In this document: piece after piece, positions 1-64,000 of the stretch
Layout of the letters: every line of letters begins with the position of its first letter
How positions within the stretch are numbered: position 1 is the stretch's first letter
Source of the DNA: Bacteroidota bacterium
GTDB taxonomy: Bacteria; Bacteroidota; Bacteroidia; B-17B0; Aurantibacillaceae
DNA: 64,000 bases
Assembly: GCA_021156365.1 (NCBI GenBank)
Contig: JAJNDK010000014.1
Location: forward strand, 1-64,000
Direction: 5' to 3'
Program-made: the position numbers and the translations under genes
Notes under the pieces: model-generated
Database searches by the model: none
What the model was told of the DNA's origin: nothing
Seen by the model: the letters and a program-made list of their open reading frames with translations, nothing else

Positions 1-436
1 TAAAGGGATAAAGGTCTGTTTCGAAAGGAAACGCTCCTCTGTCTGTATATTCACCGGTATTGATTAATCCTGCTAATGCCGGACCAAATTCAAAGTAAAC
101 CTTTTTCTTGTTATATTGAAAGAGGATTGGGACTTCAAAGTAAGACAGACGTAAAAAATAATCGCCATAATGGGATTTATTTGGATTGTCTCCCGCGGTT
201 CCTTTGCCAATCATACTTAGTTCAGACTGCATAGTCCAACTTTTACTTATTTTTATCTGAACCCACATACCACCCATCAAGGCAGGTTTTGGATGAGTTT
301 TTACGGGACAGCCTGTAATAGTGTGCATTCCTACACCTGATTTAAGCCCTAATTTCCATTGATCTTTTAATTTACCTTGAGACCAAACATCAGGGCAAAT
401 AATTGACATGACAAAAAAAACGAAAAGCTTTTTCAT
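1..436 (-). CDS. Outer-membrane beta-barrel protein (PorT-like), 3' end outside window
   Basis: Reading the minus strand from an ATG at 436 gives at least 145 residues with no stop before the window edge. The start MKKLFVFFVMSIICPDVWSQ is a signal peptide. The rest alternates short amphipathic strands, with the pattern 'LGLKSGVGMH', 'LSYFEVPILFQY' and 'VYFEFGPALAGLI', which is typical of the Bacteroidota OMP_b-brl_2 (PorT-like) family of 8-stranded outer-membrane barrels. It is the only gene in the cassette array's left part that reads opposite to the array direction. The hairpin element 535-704 follows its upstream side, so it may be cargo of a cassette in inverted orientation. Family assignment comes from the strand pattern only; no ligand or function can be inferred. 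Confidence 0.75.
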   Translation of the reverse strand, partial: MKKLFVFFVMSIICPDVWSQGKLKDQWKLGLKSGVGMHTITGCPVKTHPKPALMGGMWVQIKISKSWTMQSELSMIGKGTAGDNPNKSHYGDYFLRLSYFEVPILFQYNKKKVYFEFGPALAGLINTGEYTDRGAFPFETDLYPF

Positions 437-534
437 TGCTAATTAACGGAATTGTCATATTAAAATTGTGCCGATAACCCCATTCTGTTTCAATTATTTA
501 AACATAAGCAAAACTGTGCGCGCCACCATACTGC

Positions 535-704
535 TAACAGCATCTAAAACTTATGCGGGCGACATCAAAGCATTTGCAAAAGCAGTCCCTTCGGGAAAGA
601 CATTTATTTATGCTTTGCAAATGTCTATAAAACATTTAGCTTTGTTAAAGCCATTTTGGCAGACAGTGTTTCAAAACCGCACAAGTCTTAGCCGCAAACC
701 GTTA
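535..704 (+). repeat. Cassette hairpin element E1 (family C, 170 bp)
   Basis: It opens TAACAGCA and closes GCAAACCGTTA. It shares an identical 23-base block (561-583) with element E10 (10179-10201), plus the inner inverted repeat GCATTTGCAAAAGC / GCTTTGCAAATG. The left flank (ACTGC before TAAC) would belong to the end of the minus-strand barrel cassette. The right flank GTTATGCGT starts the S41 protease cassette. Confidence 0.8.
614..644 (+). promoter_or_regulatory. Bacteroidota promoter inside E1
   Basis: TTTG (614-617), 19-bp spacer, TAGCTTTG (637-644). This is a full match to the Bacteroidota -33 TTTG / -7 TAnnTTTG consensus, facing the S41 peptidase gene 170 bp downstream. Confidence 0.55.
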
Positions 705-814
705 TGCGTAATAGCCGCGGACAGACATTCCGTTAAGACGACGGGCAATAATTTTTAACATTCTTCGTTCATAGACAAACATAAGTTCATATTTAATATT
801 AACGCCCCTATTCT

Positions 815-2149
815 ATGAAATTTAAATTATTGCTTTTTGTTCTTATTTTTTCACTGACGCTTTCTTTACAAGCTCAGGATAACGGAAAAAAAATGGACTC
901 AAAAGAGATCAAATTATTAGTAGACAGTTTAAGTGCTGCTTTGAAACGTTGGTATATTTATCCCGACCAAGCTGAATTAATAAGCAAAACCATTAAAGAC
1001 AAATACGAGTCGGGCGCTTATGATAACTTACAGAAAAGTACTGAAGTGGCGAACATGATACAGGCCAATATTCAGAAAGTTCATCGTGACGGACATCTGC
1101 GATTAATGTATGCGCCCGGATTTGAAAAGCGCTTGAGCTCTCACTCGGATTCGCAACAAAAAGAAGGTGAAGAAATGAGGTTGAGGGACGAGCAGTCTCA
1201 TTATTTTTATTTCAAAAAAGCAGAAATCATGCCCGGTAATATTGGATACATACGTTGGGATGTCTTTGTTGATAATATCAAAGAAGCCCGACCGATATAC
1301 GAGGCAGCTTTCAAATTAATGTGCAATGCTAAAGCGCTGATCATTGATATGCGTTATAACGGTGGTGGAAATCCCGAAACGGTTAACGCCATGTTAAGTT
1401 GTTTTTTTGATAAAAAATTACCTACGAACCATATCATAAATTACAAGCATGATACCGTGAAATATTATACCGATCCTAACCTAACAGATTTTAAATTGAA
1501 AATGCCCGTATACATCCTTACTGGCAAAAATACATTTTCGGGAGCAGAAGGTTTTGCCTATGCCATGAAAGTTGCTAAACGCGCCACTATTGTAGGCGAC
1601 ACTACGCGTGGGGGCGCGCATCCTACACAACCTTTTCCACTTGGACAAGGATTTGTAATGGATATCCCTAACGCTCGTTCTTATAACGAAATTACTAAAA
1701 CCAATTGGGAAGGTACTGGCGTTTATCCAGATGTATCTATTAAAGCCGAACATGCATTTGAAAAAGCGCAACTGTTGATCGCCAAAGATCTCTTGGCAAA
1801 AGCAGATGGCAAGGAAGAAAAACAACAGACACAAGGCATCCTGACAATTGCCGAAAATAAGTTAGCACTTGTACAAAGTAGCGGACCGAATTTTACTCCG
1901 GAACAGCTTCAGAAATTTTGTGGTCAATTTAACCCTGGTCTGACCATCGTTTTAAAAGGTAGTTGCCTTTACAGAAGTATTCCCGGTCAACCGGATTGCA
2001 AGCTAACTCCAATAAGCAATACTCGCTTTGTTTTGGATAACGACGAAGCTTACCGGTACATTGATTTTACCATAGATAAGAATGACAATGTTTCCGGCCT
2101 GAGCATCAATCGCATCGGTGCAAGCTTTTCTTACGATAAGGCGAAGTAG
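815..2149 (+). CDS. Exported S41-family (tail-specific/CtpA-like) serine peptidase
   Basis: 444 residues with a signal peptide (1-21, ending SLQAQ). The S41 core is clear: an N-terminal helical segment (30-100) with the 'VHRDGHLRL' motif at 89-97, the strand 'IGYIRWDVF' near 143-151, 'ALIIDMRYNGGG' at 174-185, and the nucleophile elbow 'NTFSGAEGFAY' with the likely catalytic Ser242. The following 'GDTTRGG' and 'GTGVYPDVSI' motifs are also S41 signatures. There is no obvious PDZ domain. A C-terminal extension of about 100 residues (345-444) has beta-rich character and no firm family. Expected activity is periplasmic or surface proteolysis; the substrate is unknown. It is the sole gene of its cassette (701-2190), whose ends match over 9 bases and then, after the 2-base mismatch, 7 more. 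Confidence 0.88.
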   Translation: MKFKLLLFVLIFSLTLSLQAQDNGKKMDSKEIKLLVDSLSAALKRWYIYPDQAELISKTIKDKYESGAYDNLQKSTEVANMIQANIQKVHRDGHLRLMYAPGFEKRLSSHSDSQQKEGEEMRLRDEQSHYFYFKKAEIMPGNIGYIRWDVFVDNIKEARPIYEAAFKLMCNAKALIIDMRYNGGGNPETVNAMLSCFFDKKLPTNHIINYKHDTVKYYTDPNLTDFKLKMPVYILTGKNTFSGAEGFAYAMKVAKRATIVGDTTRGGAHPTQPFPLGQGFVMDIPNARSYNEITKTNWEGTGVYPDVSIKAEHAFEKAQLLIAKDLLAKADGKEEKQQTQGILTIAENKLALVQSSGPNFTPEQLQKFCGQFNPGLTIVLKGSCLYRSIPGQPDCKLTPISNTRFVLDNDEAYRYIDFTIDKNDNVSGLSINRIGASFSYDKAK

Positions 2150-2186
2150 ATCATAATTATCTTACCTGTGTGGCGGCTACAACGCA

Positions 2187-2362
2187 TAACAGCACCTACT
2201 GGCCATTGGGCGGAATCGGTCATCGCCGCGCGCTATTGACAAGGTCGCTTCGCAAAATTTAATTTACGGCGGCTAATAAAGTTGGGTATCTTTAAATAAC
2301 CTTTTGTCGGTTAAGGAAGATGGTGCTTCGAAAGCCGAACGGCCAGTAGCTGCAAACCGTTA
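2187..2362 (+). repeat. Cassette hairpin element E2 (family B, 176 bp)
   Basis: It opens TAACAGCACCTACTGGCC and closes GGCCAGTAGCTGCAAACCGT then TA, so CTACTGGCC pairs with GGCCAGTAG and the 3' side carries an unpaired CAAACC next to GTTA. The body is closely related to E7 (6587-6764). The left flank AACGC belongs to the S41 cassette; the right flank GTTATGCCT belongs to the DUF1990 cassette. Confidence 0.85.
2263..2294 (+). promoter_or_regulatory. Near-consensus Bacteroidota promoter inside E2
   Basis: TTTA (2263-2266), 20-bp spacer, TATCTTTA (2287-2294). Both boxes deviate from TTTG / TAnnTTTG at one position. It faces the DUF1990 gene. Confidence 0.4.
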
Positions 2363-2393
2363 TGCCTCACCCTAAAAGACGACACGACAAAGA

Positions 2394-2963
2394 ATGAAGA
2401 TTTATCTAACAGACCAAAAAAATAAGTTCAAACAACATCTTGACTTTTTAAAGACCAAGAACGTAATGACCTATGACAAGACTCGGCTGACAGAGAAAAT
2501 CACGACCATTGAAATCAACACGACTAAGAAAATTGACCAACTAAATCTTGCTTTTCTGTTCGACTATCAAATATTCCCTGACAACATTATGACCTTTAAA
2601 AACCAGTGGACAGACGAGAATAGAAAAATGAAAAGTGGTGACACAATCGCACAACAAGTATACATTCCACCAACAAAGACATTTTCACAGAAAATAATTT
2701 TTGGAGTAAGAATAAACGAAATCATAGACCAAGACAACAGAAAAGGATTTAGTTACGAAACACTTGAAGGACACGTTGAAAAGGGCATTTCGACTTTTAC
2801 TGTTGAGACACTCGACAACAAAGTTATTTTTAAAGTTCAGACCTACTCGACACCAGGAAATATTTTGACAAAATTACTCGGACCGATTTTCTCTGTACCT
2901 TATCAGACATTTTGCACAAAGACAGCATTGAAAAACGTAAAACGACAATTAGAAACTCAATGA
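2394..2963 (+). CDS. DUF1990 domain protein
   Basis: 189 residues with no signal peptide, probably cytoplasmic. The C-terminal two thirds match the DUF1990 family: 'SGDTIAQQVYIPP' (about 82-94), the conserved 'GFSYETLEGHVEKGISTFTV' stretch (about 118-137) and a closing segment of the 'TYSTPGNILTKLLGP' type. DUF1990 proteins have no established biochemical role. The gene fills its cassette (2359-2998) almost completely, beginning 35 bp after GTTA. The cassette ends match over 9 bases (GTTATGCCT), but the extra pairing seen in other units is weak here. A+T-rich codon use contrasts with the chromosomal genes beyond 12 kb. Confidence 0.8.
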   Translation: MKIYLTDQKNKFKQHLDFLKTKNVMTYDKTRLTEKITTIEINTTKKIDQLNLAFLFDYQIFPDNIMTFKNQWTDENRKMKSGDTIAQQVYIPPTKTFSQKIIFGVRINEIIDQDNRKGFSYETLEGHVEKGISTFTVETLDNKVIFKVQTYSTPGNILTKLLGPIFSVPYQTFCTKTALKNVKRQLETQ

Positions 2964-2994
2964 AAAGGACGACAGAAAAAGAAGAGCGAAGGCA

Positions 2995-3119
2995 TAACAC
3001 ACGTTTGGCGCAATGGGGGCTGACATCGTTAATTGAAAGTTTGTGCTTCTATTGTAATTCGTGCTGGCAGACAATTTAGTTTTCCAAAATCCCCCACTGC
3101 GCCAAGCGTGGGAACGTTA
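2995..3119 (+). repeat. Cassette hairpin element E3 (125 bp)
   Basis: It opens TAACACACGTTTGGCGCA and closes TGCGCCAAGCGTGGGAACGT then TA. CGTTTGGCGCA pairs with TGCGCCAAGCG, and GGGGG (after GCAAT) pairs with CCCCC. No close relative lies in this window and no TAnnTTTG promoter is evident. Confidence 0.8.
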
Positions 3120-3151
3120 GCGGCAAAGCTAAACAGACGACATAACAAACA

Positions 3152-3673
3152 ATGATAACTAATAAAACAGACTTTTTCAACGACCTTTCAAATCAGATTT
3201 CAGAGCCATTATATCTGACTGACAAGACTGACGAATTAGATGAAGAAATTAATCATAATCATTGGGTTTTATCTGCTACAGCCGACATTATATCTCAAAC
3301 GACAACAACTGACTTTTTAGAATTTATACAAAAAGTAAAGGGCCATTATAAAAATCAACTCGACAAATCACAACTTGATATTGACCTAATATTTTATCTG
3401 TGGTTTGACGAAATGGCTGGACAACTTAGTTTCAATTTTATAAACTCAAATCACGACAAACTTCCATTTGGTTGCAAACTAAAACATACTGACAGACCAG
3501 AAGAAATAGTTGACCTATATTTGAAATCAAAATATCATGAAGGAATTCCATGGAACGAACTTGAAACGATTGAAACACCAGAACAAATAGCGGAAGCAGA
3601 TAGACTTGAAAAAGAATTACACGACAATTTTGTATTGACAGTTTACCAAGAAAAAATAAAGAAACAGAAATGA
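3152..3673 (+). CDS. Hypothetical cytoplasmic protein (cassette cargo)
   Basis: 173 residues, acidic, no signal peptide or membrane segment. I do not recognise a family. The sequence has an N-terminal helical segment, a central 'DIDLIFYLWFDEMAGQLSFNFIN' stretch that looks like strands of an immunity-protein-like or DUF fold, and a C-terminal charged helix ('IAEADRLEKELHDNF'). It is the single gene of cassette 3116-3696 and starts 36 bp after GTTA. Small acidic proteins of this kind are common cassette cargo and are often immunity proteins or antitoxins, but that is inference. Confidence 0.7.
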   Translation: MITNKTDFFNDLSNQISEPLYLTDKTDELDEEINHNHWVLSATADIISQTTTTDFLEFIQKVKGHYKNQLDKSQLDIDLIFYLWFDEMAGQLSFNFINSNHDKLPFGCKLKHTDRPEEIVDLYLKSKYHEGIPWNELETIETPEQIAEADRLEKELHDNFVLTVYQEKIKKQK

Positions 3674-3692
3674 CGGACAGAAGCTCAGCTGC

Positions 3693-3815
3693 TAACAGCA
3701 CCTACAAGAAATTGGCGGTTAAGTGGTTAAATGAAGCTTTGTGCTTCGTATCAAGTTCAGTGGTGGCAGACAGTTTTCGGCTTCGAAATCGCCAACTTCT
3801 TGTAGCAAAACGTTA
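3693..3815 (+). repeat. Cassette hairpin element E4 (123 bp)
   Basis: It opens TAACAGCACCTACAAGAAAT and closes CTTCTTGTAGCAAAACGTTA. CTACAAGAA pairs with TTCTTGTAG, TTGGCG pairs with CGCCAA, and CAAAAC is unpaired on the 3' side. The inner part has GAAGC...GCTTC hairpins. No clear promoter. The right flank GTTAGTGGT starts the next cassette. Confidence 0.82.
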
Positions 3816-3826
3816 GTGGTAATTTT

Positions 3827-4387
3827 ATGATGAGCGTACTGAAAACAATAATAATATCGACACTTTGCTTTAGCACTCTTTCTTCTCAGACAAAGCCCGA
3901 CACCATTAATAGGCTTAATTCGAAACATAAAAAAGAGGGTTTCTGGAAAGTTTATCTAACAGACTACTTAATTGAGACGGAAGATACTACCCAAGCTTAT
4001 TATTTTGCTTATGATTATTTCGTTAACGGGCACTTAATTATTTGGACTTCATCAGCACAATATTATAAAAAGAAAGCTATCCGTGTTACTACCGACAATC
4101 AATCTAACAAGGGACAGCCAGTATTATTAAATGGACATTTTCAATTTTATTACAGTAATGGACTTGGGCTTGAAGCAACTTATAAGGGAGGTCTTCCGGT
4201 TTTAGACTTAACAATTGGCTCTAACACTTTGGGAAAATCTGTAACTATCGAATCCTTGGATTATTCAAAAAAATATAAGAATCAATTTGGATCATTTTTA
4301 TATGAAAGATTTAATCTAAATGGCGACTGCACTTACAGACGTTGGCGCTATTATAACGCTAAAGGACGTTTAAAGACAACGAAGTAG
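3827..4387 (+). CDS. Exported hypothetical protein with MORN/YwqK-like motifs
   Basis: 186 residues; the start MMSVLKTIIISTLCFSTLSS is a signal peptide. The body contains 'SKHKKEGFWKVYLTD', 'NGHFQFYYSNG' and 'YYNAKGRLKT', which resemble the [K/H]-x-G-x-W-x-x-Y and Y-x-N-G-[K/R]-L motifs of MORN_2/YwqK-type repeats. It would fold as a small beta-sheet protein outside the cytoplasm. It starts only 15 bp after the GTTA of E4, so its cassette (3812-4405) is almost all coding. The next cassette (4610-5665) carries a longer protein with the same type of repeat, in a separate cassette. Function unknown. Confidence 0.72.
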   Translation: MMSVLKTIIISTLCFSTLSSQTKPDTINRLNSKHKKEGFWKVYLTDYLIETEDTTQAYYFAYDYFVNGHLIIWTSSAQYYKKKAIRVTTDNQSNKGQPVLLNGHFQFYYSNGLGLEATYKGGLPVLDLTIGSNTLGKSVTIESLDYSKKYKNQFGSFLYERFNLNGDCTYRRWRYYNAKGRLKTTK

Positions 4388-4401
4388 ATAAAAACAACCA
4401 C

Positions 4402-4584
4402 TAACAACGGGCAATTGCGCCTTGCGGGTTTTGAGGTAGGGCTTTGGCTAAATTAAGGCTTGCGCTAAAGCGCATATTTTAAGTTTTGCCGCCGCTTTAG
4501 AAAGTGTTATCTTCGTTTAAACATTTGTGGGTTTAAAAACGTTGAGGCTTCGGTAGCCGCACAGCGCAAGCCCGTAAAACGTCG
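4402..4584 (+). repeat. Cassette hairpin element E5 (family A, 183 bp)
   Basis: It opens TAACAACGGGCAATTGCGCC; the 3' side carries GCGCAAGCCCG and then TAAAACGTCG. The body is nearly identical to E6 and E9. It is the only intact element whose closing box is GTCG instead of GTTA, and the following cassette start does not match its own end. Confidence 0.85.
4485..4515 (+). promoter_or_regulatory. Bacteroidota-like promoter inside E5
   Basis: TTTG (4485-4488), 19-bp spacer, TATCTTCG (4508-4515). The -7 box deviates from TAnnTTTG at one position. It faces the 351-residue YwqK-like gene. Confidence 0.4.
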
Positions 4585-4609
4585 TAGCAAAATCAGACTG
4601 ACCCTAAAA

Positions 4610-5665
4610 ATGAAGAAAATAATAATATTGACTCTTATCTTGACTTCCACTTTTTCATCTTGTTACAGCCAGACAGAAGAAGATAAAAAGAAGATTGAAC
4701 AAGAAACTCTAATTGCCTTAAAAAAGTGGTTTGAAAATCCTTCGATAACCAATGACCTTCTGGACCCAGCCATTATTAAACAACTTCAAGACAGCGGAAG
4801 TATTGAAAACGGTCTAAAAGTAGGCTATTGGGTTCACTATTCACTTGACACTTCATTAATGGGCCAACAAACAGAATTAATTGTTGGCGACAAGAAATTA
4901 CCAATGAACTTTTCAGCGACTTTGCAAAAAGAAACTGGCAATTACATAAAAGGAAAAAAGAATGGTGTTTGGACACTTTACAAATCGAATGACAAGAAAC
5001 CTCCATTTTATTGGAATCGGAATTCGATGATAAATTATAATGCTGGTCTTAAAGACGGGGAAGAGATAAATTATCAAGGTTACGGTATCGAGTATCAAAA
5101 ACCGTTAATAGTTAGACATTGGAAAAACGATATTGAAAATGGTATTGGCAAAATTTACGATTACAATTACCCATATAATTTGCAAAAACTATATAACGCA
5201 GTTGACGGACAAATGTGGCTCATCGAGGCTTATTATTCAAGTGGACAATTACAAACAAAATACAATGACACCACGATTAGCAGACAGAAATACAAATACT
5301 TTAAAGAGTATTTTGAAAGCGGAAAGTTAAAAGCGACTGGATTTTATTTAAACGGGGAACAGCCATTTGGAACTTGGACAAATTACTATGAGAATGGAAA
5401 AATTGAAAGTATAGCCAATTATACAAATGGTATGTTAACCGGTAAGTATAAATACTTCCACGACAACGGACAACTTTGGACAGCAAGAATTTATAAAGAC
5501 GGGAATTTATTAGAAGTGATTTCTAATTCTAACAAAAAAGGAAAAAAGAATAATCCAGGAACAATTAAGAAAGGGACAGGCACAGTAAATATTTATGACG
5601 CAGACGGAAAACTAACTAAAACTATCGACTATGTTAATGGCCAAGAGTTGAAGGGCAACCGATAA
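4610..5665 (+). CDS. Exported MORN_2/YwqK-repeat protein
   Basis: 351 residues. The N-terminus has a signal sequence ending FSSCYSQ, compatible with either a lipoprotein (Cys at position 18) or cleavage after YSQ. At least five degenerate MORN_2-type repeats are visible: 'GNYIKGKKNGVWTLYK', 'GLKDGEEINYQG', 'YFESGKLKATGFYLNGEQ', 'YYENGKIESIANYTNGMLTG' and 'YFHDNGQLWTARIYKDGN'. Such repeats occur in Bacteroidota proteins labelled YwqK-family 'antitoxins', although most lack a demonstrated toxin partner, and none is present here. The TAA stop (5663-5665) is made from the TAAC that opens the next hairpin, so gene and element overlap. The cassette's 5' junction is degenerate (GTCG). Confidence 0.8.
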   Translation: MKKIIILTLILTSTFSSCYSQTEEDKKKIEQETLIALKKWFENPSITNDLLDPAIIKQLQDSGSIENGLKVGYWVHYSLDTSLMGQQTELIVGDKKLPMNFSATLQKETGNYIKGKKNGVWTLYKSNDKKPPFYWNRNSMINYNAGLKDGEEINYQGYGIEYQKPLIVRHWKNDIENGIGKIYDYNYPYNLQKLYNAVDGQMWLIEAYYSSGQLQTKYNDTTISRQKYKYFKEYFESGKLKATGFYLNGEQPFGTWTNYYENGKIESIANYTNGMLTGKYKYFHDNGQLWTARIYKDGNLLEVISNSNKKGKKNNPGTIKKGTGTVNIYDADGKLTKTIDYVNGQELKGNR

Positions 5666-5844
5666 CAACGGGCAATTGCGCCATGCGGGTTTTGAGGTAG
5701 GGCTTTGGCTAAATTAAGGCTTGCGCTAAAGCGCATATTTTAAGTTTTGCCACCGCTTTAGAATTGTTATCTTCGTTTAAACATTTGTGGGTTTAAAACC
5801 TGTTCGGCTTCGGTAGCCGCACAGCGCAAGCCCGCAGCACGTTA
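5663..5844 (+). repeat. Cassette hairpin element E6 (family A, 182 bp)
   Basis: It opens TAACAACGGGCAATTGCGCC; the 3' side carries GCGCAAGCCCG and ends GCAGCACGTTA. CGGGCAATTGCGC pairs with GCGCAAGCCCG apart from a 2-base bulge. Nearly the same as E5 and E9, although the three cassettes carry unrelated genes. The right flank is GTTAGTGGT. Confidence 0.87.
5746..5775 (+). promoter_or_regulatory. Bacteroidota-like promoter inside E6
   Basis: TTTG (5746-5749), 18-bp spacer, TATCTTCG (5768-5775). The -7 box has one deviation. It faces the DUF4259-like gene. Confidence 0.38.
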
Positions 5845-5887
5845 GTGGTAATGTGCCTGGACATCGAACTTAAAAAAACATTTTAGC

Positions 5888-6565
5888 ATGACATGGGGAT
5901 ATAAATCTTTAGACAACGAAGCTGCAATTGACGTCCGAGAACTTTGGGGACTTTATTTTAAAAAACCTGGCGACGAAGATCATGTCTTTCGTAAATTGAA
6001 ACTTAGGTGGGCAGACGCCGTAAACTATGGCGACTACACGACAAACAGCCAAATAATTGCTCTGTACGAAATTTATAGGCAAAACAATTTATCTATTCCA
6101 AAAGACTTAAAGACTTTTACCGTTGACGCCATTAATCGCGAGTTGTTAGAGGACAATCTCGAAGGATGGGACGAAAAAACCGTTAGACAAGAAACGCTTT
6201 TGGAATACCTGAAAACTGTTGGTGGAAAAGTTAAGAAGCCGACCAAGCCAATTTTCTATAACAACAAAGCAATTCCATATAAAAACGACGAGACCGCAAT
6301 AAATGAACTGATGAAGCTTACTAAACTTAAAAAAAGGTTCGGCTTCACTCTCGACATACATGAAAACCCAGACATGCCACAGTTTATAAAAACGTTAGAC
6401 CGTTTAATGACTTATCATGTTTGGCAAGCAGACACAAATACACACACGGCATCTTTTGCGCAAAGAAGAATGATGTTGGCTTTATATCTCGGCATGACAA
6501 ATGACTATTCCGAAGATCAAATTAAAAAATTACTTGAGGACTGTAAGCTGGACAACTGGAAATAG
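5888..6565 (+). CDS. Hypothetical protein with DUF4259-like N-terminus
   Basis: 225 residues, cytoplasmic, no signal or membrane segment. The start 'MTWGYKSLDNEAAIDV' resembles the opening 'M-x-x-W-G-x-x-[F/L]-[D/E]-[N/S]-[D/E]-x-A-x-[D]' of DUF4259 proteins, but the rest is longer and mostly helical, with 'FTLDIHENPDMPQFIKTLDRLM' and a C-terminal helix-rich tail. I do not recognise the second half. It is the only gene in cassette 5841-6590. That cassette's ends match as GTTAGTGGT, mismatch AA/TG, then TGTGCC, one of the cleanest pairs in the array. Confidence 0.7.
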   Translation: MTWGYKSLDNEAAIDVRELWGLYFKKPGDEDHVFRKLKLRWADAVNYGDYTTNSQIIALYEIYRQNNLSIPKDLKTFTVDAINRELLEDNLEGWDEKTVRQETLLEYLKTVGGKVKKPTKPIFYNNKAIPYKNDETAINELMKLTKLKKRFGFTLDIHENPDMPQFIKTLDRLMTYHVWQADTNTHTASFAQRRMMLALYLGMTNDYSEDQIKKLLEDCKLDNWK

Positions 6566-6586
6566 CTATGTGCGGCACACAACCAC

Positions 6587-6764
6587 TAACAGCACCTACT
6601 GGCCATTGGGCGGAATCGGGTCATCGCTCGCGCGCAATATTTCGGCCACTTCGTGACATTTTATTTGCGGCTCACTAAAAAACATTTGTATCTTTAAATA
6701 ACCTTTGGTCGGTTAAGACAGGTGATGCTTCGTAAGCCCGCCTGGGTCTATTCGCCAAACGTTA
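6587..6764 (+). repeat. Cassette hairpin element E7 (family B, 178 bp)
   Basis: It opens TAACAGCACCTACTGGCCAT, as E2 does, but its closing side (CTATTCGCCAAACGTTA) has diverged, so the proximal stem is weaker. Left flank ACCAC (end of the DUF4259-like cassette), right flank GTTATAAGC (start of the HAD cassette). Confidence 0.82.
6664..6696 (+). promoter_or_regulatory. Bacteroidota promoter inside E7
   Basis: TTTG (6664-6667), 21-bp spacer, TATCTTTA (6689-6696). It faces the HAD hydrolase gene. Confidence 0.42.
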
Positions 6765-6776
6765 TAAGCAACCAAA

Positions 6777-7400
6777 CTGAAGACATCGAATTCATATAAA
6801 GCAATCATCTTCGATTTAGGAAAAGTAGTCTTCGATTTATCTTTTGACCGAACTTTTCAATATTGGGCAAATATTTCTGGCAAACAATTTAACGACATCA
6901 AAGACAATTTTTCCTTTGACTCAATATTTGACAAATTTGAACGCGGAGAAATTTCTCCGGAATATTTTAGACGCGTTATTTCAGAGAAACTTGACATTAC
7001 ACTTACAGACGAACAATTTGATGCTGGGTGGTGCGACCTGTATTTAGACACTTATACTGGTATTGACAATTTATTAGACTCATTAAAACGCAATTACAAA
7101 ATTGGGGCACTGACAAATACAAACGTAATCCATAAAAAAGTTTGGGAACCAAAATATGCCGACACCTTGAAGTATTTTGAAAAAGTATTTTCTTCGCCCG
7201 ACATGCAGACCCGGAAGCCGGAAAAAGAAGCATATCAAATTGTTCTTAACCATTTTAAAGTTCAACCTTCGGAAACACTTTTTTTAGACGACAACGCGGA
7301 AAATATTGCGGGCGCGAAGAAATTGGGAATAAGAACAATTTTAGTAACGACACAAGAACAAATGTATAGCGACCTTCGGACGTTGGATTTGATAAGCTAA
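6777..7400 (+). CDS. HAD-superfamily hydrolase (YihX-like) with no standard start codon
   Basis: The reading frame opens after a stop at 6765 and runs to TAA at 7398-7400. It encodes all HAD motifs: motif I 'IIFDLGKVVFD' (Asp at about residue 13; Gly instead of the second Asp, as in YihX-like members), motif II 'LTNTN' (about 112-116), motif III Lys in 'TRKPEKEAY' (about 147) and motif IV 'FLDDNAENIAGA' (about 169-180). No ATG, GTG or TTG precedes motif I. The best candidate is CTG at 6777, giving a start (M)KTSNSYKAIIFDLG of normal family length (207 residues). The CTG lies 16 bp after GTTA, next to the cassette arm. Either it starts at CTG, or an ATG was lost by mutation or at the junction. 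Predicted small-phosphate-ester phosphatase; substrate unknown. Confidence 0.8.
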   Translation: MKTSNSYKAIIFDLGKVVFDLSFDRTFQYWANISGKQFNDIKDNFSFDSIFDKFERGEISPEYFRRVISEKLDITLTDEQFDAGWCDLYLDTYTGIDNLLDSLKRNYKIGALTNTNVIHKKVWEPKYADTLKYFEKVFSSPDMQTRKPEKEAYQIVLNHFKVQPSETLFLDDNAENIAGAKKLGIRTILVTTQEQMYSDLRTLDLIS

Positions 7401-7417
7401 GTGTGTTTGGCAGCTTA

Positions 7418-7596
7418 TAACACACGGTGTGGCGACCAGCGGGCGGACACGGCACATCTCGGCGAACAAAGTTAGTTGCCCCTTCGGGAAATTTATTTGT
7501 TGCCGCTAATTTTGTTTGGTATCTTTAATAAACGTTTTAGGGTATAGACGATTGAGTGTTTCAAAGCCCCGCCGATCGCCAACCGTGAAACCGTTA
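7418..7596 (+). repeat. Cassette hairpin element E8 (179 bp)
   Basis: It opens TAACACACGGTGTGGCGA and closes ATCGCCAACCGTGAAACCGT then TA. CACGGTGTGGCGA pairs with TCGCCAACCGTG with a small bulge, and GCGGGC (after CCA) pairs with GCCCCGC. The inner sequence has a CCCCTTCGGG hairpin. Left flank AGCTTA, right flank GTTAGCAGT. Confidence 0.85.
7496..7527 (+). promoter_or_regulatory. Bacteroidota promoter inside E8
   Basis: TTTG (7496-7499), 20-bp spacer, TATCTTTA (7520-7527). It faces the T9SS beta-helix gene, which starts 230 bp downstream. A second TATCTTTA (7715-7722) lies closer to that gene but without a good -33 box. Confidence 0.42.
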
Positions 7597-7758
7597 GCAG
7601 TAATTTATAAAAGCAAAAAGAATTCATGAACCATGGCCTTATAAGCCTTGCTTATCACGACAAGTATTTGAATTACCTATTAGACAGTTTAAAACTCAAT
7701 TCGCCAAAAAGCTTTATCTTTACACGTATAAGATCTATGTTATTATAACACTATATAT

Positions 7759-9504
7759 ATGAAAAAATTATTTCTAATGCTCTCAGTGCTATTTACGATA
7801 TCTCAATCACAAAGTCAGACAATCGTTCCCGGTGGTTTGGTAAGTGGGATTTGGCCGGCAAGTGGTTCGCCGTATCTAGTTCAGGGTGCAATTATGATTG
7901 CCAATGGTAGCACGCTCACTATTGATCCTGGCGTAAGAGTTGAATTTCAAGGGAGTTTTAAGTTTCTGGTATTGGGTCGACTACTTGCGATTGGTAATGC
8001 AACAGACAGTATTACATTTACGGCAATTAATCCTTCAACAGGTTGGTTGGGAGTTCGTTTCGACAATACATCGTCAATCAACGATTCGAGTAAATTTTAT
8101 TATTGTAATTTCAAATACGGTAAAGCTACAGCAAGCTATCCAAATAATGAGGGCGGCGCATTGTATTTCGATAACTTTTCAAAGGCTATCATATCAAACT
8201 CATTAATAAAAAACTGTTATGCGAGTTCAAATGGAGGAGGAATTTATTGTAACCACCAAAGCAATATTAAAATTTCTAACAATACCTTTGCTAATAATTC
8301 GGCAGACGGCCATGGAGGTGGTATTTACCTGCAAGGGTGGTCAAACGCAATCGTAACAAACAATTTAATTACCAATAATATCACATTAGGCAATGGCGGT
8401 GGAGCATATATCCATACTGCAACTCCTCTTTTCACCAATAATATAATAAGTGCAAATGTTGCTGCCTTAAGCGGTGGGGGAATACTTTGTCTTAGTGGGA
8501 TCTTTAAAAACAACTATATCATTAATAATGTTTCTCAAACAAGTAATGGTGATTATCAATATGGAGGTGGAGGGATGATTATCTTTGCTGGAAGCGACCC
8601 TGTAATAATCACACACAACATTATCAGTAACAATACCAGTAACAATATGGGTGGAGGTATTTATTGTTATGCAGCCGGTGCATCCATTGGAGAAATAAGC
8701 AACAATATTATTTCCAATAATGTTGAGACCACAAATTTCGGAGGCGGAGGCGTAGCTTTTGTTTATTCCGATATCCCAATGATTAACAACACCATTTCAA
8801 ACAATAGCGCACAAACTGGAGGTGGAATTCTTTTCTATTCATCAAACCCGCGTGTTCAAAACAATATTGTATGGGGAAACACGTCAGTTACTACCGGAAA
8901 TCAAGTATACTTTTTTGATGAACCCGCTGATCCGAACTTTTACAATAACGATATTGAAGGAGGACAGGGAGCATTTGGAGTAAACAGTAACGTCTTCTAT
9001 CTTGGCACTTACGTTAACAATATCAATTCAGATCCTCAGTTCAATGCTCCATCTGCAGGAAGTGGAAATGCTTTTAATGGTTCAACAGCCAATTGGACCC
9101 TGCAGCAAACCTCTCTTTGTATAGATGGTGGAAGCATACAAAACATTACTTACCCGGCAACTGATATAGCTGGTAATCCCAGATTAGCAGGTAGCTCCAT
9201 CGATATAGGAGCTTATGAGGGAGTCGGCTTGATTGGCATCTCAGAATTATTTGGAACGAAAAAAAGTATTGAAATCTACCCCAACCCTTTTTATAATGAA
9301 GCAACAATTCAGTATGATGATAAATGGAATTTTTCTGAGGTTCGCATTTACAATATTTTCGGACAAGAAGTAAAGAACATAAAAACAGTTGAGGGTGAAA
9401 CAATAAAAATTCAAAGGGATGATTTACCTGCAGGAATATACATCCTTAAGCTAACAAGTAATAATATCACCTTTGCAACGGGAAAGATCATCATTACAGA
9501 TTGA
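7759..9504 (+). CDS. T9SS-exported right-handed parallel beta-helix protein
   Basis: 581 residues. Signal peptide (1-19, ending SQSQS). Residues about 60-380 are repeated 'NGGGIYC...NNTFxNNSA' turns, the hallmark of right-handed parallel beta-helices (pectate-lyase-like/polymorphic outer-membrane protein fold), with stacked Asn ladders. Residues about 415-490 ('DPQFN ... CIDGGS ... DIAGNPRLAGSSIDIGAYE') match the choice-of-anchor Q domain. The last 80 residues ('IEIYPNPFYNEATIQY ... GIYILKLTSN ... KIIITD') are a type A T9SS C-terminal sorting domain. Expected to be attached to or released from the cell surface; it could bind or cleave polysaccharide, but no catalytic residues are identifiable. 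At 1.7 kb it is unusually large for a single-gene cassette (7593-9525). Confidence 0.88.
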   Translation: MKKLFLMLSVLFTISQSQSQTIVPGGLVSGIWPASGSPYLVQGAIMIANGSTLTIDPGVRVEFQGSFKFLVLGRLLAIGNATDSITFTAINPSTGWLGVRFDNTSSINDSSKFYYCNFKYGKATASYPNNEGGALYFDNFSKAIISNSLIKNCYASSNGGGIYCNHQSNIKISNNTFANNSADGHGGGIYLQGWSNAIVTNNLITNNITLGNGGGAYIHTATPLFTNNIISANVAALSGGGILCLSGIFKNNYIINNVSQTSNGDYQYGGGGMIIFAGSDPVIITHNIISNNTSNNMGGGIYCYAAGASIGEISNNIISNNVETTNFGGGGVAFVYSDIPMINNTISNNSAQTGGGILFYSSNPRVQNNIVWGNTSVTTGNQVYFFDEPADPNFYNNDIEGGQGAFGVNSNVFYLGTYVNNINSDPQFNAPSAGSGNAFNGSTANWTLQQTSLCIDGGSIQNITYPATDIAGNPRLAGSSIDIGAYEGVGLIGISELFGTKKSIEIYPNPFYNEATIQYDDKWNFSEVRIYNIFGQEVKNIKTVEGETIKIQRDDLPAGIYILKLTSNNITFATGKIIITD

Positions 9505-9521
9505 TGAAGTTAAACTACTGC

Positions 9522-9704
9522 TAACAACGGGCAATTGCGCCATGCGGGTTTTGAGGTAGGGCTTTGGCTAAATTAAGGTTTGCGCTAAAGCGCAGTTATT
9601 TAGTTTTGCCGCCGCTTAAGAAAGTGTTATCTTCGTTTAAACATTTGTGGGTTTAAAACCTGTCCGGCTTCGGTAGCCGCACTGCGCCAAGCCGCAAAAC
9701 GTTA
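9522..9704 (+). repeat. Cassette hairpin element E9 (family A, 183 bp)
   Basis: It opens TAACAACGGGCAATTGCGCC; the 3' side carries TGCGCCAAGCCGC and ends AAAACGTTA. Body nearly identical to E5 and E6. Left flank TACTGC, right flank GTTATAAGC. Confidence 0.87.
9605..9635 (+). promoter_or_regulatory. Bacteroidota-like promoter inside E9
   Basis: TTTG (9605-9608), 19-bp spacer, TATCTTCG (9628-9635), as in E5. It faces the CdiI-like immunity gene, which starts about 90 bp downstream. Confidence 0.4.
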
Positions 9705-9724
9705 TAAGCAATTTAGAAACACGA

Positions 9725-10138
9725 ATGAAGAAAAACAAATTTGACATATCTTGGAGACAAAAAACGCTTGAGGTTTTAGAAAATAACAAATGGCTTGACG
9801 AAAAAGAATATCCAACCGGACTTGTGAGGAGGTGTTATGAGTATAGAAAAATCCCTGTTGGCAAATTGACTGTTGGAGAGTTGCGGACATTAATTGGACA
9901 AAACATAGGTCTAAAATATTTAATACCAATAGCAATTGAATTTTTGGCAACCGATGTTCTGATTGAAGGAGATTTATATTCTGGAGACTTGCTAGAATCA
10001 GTGTTGAAGATTGACAAAAACTTCTGGACTCAAAATTTAAATCTCAAGGAACAAATTATTGATTTGATAAATTTAAATGGTGACAAAATAAAGAGTGAGA
10101 ACCTTGACCTTGATAATTTTGTGGCAATGAACTCTTAA
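9725..10138 (+). CDS. Contact-dependent inhibition (CdiI-type) immunity protein
   Basis: 137 residues, cytoplasmic. The middle, 'KLTVGELRTLIGQNIGLKYLIPIAIEFL' followed by 'EGDLYSGDLLESVL' (about 47-100), matches the conserved core of the contact-dependent growth inhibition immunity family (CdiI_3-like), which neutralises a toxin delivered by neighbouring cells. No CdiA, Rhs or other polymorphic toxin gene lies next to it, so it is an orphan immunity gene that could protect against non-self toxins. It is the sole gene of cassette 9701-10155. The cassette ends match over 14 of 16 bases, the cleanest in the array. Family assignment is from motif recognition only. Confidence 0.82.
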   Translation: MKKNKFDISWRQKTLEVLENNKWLDEKEYPTGLVRRCYEYRKIPVGKLTVGELRTLIGQNIGLKYLIPIAIEFLATDVLIEGDLYSGDLLESVLKIDKNFWTQNLNLKEQIIDLINLNGDKIKSENLDLDNFVAMNS

Positions 10139-10151
10139 GCTAAACTGCTTA

Positions 10152-10314
10152 TAACAGCACCTACCAGTAATGCGGGCAGACATCAAAGCATTTGCAAAAG
10201 CGGTAGACAATTAATCATTTCTGCTTTGCAAATGCATAGGAACAGTTATCTTTGTTAGGAAGCATTCGGTAGAAAACGGCCTTGAGCCGCACTATTGGTA
10301 GCTGCAAAACGTTT
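10152..10314 (+). repeat. Cassette hairpin element E10 (family C, 163 bp)
   Basis: It opens TAACAGCACCTACCAGTA and closes TATTGGTAGCTGCAAAACGT then TT. CTACCAGTA pairs with TATTGGTAG (one G-T wobble). It shares the 23-base block with E1. The closing box is GTTT, and the following sequence does not match the next TAAC flank, so the right-hand junction is damaged. Confidence 0.83.
10225..10254 (+). promoter_or_regulatory. Bacteroidota promoter inside E10
   Basis: TTTG (10225-10228), 18-bp spacer, TATCTTTG (10247-10254), a perfect TAnnTTTG -7 box. The gene it would drive is only a remnant. Confidence 0.5.
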
Positions 10315-10316
10315 GA

Positions 10317-10454
10317 AAACGCAATCAACATTCACAGGACAAACCTAAATATACAATTGTTTATCCCTGGGTTAAATATGCAAAAGCAAGTGTAAACAAA
10401 AATTCAAGAAATTTATGGGCTGTGTTAGTCAAAGAAAAGATATTCATATTGTAA
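10317..10454 (+). pseudogene. Remnant coding fragment in a decayed cassette
   Basis: An open frame without a start codon, beginning just after a stop at 10314 and ending with TAA at 10452-10454, encodes about 45 residues including 'YTIVYPWVKYAKASVNKNSRN'. The cassette between E10 and the TAAC at 10496 is only about 190 bp and its two ends no longer match. This suggests an internal deletion that removed the 5' part of the gene. No family recognised. Confidence 0.3.
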
Positions 10455-10495
10455 GTTTAAATCTCGACAATCAGAATTTTTAATGTAACTACCGC

Positions 10496-10640
10496 TAACA
10501 GCAGTATAGCAAAATAGCCGGTTTAGTGCTAAATTCAACGGAAGTTCTTCGTTTGAAAATTTGTGTAAAACTAAACATTTGTACACCGGTTTCCATGATC
10601 ACCGAACTAAATATCCGGCCCGGAATTCATCGGGGTGAAG
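10496..10640 (+). repeat. Degenerate cassette hairpin element E11
   Basis: It opens with ACTACCGC then TAACAGCA, a good left junction, followed by A+T-rich sequence with a CCGGTTTAG ... CACCGGTTTCC stretch and ATTTG motifs like those in family A. No closing CGTTA is found, and the downstream side runs into unrelated sequence. I read it as an element whose 3' half was lost. The right boundary given is approximate. Confidence 0.45.
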
Positions 10641-10730
10641 CCTGCGTGTTTTTGGAAAGGGTCTTTTGCGATAGAATTCCCAAGGCGACTGGTTTAAACT
10701 TTATGTTTTAAATAGCGACAGTAATACAAA

Positions 10731-10955
10731 CTATTTAAGATCACACCCTCCGCCGAAAGCTTCGGCGTTTCGGTCAATTACCGCGCAGGAATCCTCCTGT
10801 TGATCGCGGGGAAGAGATTTTAAGTCGAAGTGCTTTTTATCGCCACTTACATATTTACAGTAGCAGTTTCCTTTTTCCTTCTTACGGCAGGCCGCCGTAG
10901 AAAGTGAAATCGATAAAATGATTATTAGTGATACTATTGATGAAAAATTTCTCAT
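10731..10955 (-). CDS. Small putative lipoprotein
   Basis: 74 residues. The N-terminus 'MRNFSSIVSLIIILSISLSTAAC' is a lipoprotein signal peptide with the lipobox STAAC (Cys at 23), followed by Arg-Lys-rich 'RKKEKGNCYCKYVSGDKKHFDL' and several further Cys residues (four after the lipobox). It reads against the array direction. The ATG at 10953-10955 is well placed, and the signal sequence argues for a real gene. Family not recognised. It could be cargo of the eroded cassette ending at E12 or chromosomal sequence that intruded when the array decayed. Confidence 0.6.
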   Translation of the reverse strand: MRNFSSIVSLIIILSISLSTAACRKKEKGNCYCKYVSGDKKHFDLKSLPRDQQEDSCAVIDRNAEAFGGGCDLK

Positions 10956-11050
10956 AGTTTGCTCATTTTCAGTTACAAATACATCTGTTGCAAAGTTTAT
11001 GCCTGCAATTGTTTGTATTGTTTGGGTAATTCGGGGAAATCCTTACCATA

Positions 11051-11246
11051 ATGTACACAGCTACGTTTACTATAAGTGATGCTGATAATGATACAATGAG
11101 CTTTCAAATTGCAAGCAGCAATACATCTTTAATTCCAATTACAACTATTTCAATTACAAATATTGATAGTGTTTACACCCTGAATTATTCCGTTGTAAAT
11201 AATCAAACAGAAACAACCACTATGGATCAGTTGAAAGAACGGCAGG
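11051..11246 (+). pseudogene. Fragment of an exported repeat-domain protein
   Basis: The frame encodes 'MYTATFTISDADNDTMSFQIASS...' with 'ITNIDSVYTLNYSVVNNQTETT', which resembles one beta-sandwich (Ig/cadherin-like) repeat of a large surface protein. There is no signal peptide, an in-frame stop (TAA) directly precedes the ATG, and the frame runs into unrelated sequence at about 11246. I treat it as a fragment left by a deletion. Confidence 0.4.
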
Positions 11247-11323
11247 TAACATTGTGCAATCGCCAGGCGGCGAAAAATTGCTATCTTTGAGAACGGGCGT
11301 CTGCGCATGCCCGCGGAACGTTG
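11247..11323 (+). repeat. Possible degenerate short cassette element
   Basis: TAACATTGTGCAATCGCC at the left, TATCTTTG (11282-11289, perfect TAnnTTTG) in the middle, and GCCCGCGGAACGTTGTGCG at the right give a 77-bp segment laid out like the other elements. Internal pairing is poor, and the flank after GTTG does not match the arm before E12. Listed as tentative. Confidence 0.3.
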
Positions 11324-11348
11324 TGCGAAATCCTTAAAACGATCAACT

Positions 11349-11909
11349 ATGCGAAAAACAATACTTCTTCTATTGATCATAGCTGGAACTGCGGCAGTGA
11401 TCTACGGAATCGTTGCGTATATTGGAATTTTGGGATTTTTGTCAGCATGGATCCTGAATTTTATGTTGATGATGTGCGTCTTTATTTTTACCGAAACCTT
11501 GAAATCAAAATTTGCTTCCGATTACTACAAAGAACAAAAATGGGAAGCCAAAGGGAAAATTTATGAGAAGTTTGGGATCAACATTTTTCGCAAACTCCTT
11601 GTTTTTATCGGTTGGGAGAAACTAAATAAAAAAGCAAATCCGGTCAGGAATAATATCGAAGCTCTCGCCCATTTAGAATACAGAACAAAACAATCGGAAT
11701 TAGGGCATGTGATTATATTCGTGATCGTTTTAGCATTCACAATTTACGTCGCTATAAAATATGGAATTGCAGAAACACTTTGGCTGGTGCTGTTGAATAT
11801 AATTCTTAATGTTTATCCGATCCTGTTACAGCGATATAATCGACCGAGATTGCAACGAGCGCTAAACTTAATAAACTATAAACAAGAACGATCGCACAAC
11901 AATGGCTAA
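11349..11909 (+). CDS. Membrane protein, CrtO-type acyltransferase-like
   Basis: 186 residues from the ATG at 11349; an upstream in-frame ATG at 11307 lies in degenerate sequence and gives an unlikely non-hydrophobic leader. It has four hydrophobic segments, two near the N-terminus and two near the C-terminus. The motifs 'NIEALAHLEYRTKQSELGH' and 'NIILNVYPILLQRYNRPRL' resemble the R-x-x-E-x-x-H and N-x-Y-P-x-x-x-Q-R-x-N-R signatures of the glycosyl-4,4'-diaponeurosporenoate acyltransferase (CrtO) family, often found in Bacteroidota outside carotenoid clusters. No carotenoid genes are nearby, so the substrate is unknown. It is probably the last cargo gene of the array, ending about 125 bp before E12. 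Confidence 0.6.
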   Translation: MRKTILLLLIIAGTAAVIYGIVAYIGILGFLSAWILNFMLMMCVFIFTETLKSKFASDYYKEQKWEAKGKIYEKFGINIFRKLLVFIGWEKLNKKANPVRNNIEALAHLEYRTKQSELGHVIIFVIVLAFTIYVAIKYGIAETLWLVLLNIILNVYPILLQRYNRPRLQRALNLINYKQERSHNNG

Positions 11910-12035
11910 CGAAAATCCCTTGTTTTTTGCTGTTTCTGACACGACTCATGTTAAGATTCAACGAAATCAGGTTCGTGGTAAAAAGAATCAGGACAAGTTA
12001 AGAACCAATTGTAACCATCATTACGCCACAACTTA

Positions 12036-12110
12036 TAACAGCAAACAATCGTAAGCGCCTTTTACCTATATTTGTTTGAGAAGGCGCCTACGACTGCTCA
12101 CCAAACGTTA
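12036..12110 (+). repeat. Terminal short cassette hairpin element E12 (75 bp)
   Basis: It opens TAACAGCAAACAATCGTA and closes CACCAAACGTTA. TCGTAAGCGCCTT pairs with AAGGCGCCTACGA with a single bulge. At 75 bp it is within the usual size range of integron attC sites. The loop contains TATATTTG (12067-12074). Left flank ACTTA; right flank GTTAGCAGTAATAA, for which no matching end occurs downstream, so it marks the right end of the array. Confidence 0.75.
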
Positions 12111-12130
12111 GCAGTAATAAACACCCCGCT

Positions 12131-12174
12131 CCGATTTCTATGTTTAAAACAAATGTTTTAAACATAGAAATCGG
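12131..12174. repeat. Perfect 21-bp inverted repeat (44-bp palindrome)
   Basis: The arms 12131-12151 and 12154-12174 are perfectly complementary with a 2-base centre (12152-12153). It starts 20 bp after the closing GTTA of E12, at the junction of array and chromosome. No T-run follows it, so it is not a standard terminator. It could be a cruciform or protein-binding site, or a resolved recombination product. Confidence 0.85.
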
Positions 12175-12216
12175 AACACCTGCCTCAAAATATCTCTGCT
12201 CCGGAGCTTTGAATTT

Positions 12217-13284
12217 TTGTTGCCTGATCTAAAAGCCTCCGGAATAATTTCTATTTTTAGATCCATCAAACCACAACTTAAACATATCGCCAACTTTTTA
12301 ATTCTCCTCATTTTCCAGGGGCTGGCCGTCATCGCTCAAACTACGGGAGAGCCCTTTGTTCTTGCCCTTAAGACTGGCAGGAGCACAGAGCTTATGAAGC
12401 AGTACCTGAGCCAGGACGAAATGCTGGAGGCTTCATGGCTGCTGGCGAAAGTAGTGGTGGATGGTTCCCGATCAAAGAAAAAGCTCAGCAAGGAAGAATT
12501 CAAAAAGGAGTTTATGAAGGAGGCCGTTTATACACAGGAAAGGAAGAAAATAAGATCCTGGCTGGACGCAGTTCTGTTGGATAGCACCCGCTACAACTGG
12601 AAAGAAATGAATATTGTTTCCGTTCAGTACAGGTCCGTTTATGACGAACTATCGGGAGAAAAAAAATTGAGTCACCAGGATTCCGTGAAGCTGAAAAGTC
12701 TACCTCCCTTAAGGATGCTCAACATTATACTGGAAGACAACAAGCAGGCCTGGAGCCTTGAGTTGCTCCAGCTGAACTGCGGCGGGAGCTGGAAATTTAT
12801 GGAGCGGCCGCGTATGAAGTACAGTATGAAGCAGGAGCTGCTGGATACGATGTTCAGGGCGGCGCTGAAAGCCTGCTTTGTGGAAAAAACGATGAAGGCT
12901 CCGTATGTGCTCGTATGCATCAGTGACAGTGCAAGCCATGAGTCGTGTGAACTGGCATTGACCTTACAAGAACTGGAAAAGTATATGCTGTACCTCAGAA
13001 AATACAAAGAGATCGCGCCGGAGGATGTATTTAAGGTGTATTCGCGGCACCTGGTCCTGGCACCGGAATTTTACACGTATTTAAAGGATAAATATTATGT
13101 CGATCTGAAAGAGTCCTATCACTTTGCTGCAGGAACCGTGAAAAATTCAGCCAGGTTGTTGGAGATGGAAAAAGAAATCACATGCGATCCGGCTACGGTG
13201 GCATGGTATTTCAGGCGGGGGATCCTGCTAAGCTGCGAACCGCAGCAAAAGCTTTTGGTTTTAAATGTAGATCTGGGGCCGTAG
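12217..13284 (+). CDS. Exported hypothetical protein
   Basis: Up to 355 residues. No ATG precedes the hydrophobic leader; the frame can start at TTG 12217, followed by 'HIANFLILLIFQGLAVIAQTTGE', a signal peptide, so the start is uncertain. The mature part is mostly helical and charged ('KKKLSKEEFKKEFMKEAVYTQERKKIRSW'), with a later beta-containing section around 'CGGSWKFMERPRMKYSMKQELLDTMF'. No family recognised. Base composition is clearly more G+C-rich than the cassette genes to its left, consistent with the array ending at about 12.1 kb. Confidence 0.65.
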   Translation: MLPDLKASGIISIFRSIKPQLKHIANFLILLIFQGLAVIAQTTGEPFVLALKTGRSTELMKQYLSQDEMLEASWLLAKVVVDGSRSKKKLSKEEFKKEFMKEAVYTQERKKIRSWLDAVLLDSTRYNWKEMNIVSVQYRSVYDELSGEKKLSHQDSVKLKSLPPLRMLNIILEDNKQAWSLELLQLNCGGSWKFMERPRMKYSMKQELLDTMFRAALKACFVEKTMKAPYVLVCISDSASHESCELALTLQELEKYMLYLRKYKEIAPEDVFKVYSRHLVLAPEFYTYLKDKYYVDLKESYHFAAGTVKNSARLLEMEKEITCDPATVAWYFRRGILLSCEPQQKLLVLNVDLGP

Positions 13285-13371
13285 CGGGGGGCATGTTTCG
13301 GAGCAGGGGGGCGGACATAGTTTATTAAAGCCCGTTTGGTATGTTTGTTGTGAGGTCAAAATAAATCCCCT

Positions 13372-14580
13372 ATGCAGAAATATTGTTTGCGAACATCCGT
13401 CTGTTCTTTGCTGGTCTCCGTATTTTTTATCCTCTCCTGCAGGGGACAAACGAAAACTCCGGCAAAAGATAGTTTGAGCGGAGGCCTGAAGATCCATCCG
13501 AAAATAATAAAGAACTATTTCATCACACGATATCCCGAAGAATTCTTTTTCGTTCAATGCGGCTTGCAGGACAAGGCAGGAAATATGTGGTTTGGCACCG
13601 CAGGTAACGGGATCAATTATTATACTCCTGCTTTAGGCGGTTTTATCAATTTCACGAAACAGGATGGTTTATGTCACAACGATATTCTTTGCTGCGCGGA
13701 AGATAAAGCCGGCAACATCTGGTTTGGCACACGTAATGGTCTCATCCGCTATAAACCATCCGGCGCTCATCCTGCGAGAAAAGACTTTAGCAGTTTTTTG
13801 ATCTCTGCAAATGTTATCAGCGCTTCCGATCGAAAAAAAATACCCTACACGTACCAGCCTGCCGACAATTTTGTATGGAGCATCCTGCAGGACAATACCG
13901 GTAAGCTCTGGTTCGGCACCAATAAAGGTGTTTATATTCATGATCCTTTGACGGATGCCGGGAATGACCCTCCTCTTTTTACTCAATTTTTTGATAACAA
14001 TACCCTCGTCAATAAAAATAACCTGCACCTGAAAGACATACAAAGCATGGTGCAGGATACTAAAGGGAATATCTGGTTCGCTTCCGGTTATATAAAAGGC
14101 GAGGGAATCTGCAGGTACGATGGCAAATCCATTACTAATTTTAAACCCGATAGTATCAGCTCTTTTCGCGAAGCTATGGTAAGTAAAAACGGGGATGTGT
14201 TTTTTCTCGATGTATACCGTGGCGCTTATGTATATGATGGAAAAACCTTCACTAATTTCACAAAAAAACTCGGGATCAATGATACGATCAGGACTATGCT
14301 GGAAGATAAAGCAGGCAACATCTGGTTCGGTACGAACAGCGATAATATGTATAATGGCGGTACTGGCGGAGTGTGGCGGTATGATCCTTCGGCCACAAAT
14401 GGCAACTCTTTAAAATTGTTTACAACAAAAGATGGCCTGAGCCACAATTGTGTCTTATGTATAGTGGAAGACCGGGACAGAAATGTTTGGTTTGGTACCA
14501 GATTCACTGGTTTATGTCGTTACGATGGTAAGTCTTTTACGGATTACACAGACAGGCCGGTTACAACAAAAACAGACTGA
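13372..14580 (+). CDS. Two-component-regulator-propeller (Reg_prop) lipoprotein
   Basis: 402 residues. The leader 'MQKYCLRTSVCSLLVSVFFILSC' has a lipobox (LSC, Cys23). The rest is a series of Reg_prop blades, recognised by repeated 'DKAGNMWFGT', 'DKAGNIWFGT', 'DNTGKLWFGT', 'DTKGNIWFAS', 'DKAGNIWFGT' and 'DRDRNVWFGT' motifs. Such propellers are normally the periplasmic sensor half of hybrid two-component systems controlling glycan use; here there is no transmembrane helix, kinase or regulator. As a free-standing lipoprotein it may bind a ligand or partner in the periplasm or at the outer membrane. Its TGA stop abuts the stop of the convergent PH-domain gene with zero spacing. Confidence 0.85.
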   Translation: MQKYCLRTSVCSLLVSVFFILSCRGQTKTPAKDSLSGGLKIHPKIIKNYFITRYPEEFFFVQCGLQDKAGNMWFGTAGNGINYYTPALGGFINFTKQDGLCHNDILCCAEDKAGNIWFGTRNGLIRYKPSGAHPARKDFSSFLISANVISASDRKKIPYTYQPADNFVWSILQDNTGKLWFGTNKGVYIHDPLTDAGNDPPLFTQFFDNNTLVNKNNLHLKDIQSMVQDTKGNIWFASGYIKGEGICRYDGKSITNFKPDSISSFREAMVSKNGDVFFLDVYRGAYVYDGKTFTNFTKKLGINDTIRTMLEDKAGNIWFGTNSDNMYNGGTGGVWRYDPSATNGNSLKLFTTKDGLSHNCVLCIVEDRDRNVWFGTRFTGLCRYDGKSFTDYTDRPVTTKTD

Positions 14581-15132
14581 TCAGCTTTTATTCTTTAATA
14601 CATTCTTGATCTCCACCAATTCATTCTTAATATCATTCAGCAGCTGGATGTCGGAAGTGCTTGCAGGAGCCGCCTGGCTGAAGGAATATTTTTCTTTGAT
14701 CAATTGCTCCCGCTGTGCAAGGATCATCGTTTTGAAATCATCTGCATTGTCCACACCTAACATACTCATCATATTCTGATTGTGATGACCGCCGCCGCCG
14801 CCTGCTGTCTCTACTTTTATCAATGTGAGCCCAAAGTACCGAAGGATGGGCCCGCCGATAAACGAAAGATCCTGGATGTTCTCCAGGGGAATGGTTTTCT
14901 CGATATGAATGATCAATCCTTTGGAAAAATTAAGTGTTTTGTTGGTAAGCGTGCAGGACAGTGTTTTAAAGAACTTGCCGCTGAGCCATTGCCCGAGCCC
15001 GAAGATCCAGAACGGAATAAGTACGATCCCGATCACAGAGGTGAAGAGGAAAAACAGCACGACAAAAAAGATATAGGTTTTTACTTTAGGGTTGAAGGTA
15101 GCAGTCCTGATAAGAATAGTCTCCTGGCTCAT
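14581..15132 (-). CDS. Membrane-anchored bacterial PH-domain (bPH_2/YdbS-like) protein
   Basis: 183 residues. Two hydrophobic helices ('TYIFFVVLFFLFTSVIGIVLIPFWIFGLG', about 19-47) are followed by a bacterial PH domain, 'FKTLSCTLTNKTLNFSKGLIIHIEKTIPLENIQDL', with the typical 'IPLENIQDL' motif (about 80-88), then 'FGLTLIKVETA'. A Gly/His insertion 'GGGGGHHNQN' lies at about 111-120, and the C-terminus is a helical tail. Function of this family is not established in Bacteroidota. The ATG lies 51 bases before the next minus-strand gene's end, and the gene is convergent with the Reg_prop lipoprotein. Confidence 0.8.
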   Translation of the reverse strand: MSQETILIRTATFNPKVKTYIFFVVLFFLFTSVIGIVLIPFWIFGLGQWLSGKFFKTLSCTLTNKTLNFSKGLIIHIEKTIPLENIQDLSFIGGPILRYFGLTLIKVETAGGGGGHHNQNMMSMLGVDNADDFKTMILAQREQLIKEKYSFSQAAPASTSDIQLLNDIKNELVEIKNVLKNKS

Positions 15133-15200
15133 GTTCTAAGTTTGAGCAGTAAAGATAGGACAAATGAAAGATACAGCTGTAAATAAATGATGAGCGGCGT

Positions 15201-16283
15201 TTAATTGATCCGAAGCTTCTGGCCGGCCCGCAGGTAATATTTTTTCTCCACGCCATTCAGTGCACAAAGCTGTTTCACACTCATGCCATAACGTTTGGCG
15301 ATCTCATACCAGCTATCGCCTTTCTGGATACTGTGCAGGGTTGCATTGGCAGGGTAGGCGCAGATACCGTAGCGGCTGTGTTTGATCATCAGCGTATCGG
15401 TCCCGATCTTGTTATCGGTAAACGAAATGAAATTGGCCGGATTCAGCGCCTGACCTTTAAAACGCACTTCGAAATGCAGGTGCGGTCCGCTGGAATGCCC
15501 GGTAGATCCACCTAAGCCTAAGAGCTGCCCGGCAGTAACTACATCGCCCGGTTTTACTTTTATTTTGGAAAGATGCGCATATACCGTTTCCAGCCCATTG
15601 TAATGCCTCACGATCACTACATTGCCAAAGCCTCCTTGTTTCCGGGCGATCCGGACCATGCCGTTGAACGCACATTTCACAGGATCTCCTTTGTTCAGGT
15701 TGATATCAATGCCTTTGTGCATGCGTTTGTCACGCCAGCCGAATTTGGAAGTAACAATACCTTCCCGGGGATGAAAGTATTCGCCAAGGGAATCGCTGAT
15801 AATAACGAGTGTCTGGGTTTCGGGAAATTCATTTTCGGGAGTGATGGTGAACACCGCCTGCTCGTCAAACTCTTCGTAGATATCGGAAGCAGGGATGCCT
15901 TCGAGCCGGATCTTTTCTTTGATCAGCAGCTTCGAATAATAATTAACAAGATTGATATCGGATTGTTTAATGGTATCCAGGTCGAGGATGGAATCTACCA
16001 TAAAACTGAGCTCCTCGTAGGTAATGTTTTTTAAACCGGCGTATTGAACGGTATCGTCATTTTTTTTAGTAGGTTCGTGCCGGTTTAGCAGGCTGTCGTT
16101 TTTGTGAAAAGCAAATACCGACTGAACAATGAACAGTAAGGCAAGGGTAGCAATGTATGCTTTCAGCGTTTTGATGTTCGAAAAATATAAAAATTTATTA
16201 ACAAACCAAATTGTTAATAAGCGTATTAGATCAGATAGAGAAAAAACACGATGATAATTGTTAAAAGGGATACGATTAATCAA
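15201..16283 (-). CDS. M23 family peptidoglycan endopeptidase with C-terminal LysM
   Basis: About 320-360 residues depending on the start. The M23 (LytM) domain carries 'SKFGWRDKRMHKGIDINLNKGDPV' (zinc His and Asp), 'VYAHLSKIKVKPGDVV' and 'GSTGHSSGPHLHFEVR' (catalytic HxH). A LysM motif ends the protein ('IQKGDSWYEIAKRYGMSVKQLCALNGV'), so it should be targeted to the cell wall. The start is unclear: the only frame opening uses TTG at 16283, which overlaps the divergent CPBP gene, and no ATG lies before the signal-like segment 'TLKAYIATLALLFIVQSVFAF'. The true start is probably inside 16150-16283. Confidence 0.85.
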   Translation of the reverse strand: MINRIPFNNYHRVFSLSDLIRLLTIWFVNKFLYFSNIKTLKAYIATLALLFIVQSVFAFHKNDSLLNRHEPTKKNDDTVQYAGLKNITYEELSFMVDSILDLDTIKQSDINLVNYYSKLLIKEKIRLEGIPASDIYEEFDEQAVFTITPENEFPETQTLVIISDSLGEYFHPREGIVTSKFGWRDKRMHKGIDINLNKGDPVKCAFNGMVRIARKQGGFGNVVIVRHYNGLETVYAHLSKIKVKPGDVVTAGQLLGLGGSTGHSSGPHLHFEVRFKGQALNPANFISFTDNKIGTDTLMIKHSRYGICAYPANATLHSIQKGDSWYEIAKRYGMSVKQLCALNGVEKKYYLRAGQKLRIN

Positions 16284-17021
16284 TTTCTGAAAGAAAATAA
16301 AAAGGTATTGACCGTATTTGGCTGCGCTTTTTTGGTGCTGATCGGCAACCGGTACCTTTCGGAATCGCTTACCTTAATAAGTCTGCTGGATACTTTTGGC
16401 AGCGAAAATATAGCCGCAAACGCCAGGGATTTTTTTATCTATTCGGAATATGCACATTTTCATTCGCTGCTGTATTGGGTGCTGCTGCTCAATTTCTTTT
16501 ACCTGCTGGTTCCGGTAGTGATTATTCGCTGGTACCTGAAAGAGAAGCCCTCCGATTTCGGACTGAATTTTAAAGTGGAGAAAGGTTTTTTTAAGTATTA
16601 CTTTGTATTTATGATCTTTATGTTGGTATTGGTATACTGGGCATCCACCACTTCCTCTTTTCAGCATAAATATCCTTTCTACAATATACACCACAGCGAT
16701 CAGCTGTTCCCGCGTTTTCTCATCTGGGAGATCGTGTATTGCTCGCAGTTCTTCTGCCTCGAATTTTTCTTCCGCGGCTTTATGGTGAAAGGTTTGCAGT
16801 CTAAGTTTGGCGTATTCTCTATTCTCATTATGACCATTCCCTATTGCATGATCCATTTCGGGAAGCCGATGCCGGAAACGATCGGATCCGTATTTGCGGG
16901 GCTGATACTCGGTTACATCAGCTATCATGGAAAAGGCATTGTTCCGGGTTTCCTGATGCACATTACAGTGGCCCTGGCAATGGATGGGATGGCGCTTTGG
17001 CAGAAGGGTGTGATCGGGTAA
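16251..17021 (+). CDS. CPBP-family intramembrane glutamic protease
   Basis: 256 residues with about seven hydrophobic segments. The CPBP (Abi) motifs are present: 'CLEFFFRGFMVKGL' (E-x-x-x-R motif 1, with one Glu rather than EE), 'YCMIHFGKPMPE' (motif 2 F-x-x-x-H region) and 'GLILGYISYHGKGIVPGFLMHITVALAMD' (motif 3). Members include prenyl-protein and signal-peptide-processing proteases; substrate unknown. Divergent from the M23 gene. Confidence 0.82.
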   Translation: MIIVKRDTINQFLKENKKVLTVFGCAFLVLIGNRYLSESLTLISLLDTFGSENIAANARDFFIYSEYAHFHSLLYWVLLLNFFYLLVPVVIIRWYLKEKPSDFGLNFKVEKGFFKYYFVFMIFMLVLVYWASTTSSFQHKYPFYNIHHSDQLFPRFLIWEIVYCSQFFCLEFFFRGFMVKGLQSKFGVFSILIMTIPYCMIHFGKPMPETIGSVFAGLILGYISYHGKGIVPGFLMHITVALAMDGMALWQKGVIG

Positions 17022-17023
17022 GG

Positions 17024-17170
17024 TTCGCGCAGAGACGCCAGGAACGTAAAGGTGTTTATTGTACAGTTGCATTGCAAGAAACAGATTTATAGTAGAACCA
17101 ATCCGTTTTATTCTGTGGCAAAAACGATTTCTGCTACAAACTTTGCGCGCTCTGCGTCTTTGCGTGAGAC
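17024..17170. repeat. Imperfect inverted repeat in the intergenic gap
   Basis: TTCGCGCAGAGACGCCAGG (from 17024) and GCGCTCTGCGTCTTTGCGTG (around 17147-17166) are imperfect complements about 100 bp apart. The '..GCGCAGAGACGC..' and '..TCTGCGTCTTTGCG..' words are a type I associate with dispersed palindromic repeats in Bacteroidota intergenic DNA. Only one copy is in the window. Confidence 0.5.
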
Positions 17171-17223
17171 ATTGCGGTTAAAAACAACAAAAATCATATC
17201 TTAGTCCTTTAAAAATTACGTCC

Positions 17224-17679
17224 ATGCAATCAAAAGCAGCTACACCTGAAGAATATATGGATTCATTGCCTGATGACAGAAAAAAGGCCATGACCGAATT
17301 GAGAAAAGTGATCAAAAAGAACCTGCCCAAAGGTTTTAAAGAGAGTATGGGGTATGGAATGCTGGGTTATGCAGTTTCGCACAGCGTATATCCTGATGGC
17401 TATCACTGCGATCCCAAAGTGCCCCTGCCTTTTATGAGCATTGCTTCCCAGAAAAATTTTATTGCAGTGTATCATATGGGTATGTATGCAGATAAAAAAC
17501 TGCTGGACTGGTTTGTAGGAGAATACCCGAAGCATTCGAAAACCAAACTGGATATGGGAAAAAGTTGCATTCGCTTTAAAAAGCCCGATCAAATTCCTTT
17601 TGAGCTGATCGGAGAGCTGGCATCCAAAATGACAGCGGAGGAATGGATCAGTGTTTATGAAAAAAATCTGAAGAGGTGA
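17224..17679 (+). CDS. DUF1801 (YdhG-like) protein
   Basis: 151 residues. The sequence fits DUF1801: N-terminal 'TPEEYMDSLPDDRKKAMTELRKVIKKNLPKGFKE' with 'MGYGMLGYAV', a central 'PLPFMSIASQKNFIAVYHMGMYAD', and C-terminal 'KLDMGKSCIRFKKPDQIPFELIGELASKM'. Family members have a TATA-box-binding-like fold related to frataxin-type iron chaperones; the role here is unknown. The LytTR gene starts 4 bp after the stop, so they are probably co-transcribed. Confidence 0.85.
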   Translation: MQSKAATPEEYMDSLPDDRKKAMTELRKVIKKNLPKGFKESMGYGMLGYAVSHSVYPDGYHCDPKVPLPFMSIASQKNFIAVYHMGMYADKKLLDWFVGEYPKHSKTKLDMGKSCIRFKKPDQIPFELIGELASKMTAEEWISVYEKNLKR

Positions 17680-17683
17680 TCGA

Positions 17684-18586
17684 ATGAGCGGGCATCTCGT
17701 TTTAAATAAGCTCCGGCAGCCATATGGATACCAGACTTCAATATCCCGCCGCTGGCAGACCTGTGTTTTATTCAGTGTCTTCGTGTTCCTTTTCCTGCTG
17801 TTTTTCCGTCCTTTCGATATCGGCAGTTCCCCGCTTGGTATCATACCGGTGTGCCTGGCCTACGGACTGACCACTTTTATGATCATGGCACTGCTCAATA
17901 TTGCGGTACCCGCCTTGTTCCCCCGTTTCTTCAACGAGGAAAGCTGGACAGTAGGGAAGGAGATCAGCTGGAGCATGGTCAATATACTGTTGATCGGTCT
18001 GGGCAATGCATTGTTCAATAGCTATGCCGGACATGCACCGCTTTCTCTGCTCAATATTCTACTGATCGAATTCTACACACTTGCCGTAGGTGTTTTTCCT
18101 GTAACTGTTTCTGTACTGTTGAAAGAGAATCGCCTCCGGAAAAAATACGGGCAGCAATCGGAACAGATCAATACGGAACTGAAAGAACATCACGAAGCAG
18201 TGACCGGACAAGACAGGACCGAATTTCCGGAATATGCGCTGATCTGCATCCCTTCGGAAAATGCCGGGGAAGACCTGGAACTTCTGGCCAGTGACCTGCT
18301 ATATATTCAATCTTCGGATAATTACATAGAAGTGTATTATAAGGAGAGGAATGTGCTCAGCAAAAAGCTGCTTCGTAATTCATTAAAGGCGGTTACAGAA
18401 TCCCTCGTTGAGCACCCGCAATTGTTCCGTTGCCACAAAAGCTACCTGGTGAATCTTTTAAATGTAGTTCATGTGTCGGGGAACGCGCAGGGTTATAAAC
18501 TACATCTGCTGAATACTGATTTTCGCGTTCCGGTATCCAGGCAGCACAATGAAGAGATCAAAAAACGTCTTGCCGGAACTCCCTGA
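17684..18586 (+). CDS. Membrane-bound LytTR-family transcriptional regulator
   Basis: 300 residues. The N-terminal half has four to five hydrophobic segments (about 26-145). The C-terminal LytTR DNA-binding domain (about 190-298) shows 'DLLYIQSSDNYIEVYY', 'SLKAVTESLVEHPQLFRCHKSYLVNLLNVVHV' and 'RVPVSRQHNEEIKKRL'. It is a one-component membrane regulator with no receiver domain, so it may sense a membrane or extracytoplasmic signal directly. It starts just after the DUF1801 gene. Confidence 0.87.
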   Translation: MSGHLVLNKLRQPYGYQTSISRRWQTCVLFSVFVFLFLLFFRPFDIGSSPLGIIPVCLAYGLTTFMIMALLNIAVPALFPRFFNEESWTVGKEISWSMVNILLIGLGNALFNSYAGHAPLSLLNILLIEFYTLAVGVFPVTVSVLLKENRLRKKYGQQSEQINTELKEHHEAVTGQDRTEFPEYALICIPSENAGEDLELLASDLLYIQSSDNYIEVYYKERNVLSKKLLRNSLKAVTESLVEHPQLFRCHKSYLVNLLNVVHVSGNAQGYKLHLLNTDFRVPVSRQHNEEIKKRLAGTP

Positions 18587-18702
18587 GCTTCCCGTTCTTC
18601 CCGGCGACCTTCCTGTTCGTCCCATGCCTTGCTGTTGATCCCAAAAGACTGGAAATCTGTGTTTTTCTGCTGTAGCTTTGCCGGAAACAAAATCATAAAC
18701 AC

Positions 18703-19347
18703 ATGGAAATTTTTCTGAAAGCCACACTCATTTTACACATTATTTGCGGTTTTGCATCGCTGCTCACCGGTACCCTGATCGCCGTTTTAAAGAAGGGAGA
18801 CAAACGTCACCGGATGCTGGGTCGGGTCTTTTTCTTCGGAATGATCGGGGTAAGTATTTCGGCGGTCATTATTTCCATTGCCAAAAACAACCAGTTCCTC
18901 CTGCTCATCGGCATCTTTTCTTTTTATCTCAATTTCGGAGGGTACAGGGCCATCAAAGAGAAAACGCTCAAACCGGCAATAGCCGATTGGCTGGTATTGG
19001 TTTTGGGCGCCGGTAACGGTTTTTTTATGATCTATTCCATGAACACGGTGTTGATGGTATTCGGCGGACTTACTTTTTTTATTGCCATCAGCCAGTTCCG
19101 GATCAACCTGAAAGCCAGCCGCGGACAGGAATTGGGGGGCAAAGAATGGTTGAAACGTCATATCGGTATGATGACGGGCGCCTTTATTGCAACGGTTACG
19201 GCCTTCGTTGTGGTTAACATCAGGCTGGGGGAGGATTCTCTGATACCGGCCTGGCTTCCGTGGCTGGCGCCCTCAATGATCCTGGGACCTATGATCGGGA
19301 TCTGGACAAGGAAGTATACGGGGAAGAAGAAGGCGAAAACTGCATAA
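18703..19347 (+). CDS. DUF2306-like integral membrane protein
   Basis: 214 residues, seven predicted membrane segments. It starts 'MEIFLKATLILHIICGFASLLTGTLIAVLKKGDKRHRMLGRVFFFGMIGV', in which the paired His in 'LHIICG' and 'KRHRMLGR' are typical of the DUF2306/YozB-like family; 'KEWLKRHIGMMTGAFIATVTAF' repeats the pattern. The spaced His residues suggest heme or metal contacts, but function is unknown. The next gene (GNAT) starts 38 bp downstream. Confidence 0.72.
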   Translation: MEIFLKATLILHIICGFASLLTGTLIAVLKKGDKRHRMLGRVFFFGMIGVSISAVIISIAKNNQFLLLIGIFSFYLNFGGYRAIKEKTLKPAIADWLVLVLGAGNGFFMIYSMNTVLMVFGGLTFFIAISQFRINLKASRGQELGGKEWLKRHIGMMTGAFIATVTAFVVVNIRLGEDSLIPAWLPWLAPSMILGPMIGIWTRKYTGKKKAKTA

Positions 19348-19385
19348 TTGCTATCTTTATTCCTGCAATTTTTGTAAGGAATCGT

Positions 19386-19889
19386 ATGACCATTTTAGAA
19401 CCCCCACGTTTAGCGCTCCGCGAATTCACAGAAGAAGATGCCGAAAACGCCTACCTGCTCAATCTCGATCCGGAAGTGGTGCGTTATACCGGTGACGGCC
19501 CTTTCGAATCCATTGAAGCCGCGAGGATTTTCCTGAAAAATTATCCCGATTATAAAAAACACGGATATGGTCGTTGGGCTGTGATCGAAAAAAGCAGTAA
19601 TGAGTTCCTGGGTTGGTGCGGATTGAAATATATTGAAGAGTTAAACGAATACGATATCGGTTACCGTTTCTTTCGGAAACACTGGGGAAAAGGCTTTGCC
19701 ACCGAATCGGCCAAAGCATGCCTGGCATATGGGTTTGAAAAACTACAATTGCCTTTTGTAGTTGGCCGGGCAGCAAAAGAAAACACCGCTTCTATACATG
19801 TATTGGAAAAGATAGGCTTGAATTATCACAGGGCTGGAGTTTTTCACGGAGATGATTCGGTGGTGTACCGCTTAGAAAATCAAAAATAA
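19386..19889 (+). CDS. GNAT-family N-acetyltransferase (RimJ/RimL-like)
   Basis: 167 residues from the ATG at 19386. A longer in-frame opening from 19260 lies inside the preceding gene and is not used. Typical ribosomal-protein-acetyltransferase-like GNAT: 'RLALREFTEEDAENAYLLNLDPEVVRY', 'GYGRWAVIEKSSNEFLGWCGLKYI', 'EYDIGYRFFRKHWGKGFATESAKACLAYGFE' (acetyl-CoA binding R-x-x-W-G-x-G-x-A) and 'NTASIHVLEKIGL'. Likely modifies a protein N-terminus or a small amine; substrate not predictable. Confidence 0.9.
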   Translation: MTILEPPRLALREFTEEDAENAYLLNLDPEVVRYTGDGPFESIEAARIFLKNYPDYKKHGYGRWAVIEKSSNEFLGWCGLKYIEELNEYDIGYRFFRKHWGKGFATESAKACLAYGFEKLQLPFVVGRAAKENTASIHVLEKIGLNYHRAGVFHGDDSVVYRLENQK

Positions 19890-19891
19890 AT

Positions 19892-20614
19892 ATGCAACCG
19901 ACAGTACTTTTTTGTGCAGATCCTTTTGAACCAAACAAAGTCGATCCCGATTTTGAGGAAGAGCTCATGGCTGCACGTAAGCAAGGATTTTCAACACTGC
20001 TTTTTAATTACGAAGACCTCACGAACCCGGAACGGGCAGAGCAGGCCTGCAAACGGATCAAAGTCACGGATGTATTGACGCCCATTATTTACAGGGGCTG
20101 GATGCTGACACCGAAACAATATTCGTTTCTTTATGAAGAGCTGTTGTCAAAGAATTATAAACTCATCAACACACCTGCGGAATATCAGAATTGTCATTAC
20201 CTGCCGGATAGCCTTCGTTTCATAGAAACCCATACGCCGAAAACCGTGTATGAACGTTTTTCGGATGAGCATAGTATCGCACGGCTAAAGGAAAAGGCGC
20301 AGGTATTCGGTAACAAAGCAGTGATAATAAAAGATTATGTGAAATCGGAGAAACATGATTGGGAAACAGCCTGTTTTGTTCCGGACGCTTCTGATGCAGT
20401 GAGGCTGGAAAGCACGATCCGTAACCTGATCCGGCTGCGCGATAAATACCTGAATGAAGGGATCGTGGTGCGTGAATTTGTGGAACTGAATGATCTGACC
20501 ATTCATTCCAAAAGCGGGATGCCATTGGCAGAAGAATACCGGTTATCCGAATCCGTCAAACGGCTCCTTTACACTATCTGTAAAAAATACGGAGACTGGC
20601 CCTGTAACAATTAA
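19892..20614 (+). CDS. ATP-grasp (DUF4343-like) protein, C-terminally truncated
   Basis: 240 residues as read. It matches ATP-grasp proteins of the DUF4343 type: 'VTDVLTPIIYRGWMLTPKQYSFLYEELLSKNYKLINTPAEY', 'NKAVIIKDYVKSEKHDWETACFVPD', 'EGIVVREFVEL' and 'SGMPLAEEYRL'. Homologues continue after EEYRL with strand and loop residues needed to close the ATP site. Here the reading frame changes into unrelated 'SESVKRLLYTICKKYGDWPCNN' and stops. The DNA from 20544 on encodes a T9SS sorting domain in a different frame, so the gene's 3' end was replaced by the tail of another gene. Activity doubtful. It starts 2 bp after the GNAT stop. Confidence 0.75.
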   Translation: MQPTVLFCADPFEPNKVDPDFEEELMAARKQGFSTLLFNYEDLTNPERAEQACKRIKVTDVLTPIIYRGWMLTPKQYSFLYEELLSKNYKLINTPAEYQNCHYLPDSLRFIETHTPKTVYERFSDEHSIARLKEKAQVFGNKAVIIKDYVKSEKHDWETACFVPDASDAVRLESTIRNLIRLRDKYLNEGIVVREFVELNDLTIHSKSGMPLAEEYRLSESVKRLLYTICKKYGDWPCNN

Positions 20615-20774
20615 AGTATTGAATATGCTCGGACAGACTGTTTTGGAGAAACACGTTGATCTGTCTGCCGGAAAAAATGAGCTGTCCTTGGAGATCCCTC
20701 AGAAAGGCATGTATCTCGTTAGCCTGCAAACAAGCGATGGTTCTGTAAATACTCAAAAAATAATCATAGAATAG
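20544..20774 (+). pseudogene. Orphan T9SS type A sorting-domain fragment
   Basis: In the frame starting at 20544 the DNA reads 'YPNPSNGSFTLSVKN', then 'VTIKVLNMLGQTVLEK', 'LSLEIPQKGMYLVSLQTSDG' and 'KIIIE', stop TAG 20772-20774. This is a complete type A C-terminal sorting domain lacking any upstream secreted protein. It is fused out of frame to the ATP-grasp gene at about 20,540. Confidence 0.85.
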
Positions 20775-20828
20775 ACCGGGCTGCTTTAAACCTTTTCGTA
20801 TTTTAGTGTCTAATGCAAAAGCTGTAGC

Positions 20829-22154
20829 ATGAAAAAAAATCTATCTCTACTATTATTTCTTTTTTCCTTTTCTTTCTCTAAAGCGCAAAGCCTTTATTTT
20901 CCACCTCTCACAGGCACTACCTGGGATACCGTTTCCACTGCTTCATTGGGCTGGTGCCAGACCGAGCTCGACACACTGTTGGATTATCTTGGCACCCGTA
21001 ACACCAAAGCCTTCATTTTACTGAAAGGCGGAAAGATCGTTGCAGAAAAGTATTACGGCACTTTCACACAGGACAGTCTCTGGTACTGGGCTTCGGCAGG
21101 GAAAACACTGACCGGATTTACGATCGGTGTGGCGCAGCAGGAAGGACATCTTTCCATCAGCGATACTACTTCGCAGTACCTGGGCACCGGCTGGACCGAC
21201 TGTCCTCCCAATAAAGAGGAAATGATCACGATCCGTCACCAGCTCACCATGACATCCGGCCTGGACGATGGTGTACCCGATCATCATTGCACTCTTGATA
21301 CCTGCCTGCAATACCTCGCAGATGCTGGAACGCGCTGGGCATACCACAACGGACCTTACACTATACTGGATGGAGTGGTCCAGGGTGCTACCGGCCAGAG
21401 CCTGAATGTGTATTTCACGCAGAAAGTAAAAAACCCGACCGGAATGACGGGTCTTTTTGTGCCGTCCGGATATAATAATGTATTCTACAGCAAGGCAAGA
21501 AGCATGGCCCGTTTTGGCCTATTAATGCTGAACCGTGGTAACTGGAACGGAACGCAGGTAATGACGGATACAGCTTATTTTAATCAAATGGTAAATACTT
21601 CCCAGCAGCTCAATAAATCTTATGGGTATTTGTGGTGGCTCAATGGAAAACCTTCTTTTATGGTTCCGGGTTTGCAGTTAGTGATTCCGTCTTCTTTAAG
21701 TCCAAACGCTCCTCCGGATATGATCGCTGCATTGGGAAAGAACGGGCAGTTCATCAATGTGGTTCCGAGCATGGATCTTGTCTACATTCGTATGGGCAAT
21801 GCGCCCGGACAGGGAGAGGTTCCCTTTCTGTTCAACGATACGATCTGGCAGAAGCTGAATGGAGTGATGTGCAGCGCAGTTTCTATTCCCAAAACAGTTG
21901 TTCCTCAAAATCTGGTAGAGATCTTTCCGAACCCGGGTAATGGCACATTCACGATCTATCCTTTGCAAAAAATGGAAGGGTTGGTGATGGTGAAAGTGTA
22001 TGGCCCCTTGGGAAATATGGTTACCTGGTTTCAGTTAGATGGTATGAGGGAAAAACAATTCAGCCCGGACGGATTTGCAGCAGGAATGTATACGGCAGTA
22101 ATAGAATACGGGACTGTTATTCAGACACGGAAATTTATTTATACCAAACCCTGA
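20829..22154 (+). CDS. T9SS-exported serine hydrolase (beta-lactamase class C family)
   Basis: 441 residues. Signal peptide (1-20). The class C beta-lactamase/penicillin-binding-protein-like domain has the S-x-x-K motif 'SAGKTLTG' (Ser89, Lys92), the Y-x-N motif 'AYHNGPY' (Tyr172, Asn174), and 'HQLTMTSGLDDG'. The C-terminus 'VEIFPNPGNGTFTIYPL ... GMYTAVIEYG ... RKFIYTKP' is a T9SS type A sorting domain. Such enzymes are esterases, peptidases or carboxylesterases at the cell surface; a true beta-lactamase is unlikely. Its 3' end overlaps the convergent aminotransferase gene by 16 bp. A T9SS-tail remnant lies just upstream (20544-20774). Confidence 0.88.
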   Translation: MKKNLSLLLFLFSFSFSKAQSLYFPPLTGTTWDTVSTASLGWCQTELDTLLDYLGTRNTKAFILLKGGKIVAEKYYGTFTQDSLWYWASAGKTLTGFTIGVAQQEGHLSISDTTSQYLGTGWTDCPPNKEEMITIRHQLTMTSGLDDGVPDHHCTLDTCLQYLADAGTRWAYHNGPYTILDGVVQGATGQSLNVYFTQKVKNPTGMTGLFVPSGYNNVFYSKARSMARFGLLMLNRGNWNGTQVMTDTAYFNQMVNTSQQLNKSYGYLWWLNGKPSFMVPGLQLVIPSSLSPNAPPDMIAALGKNGQFINVVPSMDLVYIRMGNAPGQGEVPFLFNDTIWQKLNGVMCSAVSIPKTVVPQNLVEIFPNPGNGTFTIYPLQKMEGLVMVKVYGPLGNMVTWFQLDGMREKQFSPDGFAAGMYTAVIEYGTVIQTRKFIYTKP

Positions 22155-23335
22155 GTTTCCTGCAGTGCTTCGACGATCTTATTGCAGGCATGTATCAGCT
22201 CTTCATCCGTGATAATAAGTGGCGGGGCGATACGCATAGCAGTACTGCAAAACAGGAACCAATCCGTGATCACACCTTTCTCAATACATTTGGATATGAT
22301 TTGCATGTTCAGGTCGGTGTCGCCAAACTCAACAGCGATCAGCGCTCCGTAGGCACGGATTTCTTTCACAAGCGGATGTTGTAAACGCCCGCGAACGATC
22401 TTTTCTATTTCTTTTGCACGCAGGAATAAGTGTTGTTCGCTGATCTCTTTTAAAGTGGCGAGAGAAGCGGCACAACAAACCGCATTGCCACCGAACGTAG
22501 TAATATGCCCAAGCACAGGATTATTCGAAAAACAATCCATATTCTTTTTGGAAGAAATAAAAGCGCCGATCGGCATTCCTCCGCCCATGGCTTTTGCAAG
22601 CAGAAGCACATCCGGAACGATACTGAATTGTTCGAAGGCAAAAAAAGTTCCGCACCTGCCGAATCCGGTCTGGATCTCATCGAGTATCAATAAAGTGCCA
22701 GTTTCTGTACAGCGTTTCCGTACTTTTTTCAAGAAGTCATTTTGCGGAACGATCACACCGGCTTCGGCCTGTACAGGCTCGATCACCACGCAGGCTGTTC
22801 GCTCCGTGATCTGTTCCAGTTGTTGTTCATTATTGAATTCAAGGATACGCGTATCGGGCAGGAGGGGGCGGAATGCCCGCTTGAATTCCTCGTTGCCCAT
22901 GATGCTCAGCGCTCCCTGGGTGCTGCCGTGATAGGCATTTTTAAAGCTGATGATCTCCGTACGACCTGTAACCCGCTTGGCCAGCTTCATCGCGCCTTCC
23001 GTTGCTTCTGCTCCCGAATTGGTAAAATACACGCTGTTTAGAGTTTCGGGAAGTAGTTTGCTTAATGCATGCGCCAGCTCCGTTTGCGGAGCCTGTGCAT
23101 ATTCACCATACACCATCAGGTGCATGTAGGTTTGAGATTGTTTATTAATTGCTTCCACTACTTTCGGATGGCAGTGGCCGAGTGTGCTCACGGAAATGCC
23201 GGAGATAAGATCTGTATACGATTTTCCGTTCGTGTCGTATAAATAGATCCCTTTCGCACGTTCGATCTCCAGTGCGAGCGGTGCAGGACTGGTTTGCGCA
23301 ACATGTTCGAGGAAAAGCCGGCGGATCGGTGTCAT
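22139..23335 (-). CDS. Class III PLP-dependent aminotransferase (acetylornithine/aspartate aminotransferase family)
   Basis: 398 residues. PLP enzyme of the class III (subgroup II) family: 'YLYDTNGKSYTDLISGISVSTLGHCHPKV', 'TNSGAEATEGAMKLAK', 'AYHGSTQGAL', 'LLILDEIQTGFGRCGTFFAFEQF' and the Schiff-base lysine in 'LLLAKAMGGGMPIG' (Lys248). Related to ArgD/GabT; the amino donor and substrate cannot be fixed from sequence. It follows a 186-residue membrane protein with a 4-bp ATGA overlap, and dapA before that, so all three probably form an operon. Confidence 0.85.
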   Translation of the reverse strand: MTPIRRLFLEHVAQTSPAPLALEIERAKGIYLYDTNGKSYTDLISGISVSTLGHCHPKVVEAINKQSQTYMHLMVYGEYAQAPQTELAHALSKLLPETLNSVYFTNSGAEATEGAMKLAKRVTGRTEIISFKNAYHGSTQGALSIMGNEEFKRAFRPLLPDTRILEFNNEQQLEQITERTACVVIEPVQAEAGVIVPQNDFLKKVRKRCTETGTLLILDEIQTGFGRCGTFFAFEQFSIVPDVLLLAKAMGGGMPIGAFISSKKNMDCFSNNPVLGHITTFGGNAVCCAASLATLKEISEQHLFLRAKEIEKIVRGRLQHPLVKEIRAYGALIAVEFGDTDLNMQIISKCIEKGVITDWFLFCSTAMRIAPPLIITDEELIHACNKIVEALQETQGLV

Positions 23336-23892
23336 TGAAGTGTGTCCTGGTAATTGTAAAAGTCTTCAGCAGCTGCATTATCATCAGGATGCGCATTCAT
23401 ATATTCCCATTTTTGAATGAGAACCGGATCGTTGCGATGAAATACTCTATAAATGGAATTGTTATCTGTATATAGCAGGAAGATCACAAGTACAAGTAAA
23501 ACGGAAGACCGGATCATCAGAAGCTTATAATACAACTTCCTTTTTACAGACTGGGAAAAAAGTATGGATGCAGCTATAAGTAAAAGGAATAAAAGGATGC
23601 TTGCAGTAACAAGCTCTATTGTCGACCCAGACCAGAACATGATCTTCATGAGAATAGCTATAAGCCCGAAAAAAAATGCAATTCCTGCACCTATTGAAAG
23701 GCCGGTCATATTTTGCTTTACACCATTTTTTTTGTCCATATACCCAAGCAACCAAAAACCTGCGATAAGATAAAGGAGGCCGGTAAGGAACAAACTGAAA
23801 ACAGTCAATGCAATTCCACCGGGTACAATGAAAAGTCGCAAAGTAATGCCAAGGACTATAACCGAAAGCGCTATTTTCTCAAGTAACTTCAT
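23332..23892 (-). CDS. Membrane protein of unknown function
   Basis: 186 residues, five to six hydrophobic segments ('KIALSVIVLGITLRLFIVPGGIALTVFSLFLTGLLYLIAGFWLLGYM', 'AGIAFFFGLIAILMKIMFW', 'LVTASILLFLLLIAASILF', 'SSVLLVLVIFLLY'). No conserved family recognised. It lies in the dapA operon: 3 bp after dapA, overlapping the aminotransferase start by 4 bp. The polar C-terminus ('PDDNAAAEDFYNYQDTLQ') is probably cytoplasmic. Confidence 0.75.
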   Translation of the reverse strand: MKLLEKIALSVIVLGITLRLFIVPGGIALTVFSLFLTGLLYLIAGFWLLGYMDKKNGVKQNMTGLSIGAGIAFFFGLIAILMKIMFWSGSTIELVTASILLFLLLIAASILFSQSVKRKLYYKLLMIRSSVLLVLVIFLLYTDNNSIYRVFHRNDPVLIQKWEYMNAHPDDNAAAEDFYNYQDTLQ

Positions 23893-23895
23893 TTT

Positions 23896-24789
23896 TTATT
23901 TATATTCAGCGATCAGCTCGGCCAAACGCTTTTGTACTTTAATATTTGGTTTCACCAAGGGAAGACGAACAAAAGCCGGACAGATCTTCATGATCTCCAG
24001 TGCAGCCTTGATCCCGCCCGGATTTCCATCGGCAAATAACTGCTCGGTAATTTCCATCAGTTTGTAATGCAGCTTTTGGGCCTGCACCATATTGGCAGCC
24101 ATGGCCTGGCGTACCATTTCCGAAAAATCTTTCGGGAAGGCATTTGCAACCACAGAGATCACACCTTCCGCACCGCATGCGATCAGTGGAAGTGTCAGGT
24201 TATCATCACCGCTGATGAGCGCAAAGTCTTTCGGTTTGTGTTTGATGATCTTCATACACTGCTCCATATTACCGGAAGCTTCTTTCATAGCAATAATGTT
24301 CCTGAATTCCGTTGCAAGGCGTACCGTTGTTTCCCAGGTCATATTGGAGGAAGTACGTGCAGGCACATTGTAAAGAATGATCGGCAGGGGGGAAGCATTG
24401 GCGATCATTTTGTAATGCTGGTAAATACCTTCCTGTGAAGGTTTGTTGTAATAAGGCGATACGGAGAGTATGGCAGAAAATGCTTTCAGGTCGGTATGTT
24501 TGATCGTATCGATCACTTCCTGCGTGCTGTTGCCACCGATTCCCAATACAAGAGGTATCCGCCCTTCTGCGGTATCGATCACGTGATTGATCACGGCGGA
24601 TTTTTCATTTTTATTCAGAACGGCAGATTCGCCGGTAGTGCCAAGTACCACGAGGTAATCGACTTTCCCTTTGATCAGGTGCTCGACCAGGCTGCTCAGC
24701 CCTTTGAAATCTATGTTGCCGTCTTTACTGAAAGGAGTAACAATCGCAACACCTGTACCGGTGCCTCTGAATTTTGTTTGCTTTGCCAT
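23896..24789 (-). CDS. dapA: 4-hydroxy-tetrahydrodipicolinate synthase
   Basis: 297 residues, standard family length. Condenses pyruvate with aspartate semialdehyde in lysine/diaminopimelate synthesis. Key features: 'GTTGESAVL' (Thr51-Thr52), 'SVSPYYNKPSQEGIYQHY', Tyr140 in 'ILYNVPART', the Schiff-base lysine in 'IIAMKEASGN' (Lys169), and 'ISGDDNLTLPLIACGAEGVISV'. First gene of the operon with a membrane protein and aminotransferase. ATG at 24787-24789. Confidence 0.95.
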   Translation of the reverse strand: MAKQTKFRGTGTGVAIVTPFSKDGNIDFKGLSSLVEHLIKGKVDYLVVLGTTGESAVLNKNEKSAVINHVIDTAEGRIPLVLGIGGNSTQEVIDTIKHTDLKAFSAILSVSPYYNKPSQEGIYQHYKMIANASPLPIILYNVPARTSSNMTWETTVRLATEFRNIIAMKEASGNMEQCMKIIKHKPKDFALISGDDNLTLPLIACGAEGVISVVANAFPKDFSEMVRQAMAANMVQAQKLHYKLMEITEQLFADGNPGGIKAALEIMKICPAFVRLPLVKPNIKVQKRLAELIAEYK

Positions 24790-24843
24790 GAAAGTATTTT
24801 ATGAGTGTTCAAAGGTAATAAAGTTTTAGTAGCAGCGTTGAAG

Positions 24844-25518
24844 TTAACAGTAGATTTTTATTGCGCGGATCATTTCTCTCTTCCCGGGAGGACCAGGCAG
24901 TGTTTCTACTTTGAATCCACATGCTTTGAGTGTACGTTTCACTTCACCTTTGGCGCAATAGGTTACCAGCATGCCGTTTTCCCGGAGGAGCTCATGGCAA
25001 CGGGTGAAGACATCCCTGCTCCACATGTCCGGCTGTTTGTCCGGAGCGAACGCATCGAAATAAACGAGATCGAATTGTTTTTCAAACCTGCACTGCAGAA
25101 ATTCCTGCCGGATCAGCTCAAATTGAAACCTGCTGTGTTGTATGTTTTCTATAATTGCTTTCCCTTCCTGCATCCGGAAATAAGTGGAGGATTGGTTTTC
25201 ATTCAGGCTGAGAGCTTCCGGATAATTAAGCGCGGAAATAATTCCTGTATCCAGAGGAAAAGGTTCGGCACCTGTGTATAGAATATCGGAACTCGCTTTT
25301 TCGAATTCGAGGTAGCTAAGCAGGGCATTCAAGCCGGTGCCAAAACCGATCTCGAGGATATCGATCTGTTTTTGAGACCGGAGCATAGGTCCAAGCCCGT
25401 TCCGGATAAAGACATGCCGGCTTTCCTGCACTGCCCCGTGCCTGGAATGATAGGTCTCATTCAACACCTCATTGTATACAGTGAAGGAATTATCTTTTGT
25501 TTTGAGTAACCGCAGCAT
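24844..25518 (-). CDS. mnmD: tRNA 5-methylaminomethyl-2-thiouridine methyltransferase (MnmD)
   Basis: About 224 residues from ATG at 25518; an ATG six codons earlier (25536) would overlap the MMPL gene more. Stand-alone MnmD proteins correspond to the N-terminal domain of bifunctional MnmC. Seen: 'NETYHSRHGAVQESRHVFIRNGL', the SAM loop 'DILEIGFGTGLNALLSYLE', 'LVYFDAFAPDKQPDMWS' and 'NGMLVTYCAKGEVKRTLKACGFKVETLPGPPGKREM'. It methylates the wobble uridine of certain tRNAs. It overlaps the 3' end of the MMPL transporter gene by 29 bp, so translation is probably coupled. Confidence 0.88.
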   Translation of the reverse strand: MLRLLKTKDNSFTVYNEVLNETYHSRHGAVQESRHVFIRNGLGPMLRSQKQIDILEIGFGTGLNALLSYLEFEKASSDILYTGAEPFPLDTGIISALNYPEALSLNENQSSTYFRMQEGKAIIENIQHSRFQFELIRQEFLQCRFEKQFDLVYFDAFAPDKQPDMWSRDVFTRCHELLRENGMLVTYCAKGEVKRTLKACGFKVETLPGPPGKREMIRAIKIYC

Positions 25519-27781
25519 TTTTTTTCTTTCCGCCAAGGATCATCATTAATAATATCGGTAATAAAAACAGTTCTGCGATCAGCGCCACTATAATAGTGAT
25601 GCAGATCAGAAAGCCAAAATAAAAAGTGCTCTCAAAATCGGATGTCATCAGGCTCATAAAACCACCCACTAAAATAAAGGTAGTAAGGATGATCGGTTTT
25701 CCTGTTTCGAAATACGTTCGTTTAAATGCATACAGGAGCGATTTGCCATACCCCAGCTCGATCTTCAGCCGCGAAATAAAATGAATGGTATCGTCCGTAG
25801 CAATACCGAAAGCAATAGAGAACACCAATGAGGTCGCCGCTTTTAATTCGATGCCTGCAAATCCCATAAAACCTGCTATGATCACCATCGGGATAAAATT
25901 CGGAAGGATAAAGACCAGCACCATCCGCCACGAGCGGTGCAGGAAAAAGGTAAGCAGTGCAATAATGCCAATACTCCAGGCAAAACCCTGCACCATATTT
26001 TCCACCATGTATTCGTTGTTCCGGTCCATCAGGGTGGCAGCACCCGTGATCGTATAGCCGATCAATCCCTTATCGATGGAAGCTGCTGTAAACGCACTGA
26101 GTTTTTCATTCAGCAGGTTGATCTTCATGCTGCCCATGTCTTCGATCTTCCCGGTGATCCGGCAGCTTTTTCCATCAACAGCGATAATGCGTTTGAGGTC
26201 CCTGTTCTTTTTGTTTTTTTGGATGTAGTCCCTGATCTCTTCGTATTCTTCTTTGGTGGCGGGCAGCTTATAATAGTCCGGATCATTGCCGTTGAGGGCT
26301 TTGTTAATGTTCTTCGCCACTCCTGCCGGTGTGAGCATAAAGCCCATTTTATAATTCTTTTCCAGGAACACATCCAGCTTGTCGATCTCTTTTATTACTT
26401 CATAATCCCAAACTCTTTTACTGCTGTCTTTCACCTCTATCAGCAGCTCGAAGGGGCGCACGCCTGAATAATGTTTGTCGAAATAATTAAAGTCCTGTTT
26501 GATCCGCACCTTATCCGAAAGGTCTTCAAGAAGTATGTTGTTGACACGGATCTTCGTAATGCCCCAGACGGAAGCGGTGAGTACGATCGCTGTTACGAAG
26601 AGGATACCTTTCTGATGCCGGAAGATCCAGAAGAACAATTTGCGCATGGCATTGTTTGTCCTGTTTTCTTCCGTCTGTTTTTTTGCCAGCCTGTGTGGTG
26701 TATACAGGAACATGATCGCCGGCAGCAGGGTGTAGCTGAGAATGAAGGCAATGGTGATCCCGATAGAGGTATAGATCCCGAAATCGCGGATAGGCTGGAT
26801 GCTGGAAAAAAGCAGCGACAGAAAACCGACAATGGTAGTGACCAGCGTAAGGAAAGTAGGGAAGCCGACTTCTTTCAGGATGAGCCGGAAGATCTGTTCT
26901 TTCGGAGTTTGTTTGTGCAGCTCGTCAAAATACTTGGAAAAGAAATGCACCACATCGCTCATGCCTGCAATAAAGATCATGGTCGGCAGCATCACCGTCA
27001 TGATGTCTATCGGTTTGCCGATGGCTCCCATCACGCCTAATGTCCAGACGATGGAAAGCAACACGATGATCACCGGTACAATGATACCGTAAGGCGACCG
27101 GAAAGTGAAAAACAAAAAGAGGACCACCACGGCAAAGGAGATCAACAGGAAGATCGTAAATTCTTTTTGCAGGTTCTTCAGGTATACATCCTGCGCTACG
27201 ATCCTTCCCACATAATGCACTTCATCGAACCGGTATTTTGTAAAAGCCCGTTCAATTCTTCTCGCCAGGCTATCTGATTTTACTTTGGAAAGATTATCGG
27301 CTGTTTTCAGGAAGAGACAAACAGATTTGGCATCCGTAGGGAAAAAAGAACCGATCAGTTCCGGTGAGCTGTATATATTGATGGAATCAGCAGGGTAAAG
27401 CGAGCTGTCGGCAACATGCAGCAGGTTCACTTCGATGGGAGCAAGCCCGGCAAAATTGAGCTGCTTGAGTGTAGTGGGGGAGATCACCCGTTCTATATAT
27501 TGGATCTGCTTCAACTCAGCAGTAAGCCGGTCGATCTTTTCCAGGAAGTCTTTTTTAAAGATCCCTTTTTTGTTCTCGATGCCTAAGAGCACAAATTCAT
27601 TGTCGTGCTCAAAGGTTTTCCGGAAATGTTCGTAAACGATCAGCTCTTTATCTTCGTTCGGGAAAAAAGCTTCGAAGTCGTAATTGAATTTTAGTTTGGA
27701 AATGTAATGAACACTAAAAGCAGTAAGTAACACAACAACGGCTATTACAATGTAACTGCGCTGCTTTTGTGAAGATGCCAT
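25490..27781 (-). CDS. MMPL/RND-superfamily transporter
   Basis: 763 residues with about 12 transmembrane helices in two repeated halves, each with one large extracytoplasmic domain, as in MMPL/patched-type RND exporters. Seen: N-terminal anchor 'SYIVIAVVVLLTAFSVHYISKL' and 'NYDFEAFFP', half-1 membrane block with 'GMSDVVHFFSKYFDEL', half-2 block with 'FGIATDDTIHFISRLKIELGYGKSLLYAFKRT'. The two 'D-x-x-H-F' motifs are the proton-relay sites of this superfamily. In Bacteroidota these proteins often move lipids or hopanoid-like molecules; the cargo here is unknown. Confidence 0.88.
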   Translation of the reverse strand: MASSQKQRSYIVIAVVVLLTAFSVHYISKLKFNYDFEAFFPNEDKELIVYEHFRKTFEHDNEFVLLGIENKKGIFKKDFLEKIDRLTAELKQIQYIERVISPTTLKQLNFAGLAPIEVNLLHVADSSLYPADSINIYSSPELIGSFFPTDAKSVCLFLKTADNLSKVKSDSLARRIERAFTKYRFDEVHYVGRIVAQDVYLKNLQKEFTIFLLISFAVVVLFLFFTFRSPYGIIVPVIIVLLSIVWTLGVMGAIGKPIDIMTVMLPTMIFIAGMSDVVHFFSKYFDELHKQTPKEQIFRLILKEVGFPTFLTLVTTIVGFLSLLFSSIQPIRDFGIYTSIGITIAFILSYTLLPAIMFLYTPHRLAKKQTEENRTNNAMRKLFFWIFRHQKGILFVTAIVLTASVWGITKIRVNNILLEDLSDKVRIKQDFNYFDKHYSGVRPFELLIEVKDSSKRVWDYEVIKEIDKLDVFLEKNYKMGFMLTPAGVAKNINKALNGNDPDYYKLPATKEEYEEIRDYIQKNKKNRDLKRIIAVDGKSCRITGKIEDMGSMKINLLNEKLSAFTAASIDKGLIGYTITGAATLMDRNNEYMVENMVQGFAWSIGIIALLTFFLHRSWRMVLVFILPNFIPMVIIAGFMGFAGIELKAATSLVFSIAFGIATDDTIHFISRLKIELGYGKSLLYAFKRTYFETGKPIILTTFILVGGFMSLMTSDFESTFYFGFLICITIIVALIAELFLLPILLMMILGGKKKNAAVTQNKR

Positions 27782-27790
27782 AAATAAATG

Positions 27791-27985
27791 TTAGCTGATC
27801 TTTTTTACTTTTACGGCCTGCGGGCCACGTTTGGCTTCCTTTAATTCGAAACTCACCTTGTCGTCCGCCTGCACTGTGCCTTCCACATCGTTCCCGTGAA
27901 CGTAGTATTCGGTGCTGTCTTCGTCGGATCGGATAAAACCGAAATTACTTTTTGAATTAAAAAATTTTACGGTACCTGTTTTCAT
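27791..27985 (-). CDS. Cold-shock domain protein
   Basis: 64 residues from the ATG at 27985; an upstream in-frame ATG at 28096 gives a non-conserved leader, so the shorter form is preferred. Typical CSD: 'MKTGTVKFFNSKSNFGFIRSD' (RNP1 region), 'EYYVHGNDVEGTVQADDKVSFELKEAKRGPQAVKVKKI'. RNP2 is 'YYVHG' instead of the usual 'VFVHY'. Single-stranded nucleic-acid-binding RNA chaperone. Confidence 0.9.
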   Translation of the reverse strand: MKTGTVKFFNSKSNFGFIRSDEDSTEYYVHGNDVEGTVQADDKVSFELKEAKRGPQAVKVKKIS

Positions 27986-28145
27986 AGTATTAAAAGACCT
28001 GTTAAAGGTACAAAATAATATGCATGGATAAATTCCCTTCCCGAAAATTTTGGAGCACTCCGGGTTATTTTTGCGTAAACTCAACGTAATCGTCAAGTTT
28101 TGTTAATTCATATCTTTTTTAAAGGCAATGTAGTATATTTGTTTT

Positions 28146-29258
28146 ATGACAAAGCTATTTAAAAACGCATTGGCACTTACCCTAAGCCTCTGCTCCGTTA
28201 CGGTTCTTGCGCAAAAAGCGGTTCCTTTCACTATTGAAGGCGATCTGCAGGGACTGAAAGATAATTCATATGTATTCCTGTCCCATAAATGGAATGATGA
28301 TATAAAAACGGATTCGGTGCTGGTAAAAGGTACTAAGTTCAAATTCAAGGGAACAAGCCCTGAGCCGAATATGTACTGGATCTATGATTCTCCGAAATCG
28401 CAGCAATTCCTTATATTCTTCGTGGATAAAGGCGATGTGAAGATCAAAGGCGATGTAAAGCAAATTGCAGATGCAGAAGTGAAAGCCGGCCTTTCCCAAA
28501 AGGATTATATGGAGTACCGGGCCATTTTAAAAGGCTTCGATGCAAAAAAAACGGAACTGGGCCTGGAATACCAAACGGCTCAGCAATCGGGCAACCAGGC
28601 AAAAATGCAGGAAGTGCAGATGTCATATGGCAACCTCGTGACCGACCAGAACAAACTGGTGGATGAGTTTGTAGCGACACACAGCAAATCGGTAGTGGCC
28701 GGATATGCGATCTGGGCCAGTACCCAGGAAGAACCGGATCTCGTGAAACTGGAAAAAAATTACAACCTGCTGAGTGACGATGTTAAAAAATCGAAGTTCG
28801 GGAAGATAGTGGCAGACAAGATAGCTTCTGTAAAAGGTTCTATGGTGGGTTACCCGATCATGGAATTTTCGCAGAGCGATGCGGACGGAAAACCCGTAAG
28901 CATTTCTTCCTTCAAAGGGAAAGTGGTACTCGTTGATTTCTGGGCCAGCTGGTGCGGTCCATGCAGGGCGGAGAACCCGAATGTGGTAAAAGCATACAAT
29001 GCCTTCAAAGGAAAAGGATTTGATATCCTGGGTGTTTCATTCGACAGCACCAAAGACAAATGGCTGAAAGCGATCGAAAAAGATAATCTTACCTGGACAC
29101 AGGTTTCCGATCTGAAAGGATGGAGCAATGCAGTAGGGCAGCAGTTCGGCATCCGTAGCATTCCGCAGAATTTCCTGTTAGACAAGGAAGGAAAGATAAT
29201 TGCAAAGAACCTGCGCGGCGAAGACCTGTATGCGAAGTTAGAAGAGATACTGAAATAA
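28146..29258 (+). CDS. TlpA-like thiol:disulfide oxidoreductase with DUF4369 domain
   Basis: 370 residues. Signal peptide (1-22, ends LAQ). N-terminal DUF4369 domain (about 25-125) followed by a helical linker and a C-terminal thioredoxin domain (about 235-370) with the redox-active 'DFWASWCGPCRAENP' (Cys270, Cys273) and the cis-Pro region 'IRSIPQNFLLDKEGKI'. It is a periplasmic thiol oxidoreductase family common in Bacteroidota. A strong terminator follows at 29281. Confidence 0.92.
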   Translation: MTKLFKNALALTLSLCSVTVLAQKAVPFTIEGDLQGLKDNSYVFLSHKWNDDIKTDSVLVKGTKFKFKGTSPEPNMYWIYDSPKSQQFLIFFVDKGDVKIKGDVKQIADAEVKAGLSQKDYMEYRAILKGFDAKKTELGLEYQTAQQSGNQAKMQEVQMSYGNLVTDQNKLVDEFVATHSKSVVAGYAIWASTQEEPDLVKLEKNYNLLSDDVKKSKFGKIVADKIASVKGSMVGYPIMEFSQSDADGKPVSISSFKGKVVLVDFWASWCGPCRAENPNVVKAYNAFKGKGFDILGVSFDSTKDKWLKAIEKDNLTWTQVSDLKGWSNAVGQQFGIRSIPQNFLLDKEGKIIAKNLRGEDLYAKLEEILK

Positions 29259-29280
29259 AATTGAAAGATAATTACAGAAG

Positions 29281-29310
29281 ATCCCGTCTGGAAACAGGCG
29301 GGATTTTTTT
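29281..29310 (+). terminator. Rho-independent terminator of the TlpA-like gene
   Basis: Stem ATCCCGTCTG / CAGGCGGGAT with a 3-base loop (GAA), followed by a run of 7 T (29304-29310), 22 bp after the stop codon. Confidence 0.85.
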
Positions 29311-29338
29311 GTTCCAGGAAAGTTTACAAACTATTTTT

Positions 29339-29612
29339 TGCCGCAGATTTACGCAGATTTCGTATAATGGACTGTCAGGAGTGCCCTCCCGATAGCTATC
29401 GGGACCGCGGTGTATCGAGACCCGTGTAATATGCTCTCCGGAATGGTCTCGATACATCCCGATGCCGTATTTGAGAGCAGGTCGAAAAATAGAAAGAGTT
29501 TTCTCCCGTTAGGAAAGTATCGTGACACTCGACCTGGCAGTCCATTAAAAATTAATCTTTTTCAACAACAGTACCTTTATTTTATCCGCATAATCCGCAT
29601 AAATCTGCGGCT
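29339..29612. repeat. Nested palindromic intergenic element
   Basis: Four nested or adjacent inverted repeats in a 270-bp non-coding segment: outer CCGCAGATTTACGCAGATTT (29341-29360) against ATCCGCATAAATCTGCGG (29593-29610); AATGGACTGTCAGGAGTG (from 29366) against CACTCGACCTGGCAGTCCAT (29526-29545); GTGTATCGAGACC (29410-29422) against GGTCTCGATACAT (29445-29457); and a perfect 18-bp palindrome TCCCGATAGCTATCGGGA (29387-29404). No ORF fits. The layout resembles a small non-autonomous (MITE-like) or REP-type element. Confidence 0.6.
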
Positions 29613-29615
29613 GAC

Positions 29616-30362
29616 TTAATCCTCCCAGGGTGATTTTTTCTGATAGGTGAAAAAGAAACCTGCCTTTAATTGATTGGTTTGTGTAGTGAGTTCATAACGC
29701 AAGTCCATTTTCAGGCGATCGAATACTTTGAATTCCACCCCTGCAATACCTCCGTAACCTACCGTTTTGAAACAGTTAATGGAAGGTCCTGCATAAAAAC
29801 GCAGGCGCTCCGGACTGTGTTTGTAAAACAGCTGATGAACATAATTCAAGTGTCCTCCCCATACCTGCTGCTTGTTCAGAAGAGTGTTTGGATAGGTACC
29901 ATAGAAATCAGTGTACTGCATAAAACTTCCGCCGTATTCAAGTGCAGAATGCGGAAAGGTCTTTCGCAAGCCAAAGCTAAGCCCGAAATTATCGGAATAT
30001 CGCGGAGCAGGATGTATAAAAGAATAGCTTCGATGCACATCAATGTCATTGGAAACAATAAAGGCCGCAACCGCTGCCACACCTACAGCTACTACAAGAA
30101 ATACTCTTGGATCACTTATTCCATCCCAGTTGCCGAGGTTCCAATCGCTTGAGCTTCTGTAATGATTGTCCTGGTTTTTAGTGGAGTCTCTTTCCGGATC
30201 GGGACCACGGTTATCAAACCGGCAGAGGCTGTCTTCGGAAGTTTTTATACCTAAATCGGAAATGGACAGATGAGAACCGGATGCATACACAAAACCAGCG
30301 ATCAGCAGGCAGCTGATCAGTAAAATGCGTTGAAGATGTTTTGTAGTACTAACTATATCCAT
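29616..30362 (-). CDS. Outer-membrane-like hypothetical protein
   Basis: 248 residues. The N-terminus is a signal sequence ('ILLISCLLIAGFVYASG'). Then comes a polar region with 'DNRGPDPERDSTKNQDNHYRSSSDWNLGNWDG', one hydrophobic segment 'PRVFLVVAVGVAAVAAFIVSND', then alternating beta-strand patterns ('NFGLSFGLRKTF', 'LEYGGSFMQYTDFYG', 'VWGGHLNYVHQLFYK', 'LRFYAGPSINCFKTVGYGGIAGVEFKVFDRLKMDLRYELTT', 'LKAGFFFTYQ') ending like a small outer-membrane barrel. Family not recognised. Confidence 0.7.
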   Translation of the reverse strand: MDIVSTTKHLQRILLISCLLIAGFVYASGSHLSISDLGIKTSEDSLCRFDNRGPDPERDSTKNQDNHYRSSSDWNLGNWDGISDPRVFLVVAVGVAAVAAFIVSNDIDVHRSYSFIHPAPRYSDNFGLSFGLRKTFPHSALEYGGSFMQYTDFYGTYPNTLLNKQQVWGGHLNYVHQLFYKHSPERLRFYAGPSINCFKTVGYGGIAGVEFKVFDRLKMDLRYELTTQTNQLKAGFFFTYQKKSPWED

Positions 30363-30454
30363 GCGTTCGGGCTACATAAAAGTAGTGAATCCGGCAGGGC
30401 ACACAAGAGAGCACAGTGTTATAAAAATTAAAATTTGTTAATGGAAGAGCCTGT

Positions 30455-31486
30455 TTAGAATTTTTCGAAGAAATGCTCTTCCACATCGAAGGTAGAGCGC
30501 TCACCGACTTTCTCAAATTCGTTGTTCAGCCATTTGTCGGCAGTTTCACGTCCTTTTTGTTTCAGGGATAAAAGGAAGTCGAAAGATGTATTCATTTTGC
30601 TGGAATAGTTGAGCTGTCCCAATACATCGTAGCCCGAAATGGTATGGATGAAGATCTCGCGGTTTATTTTATCATCCACTTTTAAGATCCCGCTCTTCAG
30701 TAATTCGTTGCGGTAGTGGATCAGCTTCATTTCATTGATCAGGCTGCTGTTGAAAGAGATCTCATTTACCCTGTCGGCAATATCACGTGCAGTAGTAGGC
30801 ACCGATTTGATATTGATGGAATTGATCTTCACGAGCACAATATCCCGGATGTTGGTGTTGGTGATCAGCGGGAAGATAGGAGGATTTCCCATGTATCCGC
30901 CATCCCAGTAATATTCGCCGTTGATCTCCACTGCCTGGAAAAGAAAAGGCAGGCAGGCAGATGCCAGCACTGTATCAACCGTAATTTCTTCGTTGGAGAA
31001 AATGCGTGCACGGTTTGTTTTCACATTGGTGGCACACACATATAATTTTTTGTCACCGTATCGTTGCAGCTCCTGGAAATCGATCAGCTCGTTCAGGATA
31101 TCTTTGATCGGGTTGTAATTGAAGGGATTAAAATTGTATGGGGACATAAACTGGCTCATGGCATTGAACATCATATACCCCGCAGAGTTATAGATGTCGC
31201 CGTTACCCATATACTTATCCCAGATGGAAGGTTTAAAAAAGAAGCTTCCGGACAGAGAAACCTTTTTCCAAAGCTGCTCGAGCAATTCCTTGGCCTTGGC
31301 CGGTCCGCCTTTGTGAAGACCGTATGCACAAACTACCGCATTGATGGCGCCGGCACTTGTACCGCACATAGCATCTGCCACAATCTCATCCACTTCTAAC
31401 AGGCGATCCAAAACTCCCCAGGTAAATGCCCCGTGAGCTCCTCCGCCCTGTAAAGCCAGCGCTACTTTTTTTGGTTGTCGTTTCAT
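30455..31486 (-). CDS. Patatin-like phospholipase
   Basis: 343 residues. Patatin fold: oxyanion motif 'LALQGGGAHGAFTWGVLDRLLE' (GGGAHG at 14-19), nucleophile 'GTSAG' (Ser44), catalytic Asp in 'YYWDGGYMGNPP' (Asp197). The C-terminal part ('DDKINREIFIHTISG', 'KGRETADKWL') is typical of cytoplasmic bacterial patatins with a DUF3734-like tail. No signal peptide. Predicted lipid acyl hydrolase. Confidence 0.9.
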   Translation of the reverse strand: MKRQPKKVALALQGGGAHGAFTWGVLDRLLEVDEIVADAMCGTSAGAINAVVCAYGLHKGGPAKAKELLEQLWKKVSLSGSFFFKPSIWDKYMGNGDIYNSAGYMMFNAMSQFMSPYNFNPFNYNPIKDILNELIDFQELQRYGDKKLYVCATNVKTNRARIFSNEEITVDTVLASACLPFLFQAVEINGEYYWDGGYMGNPPIFPLITNTNIRDIVLVKINSINIKSVPTTARDIADRVNEISFNSSLINEMKLIHYRNELLKSGILKVDDKINREIFIHTISGYDVLGQLNYSSKMNTSFDFLLSLKQKGRETADKWLNNEFEKVGERSTFDVEEHFFEKF

Positions 31487-31558
31487 CTTTTTCTAAGGGT
31501 CTTACAAATATACTCAATTAAAGTTCCTCCGGGGCATACGTATACACAATTAGACGAA

Positions 31559-32158
31559 TCAGGGGTTTTGATTGATCAATCCTGCTGTGAAAAACAGCTC
31601 ATTACCGGCCCTCGGAGCAATGGAGTTGAATGCAGTTCCCAGTTGACTGAAACGGAGCTTCGATTCGAACAGCCTGCGGTATTCCTGTTCGTTTCCTCCG
31701 AAAGGCGGCTTATCACTGTTCAGCGGGATGTTGAAGAGGAGTCCGCATAGTTTTCCACCGGGTTTCAGCAGCGTGCTCATTTTATCAACGTATGCACTGC
31801 GCAATGCAGGATCGAGTGCACAGAAAAAAGTTTGCTCCACGATCAGATCGTATTGCCCACTATGCTTAAAAAAATCTTCCTGCAGGCAATGTGCGGGATC
31901 GAAATCCGGTACGCGTTTTTTGAATGCAGCGATCGGTTCTTCAGCGATGTCGAGCAGGTAAACATTCGGGAAGCCCCGGTGGTGAAGGTATTCTGCTTCC
32001 CAGGCATTGCCCGCTCCCGGAATGAGGATCGAAAGCTCTTTGGTATTCAGCTGATCGAAATATTCTTTCAGCGGTGTGGAAACGTGACCTACATCCCAAC
32101 CCGTATCAGCTGTCTGATACCTTTTGCTCCAATAGTCATGATCAATATTAGAAACCAT
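31559..32158 (-). CDS. TPMT-like SAM-dependent methyltransferase
   Basis: 199 residues. Thiopurine-methyltransferase (TPMT) fold: 'DHDYWSKRYQTADTGWDVGHVSTPLKEYFDQL', SAM motif I 'ILIPGAGNAWEAEYLHHRGF', 'VYLLDIAEEPI', and 'DLIVEQTFFCALDPALRSAYVDKMSTLLKPGGKLCGLLFN'. Probably methylates small thiols or metalloids; substrate unknown. Its start overlaps the end of the upstream TPR gene by 11 bp. Confidence 0.87.
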   Translation of the reverse strand: MVSNIDHDYWSKRYQTADTGWDVGHVSTPLKEYFDQLNTKELSILIPGAGNAWEAEYLHHRGFPNVYLLDIAEEPIAAFKKRVPDFDPAHCLQEDFFKHSGQYDLIVEQTFFCALDPALRSAYVDKMSTLLKPGGKLCGLLFNIPLNSDKPPFGGNEQEYRRLFESKLRFSQLGTAFNSIAPRAGNELFFTAGLINQNP

Positions 32159-33227
32159 TGCAGTATTGCTGGATCAGTTTGTACGCTACTTCACTGCCAA
32201 GCTGATCGGCCTGTTCAAGATCTTTGCAGGCGCCTTTTTTATCTTTCGAAGCCATCTTGGCTGCCGCACGGTTCACATAGGCAGATGCATAATCGAACTT
32301 AAGCTTGATCGACATGTCAAAATCTTTCAGCGCCTCTACATATTGTTTCAGTCCGCTTTTTGCAGTGCCCCTGAAATTGTATGCCGCGAAACTTTTTTTA
32401 TTGATCTCGATGGCTTTTGTGAGATCATCCACTGCACCCGAATTATCGTTCAGGTATACTTTGGTGGCTCCTCTTGACGTGAGCGCTTCTTCATTTTTGG
32501 GTTCATTTTGCAGGATCTTGTCATAGTCCTGCAAAGCTCCTTTGTAATTGCCTACCTCAAAATAGGCTTTGGCCCGTGAGGAATAAACTTCCAGGTTGAA
32601 TGTAGTATCCTGGGTAACACGGAGTCCATCGCTGATATCTTTGATCGCGTAATTGTATTCTTTTAACTGGTACTTCAGAATACCTCTTCTGAAGAGGGCG
32701 GGAGCATAGTTACCCTTGATAAAGATGGCCTCTCCTAATGTGGCAACTGCGCCTTTTATATCCTTACCCACCACTTTAAGCTCGGCAATGTACAATAGCA
32801 GCTCCGGATCATCATGGGCCACTTTAAATGCCGAATCGTAATACATTTTTGCACTATCATATTCCTGGTTGTAGAAAAAAGCCTTGCCGAGGTATTTAAG
32901 CGATTCCATATTATCGGGCGCCAGCCTCACCGATTGCTGCAGGTCTTTTCTCGCTCCTTTGTAATCTTTCAGCTGCATTTTACAGGATGCCATTTTGTTG
33001 TAGGCCGCCGCCATGTATGCGTCAGCCATGGGAGGTTTTGCTTTTATCGCTTTCGTCAGCGTTTTGATGGCTTCCTTGTATTGGACGGAGTCGATCTGCT
33101 TCAGAGCGACTTTATAAAGGTCCATACCCGGATCGAGTGACCGGACGGTGTCTTTCGGAGTAGTTTCCTGCGCGCCTGCCCTTACAGAGAGTGCCAGCAG
33201 GATCATGCATACAATGATTTTTTTCAT
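32148..33227 (-). CDS. Exported TPR-repeat protein
   Basis: 359 residues. Signal peptide MKKIIVCMILLALSVRAGAQ. About eight tandem tetratricopeptide repeats cover residues 45-350, each 34 residues long with the usual 'A-x-x-Y-x-x-x-A' helices ('ADAYMAAAYNKMASCKMQLKDYKGARKDLQQSVRLAPDN', 'FEVGNYKGALQDYDKILQNEPKNEEAL', 'FAAYNFRGTAKSGLKQYVEALKDFDMSIKLKFDY'). Periplasmic protein-interaction scaffold. Followed by the TPMT gene; divergent from another TPR gene at 33425. Confidence 0.88.
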   Translation of the reverse strand: MKKIIVCMILLALSVRAGAQETTPKDTVRSLDPGMDLYKVALKQIDSVQYKEAIKTLTKAIKAKPPMADAYMAAAYNKMASCKMQLKDYKGARKDLQQSVRLAPDNMESLKYLGKAFFYNQEYDSAKMYYDSAFKVAHDDPELLLYIAELKVVGKDIKGAVATLGEAIFIKGNYAPALFRRGILKYQLKEYNYAIKDISDGLRVTQDTTFNLEVYSSRAKAYFEVGNYKGALQDYDKILQNEPKNEEALTSRGATKVYLNDNSGAVDDLTKAIEINKKSFAAYNFRGTAKSGLKQYVEALKDFDMSIKLKFDYASAYVNRAAAKMASKDKKGACKDLEQADQLGSEVAYKLIQQYCNGF

Positions 33228-33424
33228 AAGATCCTTGATTAGGGAATGCTATAAATGTAAAATTAATTTCAGCTAAAAGAACGAAAACCGGGGGAAGAAG
33301 TTTTAAAACTTTTTCAGAACCCCGCCAGAGGTATCTGACCATTTATTACAAAAAATGAACCACTTACAAAATTATATGCCCCCAATTCGCCAAGGATGTT
33401 AATTTTGCAGCTAAAATTCAGATC

Positions 33425-34450
33425 ATGCGTTTTATATATATCATCCCGGTTCTTTTGTGTTTTGTTTATTCCTGCGGATCTTCTTCGGATAAAGAACAGG
33501 AAAAGCAGATAGCAGTAGACTCTACGCTAAGCAAGCTGAACAACCCGGAGCTGAAAGCAATGAATGCTTCCCTGTTAGCCGATCCCAATAATGCAGACTT
33601 GTATTACAAACGGGGACAGATCTATCTCAAAAACAACGATCTTGAGGCTGCTGGTAATGATGCAGCACGGGCTATAAAGCTGGACAGCCTGAAACCGGAG
33701 TATTTCATCCTTCTGTCGGATGCCTATTTTGCAGCCAACCAGACCCGCTATTCCAAAGAAACTTTGGAACGCTGCGTGAAAGCGAACCCCGGCAGCATAG
33801 AAGCCAACCTGAAGCTGGCCGAATTGTATTTCTATGTGAAGAAATATGAAGACGCGATCAAACACATCAACAATGCCCTGAAGGTCAATGAGAATACGGC
33901 GAAAGGATATTTCCTGAAAGGAATGTGTTACAAGGAGCTGGGAGATACCGGCCTTGCTGTGAGCAGTTTTCAGACAACCGTGGAGCAGGATAATGAATAC
34001 TTTGACGCATATATAGAGCTGGGAACCCTGCTTACTGCCAAAAAGAACCCGCTTGCAGTAGAATACCTGAAAACCGCTCTGAAAATGCAACCGGAGAATA
34101 AAGATGTAGTGTACAACATCGGGATGTATTATCAGCAGATGAAAAATTATAAAACAGCTATGGAGACGTACAAGGCTTTGCTGGCAAAGGATGCTAACTA
34201 CAAGGAAGCGTATTACAACATGGGTGCCATTGAACTGTATACCAACAAGGATTACAAACAGGCGATCAAACATTTTACCAATGCGATCAATGCCGATGCC
34301 AACTACGCGGATGCTTATTTTGCAAGAGGTGTGTGTTATGAAGAATTAAAGGACAAGACCAATGCCGTGGCCGATTATCAAATGGCCATCCAGATAAATC
34401 CGCAGCACGCATTTGCGATCGGGAACCTCAACGCTATAGAGAAGAAGTAG
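33425..34450 (+). CDS. TPR-repeat lipoprotein
   Basis: 341 residues. Lipoprotein signal 'MRFIYIIPVLLCFVYSC' (lipobox VYSC, Cys17). About eight TPR units follow, for example 'ADLYYKRGQIYLKNNDLEAAGNDAARAIKLDSLKP', 'AKGYFLKGMCYKELGDTGLAVSSFQTTVEQDNEY' and 'ADAYFARGVCYEELKDKTNAVADYQMAIQINPQ'. Similar architecture to the divergent TPR gene at 32148-33227, suggesting a duplicated or functionally linked pair. Confidence 0.88.
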   Translation: MRFIYIIPVLLCFVYSCGSSSDKEQEKQIAVDSTLSKLNNPELKAMNASLLADPNNADLYYKRGQIYLKNNDLEAAGNDAARAIKLDSLKPEYFILLSDAYFAANQTRYSKETLERCVKANPGSIEANLKLAELYFYVKKYEDAIKHINNALKVNENTAKGYFLKGMCYKELGDTGLAVSSFQTTVEQDNEYFDAYIELGTLLTAKKNPLAVEYLKTALKMQPENKDVVYNIGMYYQQMKNYKTAMETYKALLAKDANYKEAYYNMGAIELYTNKDYKQAIKHFTNAINADANYADAYFARGVCYEELKDKTNAVADYQMAIQINPQHAFAIGNLNAIEKK

Positions 34451-34525
34451 AGGAACGGAAGAAAATATATTCACCCCCCCCCTCAGGGTTGTGAACGTGC
34501 CCATATCTTTATTGTTATTCATATT

Positions 34526-34620
34526 CAAGCCCTTCAGGCTTGGAATTCGTAAAATCTTACTCCTATATAATACCGAACCCCGAATGGGGTTCAATTCTAT
34601 CATACAACCCAAAGGGGTTG
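34526..34620. repeat. Cluster of three short inverted repeats
   Basis: CAAGCCCTTCAGGCTTG (34526-34542), GAACCCCGAATGGGGTTC (34575-34592) and CAACCCAAAGGGGTTG (from about 34605) lie between two convergent genes. They look like the dispersed palindromic repeats common between genes in Bacteroidota; they could also terminate transcription from both sides. Confidence 0.5.
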
Positions 34621-34646
34621 AATATGAAAAATTGCTGTGTAAAAAA

Positions 34647-36125
34647 CTATTTCGCTTTTTCCACTAACAACTGAAAGAGTTTTGCGGTGGCGAGCGTGTC
34701 GGTTTTGCAATACCCGATCAGCTGCTGTTTCAGCTCTTCTTTCCTGAACAGGTCCTTTTCCTCGAAGAGCTCTATGTAGGCATAATTGGCCGTAGCGCCT
34801 GAATTAACAGGCAAAACTTCGAAGCTGTTATCGTCACAATATTTCGTATACAAGTGTTTCAGTGAAGTAGAGCCCAGCGCTTTCGGATGGAAATACCAGA
34901 ATTCGGAAAAAGGATGCGAGAGATCAACGATCCGGTTTTGAATGGAAAGGACCTCCTCTTTGTATTCGGGGAATTCGCCGGCAAGCATGCCAAGGATACT
35001 GATCTCCATCCCGGCGCCATACACGAGTATGCTTTTTACTTTACTTAGTTTTTCGATACAGGCCAGCAGGAATGCTTTGCGCGGATCTTCTCCGGCTTCT
35101 GCAAAAAAATGATCTTCCCGGAGCTCATTACCCGCTTCTATTGTGTGGAGCGAGAACAGGAAAGGCAGCTGCTGGTAGGGTTTTGTACCGGTGAAGACAG
35201 GAACGGCAGGGGAGAATTGCTCTATATCAAAACAGCCCACGGGATATTGAATACTTGCAAGGAAGGCATCGATCTTTTCTTTTTCGAGGTGCTCTCTGTT
35301 CTCTTTCACGGCATTTATCTGGATCTGCAGGATAGGTGACAGCTCTTCTTTGTCTTCGATAGATGCGATCATACGTTGTCCGGTGCGATACCATTCCACT
35401 TGTTTTGCCATTCCAGCCGTGCTCAGCTGAAAGATATTATTTTCTGGCAGGTGTTTCCAGCAGGTGCCAAAGTAATCACATTTGTAGGGTTTGAAACAAT
35501 GTTCCCCGATCGGTATATCCGGCATATCACCGTTTGCAATGGTTGCCCGTGCCTGAGCAATGCGGTCTGAAATGTACGGCATATTGGCCTTTACATCTTT
35601 TATAACAGAAGTAAAACGGAACAGCTTATGAAGATCCAGCCGTTCGCCCATTACATAATTGGTATTGATGCTTGCAATGAAAAAACTATCCAGTGAAGGC
35701 AGGCAATTTTTGATCACGTAATATTGTAAGCTGGCATCCAGTACATAGGTACGGGTGACTTTTGCAGAGCTTTTAATTTCATAGGCATGCCAGGCATCGC
35801 CTTGTTTTACCAATATATCCAGGGCTACCAATACCTCATCGAATACGAAGGCGGCTTCATAAATAACGTTTGCTCCGGCAGCTATCAGCTCTTTGGTACG
35901 CTGAACGGACTCGTCATATTTGCGGATGGAAGAAGGCGACACATCGGTTCCGCCGGGAAAAAGCTGTTGGGCAAGAATACCAATGTTGGTTCCCCGGTTA
36001 AAGATTACCTGGTTGTCTTTGGATACGGGATCTTTGAGGTGATAGAAATTTTTGTATAAATACAATTGTTTCAGACACTGGACACTTCTTACAAAGGATG
36101 ATTTGCTTAGCTGGTAAAATGGCAC
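34647..36125 (-). CDS. DUF2779 protein (predicted PD-(D/E)XK and RNase-H-like nuclease)
   Basis: About 492 residues from a GTG at 36125, where family-like sequence 'PFYQLSKSSFVRSVQCLKQLYLYKNFY' begins; an ATG at 36185 would add an A+T-rich leader. Residues about 95-155 contain 'YEAAFVFDEVLVALDILVKQGDAWHAYEIKSS', a PD-(D/E)XK (RecB-like) core, and a Cys cluster 'CFKPYKCDYFGTCWK' follows. The C-terminal half starts 'QYPVGCFDIEQFSPAVPVFTGTKPYQQLPFLFSLH', the DUF2779 signature, an exonuclease-like fold. These proteins resemble the CRISPR-associated Cas4/RecB-like group but occur alone; no CRISPR is in the window. Confidence 0.82.
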   Translation of the reverse strand: MPFYQLSKSSFVRSVQCLKQLYLYKNFYHLKDPVSKDNQVIFNRGTNIGILAQQLFPGGTDVSPSSIRKYDESVQRTKELIAAGANVIYEAAFVFDEVLVALDILVKQGDAWHAYEIKSSAKVTRTYVLDASLQYYVIKNCLPSLDSFFIASINTNYVMGERLDLHKLFRFTSVIKDVKANMPYISDRIAQARATIANGDMPDIPIGEHCFKPYKCDYFGTCWKHLPENNIFQLSTAGMAKQVEWYRTGQRMIASIEDKEELSPILQIQINAVKENREHLEKEKIDAFLASIQYPVGCFDIEQFSPAVPVFTGTKPYQQLPFLFSLHTIEAGNELREDHFFAEAGEDPRKAFLLACIEKLSKVKSILVYGAGMEISILGMLAGEFPEYKEEVLSIQNRIVDLSHPFSEFWYFHPKALGSTSLKHLYTKYCDDNSFEVLPVNSGATANYAYIELFEEKDLFRKEELKQQLIGYCKTDTLATAKLFQLLVEKAK

Positions 36126-36224
36126 AATTGTCGAAAATAAACAAATTGCTGATAAATATGCATTTTTTGAGCTTTTATTTAACATTAATTTATAGTAAAT
36201 TTGATATTGTATAAAACCTGTGAA

Positions 36225-36653
36225 ATGAGAAATAAAACCCTGACAAGTTTTCTTGTCTTTGTCTCGTTCTTTTTTTTTAATTCTGTTTCAGGACAAAACC
36301 AGAAAGCAGAATTTGAAATGGAAAAAAAAGGCAGCGTTGAGCTTTTTAATAGCCTGCGTTCCGGCCTCAATCCTGATGTTACCATTATGTTTAGCATCCG
36401 GGCACTAAAAACCAGCCAAACCGAATTAGATAAACTTGTAGATCTGCTTGACAAGCTGGATAATAAGATCGTTCATCTCGAATGCGACCTCACCGCTAAT
36501 AACCTGAAAGTCGGTTATAGTAATTCCATCCTGTTAATTGATCTGCTACAGGTGCTCTCCAAATATGGGTATCCTGCCACTTTCATTACGGATAGTGGAC
36601 AGAAAGCAAGCCTGAATGCTTATGGAGAGATCGAATACTGGAATATTAAATAA
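36225..36653 (+). CDS. Small exported hypothetical protein (copy 1 of module)
   Basis: 142 residues from the ATG at 36225 (an in-frame ATG at 36201 is eight codons upstream; the shorter form gives a clean signal peptide 'MRNKTLTSFLVFVSFFFFNSVSGQ'). The mature part has 'LDKLVDLLDKLDNKIVHLECDLTANNLKVGYSNSILLIDLLQVLSKYGYPATFI' and ends 'YGEIEYWNIK'. It resembles the product of 43137-43520 in size, position and C-terminus ('LKIETWSIK'). It precedes the 2049-residue T9SS protein by 34 bp, so they are likely co-transcribed. Function unknown. Confidence 0.72.
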   Translation: MRNKTLTSFLVFVSFFFFNSVSGQNQKAEFEMEKKGSVELFNSLRSGLNPDVTIMFSIRALKTSQTELDKLVDLLDKLDNKIVHLECDLTANNLKVGYSNSILLIDLLQVLSKYGYPATFITDSGQKASLNAYGEIEYWNIK

Positions 36654-36687
36654 TCCCTTTTTTTCAAATTGAATTAAATCGATATAG

Positions 36688-39600
36688 ATGAATTTTAGAA
36701 AAATACTATATAGCGTTTCTGCCATACTGGCCTTTGCTGTTTCAAACAAAGCCTTTTCACAGATCATTGACAACTGTTCCGGAACCCCGAATTTATTGAC
36801 TGTAGGAACCAGTTGTACGACCACGAATTATACTGTTGCAGCTGCCTGGACGAATGATGGACCTGCAATGTGTACCGGAACTTCTTACCGGGATGGTTGG
36901 TTTCGTTTTACAACCGGTGCTGGGGTTACATCTGTTGCAATAGATGGGACATCTGACAGGCAAATGGGCCTTGCTGTATATACAGCCTGTGGAGGGACAG
37001 AAGTAGGATGTACCGTTCCGGGCGCGGCAAATGCTTCTTTATCCATTACTGTAACACCGAGCACTACTTATTATCTCAGGATCGCACGTACCAATAATGC
37101 AAACGCAAACACGATGGTTGGTACCATTTGTGTATACAGCACTGCTGCTAATGATAATTGTTCCGGCCCTACTGTATTAACACCCGGCGCGAGTTGTTCA
37201 CCGACAGCAGGAAATACAACTACCGGTTATTCATCAAGCGGAGTAGGCTGTAACACCGGAACGCCCGATGACGATATCTGGTATAGCTTTGTGGCAACAG
37301 CTACCTCTCATTCCGTGACGGTAGACGGTGCTTCCGATTTTGATGCAGTGGTGGCGGTCTATACGAGTTGTCTTGCTTCCAGCTCTCCTACGGGTGGTGC
37401 CTGCGCAGATGTAACGGGTGCAGATGGCATTGAAGCTCTCACGCTCTCCGGTTTAACGATCGGTACGACCTATTACATAAAAGTGCACGATTATGCTGCC
37501 GGTGGTGGTAACTTTACGATCTGTATCACTACACCAGTCGTTTGTTCGAACCCGGCTGCAGCCACTCTGCCTTATACGGAAAATTTTGAAACCGGATCGG
37601 GTGGCTGTCCACTCGTAGGCGTAGAGAATGGCTCTCAAACCAACCGTTGGGCCTGGGGAACAGCAACGGCAAACGGCGGGACACGATCCATGTATATTTC
37701 CAATACGAACGGAACCACGAATAATTACACCGGAACCAGTTCTATTGTGCATTTTTACCGGGACATTGTTTTTCCAGCTTCACCAACGTGTTACACCCTG
37801 ACCTTCGATCATAAAGGTGTTGGTGAATCCACGTATGATTATATGCAGGTGTTCCTCGTGTCGCCGAGCACAACGCCGGTTGCAGGTACTGCTTTGCCTT
37901 CGGGACAGATCGGGGCAACCTATTACAATCAGCAGGCAACCTGGCAAACTTCTACCATCCAGATCCCGGCTTCCAATGCTGGTACAACGATGCGTCTCGT
38001 TTTTTCCTGGACCAATGATGTGTTCACGACGAACAATCCACCGGCAGCTGTAGATAATATCAGCATTACCGCATCGGCATCCACAGTCCCGGGTTGCGCT
38101 ACACTGGGTATTCCTGCGAATGCAGCGACCAACCTGTGCGCTACAGCTGTTCCGCTTACCTGGACTGCACCGGCTTCCGGACCCTGCAATGCTCATACGG
38201 GATATAAATTGTATATCGGTACCAATGTGGGAGCAACTAATATTATAAACGGAATGGATATCGGGAATGTGACCACGTATACACTCACTTCACTGAATGC
38301 CTCTACTACGTATTATTGGTCTATTGTGCCTTACAACACAGCGGCGGGAGATGCAACGGGTTGCCCGATCCGGAGTTTTACAACCGCAGCTTTCACCCCT
38401 GACAATTCCGCACCGATCACTGATAACTTCTCTGCGAGCTGTCTGGACTGGATCACAGTGAATGGCACAGAGACCAACCAGTGGTTTTTGGGGTCCGCTA
38501 CCGGAAATCCGGCTTCCTCCGTTTATATATCCAATAATAACGGAACAGGTAATGCATATAGTACGGGTGTAACATCTATTGTCCATTTTTACAAGGATAT
38601 TGATTTTCCTGCCGGACAGAGTTGTATCACACTTACGTTCGATTGGAAAAATGTAGGTGAAGCAACATACGATTATATCAATGTATACCTTGCGCCTACA
38701 ACCGAAAATCCTGTGGCCGGAACACTGCCGACAGCTGCTTACCAGGTAGGAACTTCGTATGATAACCAGTCAGGATGGCAAACGGTGACGCTTACACTTC
38801 CTGCATCCGCTGCGGGTACCACCCAACGCTTGATATTTACGTGGAGAAATGATGGATTCGCAGGGACACAGCCTCCGGGGGCGATTGATAATATCAATAT
38901 TGCGGTTTCCGCTCCACCGGTTCCAAACTGTGCGGGCGGTTTCATACCTGCCAATGCAGCAACAAATATTTGCCCGGTAAGTACAGCGTTAACATGGACA
39001 GCGCCAACAGGCACCTGCCAGAATGTTACCGGTTATTTGTTGTATGTAGGAACAGACCCTGCTGCTACCAATTTAATCAACGGAACCAATGTAGGTAACG
39101 TACTTACCTATACACTTCCCACACTGAGTGGAAGTACACTCTATTACTGGAAAATAGTTCCGGTGAATGGTACGGGAAGTGCTGTTTCCTGCACAACCAA
39201 CAGCTTTACCACTTCGGCCAGTCCTTCTGCTACTGCATGTTCTTCGGCGATGGGTGCCGGTGTTACCGCCGTTACACTTCCTTATACACTTGCCAGCGGA
39301 ACAACCGTTGGGATGGGAGATAACCTTACGGCAGCTAATACGGTAACCTGTGGTAGTACTAACTATCTTACAGGAACCGATGTCGTTTATGTATTTACAC
39401 CGACTGCTTCCGGAGCTATAACCGCGAGTGTTACCATAACCGGTGCCACTGCCGATGCAGGTATGATGTTGTATGAAGGCTGCCCTTTGTCAGCTGGTGG
39501 TTGCGGTACGGCAGCAGGCAGCTGTATTGGTTATGCACAAAGCAACAATGGAGGAACAAGAACGATCAATGCCTGTGTGCAGGCAGGTGTAACGTATTAC

Positions 39601-42600
39601 CTTGTATTGGATGCATATACCACTCCGGTCGATTATAGTTTTACGAATTTAAGTATCACGGCTCCTACCGGTGCTGTTGTGAATGATGATCCGTGTACAG
39701 CCATCGATCTTCCGATCGCTACTACCTGTAGTTATGCTACCTATTCCAATCAATGCGCCACAGCTTCTTCCGGTGTGCCGGCTCCGGGCTGTGCCAATTA
39801 CCAGGGAGGCGATGTATGGTTTAAAGTAACGGTTCCGAGCTCCGGAGCCGTAACGATCGATACGGATGACCTCGTGATGCTGGACGGCGGTATGGCTGCA
39901 TACAGTGGTAGCAGCTGTTCTTCGCTTACTTTATTATCCTGCGACGATGATAACAGTGCAAACGGAACCATGCCGCAGCTTACACTCACCAGTCTTACAC
40001 CAGGACAGGTTATTTATATCCGTGTGTGGGAAGCAGGGAACAACAACAATGGAACATTCGGCATTTGTGTCAGCAATCCCTGCCCAAGCGGATCGCCATC
40101 CAACGATGTATGTACAAGCGCTACTGCTTTAACTTTAGGAACTACCGTTACGGGTAACAATAGCTGTTCCGGTAATATAGGGGAACCGGCAAGACCTACC
40201 TGCTGGACAACAGGTAATATGAATACCGTGTGGTACAGTTTTGTAGCGCCTGCAAGCGGGCAGATCAAGATCCGTACAATTGCGGGAACACTTACCAATA
40301 CCCAGATAGAAGTTCTATCAGGAGCCTGCAGCAGCACTATGACCTCCGTTGGCTGTAATAACAATGCTGTTGACTGCGGAGGAACCTCTACCAATTTATC
40401 TTTTCTCAGCCTTACCGGATTAACTGCGGGTGTTACTTATTATATCAGAGTAGATGGAGCCAACAACCTTACGGGAAGTTTTGCGGTCATTGCTATTGAT
40501 GGAACCTCTTCTTTCCCGGGCAGTGCCAACCAGGATTGTGTGGAGCCGGGCCCTGTTTGTAATCAGCAGATCGCTATCGGTAATCCGGGATACCAGTCCT
40601 ATGGCGCTAATTGTGATCTTCCTACTTCTTATTGTCTTTCTTCCGGCGAGCGGAACGTGGTTTGGTACAGGATACCGATCAATGCGGCAGGGAGTCTTAC
40701 CTTTAATATCGTACCGAATGATTATACGGGTACAGCCGGTCCTGAAACCGATTACGACTTTGCTATCTGGAGAATTGATGTGGGAGCCACCTGTGCAACG
40801 ATTGCAGCCGGTACTTCTACCCCGCTGAGGTGTAACTATGATCCTCTCGGTGTTACCGGTCTGGCAACAGGAGGAAACTCCCCGGCACCCTATACAGGCT
40901 TTAACCTGGCATACGAAACACCTATTGCCGTTGCCAACGGTGAGATCTATTTACTGGCGATCAGTAATTACTCCAACAGTACTTCCGGGTTCCAGCTCGA
41001 TTTCAATGGAAGCGCACCTATCGATTATTCTGCAGCACCAACTACGGTAGCCTGGACAGGAGGAACAAGCACCGCTTATAATATTACGGGCAACTGGGGC
41101 GGATGTGCTTTCCCAACCTGCGGTATCAATGCCGAAGTAACACCTGCCTCCACCAATCAGCCGAATTTGACAGCTGCCATCAGTCCGCAGCGTGTAAAAG
41201 ACCTGATGATCAATCCGGGTTCTACATTAACACTGGGGCCTAACTCCGTACTCGAGATCTGCGGTAACTTTACTAACCTCGGAACGCTGAGTTGCGATCC
41301 AACCTCCACGGTTATCTTTAATGGAACCGGAACTCAAACAGTTAGCGGAGATCTCACCGGAACAAACAGATTTGGACATTTCACAGTGACCAAATCAAGC
41401 GGAACAGTTATCCTCGCATCACATATGGATGTTGGGGGCAATTTCACAACATCGAGCGCCACGAGTGTTTTTAATATCAACGGGTATATCCTCAATGTGG
41501 CAGGTAATTTTACGAATTCTTCCGCAGGAACAACATTCACGGGTGTAGCTAACTCTACGGTGATCTTTAACGGAACAGCTGCCCAGACCTACACCCCGGG
41601 AGGAGCCCTCGTACTGAACAATGTAACGATGAACCATTCGGGAACCGGTGTAACGATCACCACTACCGGAACTCCGAACCTGATAGTAGGAACCGCAGGA
41701 TTACTTACGCTTACAAACGGCAGGATCATTACCCCCGGCAACCAGCAGGTGGAGGTAAGGAACACTGCCAATGCATCAGTAGGTACAGGAAATACGGGTA
41801 GTTTTGTAGAAGGTAATTTATTACGTTACCTCGCAGCAGGTGCCAGCGGATCCTTCAATTTCCCGGTAGGACATGCTACAAAAGGTTATCAGTTAGCGAA
41901 CCTGAATTTTACAACAGCAGCATCCGGATCAGCAAGTCAGTTACTCGCACGTTTTGATGCGTGGGGTGGGGGATTCCCTCAACCAGGGAGTCCGGGCTGG
42001 GGCCCTGAGTGTGCGGCTACTTACAACCAGCCGTTCCTGGATAACGGATTCTGGTCTGTTGATGTAGCATCGGGAGCGAGTACCGGCACCTATAACATTA
42101 CTTTATACAATACAAACTATACCAATGCGGCTGCTGGTTTCTCAGTAGGAAAAAGTCCTTCCGGTGCTCCGGCCTGGGCACTGCAGGGAACCTGCGTAGG
42201 TCTTTGTCCTGTTACAGCTGTTCAAAGGAACGGGATGACAGGCTTCTCCAAATTTGCCACTGTTCAGTCGAGTGCTGTATTACCTTTACAATTGCTAAGC
42301 TTCACTGCACAACCGAAAGGAACGTATAATGAAGTGAAATGGGAAACGGCTTCGGAAGAGAAGCTGCATCATTTCGAACTGCAAAGCTCTTCTTCGGGAC
42401 TTGATTTCAGGAATATTCACAATCGCGAAGCAGCCGGGAATTCAAGCTCACAGATCGTATACAGGCACAACGATTACAGTTATTATTCGCCGGTTACCTA
42501 TTACCGCCTGAGATCGGTAGATAACGACGGATCGGCACGCTACAGCAGCATTATCCAGGTAGAGAACCTGAAGAAAATGCTGAACGTATGGTCTATTTTC

Positions 42601-42837
42601 CCGAACCCGGCGATGAATGAAGTAAATATTCATTTTGAGGCGCCTTACGACAATGAAATGACCGTTGAGGTGAAGGATATTTTAGGAAGGCAGGTTGCTG
42701 CCTACTCATTTAATGTGACACAGGGCGATCAAACAATAAGCATTAACACCGTAGACCTTTCACAGGGAACGTATATTGTCAGCTGTAAATTCGAAAACCT
42801 GCCGGCGGTTAATAACCGATTGATCATTAACAAGTAA
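36688..42837 (+). CDS. Giant multi-domain T9SS cell-surface protein (2049 aa)
   Basis: Signal peptide (1-24). It is built of repeats: PPC-like domains ('NDNCSGPTVLTPGASC' ... 'DDDIWYSFVATATSHSVTVDGASDFDAVVAVY' ... 'GGGNFTICI'); two MAM-like 'choice-of-anchor J' domains ('LPYTENFETGSGGC...' and 'FSASCLDWITVNGTET...'), each followed by an Ig/FN3-like linker ('LTWTAPASGPCNAHTGYKLYIGTNVGATN'); more PPC copies at about 880-1350; then a filamentous region with 'GNFTNLGTLSCDPTSTVIFNGTGTQTVSGDL'; and a T9SS type A sorting domain ('WSIFPNPAMNEVNIHF ... GTYIVSCKFENL ... LIINK'). Likely a surface adhesin or matrix protein. The C-terminal ~700 residues are closely similar to the protein encoded at 43546-48126. 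Confidence 0.9.
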   Translation: MNFRKILYSVSAILAFAVSNKAFSQIIDNCSGTPNLLTVGTSCTTTNYTVAAAWTNDGPAMCTGTSYRDGWFRFTTGAGVTSVAIDGTSDRQMGLAVYTACGGTEVGCTVPGAANASLSITVTPSTTYYLRIARTNNANANTMVGTICVYSTAANDNCSGPTVLTPGASCSPTAGNTTTGYSSSGVGCNTGTPDDDIWYSFVATATSHSVTVDGASDFDAVVAVYTSCLASSSPTGGACADVTGADGIEALTLSGLTIGTTYYIKVHDYAAGGGNFTICITTPVVCSNPAAATLPYTENFETGSGGCPLVGVENGSQTNRWAWGTATANGGTRSMYISNTNGTTNNYTGTSSIVHFYRDIVFPASPTCYTLTFDHKGVGESTYDYMQVFLVSPSTTPVAGTALPSGQIGATYYNQQATWQTSTIQIPASNAGTTMRLVFSWTNDVFTTNNPPAAVDNISITASASTVPGCATLGIPANAATNLCATAVPLTWTAPASGPCNAHTGYKLYIGTNVGATNIINGMDIGNVTTYTLTSLNASTTYYWSIVPYNTAAGDATGCPIRSFTTAAFTPDNSAPITDNFSASCLDWITVNGTETNQWFLGSATGNPASSVYISNNNGTGNAYSTGVTSIVHFYKDIDFPAGQSCITLTFDWKNVGEATYDYINVYLAPTTENPVAGTLPTAAYQVGTSYDNQSGWQTVTLTLPASAAGTTQRLIFTWRNDGFAGTQPPGAIDNINIAVSAPPVPNCAGGFIPANAATNICPVSTALTWTAPTGTCQNVTGYLLYVGTDPAATNLINGTNVGNVLTYTLPTLSGSTLYYWKIVPVNGTGSAVSCTTNSFTTSASPSATACSSAMGAGVTAVTLPYTLASGTTVGMGDNLTAANTVTCGSTNYLTGTDVVYVFTPTASGAITASVTITGATADAGMMLYEGCPLSAGGCGTAAGSCIGYAQSNNGGTRTINACVQAGVTYYLVLDAYTTPVDYSFTNLSITAPTGAVVNDDPCTAIDLPIATTCSYATYSNQCATASSGVPAPGCANYQGGDVWFKVTVPSSGAVTIDTDDLVMLDGGMAAYSGSSCSSLTLLSCDDDNSANGTMPQLTLTSLTPGQVIYIRVWEAGNNNNGTFGICVSNPCPSGSPSNDVCTSATALTLGTTVTGNNSCSGNIGEPARPTCWTTGNMNTVWYSFVAPASGQIKIRTIAGTLTNTQIEVLSGACSSTMTSVGCNNNAVDCGGTSTNLSFLSLTGLTAGVTYYIRVDGANNLTGSFAVIAIDGTSSFPGSANQDCVEPGPVCNQQIAIGNPGYQSYGANCDLPTSYCLSSGERNVVWYRIPINAAGSLTFNIVPNDYTGTAGPETDYDFAIWRIDVGATCATIAAGTSTPLRCNYDPLGVTGLATGGNSPAPYTGFNLAYETPIAVANGEIYLLAISNYSNSTSGFQLDFNGSAPIDYSAAPTTVAWTGGTSTAYNITGNWGGCAFPTCGINAEVTPASTNQPNLTAAISPQRVKDLMINPGSTLTLGPNSVLEICGNFTNLGTLSCDPTSTVIFNGTGTQTVSGDLTGTNRFGHFTVTKSSGTVILASHMDVGGNFTTSSATSVFNINGYILNVAGNFTNSSAGTTFTGVANSTVIFNGTAAQTYTPGGALVLNNVTMNHSGTGVTITTTGTPNLIVGTAGLLTLTNGRIITPGNQQVEVRNTANASVGTGNTGSFVEGNLLRYLAAGASGSFNFPVGHATKGYQLANLNFTTAASGSASQLLARFDAWGGGFPQPGSPGWGPECAATYNQPFLDNGFWSVDVASGASTGTYNITLYNTNYTNAAAGFSVGKSPSGAPAWALQGTCVGLCPVTAVQRNGMTGFSKFATVQSSAVLPLQLLSFTAQPKGTYNEVKWETASEEKLHHFELQSSSSGLDFRNIHNREAAGNSSSQIVYRHNDYSYYSPVTYYRLRSVDNDGSARYSSIIQVENLKKMLNVWSIFPNPAMNEVNIHFEAPYDNEMTVEVKDILGRQVAAYSFNVTQGDQTISINTVDLSQGTYIVSCKFENLPAVNNRLIINK

Positions 42838-43136
42838 TGTTCTTGTTGTGAAATTGTAAAGTTTTGACTCCTGAAGAGTTACAATGCTGAGTTTCCGGCT
42901 TTTTCTTACAAAGAGGCAGAGTTGATTTTATCTTTTTGATAAGCTGTTTTTGCTTGTTGATGCAACTAATTTGCTTTTAAGTCGATATTTATTGAATTTA
43001 ATGACATTCCAGCTGATTTTTCGGCAACTTTTTCCCGATCTTTAGCGTATAGTATTGAAGTTGTTAACACCCTTACTTGAATAATAAGAGGCAATAGTGC
43101 CTTTAAAGGGTGCAATTACTTATTATTTTTATCGAA
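42838..43136. other. Intergenic region between the two surface-protein modules
   Basis: 299 bp without a supported gene. A+T-rich; I see no terminator with a T-run and no complete TTTG/TAnnTTTG pair. It separates the first small-plus-giant module from the second. Confidence 0.6.
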
Positions 43137-43520
43137 ATGAGAGAGATTTGTACCCTTCTGTTTTTTCTTGTTATCACCCTGGGATCAAACGCCCAGTCCG
43201 CAGTTTCCTCAGATAGCAGCGCGCGAGCTTCTTCCAACAGCTTGCAGCTTAATGAAAAAAAACTCTCAAAAAGAGATCAAACCATTCTTACCGCTGCAGA
43301 GCAAGCCATCATTACAGATTATATAAACACGCTGGATCCGCGTGTAATGTCCTATCAATTCATTAACGGCGAGCTTTTCGTGTCCCTTGAACGGGGCTTT
43401 CGTATTTTCGACCTGATGGAAGGTTTTAAAGAACGGGGCGTTTCGTTGATGTATATTGAAGGGAAAAATATGCATTTTGTAAATGACGACCTGAAGATCG
43501 AAACCTGGAGCATTAAATAG
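43137..43520 (+). CDS. Small exported hypothetical protein (copy 2 of module)
   Basis: 127 residues from the ATG at 43137 (an upstream ATG at 43110 precedes a non-signal leader). Signal peptide 'MREICTLLFFLVITLGSNAQ'. The mature part includes 'AIITDYINTLDPRVMSYQFINGELFVSLERGFRIFDLMEGFKERGVSLMYIEGKNMHFVNDDLKIETWSIK'. It resembles 36225-36653 in layout (signal, short helical body, final W-[N/S]-I-K) and lies 25 bp before the 1526-residue T9SS protein. Possibly an accessory or chaperone for its surface protein; this is inference. Confidence 0.72.
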   Translation: MREICTLLFFLVITLGSNAQSAVSSDSSARASSNSLQLNEKKLSKRDQTILTAAEQAIITDYINTLDPRVMSYQFINGELFVSLERGFRIFDLMEGFKERGVSLMYIEGKNMHFVNDDLKIETWSIK

Positions 43521-43545
43521 AGGATAGAGAATTTAACAAAAGATT

Positions 43546-46500
43546 ATGGCTCAACGAATACTACTTTTAATTTCTTCTTTTTTCATACTAAGCATAAACC
43601 AGAACCTGTCTGCACAGGTAAGTCAGACATTTAGCGCAAACGGCACATGGATCTGCCCGACGGGTGTTACTTCGGTAACAGTTCAGTGTTGGGGCGGCGG
43701 CGGCGGCGGCGGCGGAACCAATAACAATACCGGTCGATCCGGCGGCGGCGGCGGTGGTGGCGCTTTTGCCTCCAATAACAGCGTAGCAGTAACAGCAGGA
43801 ACAACATATAGCATTGTAGTAGGTGGCGGAGGTAACGGCGGGACTGGTGCGAACGATGGTGCCAATGGTGGCAACTCTTCATTCGGAGCAACGCTTGTAG
43901 TAGCAGCCGGCGGTTCAGGAGGAGATTATGCAAATGGTAACGGCGCAGGCGGGCCAGGCGGAACATTGGCTGCCAGCACAGGTGCCGTAGAATTTGCAGG
44001 TGGTAACGGAGCTACAGGCACAGCAGGTGCAAATGGCGGCGGCGGCGGTGGCGGTGCTGGTACAGCAGCAGGTGGTACCAATGGTGGAGGAACAACAGCC
44101 GGAACAGGTGGTGCGACAGGCGGAGGGAACGGAGGAGCCGGAACAGCTGTTACCAATGGAGATGGAGCCAATGGCTCTACCTTTGGTGGCGGTGGTGGCG
44201 GTTCCAGAAGAAATGGTGATGGTGGGAATGGTGCTGCAGGCCAGGTAATTCTTAGCTGGGTCATCCCCAACGAAAATTGCGCCAGCGCACTTACATTAAC
44301 ACCAGGTTTTACCTGTGTCGCTTCCTATGGCAGCAGCTCTTCTGCTACAGGATCGGGATTGGCCTGCGGGATAGGAACTGCAGATGACGACCTGTGGTTC
44401 AAATTTGTTGCAACTGCTTCCACACAAACGGTTACAGTAGACGGTGCTGCCAATTATGACGCAGTCGTTGGAGCCTATAACACTTGCGGAGGAACTCAAC
44501 CCACGGGAGGCACCTGTGTGAATGCCACCGGGGCTAATGGAAATGAAGTACTCAACCTGAGCGGTTTGACCGCCGGGCTTACCTATTACGTAGAAGTGCA
44601 CGACAATGCTGCGGGTGGTGGCGATTTTACGATCTGTGTTACGGGGCCTACGGTTCCTGCCTGTGCAGGTGCTCCAACCACAACCGGAAGCTGCGCCTCT
44701 GCTACGGTATTTAGCTGGACAGCGCCCAGTACGGCAGTAAATTCACCGGCTACTTCTTACCAGCTTTATTTCGGAACGAATAATCCGCCTACGAACATTG
44801 TCAACGGATCAAATATTGGGAATGTACTTACCTATACTCCTTCTTTAAACCCATCAACTACATATTACTGGCAGGTCGTTCCTCTGAATGCAGTGGGAAG
44901 CGCAGCTGGTTGCTCTGTTCAGAATTTCACCACCTCATCTGTAGCAACCCCTTCAAATGATGATCCATGTGCAGCTACTGCGATCACAGTGGGGAGTACC
45001 TGCTCGTATACAACTTTCTCCAATCAATGTGCTACGGCTACAACGGTTGGCGCACCTCCTGTACCGGGCTGTGCCGGATATTCCGGTGGCGACATCTGGT
45101 TTACAGTAAGTGTTCCTTCCAGTACAGTTACGTTTGATACACAGGCCGGCGGGATGACAGATGGCGGGATGGCGATCTACAGGGGGACCTGCAGCGCACT
45201 CACCCTGATCGAATGTGATGATGACGATGGTACAGGGACCATGCCTACTATCACCCGTACGGATCTGATACCCGGCGAAACGATCTGGATCCGTGTGTGG
45301 GAAAACGGGAATAACAACAACTCAACCTTTGGTCTTTGCGTTTACAGTAGCTGTCTTTCTTCACCGGTCAATGATCTTCCCTGCAATGCTACTTCTATTG
45401 CACTCGGAACGATCTCTTCGGGGGATAATACCTGCGCTGCTGCAGTAGGAGAGCCTGCTGCTTCCTGCTGGGACGGGAGCACCCGGAATACAGTCTGGTA
45501 TTCATTTGTAGCGCCGGCATCCGGCAGTGTGAAGATACGTACAGCTCCGGGTTCTCTGGCTCAAACCCAGATCGCTTTGTATTCAGGTACCTGTGGCGCA
45601 TCCCTGACACAACTGGTATGTAATGATAATGCGCCCAACTGTGGAAGTACAACGATGGCTATTTCCGAAGTAACACGTACAGGACTGACTTCCGGCACTA
45701 CGTATTATATTGCAGTGGATGGAAATACTACTTCCGTAGGAACCTTCGCTATTACGGTAGTGGAAGGCTCGGCTTCGTATCCGCCTTCTTCCGGCCAGGC
45801 TTGTGGTACCAATATTTCGGTGTGTAACTCTACTATCAGTGTAGGGAATCCCGGATATCAGGGAGTGGGCTTTACCTGTGATGACAGTGGTGGCAGTAAT
45901 TGCACGACCGGTGAAAGAGGATCTTCCTGGTATACGATCAACATAGCGAGTCCGGGCACACTTACGTTTAATATCGTTCCGAATAATTACGCCGGTACTT
46001 GCGGAAGTGCGAGTGATTATGATTTCCTGCTTTGGAAAATATCCGGTACAGGCGCTACGGATTGTGCAACGATCACATCGAGTGGCGGTGCAGGTACAGT
46101 GGCCTGTAATTTCAGTGGTTACGGTGTTACAGGCCTTACTGTTAGTGGAAATGCACCTGCGGGTTATCCGAATTGTTTTGATGATTCGTATGAGCCGGGT
46201 ATTGCAGTGGTGGCTGGTGAGGTTTTTGCCTTGCTGATAGAAAATTATAGCGGCAGTACAGCGGGATATTCATTGGATCTCAGCGCTGTTGCAGCTGGAA
46301 CGATCAATTACACACCTCCGACTTCCATTACCTGGAGCGGTGGCGCCAATACAACTGCTTATGATAATGCAACGAACTGGGGTGGCTGTACCACTCCAAG
46401 CTGTACGATAGACGGAACGATCTCTCCATCTTCTTCCTTCCAGCCGAATATTACTGCGGCCATGGGAACAGTAACCGTGAAGAACCTTACCATTGATCCG

Positions 46501-48126
46501 GGTGGAAAGCTTACCCTGGGCGCTAACGCTGTATTGAAAGTATGCGGCAACTTTGCAAACAACGGAACGATCGCTGCTGCTCCTTCTTCTACCATTATTT
46601 TTTCGGATGATGCTACACACACACTAAGCGGAAGTCTCACTGGTGGGAACAAGCTCGGGAACGTTACGATAACCGATCTGGCAGGCGGAGCAAACTGTAC
46701 GGTAACTGCCAATGCTGCCGTTGAGATAGGAGGGACTTTTACCACCTCCAACAGCACCAGTATCTTTAACCTGAACGGCCAGAATTTTACATTAGGAGGA
46801 GATTTTACCAATGCTGCTGCAGGCACTACTTTTACAAATGCTGCCGGATCTACATTTACATTTAACGGAAGCGCAGCACAGTCTTATTCTCCGGGAGGCT
46901 CACTGACACTGAACAATGTTACTATGAACCATTCAGGCGCAGGTGTTTCTCTTTCAACAAGCGGTACACCCGATCTGATTATCGGTGGTGTGCTCACACT
47001 GACCAATGGAAAGATCATTACACCCGGCATCCAACAGGTACATGTAACGAATACCGCCAATGCATCTGTATCTGTAGGTAATTCGGGAAGTTTTGTGCAG
47101 GGCAACCTGAGAAGGAACCTTGCGGCAAGTGCATTAGGTGTTTTTGAATTCCCTGTGGGACATGCTACCAAAGGATACCAGCGTGCCACTCTCGATTTTA
47201 AAACAATAGCTTCGGCAGGTGCATTGCAGTTGTTGGCCAGGTTTGATGCCTGGGGTGGAGCATGGCCGATGCCAGGCGCTCCGAACTGGGGACCTGAGTG
47301 CAGCACTTTTTACGATCAGCCGCATTTGGATAATGGATATTGGTCCATCGACGTAGTTTCGGGAGCCAGTACCGGAACCTACGATATGACACTATACAAT
47401 GCCGGTTATACCAATGCAGCTTCCGGCTTTTCCATTGCGAAAAGCCCGTCGGGAGCTCCTGCCTGGACATTAGACGGAACCTGTAGCTCCTCACCGGTAT
47501 CCGGTGTTACACGTACCGGAATGAGCGGCTTCTCCAAATTCTCTACCATTCAGTCCAGTGTTCCTCTGCCGGTGGAGCTCGTAAGCTTTACGGCTTCATC
47601 AAGAGGCACTTATAACGAAGTGAAATGGGAAACCATGAAAGAAGAGAATTTTAACCGTTATGAGCTCGAAAGCTCCAAAGATGCTTTCATCTATTCTAAA
47701 ATACATACGAAGCAGGGCAGTGGAGTTAATTCCCATTTACTTTTGAAATATAGCTTTGATGATTACATCTTGTTTTATCCGCTTACTTATTATCGTTTAA
47801 AGCTGATCGACAATGACGGAACCTATAAATACAGCTCCGTCATATCCGTGATGAACGAACCGAAAGAGAACAGCCAGGTTTCCATTTATCCGAATCCTGC
47901 TTCCGGAGAAGTGAATATACAGTTCGGACTGATCGATACCAAAGACATCCATTTGGTGGTGAAGGACCTGCAGGGAAGGCAGTTATTGGAAGGCGATTTT
48001 GCTGTTTCCCCGGATAAGCCAATTATTGTACTGAATACCAGTATTTTGTCGTCAGGAACCTATATTGTTTCCTGCAGTGGAAAAGGCCTGACGGAAACAA
48101 ATAATAAGCTGATTATCAGTAAGTAA
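43546..48126 (+). CDS. Glycine-rich multi-domain T9SS cell-surface protein (1526 aa)
   Basis: Signal peptide (1-23). Residues about 27-235 form a Gly-rich domain that starts 'FSANGTWICPTGVTSVTVQCWGGG', the opening of the Gly_rich_2-like family, with Gly runs up to 8 long. Then PPC-like domains ('NENCASALTLTPGFTC' ... 'DDDLWFKFVATASTQTVTVDGAANYDAVVGAY' ... 'GGGDFTICV'), an Ig/FN3-like linker, further PPC-type domains with 'IWFTVSVPSS' and 'NTVWYSFVAPASGSVKIRTAPGS', then a filament-like 'GNFANNGTIAAAPSSTIIF' region, and a T9SS type A sorting domain ('VSIYPNPASGEVNIQF ... GTYIVSCSGKGLTE ... LIISK'). It looks like a paralogue of the 36688 product with a different N-terminus. Confidence 0.9.
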   Translation: MAQRILLLISSFFILSINQNLSAQVSQTFSANGTWICPTGVTSVTVQCWGGGGGGGGTNNNTGRSGGGGGGGAFASNNSVAVTAGTTYSIVVGGGGNGGTGANDGANGGNSSFGATLVVAAGGSGGDYANGNGAGGPGGTLAASTGAVEFAGGNGATGTAGANGGGGGGGAGTAAGGTNGGGTTAGTGGATGGGNGGAGTAVTNGDGANGSTFGGGGGGSRRNGDGGNGAAGQVILSWVIPNENCASALTLTPGFTCVASYGSSSSATGSGLACGIGTADDDLWFKFVATASTQTVTVDGAANYDAVVGAYNTCGGTQPTGGTCVNATGANGNEVLNLSGLTAGLTYYVEVHDNAAGGGDFTICVTGPTVPACAGAPTTTGSCASATVFSWTAPSTAVNSPATSYQLYFGTNNPPTNIVNGSNIGNVLTYTPSLNPSTTYYWQVVPLNAVGSAAGCSVQNFTTSSVATPSNDDPCAATAITVGSTCSYTTFSNQCATATTVGAPPVPGCAGYSGGDIWFTVSVPSSTVTFDTQAGGMTDGGMAIYRGTCSALTLIECDDDDGTGTMPTITRTDLIPGETIWIRVWENGNNNNSTFGLCVYSSCLSSPVNDLPCNATSIALGTISSGDNTCAAAVGEPAASCWDGSTRNTVWYSFVAPASGSVKIRTAPGSLAQTQIALYSGTCGASLTQLVCNDNAPNCGSTTMAISEVTRTGLTSGTTYYIAVDGNTTSVGTFAITVVEGSASYPPSSGQACGTNISVCNSTISVGNPGYQGVGFTCDDSGGSNCTTGERGSSWYTINIASPGTLTFNIVPNNYAGTCGSASDYDFLLWKISGTGATDCATITSSGGAGTVACNFSGYGVTGLTVSGNAPAGYPNCFDDSYEPGIAVVAGEVFALLIENYSGSTAGYSLDLSAVAAGTINYTPPTSITWSGGANTTAYDNATNWGGCTTPSCTIDGTISPSSSFQPNITAAMGTVTVKNLTIDPGGKLTLGANAVLKVCGNFANNGTIAAAPSSTIIFSDDATHTLSGSLTGGNKLGNVTITDLAGGANCTVTANAAVEIGGTFTTSNSTSIFNLNGQNFTLGGDFTNAAAGTTFTNAAGSTFTFNGSAAQSYSPGGSLTLNNVTMNHSGAGVSLSTSGTPDLIIGGVLTLTNGKIITPGIQQVHVTNTANASVSVGNSGSFVQGNLRRNLAASALGVFEFPVGHATKGYQRATLDFKTIASAGALQLLARFDAWGGAWPMPGAPNWGPECSTFYDQPHLDNGYWSIDVVSGASTGTYDMTLYNAGYTNAASGFSIAKSPSGAPAWTLDGTCSSSPVSGVTRTGMSGFSKFSTIQSSVPLPVELVSFTASSRGTYNEVKWETMKEENFNRYELESSKDAFIYSKIHTKQGSGVNSHLLLKYSFDDYILFYPLTYYRLKLIDNDGTYKYSSVISVMNEPKENSQVSIYPNPASGEVNIQFGLIDTKDIHLVVKDLQGRQLLEGDFAVSPDKPIIVLNTSILSSGTYIVSCSGKGLTETNNKLIISK

Positions 48127-48254
48127 AACCACCTTCTTATTTGTAGATTGAAAAACGACATTGGTCTAAAAAATGCCTCAAGCCTTTTTTTCGTTAGTAC
48201 CTTTGTAAGGAACATTACTGTTTAATCTTATTATCTTAAAATTAATTTATTAAT

Positions 48255-48839
48255 ATGAAAAAGTTGTTTTTGTCTCTCTTTGTCCTTTCCTTTTCCCTTT
48301 CTGCTTTCTCTAAAAATTTCGAAGAAGCGCCCACCAAAGAAAACCTCACCAATTCTGCAAACAGGGTAAATAATTCTTCTCTCAGCGTTCAGGTTCCGAA
48401 ATACATTTTTTCCGGGCTGAATACAAACATAGATCTGGTATTCAACAACCCTTCCGATGAGAAATTGATAACGAACAATAATGATCTCTTCTTTATTATT
48501 AATGGTGAGGATGTAAAAATACATTTTGATAAAAATGGTGTAGGCTCTTTCAATCATACATTCAATGAGAACGAGAACCTGAGCATCTATTTCGAAGACT
48601 TTAATTATTCCGCCAATTTGCACATCATACCTATCTGGTATGTAGTGGTGCCGGTGAGCTTACTGGTGATTTTACTGAGTTACAAGCTATTCCGCTCCGG
48701 CAGAAAGAACAAAACAGGCTCGAAAATGGAAGTACCGGAAAGCCAGTCGGAAGAAGGAAATGATGCAGAGATCGCAGCTGCAAAACCTAAAGTGAAGATC
48801 CGGAAAGTAGTAGAGAAAGAAGAAGAGATCTTTGCCTGA
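48255..48839 (+). CDS. Exported single-membrane-anchor hypothetical protein
   Basis: 194 residues. Signal peptide (1-19). Residues about 45-125 have beta-sandwich-like strands ('SVQVPKYIFSGLNTNIDLVFNNPSDEKL', 'GSFNHTFNENENLSIYF'). One transmembrane helix, 'IIPIWYVVVPVSLLVILLSYKLF' (about 127-149), is followed by a charged cytoplasmic tail rich in Lys/Glu ('VKIRKVVEKEEEIFA'). No family recognised. Confidence 0.72.
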   Translation: MKKLFLSLFVLSFSLSAFSKNFEEAPTKENLTNSANRVNNSSLSVQVPKYIFSGLNTNIDLVFNNPSDEKLITNNNDLFFIINGEDVKIHFDKNGVGSFNHTFNENENLSIYFEDFNYSANLHIIPIWYVVVPVSLLVILLSYKLFRSGRKNKTGSKMEVPESQSEEGNDAEIAAAKPKVKIRKVVEKEEEIFA

Positions 48840-48846
48840 TAAACAT

Positions 48847-49407
48847 TTACTTACAGGGCTCTATCCTTGCACCTTGTATGCGTACGATCTTTATATACCG
48901 CTTCTCATAATAGGGCGACGACTTGTAGGTGGAGATAATAACTCCGCCTCTTTTTTTGTTGGAGGAAGAGTGAATGAACGTGAACTCCTCGCCTGGATTT
49001 GAAATAACAATGCCTACATGCCCGGCGCTCCGGATGGCGGCATTGGTTCCTGTAAACACGATCACATCACCCACCTTCGCCGAATCCTTAGCAACCGAAG
49101 GAGTTAACGTTCCGTAATCGATAGAGGAGCGCGGCACCTTCACATTGAAATGACCGAAGACATAATACACAAAACCGGAACAATCGAAGCCGGAGGAAGG
49201 AGAGCAATTCGCATAACTGTAGTTGGTGCCCAAAAATTTCTTCGCGAAGGAAATAAGGCTGTCGTTGCAGATCCTGCCCGGATCGATCACCGCCAATTCT
49301 TTCTTTTTTTGTACTGTTTTCTTGTGTTTTTTTTGTTTTTGGGCGAAGGAAACTGCCTGTATCAGCAGCAGCACCAGGAGCAGTGTTATTTTTAAGCCTT
49401 TTCGCAA
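48847..49407 (-). CDS. NlpC/P60-family peptidoglycan peptidase
   Basis: 186 residues. N-terminal signal sequence (about 1-22). NlpC/P60 catalytic core: 'CSPSSGFDCSGFVYYVFGHFNVKVPRSSIDYG' (Cys76), 'KVGDVIVFTGTNAAIRSAGHVGIVIS' (His130) and 'FTFIHSSSNKKRGGVIIST' (third polar residue His146). Cleaves peptide bonds in murein stem peptides. The start is TTG at 49407, immediately after the TAG stop of the thioredoxin gene. Confidence 0.9.
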   Translation of the reverse strand: MRKGLKITLLLVLLLIQAVSFAQKQKKHKKTVQKKKELAVIDPGRICNDSLISFAKKFLGTNYSYANCSPSSGFDCSGFVYYVFGHFNVKVPRSSIDYGTLTPSVAKDSAKVGDVIVFTGTNAAIRSAGHVGIVISNPGEEFTFIHSSSNKKRGGVIISTYKSSPYYEKRYIKIVRIQGARIEPCK

Positions 49408-50022
49408 CTAAAATTCGGGTTTGTAGGTTTTCAGGAATTCTTCATATTTTTTACTGCTCCAGGCGCCCGAGCCGTAATACTTAACGATCGGTTCAAACTG
49501 CTCTTTCGGATAATATCCGGCTTTTACTTCGAGGCGCTGAACCGAAGAGCTCAGGAATACAATGGAAGGATATTGCAGCTTCTGATCCAGGATAGACCAG
49601 GCAAACTGGTGAGGTGATTTCGGAGTGCCGGGTGCGGCGAAGTTCACAAAGGTAATGACATCGGGCTTGTCGTCGATCCTAACGATCTTTCCGTTTTCGC
49701 GAACCGTATCTTTTCTCATCGTTCCGAGGCGAACCGTATCAAAACATTCTGCATCGAATTTCACACAGTAAAAAGTTTTGTTGAGGTAGCTGGCTACATT
49801 TTTATCACCGAAGGTATGTTTCGACATCATTTTGCAGGGACCGCACCACTGGGTGTAGATGTCGATCATAATAGGGCGCGGTTCTATTTTGGTTTTCGCT
49901 ACTGCTTCTTCAAAGCTGATCCAATGCACCGGCGAATTTTCTTCGCCCGTAAAACCTGCGGCTATGCATAAAGTACAAAGCACGAATAGGAAACGGAATA
50001 TTCCTGTTTTTTTCATTTTCAA
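49408..50022 (-). CDS. Exported thioredoxin-fold protein
   Basis: 204 residues. Signal peptide (1-24, ending AAGFTG). Thioredoxin fold with the active site 'PIMIDIYTQWCGPCKMMSKHTF' (Cys60, Cys63), a mid-protein insertion and 'FVNFAAPGTPKSPHQFAWSILDQKLQYPSIVFLSS' with the expected cis-Pro (YPS). It resembles periplasmic SoxW/DUF255-like reductases. Cotranscribed with the downstream NlpC/P60 gene (adjacent). Confidence 0.87.
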   Translation of the reverse strand: MKMKKTGIFRFLFVLCTLCIAAGFTGEENSPVHWISFEEAVAKTKIEPRPIMIDIYTQWCGPCKMMSKHTFGDKNVASYLNKTFYCVKFDAECFDTVRLGTMRKDTVRENGKIVRIDDKPDVITFVNFAAPGTPKSPHQFAWSILDQKLQYPSIVFLSSSVQRLEVKAGYYPKEQFEPIVKYYGSGAWSSKKYEEFLKTYKPEF

Positions 50023-50060
50023 TTTATTCTTTAGAAACCTTCAGGGTTTGTTCTATAAAT

Positions 50061-51209
50061 TTACGCAATAACCTTCAATGTATCCTTTACGTCTTTCGCC
50101 AGTTTCACAGCATCCTCCAAACTCTGTGCCGTAACGGTAACGTGGCCCATTTTCCGGAAAGATTTAGTGGTTTTTTTTCCGTACAGGTGCGTATGCACTC
50201 CCGGCCATTTCATGATCTTTTCGATACCTTCGTATTGTGCATCGCCTTCGTATCCTTTTTCGCCCAACACATTCACCATCACACTCGGCCGGGTAATGGA
50301 GGTATCCCCCAATGGCAGGTTCAGTATGGCCCGCAGGTGCTGCTCGAATTGCGAGGTTACATTTCCTTCTATCGTTTGGTGGCCGCTGTTGTGCGGGCGC
50401 GGGGCAGCTTCGTTCACTAATATCTTTCCGTCTTTGGTTACAAACATCTCTACTGCCAGCAATCCCACGATCTGCATTTTTTCCGCCACCAGCCCGGCGA
50501 TCCGATAGGCTTCCTTCTCCTGGCTCTTTTTGAGCGAGGCAGGCGAGAATAAAAATTCCACGAGGTTGGCTTCCGGGCTGAACGCACATTCTACCACCGG
50601 AAAACATTTGGTTTCACCGCTTTCATTCCGTGCGATGATCACCGAGATCTCTTTTTCAAAATCCACCAGGCGCTCCAGCACTCCCGGCTCTTCGAATGCC
50701 CTGCTGAGGTCTTCCGGGTTATCGAGCTTCACTACGCCTTTGCCATCATAGCCGCCTTTTCTCAGCTTGTGGAAAAAAGGAAAATATTCTTTGAATTTAT
50801 GGATCTGTTCTTTGTTCTCTGTCAGGAAAAAATCGGGCGAAGGAATGTCATTGCGCTGGTAGAACATTTTCTGTAAACCCTTGTCCTGTATGATCTCCAG
50901 CACATGTGGCTGAGGGAAAACCTTTTTGCCTTCGCTTTCGAGCTTTTTGAGGGCTTCAATGTTCACATGCTCTATTTCGATGGTGATGATATCGCAGTCC
51001 TTCCCGAATTTATACACGGTATCAAAATCACTGAGCTTTCCTTTTTTGAATTCATTCGCGATAAATTTGCAGGGAGCATTTTCATCCGGATCCAGGATCT
51101 TGATATACAGGTTGTAATTAATAGCGCTTTGGATCAGCATTCTTCCCAGCTGCCCTCCGCCTAAGATCCCTATTTTTATATTGTCAGGCGAAAAATTTTT
51201 CGTTCTCAT
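50061..51209 (-). CDS. purK: N5-carboxyaminoimidazole ribonucleotide synthase
   Basis: 382 residues, normal for PurK. ATP-grasp enzyme using ATP and bicarbonate on AIR in purine biosynthesis. Seen: 'KIGILGGGQLGRMLIQSAINYNL', 'ITIEIEHVNIEALKKLESEGKKVFPQPHVLEIIQDKGLQKMF', 'KLRKGGYDGKGVVKLD' (ATP-binding), 'ILVNEAAPRPHNSGHQTIEGNVTSQFEQHLRAILNLPLG' (metal-binding E/N residues), 'NVLGEKGYEGD' and 'HLYGKKTTKSFRKMGHVTV'. No purE is adjacent. Confidence 0.94.
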   Translation of the reverse strand: MRTKNFSPDNIKIGILGGGQLGRMLIQSAINYNLYIKILDPDENAPCKFIANEFKKGKLSDFDTVYKFGKDCDIITIEIEHVNIEALKKLESEGKKVFPQPHVLEIIQDKGLQKMFYQRNDIPSPDFFLTENKEQIHKFKEYFPFFHKLRKGGYDGKGVVKLDNPEDLSRAFEEPGVLERLVDFEKEISVIIARNESGETKCFPVVECAFSPEANLVEFLFSPASLKKSQEKEAYRIAGLVAEKMQIVGLLAVEMFVTKDGKILVNEAAPRPHNSGHQTIEGNVTSQFEQHLRAILNLPLGDTSITRPSVMVNVLGEKGYEGDAQYEGIEKIMKWPGVHTHLYGKKTTKSFRKMGHVTVTAQSLEDAVKLAKDVKDTLKVIA

Positions 51210-51442
51210 AATTTCCAGGTAAACAGCTTACTGATTTGGCAGAAAGCGCATTTGACAGTTTACAAAGGTATCGAGAAAAAATTTAATAAAAGCCGCTGTG
51301 GATTTTTAGCTTAAAACCGATATATCCTATTGAAGAAGAATAGATTACAGAGAATTGATCCTAATTTTTGTTAAAGCAAACGGGCCTAAGCATTCAAGGC
51401 TTATTTTTGTTACATTTGTTACCCAAAAAACAAAATTTGTAT

Positions 51443-53416
51443 ATGAATAAGATTTTAGCAGGAATTGCCCTTGTAGCAAGTATTTCATGTTCGGTTAAAG
51501 CCCAGGTTGACCCGGTAATTTTATCCATTGATGGAAAAGACATCACTAAATCGGAATTTGAAAATGTGTATCGTAAAAATAATAACAAAGATGCCGTTAG
51601 TGATAAAAAGTCTCTGCAGGAATACATGGATCTGTTCATCAATTTCAAACTAAAGGTGAAAGAAGCCGAAGCGCTGGGCCTGGATACGGTATCGAGCTTT
51701 AAAAATGAGCTGGCAGGTTACCGCAAACAGTTAGCAGCACCTTACCTTACTGATAAAAACGTAAATGAAAGCCTGATCACGGAAGCATACGAACGTATGA
51801 AAACAGAAGTCCGTGCAACTCATATTCTCGTAAAATGTGCAGAAGATGCCCTTCCTAAAGATACCCTGATCGCATACAACAAGATCCTTGAATACCGTAA
51901 GCGCGCATTAAAAGGCGAAGACTTCTCTAAATTAGCTGTGGAAAGTGCTAAAGACGGCGATCCGTCGGCAGCAGAGAACAAAGGTGATCTGGGCTGGTTC
52001 TCTGCATTTCAAATGGTATATCCTTTCGAAATACTGGTTTACAATACTAAAGTAGGGGAGATCAGCCAGATAACAAGGACCCGTTTTGGTTATCATATTG
52101 CAAAAGTGGTTGATAAACGCCCTAATCAGGGTGAGGTGCTGGTATCACACATCATGCTGCGCTTTAAAAAAGAGATGAATGCGCAGGATTCGGCCAATGT
52201 GAAAAAGAAAATAAATGAATTGTATACTAAACTGAAAGCCGGCGAAAAATTCGAAGATCTGGCAAAACAATTCTCGGAAGACAAACAATCGTCCGAGAAA
52301 GGCGGTGAGGTTAGCTGGTTTGCTGCAGGTAAAATGCCACTGTTAGAATTCGAGCAACAATCATTTTTGCTCAAAAACAAAGGAGATTATTCAGAACCTT
52401 TCACAACACGTATGGGCTGGCATATTGTAAAGCTCAATGATAAGAGACCACTGGCTTCTTTCGAAAGCCTGAAAGCGGAGATCAAACAAAAAGTGAACCG
52501 CGACAGCCGTTCGCAGGCGGGAAGAAGCGCCCTGATCGCCCGTGTGAAAAAAGAAAGCAATTTTACAGAGAACAAAACAATGGTGAAGAAAAAAATGGCT
52601 TTCCCTGCACTGGATGAAATTACAGCAGTAGTGGACAGTACCTATTTCCTTGGAAAATGGAAAGCTGAAAAAGCAGCGGCATTGAAGAAAAACCTGTTTA
52701 CCCTTGGCGGAAAAAATTACACACAAAAAGATTTCGCTGATTTTCTGGAAAGCAGGCAAACACGCAGAGTAGCTACTGATAAAGCATTTGCGGTGGAGCA
52801 GCAATACAAAGCATTCGTAGAAGAGTCGGTAGTGGCTTTCGAAGAAACACAGCTGGAGAAAAAATACCCTGAGTTCAAAGCCCTGATGCAGGAATACAGG
52901 GATGGTATTTTATTGTTCGAGCTGACCGATCGTAAAGTCTGGAGCAAAGCAGTGAAAGATACAGTAGGTTTGAAAGAGTACTACGAAAAGAACAAAAACA
53001 GCTACCTGTGGGATGAGCGTGCGGATGTGACTACTTACAAAGCAGCGAACGAAGATGTAGCGAAACAGGTACGTAAAATGCTGGGCAAGAAAAAAACAGA
53101 GAAAGAGATCCTGGACGAAGTAAATAAAAAAACACAGCTGAACCTTTCTGCAGAAACAGTTACTTACATCAAAGGTGAGAACAAAATGGTGGATGCGAAC
53201 TGGAAAACAGGGATCAGCGATGACATTAAACAGGATGGAAAAGTGTATATACTGGTGGTGAACAAGATAATGGATAAATCTCCGAAACAGCTGAACGAAG
53301 CCAAAGGAATGGTGACTGCCGATTATCAGAACTACCTTGAAAAAGACTGGTTGTCCAATATTCGCAACAACCATAAAATTGTAGTAAAAGAAGAGGTGCT
53401 GGGCACTATTAAATAA
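51443..53416 (+). CDS. Two-domain PpiC-type peptidyl-prolyl isomerase (SurA-like foldase)
   Basis: 657 residues from the ATG at 51443 with signal peptide 'MNKILAGIALVASISCSVKAQ' (an ORF start at 51368 adds an unlikely leader). Two parvulin domains: 'EVRATHILVKCAEDALPKDTLIAYNKILEYRKRALKGEDFSKLAVESAKDGD' with 'RTRFGYHIAKVVDKRP', and 'EVLVSHIMLRFKKEM...' with 'TRMGWHIVKLNDKRP'. The C-terminal ~300 residues are a helical SurA-like extension. Assists outer-membrane protein folding in the periplasm. A TACATTTG (51411-51418) -7-like box lies upstream. First of a foldase cluster. Confidence 0.9.
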   Translation: MNKILAGIALVASISCSVKAQVDPVILSIDGKDITKSEFENVYRKNNNKDAVSDKKSLQEYMDLFINFKLKVKEAEALGLDTVSSFKNELAGYRKQLAAPYLTDKNVNESLITEAYERMKTEVRATHILVKCAEDALPKDTLIAYNKILEYRKRALKGEDFSKLAVESAKDGDPSAAENKGDLGWFSAFQMVYPFEILVYNTKVGEISQITRTRFGYHIAKVVDKRPNQGEVLVSHIMLRFKKEMNAQDSANVKKKINELYTKLKAGEKFEDLAKQFSEDKQSSEKGGEVSWFAAGKMPLLEFEQQSFLLKNKGDYSEPFTTRMGWHIVKLNDKRPLASFESLKAEIKQKVNRDSRSQAGRSALIARVKKESNFTENKTMVKKKMAFPALDEITAVVDSTYFLGKWKAEKAAALKKNLFTLGGKNYTQKDFADFLESRQTRRVATDKAFAVEQQYKAFVEESVVAFEETQLEKKYPEFKALMQEYRDGILLFELTDRKVWSKAVKDTVGLKEYYEKNKNSYLWDERADVTTYKAANEDVAKQVRKMLGKKKTEKEILDEVNKKTQLNLSAETVTYIKGENKMVDANWKTGISDDIKQDGKVYILVVNKIMDKSPKQLNEAKGMVTADYQNYLEKDWLSNIRNNHKIVVKEEVLGTIK

Positions 53417-53460
53417 TTTTAGCACCGCCATTTTGTTTGACTATTTTTTTGACTTACAGG

Positions 53461-54339
53461 ATGGCGGTTTTTTATTTTTATAATTTGAGATTTTTCGGAC
53501 ATATCATTCTTCTTGCAGCTATAGCCTTAGGCTCTTTCAATTGCTCGCATAAAGAGGAGGAAGAAACCGAAAAACCGGTAGCGAGGGCCCTGGATTCCAA
53601 ACTGTATCCTTCCGATCTGAAGAACATTGTGCCCAATGATATATCCGGGAAAGACAGTGCAGAGCTGATCAAACGGTTTATCGAAAAGTGGATACAGGAT
53701 GAGCTGGTGATGAATTTTGCAGAAAAGAACCTGACCACCGAACAACTGAAAATAGACAAGGAAATAGCCGAATACAGGAAGAACCTGATCATCTATACCT
53801 ATCAGACAGAATTGATCAGGCAAAAGCTGGACACGGTCGTAACACCGCAGGAGATAGAAAAGTATTACAACGATCACGGTGCAAGCTTTGTGCTGAAGGA
53901 CAATATTGTGAACGTGAATTATGTGAAGTTAGGAAAGAAAACACCGGGGATCGAGAAGGTACGCAAGTGGTACACCTCCGACAATCCGAAGGACATGGAG
54001 AACCTGCGGAGCTTTTGTATACAGTTTGCAGAAAATTATTTTCTCGATGACAAGACCTGGCTGTTGTTTGATGATATCCTGAAAGAAGTGCCGATAGAAG
54101 ATTACAACCAGGAGCTGTTCCTGAAAAGCAGCAGGAACATAGAGGTAGCAGACAGCCTGAGCGTTTATTTTTTAAAGGTTAAAAATTATAAAATTAAAAA
54201 TACGCTTGCACCTCTTACGTTCGAGAAAGAGAACATCCGGAACATCATCATCAATAAGCGGAAGCTTCAGCTGATCGATGAAATGAAAAGAAATGTATAC
54301 AATGACGCAAAAGAAAGCAGGAATTTTGAAATCTATTGA
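53461..54339 (+). CDS. SurA-N-terminal-like lipoprotein
   Basis: About 292 residues from the ATG at 53461 (an in-frame ATG at 53437 adds eight residues and worsens the signal peptide). Lipobox in 'LGSFNCSHKEEEE' (Cys). The mature protein is helical with 'LIKRFIEKWIQDELVMNFAEKNLTTEQLKIDKEIAEYRKNLIIYTYQTELIRQKLDTVVTPQEIEKYYNDH', a pattern seen in SurA-type N-terminal chaperone domains, but no parvulin motif is present. It sits between two PpiC/SurA genes; its end overlaps the signal-peptide region of the next gene by none (1 bp gap). Confidence 0.75.
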   Translation: MAVFYFYNLRFFGHIILLAAIALGSFNCSHKEEEETEKPVARALDSKLYPSDLKNIVPNDISGKDSAELIKRFIEKWIQDELVMNFAEKNLTTEQLKIDKEIAEYRKNLIIYTYQTELIRQKLDTVVTPQEIEKYYNDHGASFVLKDNIVNVNYVKLGKKTPGIEKVRKWYTSDNPKDMENLRSFCIQFAENYFLDDKTWLLFDDILKEVPIEDYNQELFLKSSRNIEVADSLSVYFLKVKNYKIKNTLAPLTFEKENIRNIIINKRKLQLIDEMKRNVYNDAKESRNFEIY

Positions 54340-54340
54340 C

Positions 54341-55705
54341 ATGAAAAAAATCAGCATATACTTTTTCCTGGTGGCCGCCCCGTTTTTCGGCCTGGCGCAG
54401 CCCCAAACAGTGGATAAGGTGATCGGTGTGGTTGGTAAGCACATTATCCTGCAATCCGATTATTATTCGACCGTACAGGAATTTATAAAGCAGGGAGCAG
54501 TGATGAATGATTCGCTGCGCAGCAAAATTTACGAAGAGCTGTTATTCCAGAAGCTATTGCTCGCACAGGCAGATAAGGACAGTGTGTATGTGAAGGACGA
54601 ACAGGTGGATGCAGAGCTGGAGCGCCGTATGGGCTACTATCTCAACCAGTTCGGGTCGGAAGAGAACTTCTATTCCTTTTACGGGAAATCCAGCCAGGCA
54701 TTTAAAGAAGATCTGCGTGATGATGTTACAGATCAATTGGTCGCACAACAGATGCAGGGGAAAGTACTCGGAGACATCAAAGTAACGCCGCAGGAAGTAC
54801 GTAATTTTTACAATGCCATACCGATGGACAGCCTGCCGCTTATTAATTCGGAGGTGGAGCTGGGCCAATTGGTGAAAAAACCGGAGGTATCCGGAGAAGC
54901 CAAGCAAATTGCCCTGGAAAAGATACAGGGCCTGCGTAAGCGGATCCTTACCGAGGAAGGAACCACGATGACCGCACTCGCAACTATTTATACGGACGAT
55001 CCGGGTTCTGCCCGCACGGGAGGTATCTACAAAGGCATTATGCGTGGACAATTCGTTCCTGAATTCGACGCGATCGCTTTCAAGCTGAAAACAAATGAAA
55101 TATCCGAAGTGTTTGAAACAATGTTCGGCTATCACTTTGTGAAGCTGCTGGCGCGGAGAGGTGACCTGATCGACGTACAGCATATCCTCATCACCCCGAA
55201 GATCGATGACAAAGACATGTTGTTGGCAAAGAACAGGATCGATAGTCTCTATGCCGCGATCAGCAACAAAGAGATCTCCTTTTGCGATGCAACTACGAGA
55301 TTCAGCGACGACAGAGAAACCAAGAACAGTTGCGGTGCGATCGTGAACAATGCAGCCGGCAGTACACGTTTCGAAGTGGAAGAGCTGGCCCAGATTGAGC
55401 AGAACCTGATCTTTTTACTGGATAAGCTGCAGGTAGGAGAGATCACCAAGCCAACGGTATACCAGACCTCCGATTCCAAACAGGCATACCGGATCATTTA
55501 TCTGAAAAGCCGCACACTTCCGCATGTAGCCAATTTAAAGGACGATTACCAGCGTATACAGAACATGACGATAAACAGCAAACAAAAGAAGATCGCTTCC
55601 GACTGGATCGCGAAGAAAGCGAAGAACATGTATATCAAGGTCGATCCTGAATTCAGGAACGGTAAGTTCGAATACAACTGGAATTTTCCAAAGGACATGA
55701 AATAA
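54341..55705 (+). CDS. SurA-like peptidyl-prolyl cis-trans isomerase
   Basis: 454 residues from the ATG at 54341 with signal peptide 'MKKISIYFFLVAAPFFGLAQ' (an ORF start 48 bp upstream lies in the previous gene). N-terminal SurA-like helices ('VIGVVGKHIILQSDYYSTVQEFIKQG'), then parvulin modules: residues about 180-300 ('ELGQLVKKPEVSGEAKQIALEKIQGLRKRILTEEG', 'YTDDPGSARTGGIYKGIMRGQFVPEFDAIAFKLKTNEISEVFETMFGYHFVKLLARRGD') and a second, more degenerate one. Probably folds outer-membrane proteins; third member of the cluster, followed by a MoxR ATPase. Confidence 0.9.
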   Translation: MKKISIYFFLVAAPFFGLAQPQTVDKVIGVVGKHIILQSDYYSTVQEFIKQGAVMNDSLRSKIYEELLFQKLLLAQADKDSVYVKDEQVDAELERRMGYYLNQFGSEENFYSFYGKSSQAFKEDLRDDVTDQLVAQQMQGKVLGDIKVTPQEVRNFYNAIPMDSLPLINSEVELGQLVKKPEVSGEAKQIALEKIQGLRKRILTEEGTTMTALATIYTDDPGSARTGGIYKGIMRGQFVPEFDAIAFKLKTNEISEVFETMFGYHFVKLLARRGDLIDVQHILITPKIDDKDMLLAKNRIDSLYAAISNKEISFCDATTRFSDDRETKNSCGAIVNNAAGSTRFEVEELAQIEQNLIFLLDKLQVGEITKPTVYQTSDSKQAYRIIYLKSRTLPHVANLKDDYQRIQNMTINSKQKKIASDWIAKKAKNMYIKVDPEFRNGKFEYNWNFPKDMK

Positions 55706-55737
55706 GTAGTATCTTTCAAAGGCAAAAAAAAACAAGT

Positions 55738-56706
55738 ATGCAGGAATTCAAATCGGATGTAGAAGCAATTGACAACTTTGTGTTGAAATACAAAGAACTG
55801 AACAGCGAAATTGCAAAGGTTATAGTAGGACAGGAGGAAACGGTAAAAAACGTACTAATCTCCATATTCAGCCGCGGGCATTGCCTGCTGGTAGGTGTAC
55901 CCGGTCTTGCCAAAACCCTTTTGGTAAATACCATTGCGGATGTACTGGGACTTTCTTTCAACCGGATCCAGTTCACGCCCGATCTGATGCCAAGCGATAT
56001 CATTGGTTCCGAGATCCTCGATGAGAGCCGGAATTTTAAATTCGTGAAGGGACCTTTGTTTGCCAATATCGTACTTGCCGATGAGATCAACCGTACGCCT
56101 CCGAAAACGCAGTCGGCTTTGCTCGAAGCGATGCAGGAGCGCCACGTTACGTCCGGCGGAAAAAAATATGACCTTGGGCATCCTTTCTTTGTATTGGCTA
56201 CGCAAAACCCGATAGAGCAGGAAGGAACCTATCCATTGCCGGAAGCCCAGCTGGATCGTTTTATGTTCAACGTATGGCTCGATTATCCAAGCTTTGAAGA
56301 AGAAGTAGACGTAGTAAAAAGGACGACCAACGATAGCCGTGTAGCATTGAATACGATCATCACCGCCGAAGAGATCCTCTTCTACCAGGGACTGATCCGT
56401 AAAATGCCGGTTCCGGATAATGTGCTGGAATATGCAGTGCGCTTATCCGTAAAAACCCGTTTGAATACACCGCAAACACCGGACATCACCAAAAAATACC
56501 TCGCATGGGGTGCAGGACCGCGTGCGTCTCAATACCTCGTGATCGGTGCGAAATGTCACGCTGCTATCCAGGGAAAATATTCACCGGACATTGAAGATGT
56601 AAAAGCGGTAGCACTTCCTATTCTTCGTCACCGTGTGGTACGTAACTACAAAGCAGAAGCAGATGGCATATCGATGGATACGATCATTAAGGAGCTGATG
56701 AAATAA
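55738..56706 (+). CDS. MoxR-family AAA+ ATPase
   Basis: 322 residues. Walker A 'GVPGLAKTLLVNTI' (53-66), Walker B 'IVLADEINRTPPKTQSALLEAMQE' (about 111-134), sensor 'VLATQNPIEQEGTYPLPEAQLDRFMFN'. MoxR ATPases act as chaperones for protein complexes, often with VWA proteins and DUF58 proteins; none follows here. Start 32 bp after the SurA gene. Confidence 0.92.
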   Translation: MQEFKSDVEAIDNFVLKYKELNSEIAKVIVGQEETVKNVLISIFSRGHCLLVGVPGLAKTLLVNTIADVLGLSFNRIQFTPDLMPSDIIGSEILDESRNFKFVKGPLFANIVLADEINRTPPKTQSALLEAMQERHVTSGGKKYDLGHPFFVLATQNPIEQEGTYPLPEAQLDRFMFNVWLDYPSFEEEVDVVKRTTNDSRVALNTIITAEEILFYQGLIRKMPVPDNVLEYAVRLSVKTRLNTPQTPDITKKYLAWGAGPRASQYLVIGAKCHAAIQGKYSPDIEDVKAVALPILRHRVVRNYKAEADGISMDTIIKELMK

Positions 56707-56724
56707 TTCGAAAAAAATAAGTGC

Positions 56725-58017
56725 ATGAAAAGAATGGTATTCCTGTATTTGATTCTGAGTAATGCAGCTTTGTTTGCTCAATCCTACACTTCTTATTTTA
56801 CCGGTAATGCAACGGATATTGTAACCAATCCCTCGGGTGGAATTTGCATGATGGGCGGAGCTACCGAGCACGATGAAGCCATGAAGTGGTTTTTACAAAA
56901 CAGTAATGGTGGTGATATTCTCGTTTTGCGCGCTACCGGTTCCAATGGCTACAATACCTATTTGTACAGCGATCTTGGTATTCCGGTAAACTCTGTAGAA
57001 ACCATTGTTTTTAATAATGCAGGTGCTGCCAATGATCCTTATGTTCAACAAAAGGTGGCGCAGGCGGAAGCGATCTGGTTTGCGGGTGGCGATCAGTGGG
57101 ATTACATTACCTACTGGCGAAATACACCCATCGACAGCATCATTAATGAAGGCTTATTGAACAGGCATATCGTGATCGGTGGAACAAGCGCAGGAATGGC
57201 TATTCAGGGAAAGTTCTATTTTTCGGCAGCGAATGGAAGCGTTACAACGGCGCAGGCATTGGCCAATCCCTATCATGTACGAATGACAGTTGATTCGCTT
57301 GCCTTTTTGAAGAATAAGTTCATGGAAGAGGTGATCACGGATACACATTATGATAACCCCGACCGGAAAGGCAGGCATGTGGCATTCCTTGCGCGGATCT
57401 TTAAAGACTGGGGCATAGGTGCGAAAGGAATAGCCTGTGACGAATATACAGCGGTGTGTATCGATACGTCCGGCATTGCACATTGTTATGGTGATTATCC
57501 CGCGTACGATGAGGATATTTATTTTCTGCAAACCAATTGCGACTTAAGCACGCCCGAACCGGAGAACTGTACTGCGGGCACTTCGTTGAACTGGAACCGC
57601 GGCACAGAGGCAGTAAAAGTATACAGGGTAAAAGGCACACAAGCAGGAAACAATACATTTAGTATGGTTGACTGGAACACCGGTGTGGGTGGTACATGGG
57701 AGCATTGGTATGTTAATAACGGAAGCTTTCAGGTCTCAACAGGCACACCGCCGAATTGCGCACCTGTTTCACTGGAAGAAAACACGAAGGAAGCATACAG
57801 TATTTATCCCAATCCGGTAACCAATGGGATCGTTACTATTTCAGGTGGTAAAGAGAAGATCACCGGGATCTCCGTTTATGATAGTAATGGAAAGCTGGTG
57901 AAATCGTTTGATGGAAAACAAGCTGCGATCGATATTTCGGATCTTCGCGCCGGATTGTATCTTATCAGAGTGTTGGCAGGAGATGGCATAGCGCAATACA
58001 AGATCGTAAAGAATTAA
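56725..58017 (+). CDS. T9SS-exported cyanophycinase-like (S51) peptidase
   Basis: 430 residues. Signal peptide (1-20). S51 cyanophycinase/Type 1 glutamine amidotransferase-like domain: 'GGICMMGGATEHDEAMKWFLQNSNGGDILVLRATGSN', 'AIWFAGGDQWDYITYWRNTPIDSIINE', and the nucleophile elbow 'IVIGGTSAGMAIQG' (Ser155). C-terminal T9SS type A sorting domain 'YSIYPNPVTNGIVTISGGKEKITGISVYDSNGKLVKSF ... GLYLIRVLAGDG'. In contrast to cytoplasmic cyanophycinases it should be surface-exposed or released, so it may degrade external peptides or cyanophycin-like polymers; inference. Confidence 0.85.
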   Translation: MKRMVFLYLILSNAALFAQSYTSYFTGNATDIVTNPSGGICMMGGATEHDEAMKWFLQNSNGGDILVLRATGSNGYNTYLYSDLGIPVNSVETIVFNNAGAANDPYVQQKVAQAEAIWFAGGDQWDYITYWRNTPIDSIINEGLLNRHIVIGGTSAGMAIQGKFYFSAANGSVTTAQALANPYHVRMTVDSLAFLKNKFMEEVITDTHYDNPDRKGRHVAFLARIFKDWGIGAKGIACDEYTAVCIDTSGIAHCYGDYPAYDEDIYFLQTNCDLSTPEPENCTAGTSLNWNRGTEAVKVYRVKGTQAGNNTFSMVDWNTGVGGTWEHWYVNNGSFQVSTGTPPNCAPVSLEENTKEAYSIYPNPVTNGIVTISGGKEKITGISVYDSNGKLVKSFDGKQAAIDISDLRAGLYLIRVLAGDGIAQYKIVKN

Positions 58018-58067
58018 ACAATCCGCCTTTTCCGAATTCCCGGCGAAATAGAAGGATGTCTTCAAAA

Positions 58068-58102
58068 AAATGCCCGTGTTATTCAAAACACGGGCATTTT
58101 TT
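58068..58102. terminator. Bidirectional terminator between S51 and ice-binding genes
   Basis: Stem AATGCCCGTGTT / AACACGGGCATT with loop ATTCAA, flanked by A-run on the left and T-run on the right; sits between the convergent genes. Confidence 0.85.
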
Positions 58103-58119
58103 AGTTTTAGTCGAAGTCT

Positions 58120-59742
58120 CTATTGCAATGAGATCACTCTTCCTGATTGTATAAGCTGATTCGAACCGATCAGTTTATAAGTATACACGCCCGCTGGCAA
58201 CAAGCCTGTTTCAATAGTTGTAGATGGGCCGGTGAGAAAAGTATGTATCACGGCCTCTCCTAACACATTGTATATGCTTAGTTCTGCCTGATCAGGCTGT
58301 GCTATATCTTTTGCCAGGATCGTAATAGATGCAGTAAAAGGGTTCGGATAAATGGCAATGGCTGTACCTGTCTCATCGATATCCCGGATACCAATACTTA
58401 AACAATTCCCGGGGATCATGGTCGCAACAGCATTAATAGCAGTAGTCGTTAAAGCACCGGTGGTGGTCAGTAAGCGACCATCTAGTGAAACACCGGTATT
58501 TACAGCTCCAAGGGCCCCGTTGTTGCATACAAGCGTTCCTCTGAAAATAGAGTAATCATTAATGCTTACAGCGCCTTCTATTTTCCAGTAGACGTTTTTT
58601 GATTGTGCACCATTGATCAGCACTATCCTTGAATAGGTGCTGGTAGAAAATGCACCATTCATTTTAATAACAAACACGGCATTGGAATTTCCCTGTGCAT
58701 TCAGGTAAAGCGTATCTGTCAACACAGTAGCTGCATCCAATAAATAGGTGTGTGGTGTCAGTACGAGGTTATTGCCGAATTGTGCAGGATATAATAATTC
58801 AATTTCGTGACTGAGCATATTTAAATGATTGTAGACAATAGCAAGGTCTGATGCGCACTGTGCGGTAGATGCGTCAGGGATCGTATGTATGGTGCCTGAT
58901 ACGTTAGCAGCCGAAAATCCGGTGGTTAAACCATTGTTGGTACCAATATCTCCAGTAACGGTTGTGATGCCTGAATTAGAAACAGCACCATTAGAGGAAA
59001 ACAGTGCATAACAACCGGTGGAGCCCAATGGTGGAGCAGCAGGACCTGTGAGTACAGGGCTTCCGCAACCAACGGGTGTGTAAGCCAATACTCCGTTTAC
59101 GGCGATAGCACCGGTAGTTGAAAGAGCTCTTCCTTCGAGCGTATCACCGGTGTTCATACTGATAGCGGCATTGTTGGCAATAACAGTTCCTTTCATAAAT
59201 GTTCCGGAAGCCATGCTCACCATGCCTTCTACTTTCCAGAATACATTGCAGGCCTGGGCTCCGTTGATCAGTTTAACTTTGGAAGAAGCATTCGTTGAAA
59301 GTGTGCCCTGGATCTTAAAGATAAATACCGCATTGGGATTTCCCTGTGCGTTCAGTGTCAGATCGAGATTAAGTGTGGTAGCGCTTGAAATGGAGTATAC
59401 ACCCGGAACAAGCGTTTGTCCGTTGCCTAACAAAGGCGCAGGAAAAAAAGTGGCTACGGTGGCATTCAGTTGATTATAGGCTATTAAAAGGTCTGTGGCA
59501 CATTGTGCGCTTGCCAGATCGCCATCGTGCATTACACCGTTTACATTACCAAAACCGGTACTGGAACCATTGTTGGTGCCCACATTGCCTGTAATATGTG
59601 AAATACCGGAGTTGCTTACTGCCCCGTTAGATGAGAAAAGAGTGAAATCGGCGGCTGTTCCCAAGTTGGGAGCCTGACCAAAAATAACAGCAGGAAGCAA
59701 TAGTGCAGCCAGGGCCGCGGTAACAAGTAAATTTTTTTTCAT
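58120..59742 (-). CDS. T9SS-exported tandem DUF3494 (ice-binding-like) protein
   Basis: 540 residues. Signal peptide (1-22). Two full DUF3494 repeats: domain 1 (about 25-230) 'LGTAADFTLFSSNGAVSNSGISHITGNVGTNNGSSTGFGNVNG ... VFIFKIQGTLSTNASSKVKLINGAQACNVFWKVEGMVSMASGTFMKGTVIANNAAISMNTGDTLEGRALSTTGAIAVNG' and domain 2 (about 240-450) with parallel motifs 'SNSGITTVTGDIGTNNGLTTGFSA' and 'VFVIKMNGAFSTSTYSRIVLINGAQSKNVYWKIEGAVSI'. C-terminal T9SS type A domain 'IAIYPNPFTASITILAKD'. DUF3494 proteins bind ice or act as adhesins; ice activity cannot be decided from sequence. Confidence 0.88.
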   Translation of the reverse strand: MKKNLLVTAALAALLLPAVIFGQAPNLGTAADFTLFSSNGAVSNSGISHITGNVGTNNGSSTGFGNVNGVMHDGDLASAQCATDLLIAYNQLNATVATFFPAPLLGNGQTLVPGVYSISSATTLNLDLTLNAQGNPNAVFIFKIQGTLSTNASSKVKLINGAQACNVFWKVEGMVSMASGTFMKGTVIANNAAISMNTGDTLEGRALSTTGAIAVNGVLAYTPVGCGSPVLTGPAAPPLGSTGCYALFSSNGAVSNSGITTVTGDIGTNNGLTTGFSAANVSGTIHTIPDASTAQCASDLAIVYNHLNMLSHEIELLYPAQFGNNLVLTPHTYLLDAATVLTDTLYLNAQGNSNAVFVIKMNGAFSTSTYSRIVLINGAQSKNVYWKIEGAVSINDYSIFRGTLVCNNGALGAVNTGVSLDGRLLTTTGALTTTAINAVATMIPGNCLSIGIRDIDETGTAIAIYPNPFTASITILAKDIAQPDQAELSIYNVLGEAVIHTFLTGPSTTIETGLLPAGVYTYKLIGSNQLIQSGRVISLQ

Positions 59743-60161
59743 TTGATTGGATTTAAAAAAGGAGGGAATTCAACTTATTCATGAAAATCCTATGCCACGT
59801 GTCTGGTGTAAAAATTAGATCCACTGGTTTTCCTGTTTGTCAATACTGCTTTAGATACCTTGAATTGAATGTCAGCGAATGGTACAGCGGTATTTACAGA
59901 CCTTAACAGAGCGATATCCCTGGCAGCTAAGTTTGAGCTGAAGTGCTCCGGATATCCCACTTTGAGCAACATTCCTGAAAATAAGCCGGAATAAATCCCT
60001 GTTTGGGATGTTGAGAAAGCCCATTCAGCTAAGTATTTATATGAAATGATAAATTATCCTTACCTTACTCCTGTATCCTCCTGATACGGGATCGTTCCTG
60101 TAATCTCACACGATGCCGTATCCTGCCCTTTTTACATATATCCACATAAAACAAGTAAAGA
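59743..60161. other. Intergenic region, no gene recognised
   Basis: 419 bp between the divergent ice-binding-like and response-regulator genes. A short minus-strand open frame (59790-59972) has no recognised family and no clear start context, so it is not called. No promoter pair or hairpin stands out. Confidence 0.6.
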
Positions 60162-60587
60162 ATGAATAAAACCGGTCCAATTATAATAATAGAAGACGAC
60201 TTAGACGATCAGAAAATCCTGAGCGATGTGTTTAAAGAGCTTGCCTACACAAATCAGATCGTTTTCTTTGGTGATGGGGAACAGGCTCTGGAATATCTTA
60301 CGGGAACTGATATTGAACCCTTTATTATTTTTTCGGATATCAATATGCCGCGTCTAAACGGGATGGAATTAAGAGAAAAAGTACACGAAAATGAAGACCT
60401 GAGAATAAAATCCATTCCTTATTTGTTTTTTTCTACAACAGCTGAGCAGGAACATGTGGTGAATGCGTATTCCAAATCCGTTCAGGGATTTTTTGTCAAG
60501 CCCTCCCGTTATGCGGAAATAAAAGAGACTATGAAGATCATAATAGAGTACTGGCAAAAATGCGTATCTCCGAATTACATCAAATAA
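60162..60587 (+). CDS. Single-domain response regulator
   Basis: 141 residues, a CheY-like receiver: acidic 'IIEDDLDDQKI' (Asp-Asp pair), phospho-Asp in 'IIFSDINMPRLNGMEL' (Asp about 54), 'LFFSTTAEQ' and the conserved 'GFFVKPSRY' Lys. No output domain, like many Bacteroidota Spo0F-type regulators; partner kinase not in the window. Confidence 0.9.
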   Translation: MNKTGPIIIIEDDLDDQKILSDVFKELAYTNQIVFFGDGEQALEYLTGTDIEPFIIFSDINMPRLNGMELREKVHENEDLRIKSIPYLFFSTTAEQEHVVNAYSKSVQGFFVKPSRYAEIKETMKIIIEYWQKCVSPNYIK

Positions 60588-60605
60588 ATTTTCATTGATA
60601 GAATA

Positions 60606-60636
60606 AAAAAACGCCCCGTATCACGGGGCGTTTTTA
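60606..60636. terminator. Bidirectional terminator
   Basis: AAAAACGCCCCG / CGGGGCGTTTTT stem with loop TATCA, between the response-regulator gene and the convergent C1 peptidase gene. Confidence 0.85.
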
Positions 60637-60654
60637 ATTTTTAATATCTGATTC

Positions 60655-61824
60655 TTATTGCGTTATTCCTAATTTCTTCGCCAGCACCGGATCCAGCGCT
60701 TTTTTGTGCACCATGATGCTGATGGTTTTGTATTTCACATAGGCTTCCGATGCATAGAAATATCCGTCACATTCGTTGCGGTCGGTTCCCCAGGAGTTTT
60801 TTACGATATAGTAAGGAGCGCCGTTCTGATCTTTGGCCATACCTACAATGTGCATACCGTGGTCGTCCTGTGTTTCATAATTGTCAAAAGCCGCCTGACG
60901 GATCTCCTGGTTGATAGCAGCTTGTTTAACCGGAGTAGTGAAGGCATTGTCCTTGTCGGCATCCTTCATGCTTGCCCAGTCTTCCGGAACGATAGCCAAA
61001 CCTTCTTTGAAACGGAAATATTTTTCACTTACATCTGCCGCCCAGCCAATACCAAAACCTTTATTGATAGCGCCGCTCATGGTTTGCATAAATTCATCCA
61101 GCGGAATGTTGTAGGCCTGCTGCCATGCCCAGTTGTCCGGGATCTCGATAACGAACGGCTGGTAAAAAGGATGGTGCGTGAAAGAAGTGATGTACACATA
61201 ATCATCTGCGTTTAGTCCCAGCTCTTTTGCATACGATTGCGGCGTGTATTTTTTTCCTTTGAACTCGAAATTTTGCGGAGCCTCTCCAAGGTAAGTGTTC
61301 AATGTTGAATTGAACTGTCCTCTCCATTCTGCCGGTTGAATAACCTCATTCTTTGGATCAACTACCTGTTTCAGCTGGCCTGCAAGAACGGAATCCATCA
61401 CTTTATGATCGTAGGGAGCTTTCGCTCCGTTCTGGAAACTTCCGTTGTATACGGCAGTCGGCACCATACCATAGTTTTTCAGCACATAAGCGACATCATG
61501 GAACTCGCCACCTTCCGCAAACTGCGCTTTGCCATGCATACGTACATAATTCTCGGCTTTCAATGGATAGGCAGTACGCACAACGAACATTTCACTCAGG
61601 TCAAAATCTTTTCCTTTGCCCATACGGATCAGCTCCGACTCAAAAAAGGAAAGAGAAGAGAAGGTCCAGCAGGTGCCGGTTTTACCCTGGTTCTTAACCG
61701 AAGTAGCTTCAATATTTTTCGTAACGGTGAATTTGTATTCGCTGTTCTTTTTGTTGCTTTTGTCCTGCGCGCTCATATACGTAAATGAGCAGGCAAGAGC
61801 TGCCAGAATGAAATGTTTAGTCAT
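60655..61824 (-). CDS. C1 family papain-like peptidase (PepC/bleomycin-hydrolase-like), exported
   Basis: 389 residues from the ATG at 61824 (an ORF start 96 bp upstream adds a non-signal leader). Signal peptide 'MTKHFILAALACSFTYMSAQ'. C1 catalytic triad: Cys52 in 'QGKTGTCWTFSSLSFFESE', His in 'TQDDHGMHIVGMAKDQNG', Asn in 'YYIVKNSWGTDR'. The arrangement ('SVKNQGKTGTCW', 'NSWGT') is typical of PepC/aminopeptidase-C type enzymes but with an export signal. Its 5' end overlaps a 130-residue membrane protein gene by 8 bp, so it is translated from the same transcript as the AtpZ-bactofilin gene set. Confidence 0.9.
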   Translation of the reverse strand: MTKHFILAALACSFTYMSAQDKSNKKNSEYKFTVTKNIEATSVKNQGKTGTCWTFSSLSFFESELIRMGKGKDFDLSEMFVVRTAYPLKAENYVRMHGKAQFAEGGEFHDVAYVLKNYGMVPTAVYNGSFQNGAKAPYDHKVMDSVLAGQLKQVVDPKNEVIQPAEWRGQFNSTLNTYLGEAPQNFEFKGKKYTPQSYAKELGLNADDYVYITSFTHHPFYQPFVIEIPDNWAWQQAYNIPLDEFMQTMSGAINKGFGIGWAADVSEKYFRFKEGLAIVPEDWASMKDADKDNAFTTPVKQAAINQEIRQAAFDNYETQDDHGMHIVGMAKDQNGAPYYIVKNSWGTDRNECDGYFYASEAYVKYKTISIMVHKKALDPVLAKKLGITQ

Positions 61825-62209
61825 GTGATGGTCTTGTTTTTTGTTGTTTGATGAGTTTAAATAATGCAATTGTTTCGAAACCCGTAAATGTAAAATAAAT
61901 GAACAGGTACAAAATGGCAAATGGAACGATGCCTGGTCTGTTCAGGATCCCGTAGATAACCAGTACAATAAGGCTTAGGAATAATTTGATGCCGGTAGCG
62001 CCCATGAACTGCATGGTAAAAGCATTTTTGTTTTCACTGTTCAGCGCTTTGTTCAGCCAGGTATGAACGATCCAGGCATATGCAATAAAGAAAGGAAGAA
62101 TATAATACGCGCCGTTCGAACGATAGTCCTGCGGAACAAAACTATTCCAGGCAAATACGGCACCGGCTATAATGATGGAAAAAATGATCAGTTTGACAAG
62201 GTAGGACAT
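61817..62209 (-). CDS. Small membrane protein (position of an AtpI-like/DUF6168 protein)
   Basis: 130 residues, four hydrophobic segments ('VKLIIFSIIIAGAVFAWNSFV', 'AYYILPFFIAYAWIVHTWL', 'LFLSLIVLVIYGIL', 'PFAILYLFIYFTFTGFETIALFKLI'). Directly follows the AtpZ gene (adjacent stop/start). In related genomes this position, upstream of atpB, is occupied by AtpI- or DUF6168-like proteins; here a C1 peptidase gene follows instead of atpB. Function unknown. Confidence 0.72.
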   Translation of the reverse strand: MSYLVKLIIFSIIIAGAVFAWNSFVPQDYRSNGAYYILPFFIAYAWIVHTWLNKALNSENKNAFTMQFMGATGIKLFLSLIVLVIYGILNRPGIVPFAILYLFIYFTFTGFETIALFKLIKQQKTRPSHD

Positions 62210-62437
62210 TTATTTTTTTGGCTTTAAAAAATCTTTGATTGCTAACCAGATACCGGCTGCTACAGAAACGAGACTTAGAACAAGTGTGAAGATCGGTTTG
62301 GATAAACCAAAGATCTCATCCAGTTTTCTGCCGCCGAATACACCGATCGCAATAATGGCTCCCATCTGGAATGCCATTCCGGAGTATTTGAGATAGCTGT
62401 TAGACTGCTTCGGCTTTTGGTTCGGATCTTGCTGCAC
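62210..62437 (-). CDS. atpZ: AtpZ/AtpI-family ATP synthase-associated membrane protein
   Basis: 75 residues. Two transmembrane helices: 'KYSGMAFQMGAIIAIGVFGGRKLDEIFGLSKPIFTLVLSLVSVAAGIWLAIKD', matching the AtpZ/AtpI family, which sits in F0F1 operons. Its 5' end overlaps the bactofilin gene by 38 bp. No ATP synthase subunit gene follows in the window. Confidence 0.82.
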   Translation of the reverse strand: MQQDPNQKPKQSNSYLKYSGMAFQMGAIIAIGVFGGRKLDEIFGLSKPIFTLVLSLVSVAAGIWLAIKDFLKPKK

Positions 62438-62831
62438 TTTCTGCTTTGATGTTTTTTACAACTCCGCCATTCATTGTGCAGGTCCCGGTGAACTGGGCAT
62501 CGGGCTCGATGGCAATTTTCCCGGTAACGATATCACCTGTGAGGCGGGCGGTCGATTTAAGGACCAATAGTTCCGTAATGTTCATCCGTCCCTTTATTTC
62601 TCCTGAGATATCCGCATTCTGGCATTCGATCTCTCCTTCGATGGAACCAGTGGCCCCTACAACTAACTTTCCTTTTACGGAAATAGTGCCTTTGTGCTGC
62701 CCGTCGATCCTGAAATCACCGTTCGAACGTATATCCCCCGTAAGTTGTGTACCGCGTCCTATCAGGTTGATAGAAGAGCTGTCTACAACTGTGTTTTTAG
62801 CATTCCCTTTAGTAAACATTCCTGAACTCAT
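62400..62831 (-). CDS. Bactofilin (polymer-forming cytoskeletal protein)
   Basis: 143 residues from the ATG at 62831 (upstream ATG at 62891 gives a non-conserved leader). DUF583/bactofilin core of beta-helical repeats: 'SINLIGRGTQLTGDIRSNGDFRIDGQHKGTISVKGKLVVGATGSIEGEIECQNADISGEIKGRMNITELLVLKSTARLTGDIVTGKIAIEPDAQFTGTCTMNGG'. Forms self-assembling filaments involved in cell shape and envelope organisation. Overlaps AtpZ. Confidence 0.92.
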   Translation of the reverse strand: MSSGMFTKGNAKNTVVDSSSINLIGRGTQLTGDIRSNGDFRIDGQHKGTISVKGKLVVGATGSIEGEIECQNADISGEIKGRMNITELLVLKSTARLTGDIVTGKIAIEPDAQFTGTCTMNGGVVKNIKAESAARSEPKAEAV

Positions 62832-62982
62832 TTTGGTAGTAAAATTTACGCAATTTACAAAGAATGAATTAATTATCCCAATTGAGCGCAAGTTTTAGAC
62901 GAAGCGCATGCCAAAAAATGTAAATGTTAAAAATCAGATGTTGGAAATGCTTTAATCGTCGCGATCTGCCTGTTCAGCGGTT

Positions 62983-63516
62983 TCAGGCCAACACGTAAAT
63001 GTCTTTCAGGTTCCTTCCCTGACCGTCATAATCAAGTCCATAACCTACCACAAAATCATTGGCGATCTTCATCCCTACATAATCAACAGGAATGGATTTG
63101 GTATAGGAATCAGGTTTCATGAGCATGCTGGCCACTTTAATGGACGCAGCGCCTTTTTTGGATAGTACACCGTGCAGTTTTTCTAGAGTAACCCCGGTGT
63201 CCACAATGTCTTCCACTATAACCACCGTCCTGCCTTTGATCTCTTCCGAAAGCCCTACCAGCTCAGTAACAGAGCCGGTGCTGCTGGTACCGTGATACGA
63301 TGCTACTTTTATGAAGGAGATCTCACAGGGTATGGAAACTTCTTTCAGCAGATCGGCCGCAAACATAAACGAGCCATTGAGGACCACAAGAAAAAGCGGC
63401 AATTCATCCTTTAATTCCGCATTGATGGTGGCTGCCACCTGTTTTACTGCCTCCAGTATCTTATCGTTGTGGATATAGGGCCTGAACTGTTTGTCTTTTA
63501 CTGTAATACGATCCAT
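62983..63516 (-). CDS. hpt: Hypoxanthine phosphoribosyltransferase
   Basis: 177 residues from the ATG at 63516; the longer in-frame ORF to 63636 includes a poor leader. Purine salvage. PRPP-binding loop 'GRTVVIVEDIVDTGVTLEKL' and 'FLVVLNGSFMFAADLLKEVSIPCEISFIKVASYHGTSSTG' are classic HPRT motifs; 'DFVVGYGLDYDGQGRNLKDIYVL' closes it. Confidence 0.93.
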   Translation of the reverse strand: MDRITVKDKQFRPYIHNDKILEAVKQVAATINAELKDELPLFLVVLNGSFMFAADLLKEVSIPCEISFIKVASYHGTSSTGSVTELVGLSEEIKGRTVVIVEDIVDTGVTLEKLHGVLSKKGAASIKVASMLMKPDSYTKSIPVDYVGMKIANDFVVGYGLDYDGQGRNLKDIYVLA

Positions 63517-63670
63517 AGGGCTACAAATGTATATAAATTTTAGGTTGGTTGGGCATAAATTCAGCCCTGAAGGATGATCCTGCTGCTCCGGATTTGTAAA
63601 GCTAAAATTACTGGCAAATAAGCCCGTTTTATCCATGTGTTTTCACTAAATTTGCCAAACTTTTTCCGAA

Positions 63671-64000
63671 TTGAACTCCATCGAACCAATAAACTATATA
63701 GGCGAGCATTTGTGGGCAGGCAGGCTCGGTAATTTTTTCATTATTCTTTCTTTCGTCGCGGCGCTGCTATCTACCGTATCCTATTTTTTCTCAGCCCGGA
63801 ATCCACTGGAGCTTAGCTGGAAAAAAATAGGCCGTATCGGGTTTCGCCTGCATTCAGTAGGCGTAGTGGGTATTGTGTGTACACTGTTCTTCATGCTGTA
63901 CAATCATTATTTCGAATACCAGTACGTGTGGCAGCATTCAAACATGGAGATGAAAATGAAATACATTTTCTCCTGTTTCTGGGAAGGGCAGGAGGGGAGT
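63671..64000 (+). CDS. CcmF/CcsA-type cytochrome c assembly protein, 3' end outside window
   Basis: At least 110 residues from a TTG at 63671 (no ATG or GTG in frame; the TTG directly precedes conserved sequence 'NSIEPINYIGEHLWAGRLGNFFIILSFVAALLSTVSYFF'). The end of the window reads 'YQYVWQHSNMEMKMKYIFSCFWEGQEGS', matching the conserved start of CcmF/NrfE-type heme lyases ('... WxGQEGS ...'). Involved in covalent heme attachment to cytochromes c. Divergent from hpt. Confidence 0.82.
   Translation, partial: MNSIEPINYIGEHLWAGRLGNFFIILSFVAALLSTVSYFFSARNPLELSWKKIGRIGFRLHSVGVVGIVCTLFFMLYNHYFEYQYVWQHSNMEMKMKYIFSCFWEGQEGS

Follow-up and report, generated by a model that had tools for sequence, protein, structure and literature searches.

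A cassette array in a Bacteroidota genome that probably belongs to an integron-like system headed by a non-IntI recombinase in relatives

Introduction

Which system assembled a row of unrelated genes, separated by long hairpin elements, in a Bacteroidota genome, when no recombinase gene is found within the row? The window analyzed here comprises 64,000 nucleotides (G000:C23:1-64000) and starts at the first base of contig C23. Positions 535-12110 are occupied by roughly ten cassettes in a row, which share one strand and are bounded by attC-like hairpins (TAACA...CGTTA). Clusters of attC sites without an integron integrase are known from IntegronFinder as CALINs. The array corresponds to such a cluster, as it contains 11 elements, where at least two attC sites without a neighbouring integrase define a CALIN. 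A search of open-access journal papers found no Bacteroidota integron, and for Bacteroidetes proper IntegronFinder 2.0 recorded a single complete integron, from Salinibacter (PMC9024848).

Results

The elements were identified by a scan for TAACA, CGTT[AG] and complementary inner arms, using a score of at least 11. Seven elements were detected in the window, all on the plus strand and within 535-12110, and none in the remaining 52 kb or on the minus strand. Triplet-shuffled control sequence of 640 kb yielded zero matches at this score and two at scores of 9-10. A relaxed scan added E5 and E10, which end in CGTCG and CGTTT. E7 and E9 possess the ends and the body of an element, but pair a 5' arm of one type with a 3' arm of another (arm scores 6 and 7). 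The elements are located where the original prediction had placed them (Table 1). Its array of "ten intact elements" is real as an array, but at least 11 elements are present and several are not intact hairpins, as follows for E7 and E9 from their mixed arms. Not every element ends with CGTTA as described, given the decayed 3' ends of E5 and E10. The count of CGTTA by itself is not enriched in the window (94 found, 109 expected), and Rfam 15 gave no RNA family match there, only matches at chance level.

Because alignment of whole elements with MAFFT misaligns the arms, which differ in type, the hairpins were assessed by comparing arm pairing with shuffled pairings and not by a covariance model. 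In an unbiased set of elements the inner arms scored 13.85 with their own partners and 6.64 with shuffled ones. The array elements thereby show the paired R boxes and the inner stem of variable sequence that are indicative of attC sites. The Bacteroidota-type -7 box TAnnTTTG occurs in 30 of 162 long elements, compared to 8 on the reverse strand and 9.4 in shuffled sequence. Therefore promoters inside the elements, which had been proposed for the array, are predicted to exist above background, but not in each element.

Table 1. Features of the cassette array and their positions in the window
Feature	Position	Strand	Remarks
First cassette, 3' part	1-534		cut by contig start; gene apparently on minus strand, about 1-434 (from sequence)
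attC-like element E1, 170 bp	535-704	+	
S41 peptidase cassette gene, 444 aa	815-2149	+	Pfam PF03572, E=4.7e-28
attC-like element E2, 176 bp	2187-2362	+	
DUF1990 protein cassette gene, 189 aa	2394-2963	+	PF09348, E=9.5e-17
attC-like element E3, 125 bp	2995-3119	+	
Hypothetical cassette gene, 173 aa	3152-3673	+	
attC-like element E4, 123 bp	3693-3815	+	
Hypothetical cassette gene, 186 aa	3827-4387	+	
attC-like element E5	4402-4584	+	3' core decayed to CGTCG; found by relaxed scan
MORN-repeat protein cassette gene, 351 aa	4610-5665	+	PF07661, E=7.2e-12; stop codon overlaps E6
attC-like element E6, 182 bp	5663-5844	+	
Hypothetical cassette gene, 225 aa	5888-6565	+	
attC-like element E7	6587-6764	+	5' arm differs in type from 3' arm; hairpin poor
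HAD-like hydrolase cassette gene	7167-7400	+	PF13419, E=6.7e-11
attC-like element E8, 179 bp	7418-7596	+	
Secreted beta-helix protein with type IX sorting domain, 581 aa	7759-9504	+	PF13229, PF18962, TIGR04183
attC-like element E9	9522-9704	+	arms of different types
CdiI_3-like immunity protein cassette gene, 137 aa	9725-10138	+	PF18616, E=8.7e-27
attC-like element E10	10152-10314	+	3' core decayed to CGTTT; found by relaxed scan
Possible decayed short-type element	11248-11332	+	weak arms, score 6
Hypothetical membrane protein, gene of last cassette	11349-11909	+	open frame; no family match
attC-like element E12, 75 bp	12036-12110	+	last of the array

The open frame of the HAD-like hydrolase reaches back to about 6799, and no start codon is obvious in this upstream part. 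By eye, the possible element at 11248-11332 looks like an element at C9:656-731. The cassette ends at the end of contig C20 and the start of the window contig also look alike by eye, as a possible join of the two contigs would produce; the count is 3/11, misaligned by one base.

The flanks had been described as matching across the gene and not across the element, and this was borne out. Over the 11 nt after GTTA, the cassette starts in the window match the reverse complement of their own ends at 76 of 110 positions, compared to 36.7 for random pairings of starts and ends, and none of 20,000 permutations reached 76. The two flanks of the same element match at only 3.0 of 11 positions. Among 125 cassettes from many genomes, start and end match at 9.14 of 16 positions (mean of 1000 shuffles 4.55, maximum 5.18). 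The cassette-specific pairing had been taken as a mark against the known integron classes, but it is also present in 16 canonical control cassettes, at positions 1-7 after GTTA. The outer arm is 11 nt long here, with a fixed A/C mismatch at position 7, and about 7 nt in the canonical control.

A search for a recombinase linked to the array had been suggested as a check, and in relatives one was found together with attI and a predicted promoter. This tyrosine recombinase, BIR, is located at the head of such arrays in relatives and is tied to them by position and conservation. Three domains can be distinguished in it: an N-terminal one of about 60 residues, a SAM-like one and a catalytic one. 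The BIR clade (100/100) is separate from the IntI clade (100/100), and BIR lacks the additional patch of canonical integrases, 41 residues at the position of the IntI I2 helix. The spacing from KDR to LRHS is 61 residues in the BIR set, compared to 102 in 12 of 12 IntI. TIGR02249 scores 194-210 of 265 bits against BIR of related arrays, with the patch columns missing. The closest matches are XerA in both PDB (5hxy) and NCBIfam (NF040815). For the N-terminal domain, sub-threshold matches to PF07443 (HARP) were obtained in 2 of 31 members (E 0.008) and to DUF5710 in 10 of 31. The first Foldseek match was the HARP domain of SMARCAL1 (4o66), which is weak (E=0.25, prob 0.69), and VIA-align 2 gave nothing above Z 4.7, with HARP absent from its matches.

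Downstream of BIR lies attI, a repeat-rich site ending in TATAWACWA|GTTA. It was recovered 53 times among 71 loci examined, in 52 cases 89-104 nt after the BIR stop. Such a site beside the integrase occurs in relatives and at a relic locus on contig C4, outside the window. A predicted Bacteroidota-type promoter, the putative cassette promoter, spans the 3' end of the BIR gene, with TTTG in the SPFD codons followed by TAnnTTTG. The Pc-like -7 box is present in 54 of the 71 loci, compared to 1-2 in neighbouring windows and 6.4 in shuffled sequence, and TTTG-N17-22-TAnnTTT extends across the stop codon in 47. At 78 loci, 107 attC-like elements were located downstream on the same strand, none downstream on the opposite strand and two upstream (three in shuffled sequence); at 40 of these 78 named loci the available contig, many of which end within 1 kb, carries no attC-like element. 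Thus BIR loci do not show the usual integron layout, in which intI is read away from the cassettes, whereas 21 of 24 attC sites in the canonical IntI control are upstream and opposite. The cassettes contain one or a few genes and an attC hairpin, on the recombinase strand. Flavobacterium, Pedobacter, Chryseobacterium and many uncultured Bacteroidia carry the system, and arrays of the window type are common in the family.

In the genome that harbors the window, a profile search gave no match above the TIGR02249 cut-off. TIGR02249 and PF00589 detected only XerC/D-like genes, other recombinases and the C4 locus, and host XerC/D is present. An intact BIR is missing, but a 77-aa C-terminal relic is located with attI on contig C4. 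Together with BIR in relatives, this supports the view that the recombinase is unusual or distant. The window array is probably static now, or dependent on a recombinase from elsewhere, because BIR is reduced to this relic and several attC sites have decayed. The only canonical IntI among 150 relatives, in genome G024 of the same family, was rejected as the missing integrase, as it occurs in a single genome with 6% contamination and its contig lacks array-type elements.

Identical cassettes were found in more than one context, in each case with the two junctions inside GTTA (G|TTA), which indicates that cassettes were moved as units cut at this position. One cassette is found inside an array in Pelobium and at attI in Flavobacterium denitrificans, with 93% identity over exactly the cassette length. 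Shared tet(X) cassettes were observed in Empedobacter, Riemerella and Acinetobacter plasmids, and their start, G|TTATGTGCC, follows attI in Acinetobacter and attC in Empedobacter and Riemerella. The genes tet(X3), tet(X5), estT, lnu(I) and an OXA gene are located in cassettes of the BIR system. The packaging of resistance genes, tet(X) among them, appears to be the work of this system. TnpF, the "xerD" found in mobile tet(X) regions, falls with a sister clade of BIR in the tree and is followed by a Pc-like box, attI, tet(X) and attC. On the tet(X) plasmid pHH1107, a fragment of a sister recombinase is kept beside attI.

Discussion

With a probability of about 90%, judged from sequence comparison, the window carries an integrase-less cassette cluster of a Bacteroidota integron-like system that is headed by BIR in relatives. 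The proposal of an integron-like array of excisable cassettes is supported by the pairing across genes, by BIR, attI and promoter in relatives, and by the C4 relic. Like canonical integrons (IntI/attI/attC, classes 1-4 and sedentary chromosomal), the system has a tyrosine recombinase, an attI, a predicted promoter at the integrase end, attC hairpins, paired starts and ends, mostly single-gene cassettes on one strand and the G|TTA junction. Unlike them, it has a recombinase of a separate clade with an extra N-terminal domain instead of the patch, attI and cassettes downstream of and co-oriented with BIR, where controls are mostly divergent, and a Bacteroidota-type promoter that is sometimes inside attC. 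By sequence, its distinctive features are the 11-nt outer arm with the fixed mismatch, the layout and the recombinase. The array resembles a CALIN in lacking a nearby integrase, but its sites belong to the BIR lineage and not to a lost IntI, and a BIR relic and attI exist elsewhere in the genome. BIR shares a catalytic domain without the IntI patch with XerC, XerD and XerA, but differs by its N-terminal domain and by heading cassette arrays with its own attI, and it is distinct from the host XerC/D that the genome also encodes. The TnpF regions are alike in their order of elements. A further parallel is a capture observed in Riemerella anatipestifer, where a gene with a 140-bp attC-like 3' region was inserted independently of homology and no recombinase was named (PMC13148043). 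In the literature searched, neither "xerD"/TnpF nor this capture was tied to an integron platform.

The attC ends (TAACA and AACGTTA) are of canonical type and the same scan also detects class 1 attC sites, as expected for an ordinary attC cluster of a canonical integron with an IntI that was lost or lies in a missing part of the genome; the IntI of G024 would fit this as well. However, IntI is absent above cut-off from the own genome and almost absent from relatives, while arrays are common in the family. Where a recombinase adjoins arrays it is BIR, and both arm length and layout depart from the control, which makes a canonical origin very improbable. Long imperfect hairpins between genes, with E5, E6 and E9 near-identical to one another, might also suggest REP/MITE-like dispersed repeats or terminators that are no recombination sites at all. 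This can be given almost no weight, as the flanks pair across the gene, the elements occur on one strand only, starting at attI, entire cassettes recur in other contexts with GTTA at either junction, and no Rfam family matches.

The hairpins could instead be cassette sites moved by another recombinase, such as host XerC/D, or by the uptake machinery in competent strains, with BIR as a passenger. BIR lacks the I2 helix that turned IntI to single-strand recombination (PMC7790495), XerCD, which has no domain of this kind, is known to integrate a phage site in folded single-stranded form (discussed in PMC4792948), and the Riemerella insertion would agree with this. It is nevertheless unlikely, given the strict order of recombinase, Pc, attI at a fixed distance and attC on one strand, and the recombinase fragment retained beside attI on pHH1107.

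In the BIR-headed system, the recombinase would join a folded attC hairpin to attI or to a second attC, and the promoter at the 3' end of its gene may serve as the cassette promoter. Excised cassettes would be circular, and their outer arms would meet to complete an attC whose outer arm extends 11 nt past GTTA. Hairpin recognition, for which IntI uses its I2 helix, may depend here on the N-terminal domain or on the outer arm and its fixed mismatch. It seems more likely than not that Bacteroidia possess an integron lineage of their own, with non-I2 attC recognition. This lineage would be the main means of cassette capture in the class, and the tet(X), estT, lnu(I) and OXA genes on pathogen plasmids today would have been packaged by it. 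Recognition in this lineage would involve the N-terminal, possibly HARP-like, domain together with the 11-nt arm and its mismatch.

If this is true, the domain regarded as the key step in integron origin is dispensable for a working integron, and that origin becomes testable in a second lineage. The system offers a possible mechanism for the so far unexplained capture of genes without homology in Riemerella, and it would account for the "xerD" beside mobile tet(X). Surveillance tools based on IntI will miss it.

The array of attC-like elements

The window covers the opening 64 kb of contig C23, in a source genome of 5.31 Mb and 23 contigs. Elements were sought as TAACA followed 55-230 nt further on by CGTT[AG], with complementary bases just inside both motifs. 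At a score of at least 11, this arm-pairing scan located seven elements, all on the + strand of the array, with none in the remaining 52 kb of the window and no match in 640 kb of shuffled control sequence. A relaxed scan brought in elements E5 and E10, which end in CGTCG and CGTTT. E7 and E9 look chimeric, as if attCs had recombined via similar centres, because their 5' and 3' arms belong to two different attC types. The original prediction had counted ten intact elements; the ends of E5 and E10 and the mixed arms of E7 and E9 show that not all of these are intact hairpins.

For ten consecutive element pairs, the cassette start after GTTA was compared with the reverse complement of its own cassette end. 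The match was 76/110, against an expectation of 36.7 and with 0 of 20000 permutations reaching this value, whereas the two flanks of a single element matched at chance level. This confirms the earlier proposal that flanks pair across the gene and not across the element. The cassette genes lie on a single strand and are mutually unrelated, as elsewhere in cassette arrays. They encode an S41 peptidase, a DUF1990 protein, a MORN-repeat protein, a HAD-like hydrolase, a type IX-secreted beta-helix protein, a CdiI-like immunity protein and several unknowns.

Coordinates and loci of the array and of related features (Pc, promoter serving cassettes)
Location	Strand	Feature
C23:535-12110	+	Array of attC-like elements, E1-E12
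C23:6587-6764	+	E7
C23:9522-9704	+	E9
C23:12128-12177		Near-perfect, A+T-rich, terminator-like hairpin immediately past the array end
C9:1-2300 (L041)		Second array at contig start, adjoining an apparent tmRNA gene
C20:~106,999-107,960 (L080)	-	attI-like site, Pc-like box and one cassette, without recombinase; predicted empty site TATAAACAAG|TTATAAGCAAAAAGC
C20:138,490-138,693 (L071)		attC 3' half joined to first codons of an MBL-fold-like gene, contig end
L217, L218		Acinetobacter/pHH1107 plasmids; resistance cassettes; the 'xerD/TnpF' beside tet(X) is a sister-recombinase fragment accompanied by a Pc-like box and attI
L262		Empedobacter; resistance cassettes
L263		Riemerella; resistance cassettes
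L264		Empedobacter falsenii; resistance cassettes

A recombinase at related arrays

The pattern AAMCGTTANNNGYAA far outnumbered its reversed control in several genomes of the same family, which hold long arrays of the same elements (e.g. 16 in 15 kb). These arrays are adjoined by a tyrosine recombinase of 345-415 aa, here called BIR, and the source genome retains its 77-aa C-terminus as a relic at the start of contig C4, where an attI of the type found at BIR loci is still in place. The earlier suggestion that the recombinase may be unusual or lie elsewhere in the genome is supported. No integron integrase above the TIGR02249 cut-off was found in the source genome. A second attI-like site, at 107 kb on C20, precedes a single cassette. 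The fusion at the end of C20 represents either a secondary-site insertion or an assembly artefact.

At least 575 relatives were obtained from 84,980 named species genomes, and the best 80, which were kept, are nearly all from Bacteroidota. Around 78 of these loci, the attC scan returned 107 elements downstream on the same strand and 0 downstream on the other; two were upstream in 740 kb, compared with three in shuffled sequence. At least one element occurred at 38 of the 78 loci, and many of the remaining loci run out within 1 kb. A Bacteroidota-type -7 box directly follows the BIR stop codon in 54 of 71 cases (neighbouring windows 1-2; shuffled 6.4), its TTTG partner being provided by codons of the conserved SPFD C-terminus. 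After this box comes a repeat-rich attI ending in TATAWACWA|GTTANNNGYAA, located 89-104 nt past the stop codon in 52 of 53 recovered sites. In L083, L084 and L085, which are more distantly related to BIR and have related N-terminal regions, attI-like GTTANNN..CAA sites likewise lie just past the stop codon. The system may therefore extend beyond the BIR clade. BIR is also encoded on a 66-kb plasmid of Chryseobacterium sp. SNU WT5 (L216), along with an attI and two or more attC-like elements.

Comparison with canonical integrons

The control consisted of canonical integron integrase (IntI) loci in other classes of the phylum. Of their attC sites, 21 of 24 are upstream and in opposite orientation, whereas those of BIR loci lie downstream on the recombinase strand. 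Cross-cassette arms match about seven bases past GTTA in the control but span 11 nt in the BIR set, where position 6 pairs in 42% and position 7 never does (A at the start in 98%, facing C in 79%). The KDR-LRHS spacing is 102 residues in 12 of 12 IntI but 61 in the BIR set; the IntI patch, the I2 helix region, is therefore absent from BIR, and the TIGR02249 match is interrupted at the same place. BIR and IntI form separate clades (100/100 each) in a maximum-likelihood tree, in which two Xer rows from the source genome are long branches and from which deep rooting was not read. The system is named integron-like because it appears to work like an integron, yet lacks the defining patch.

An additional N-terminal domain of about 60 residues is present in BIR; its predicted fold is beta-beta-alpha-beta-beta-alpha (pLDDT 84.5). 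Its similarity to DUF5710 and HARP is sub-threshold, and the top Foldseek match, the HARP domain of SMARCAL1, is non-significant. Our guess is that this domain reads folded DNA.

Among 150 relatives, one had a canonical IntI above the cut-off; across the phylum the count was 84 of 296 genomes, only one of the 84 being in the window's class. The BIR profile (E<=1e-95) matched 49 of the same 296 genomes, 26 of them in this class, the lower-scoring ones being counted by profile score. Within the phylum but outside Bacteroidia, canonical IntI is much commoner than would be expected from the single Salinibacter case reported in the IntegronFinder 2 paper.

Movement of cassettes

A 1435-bp cassette lies inside an array in Pelobium manganitolerans and at attI in Flavobacterium denitrificans, and the two copies are 93% identical. 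They align over exactly the cassette length, and both junctions fall inside GTTA. The tet(X) cassette start G|TTATGTGCCATTTTTGAATGAC follows attI in pHH1107, an attC in Empedobacter and another attC in Riemerella. The upstream 'TnpF/xerD' of pHH1107 and Acinetobacter plasmids groups with a sister clade of BIR. On the Riemerella plasmid pRCAD0416RA-1, attC-like elements bound lnu(I), a RelE-HTH pair, an OXA gene, tet(X5) and estT, although the stretch read stops before the far end of the last gene. Across loci L217, L218 and L262-L264, tet(X3), tet(X5), estT, lnu(I), an OXA gene and a RelE-HTH pair occupy cassettes with attC-like ends of the BIR system. Sequence comparison establishes both the anatomy of the system and the exchange of whole cassettes.

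A 2026 paper describes acquisition by R. anatipestifer of aph(3')-IVb, whose 3' region of 140 bp is attC-like, at a non-homologous site, by a mechanism unexplained there (PMC13148043). The BIR system is a natural candidate for this insertion.

Proposed mechanism

We infer that BIR acts as the recombinase, that single strands are used and that the extra domain contributes. Single-strand recombination by IntI came with its I2 helix (PMC7790495). XerCD can recombine a folded phage site despite lacking this helix (PMC4792948), which leaves room for a patchless enzyme. The window cassettes would once have been assembled by a BIR recombinase working on hairpin attC sites and attI. With only a relic of the recombinase left and several attCs decayed, the array would now be static or reliant on outside supply.
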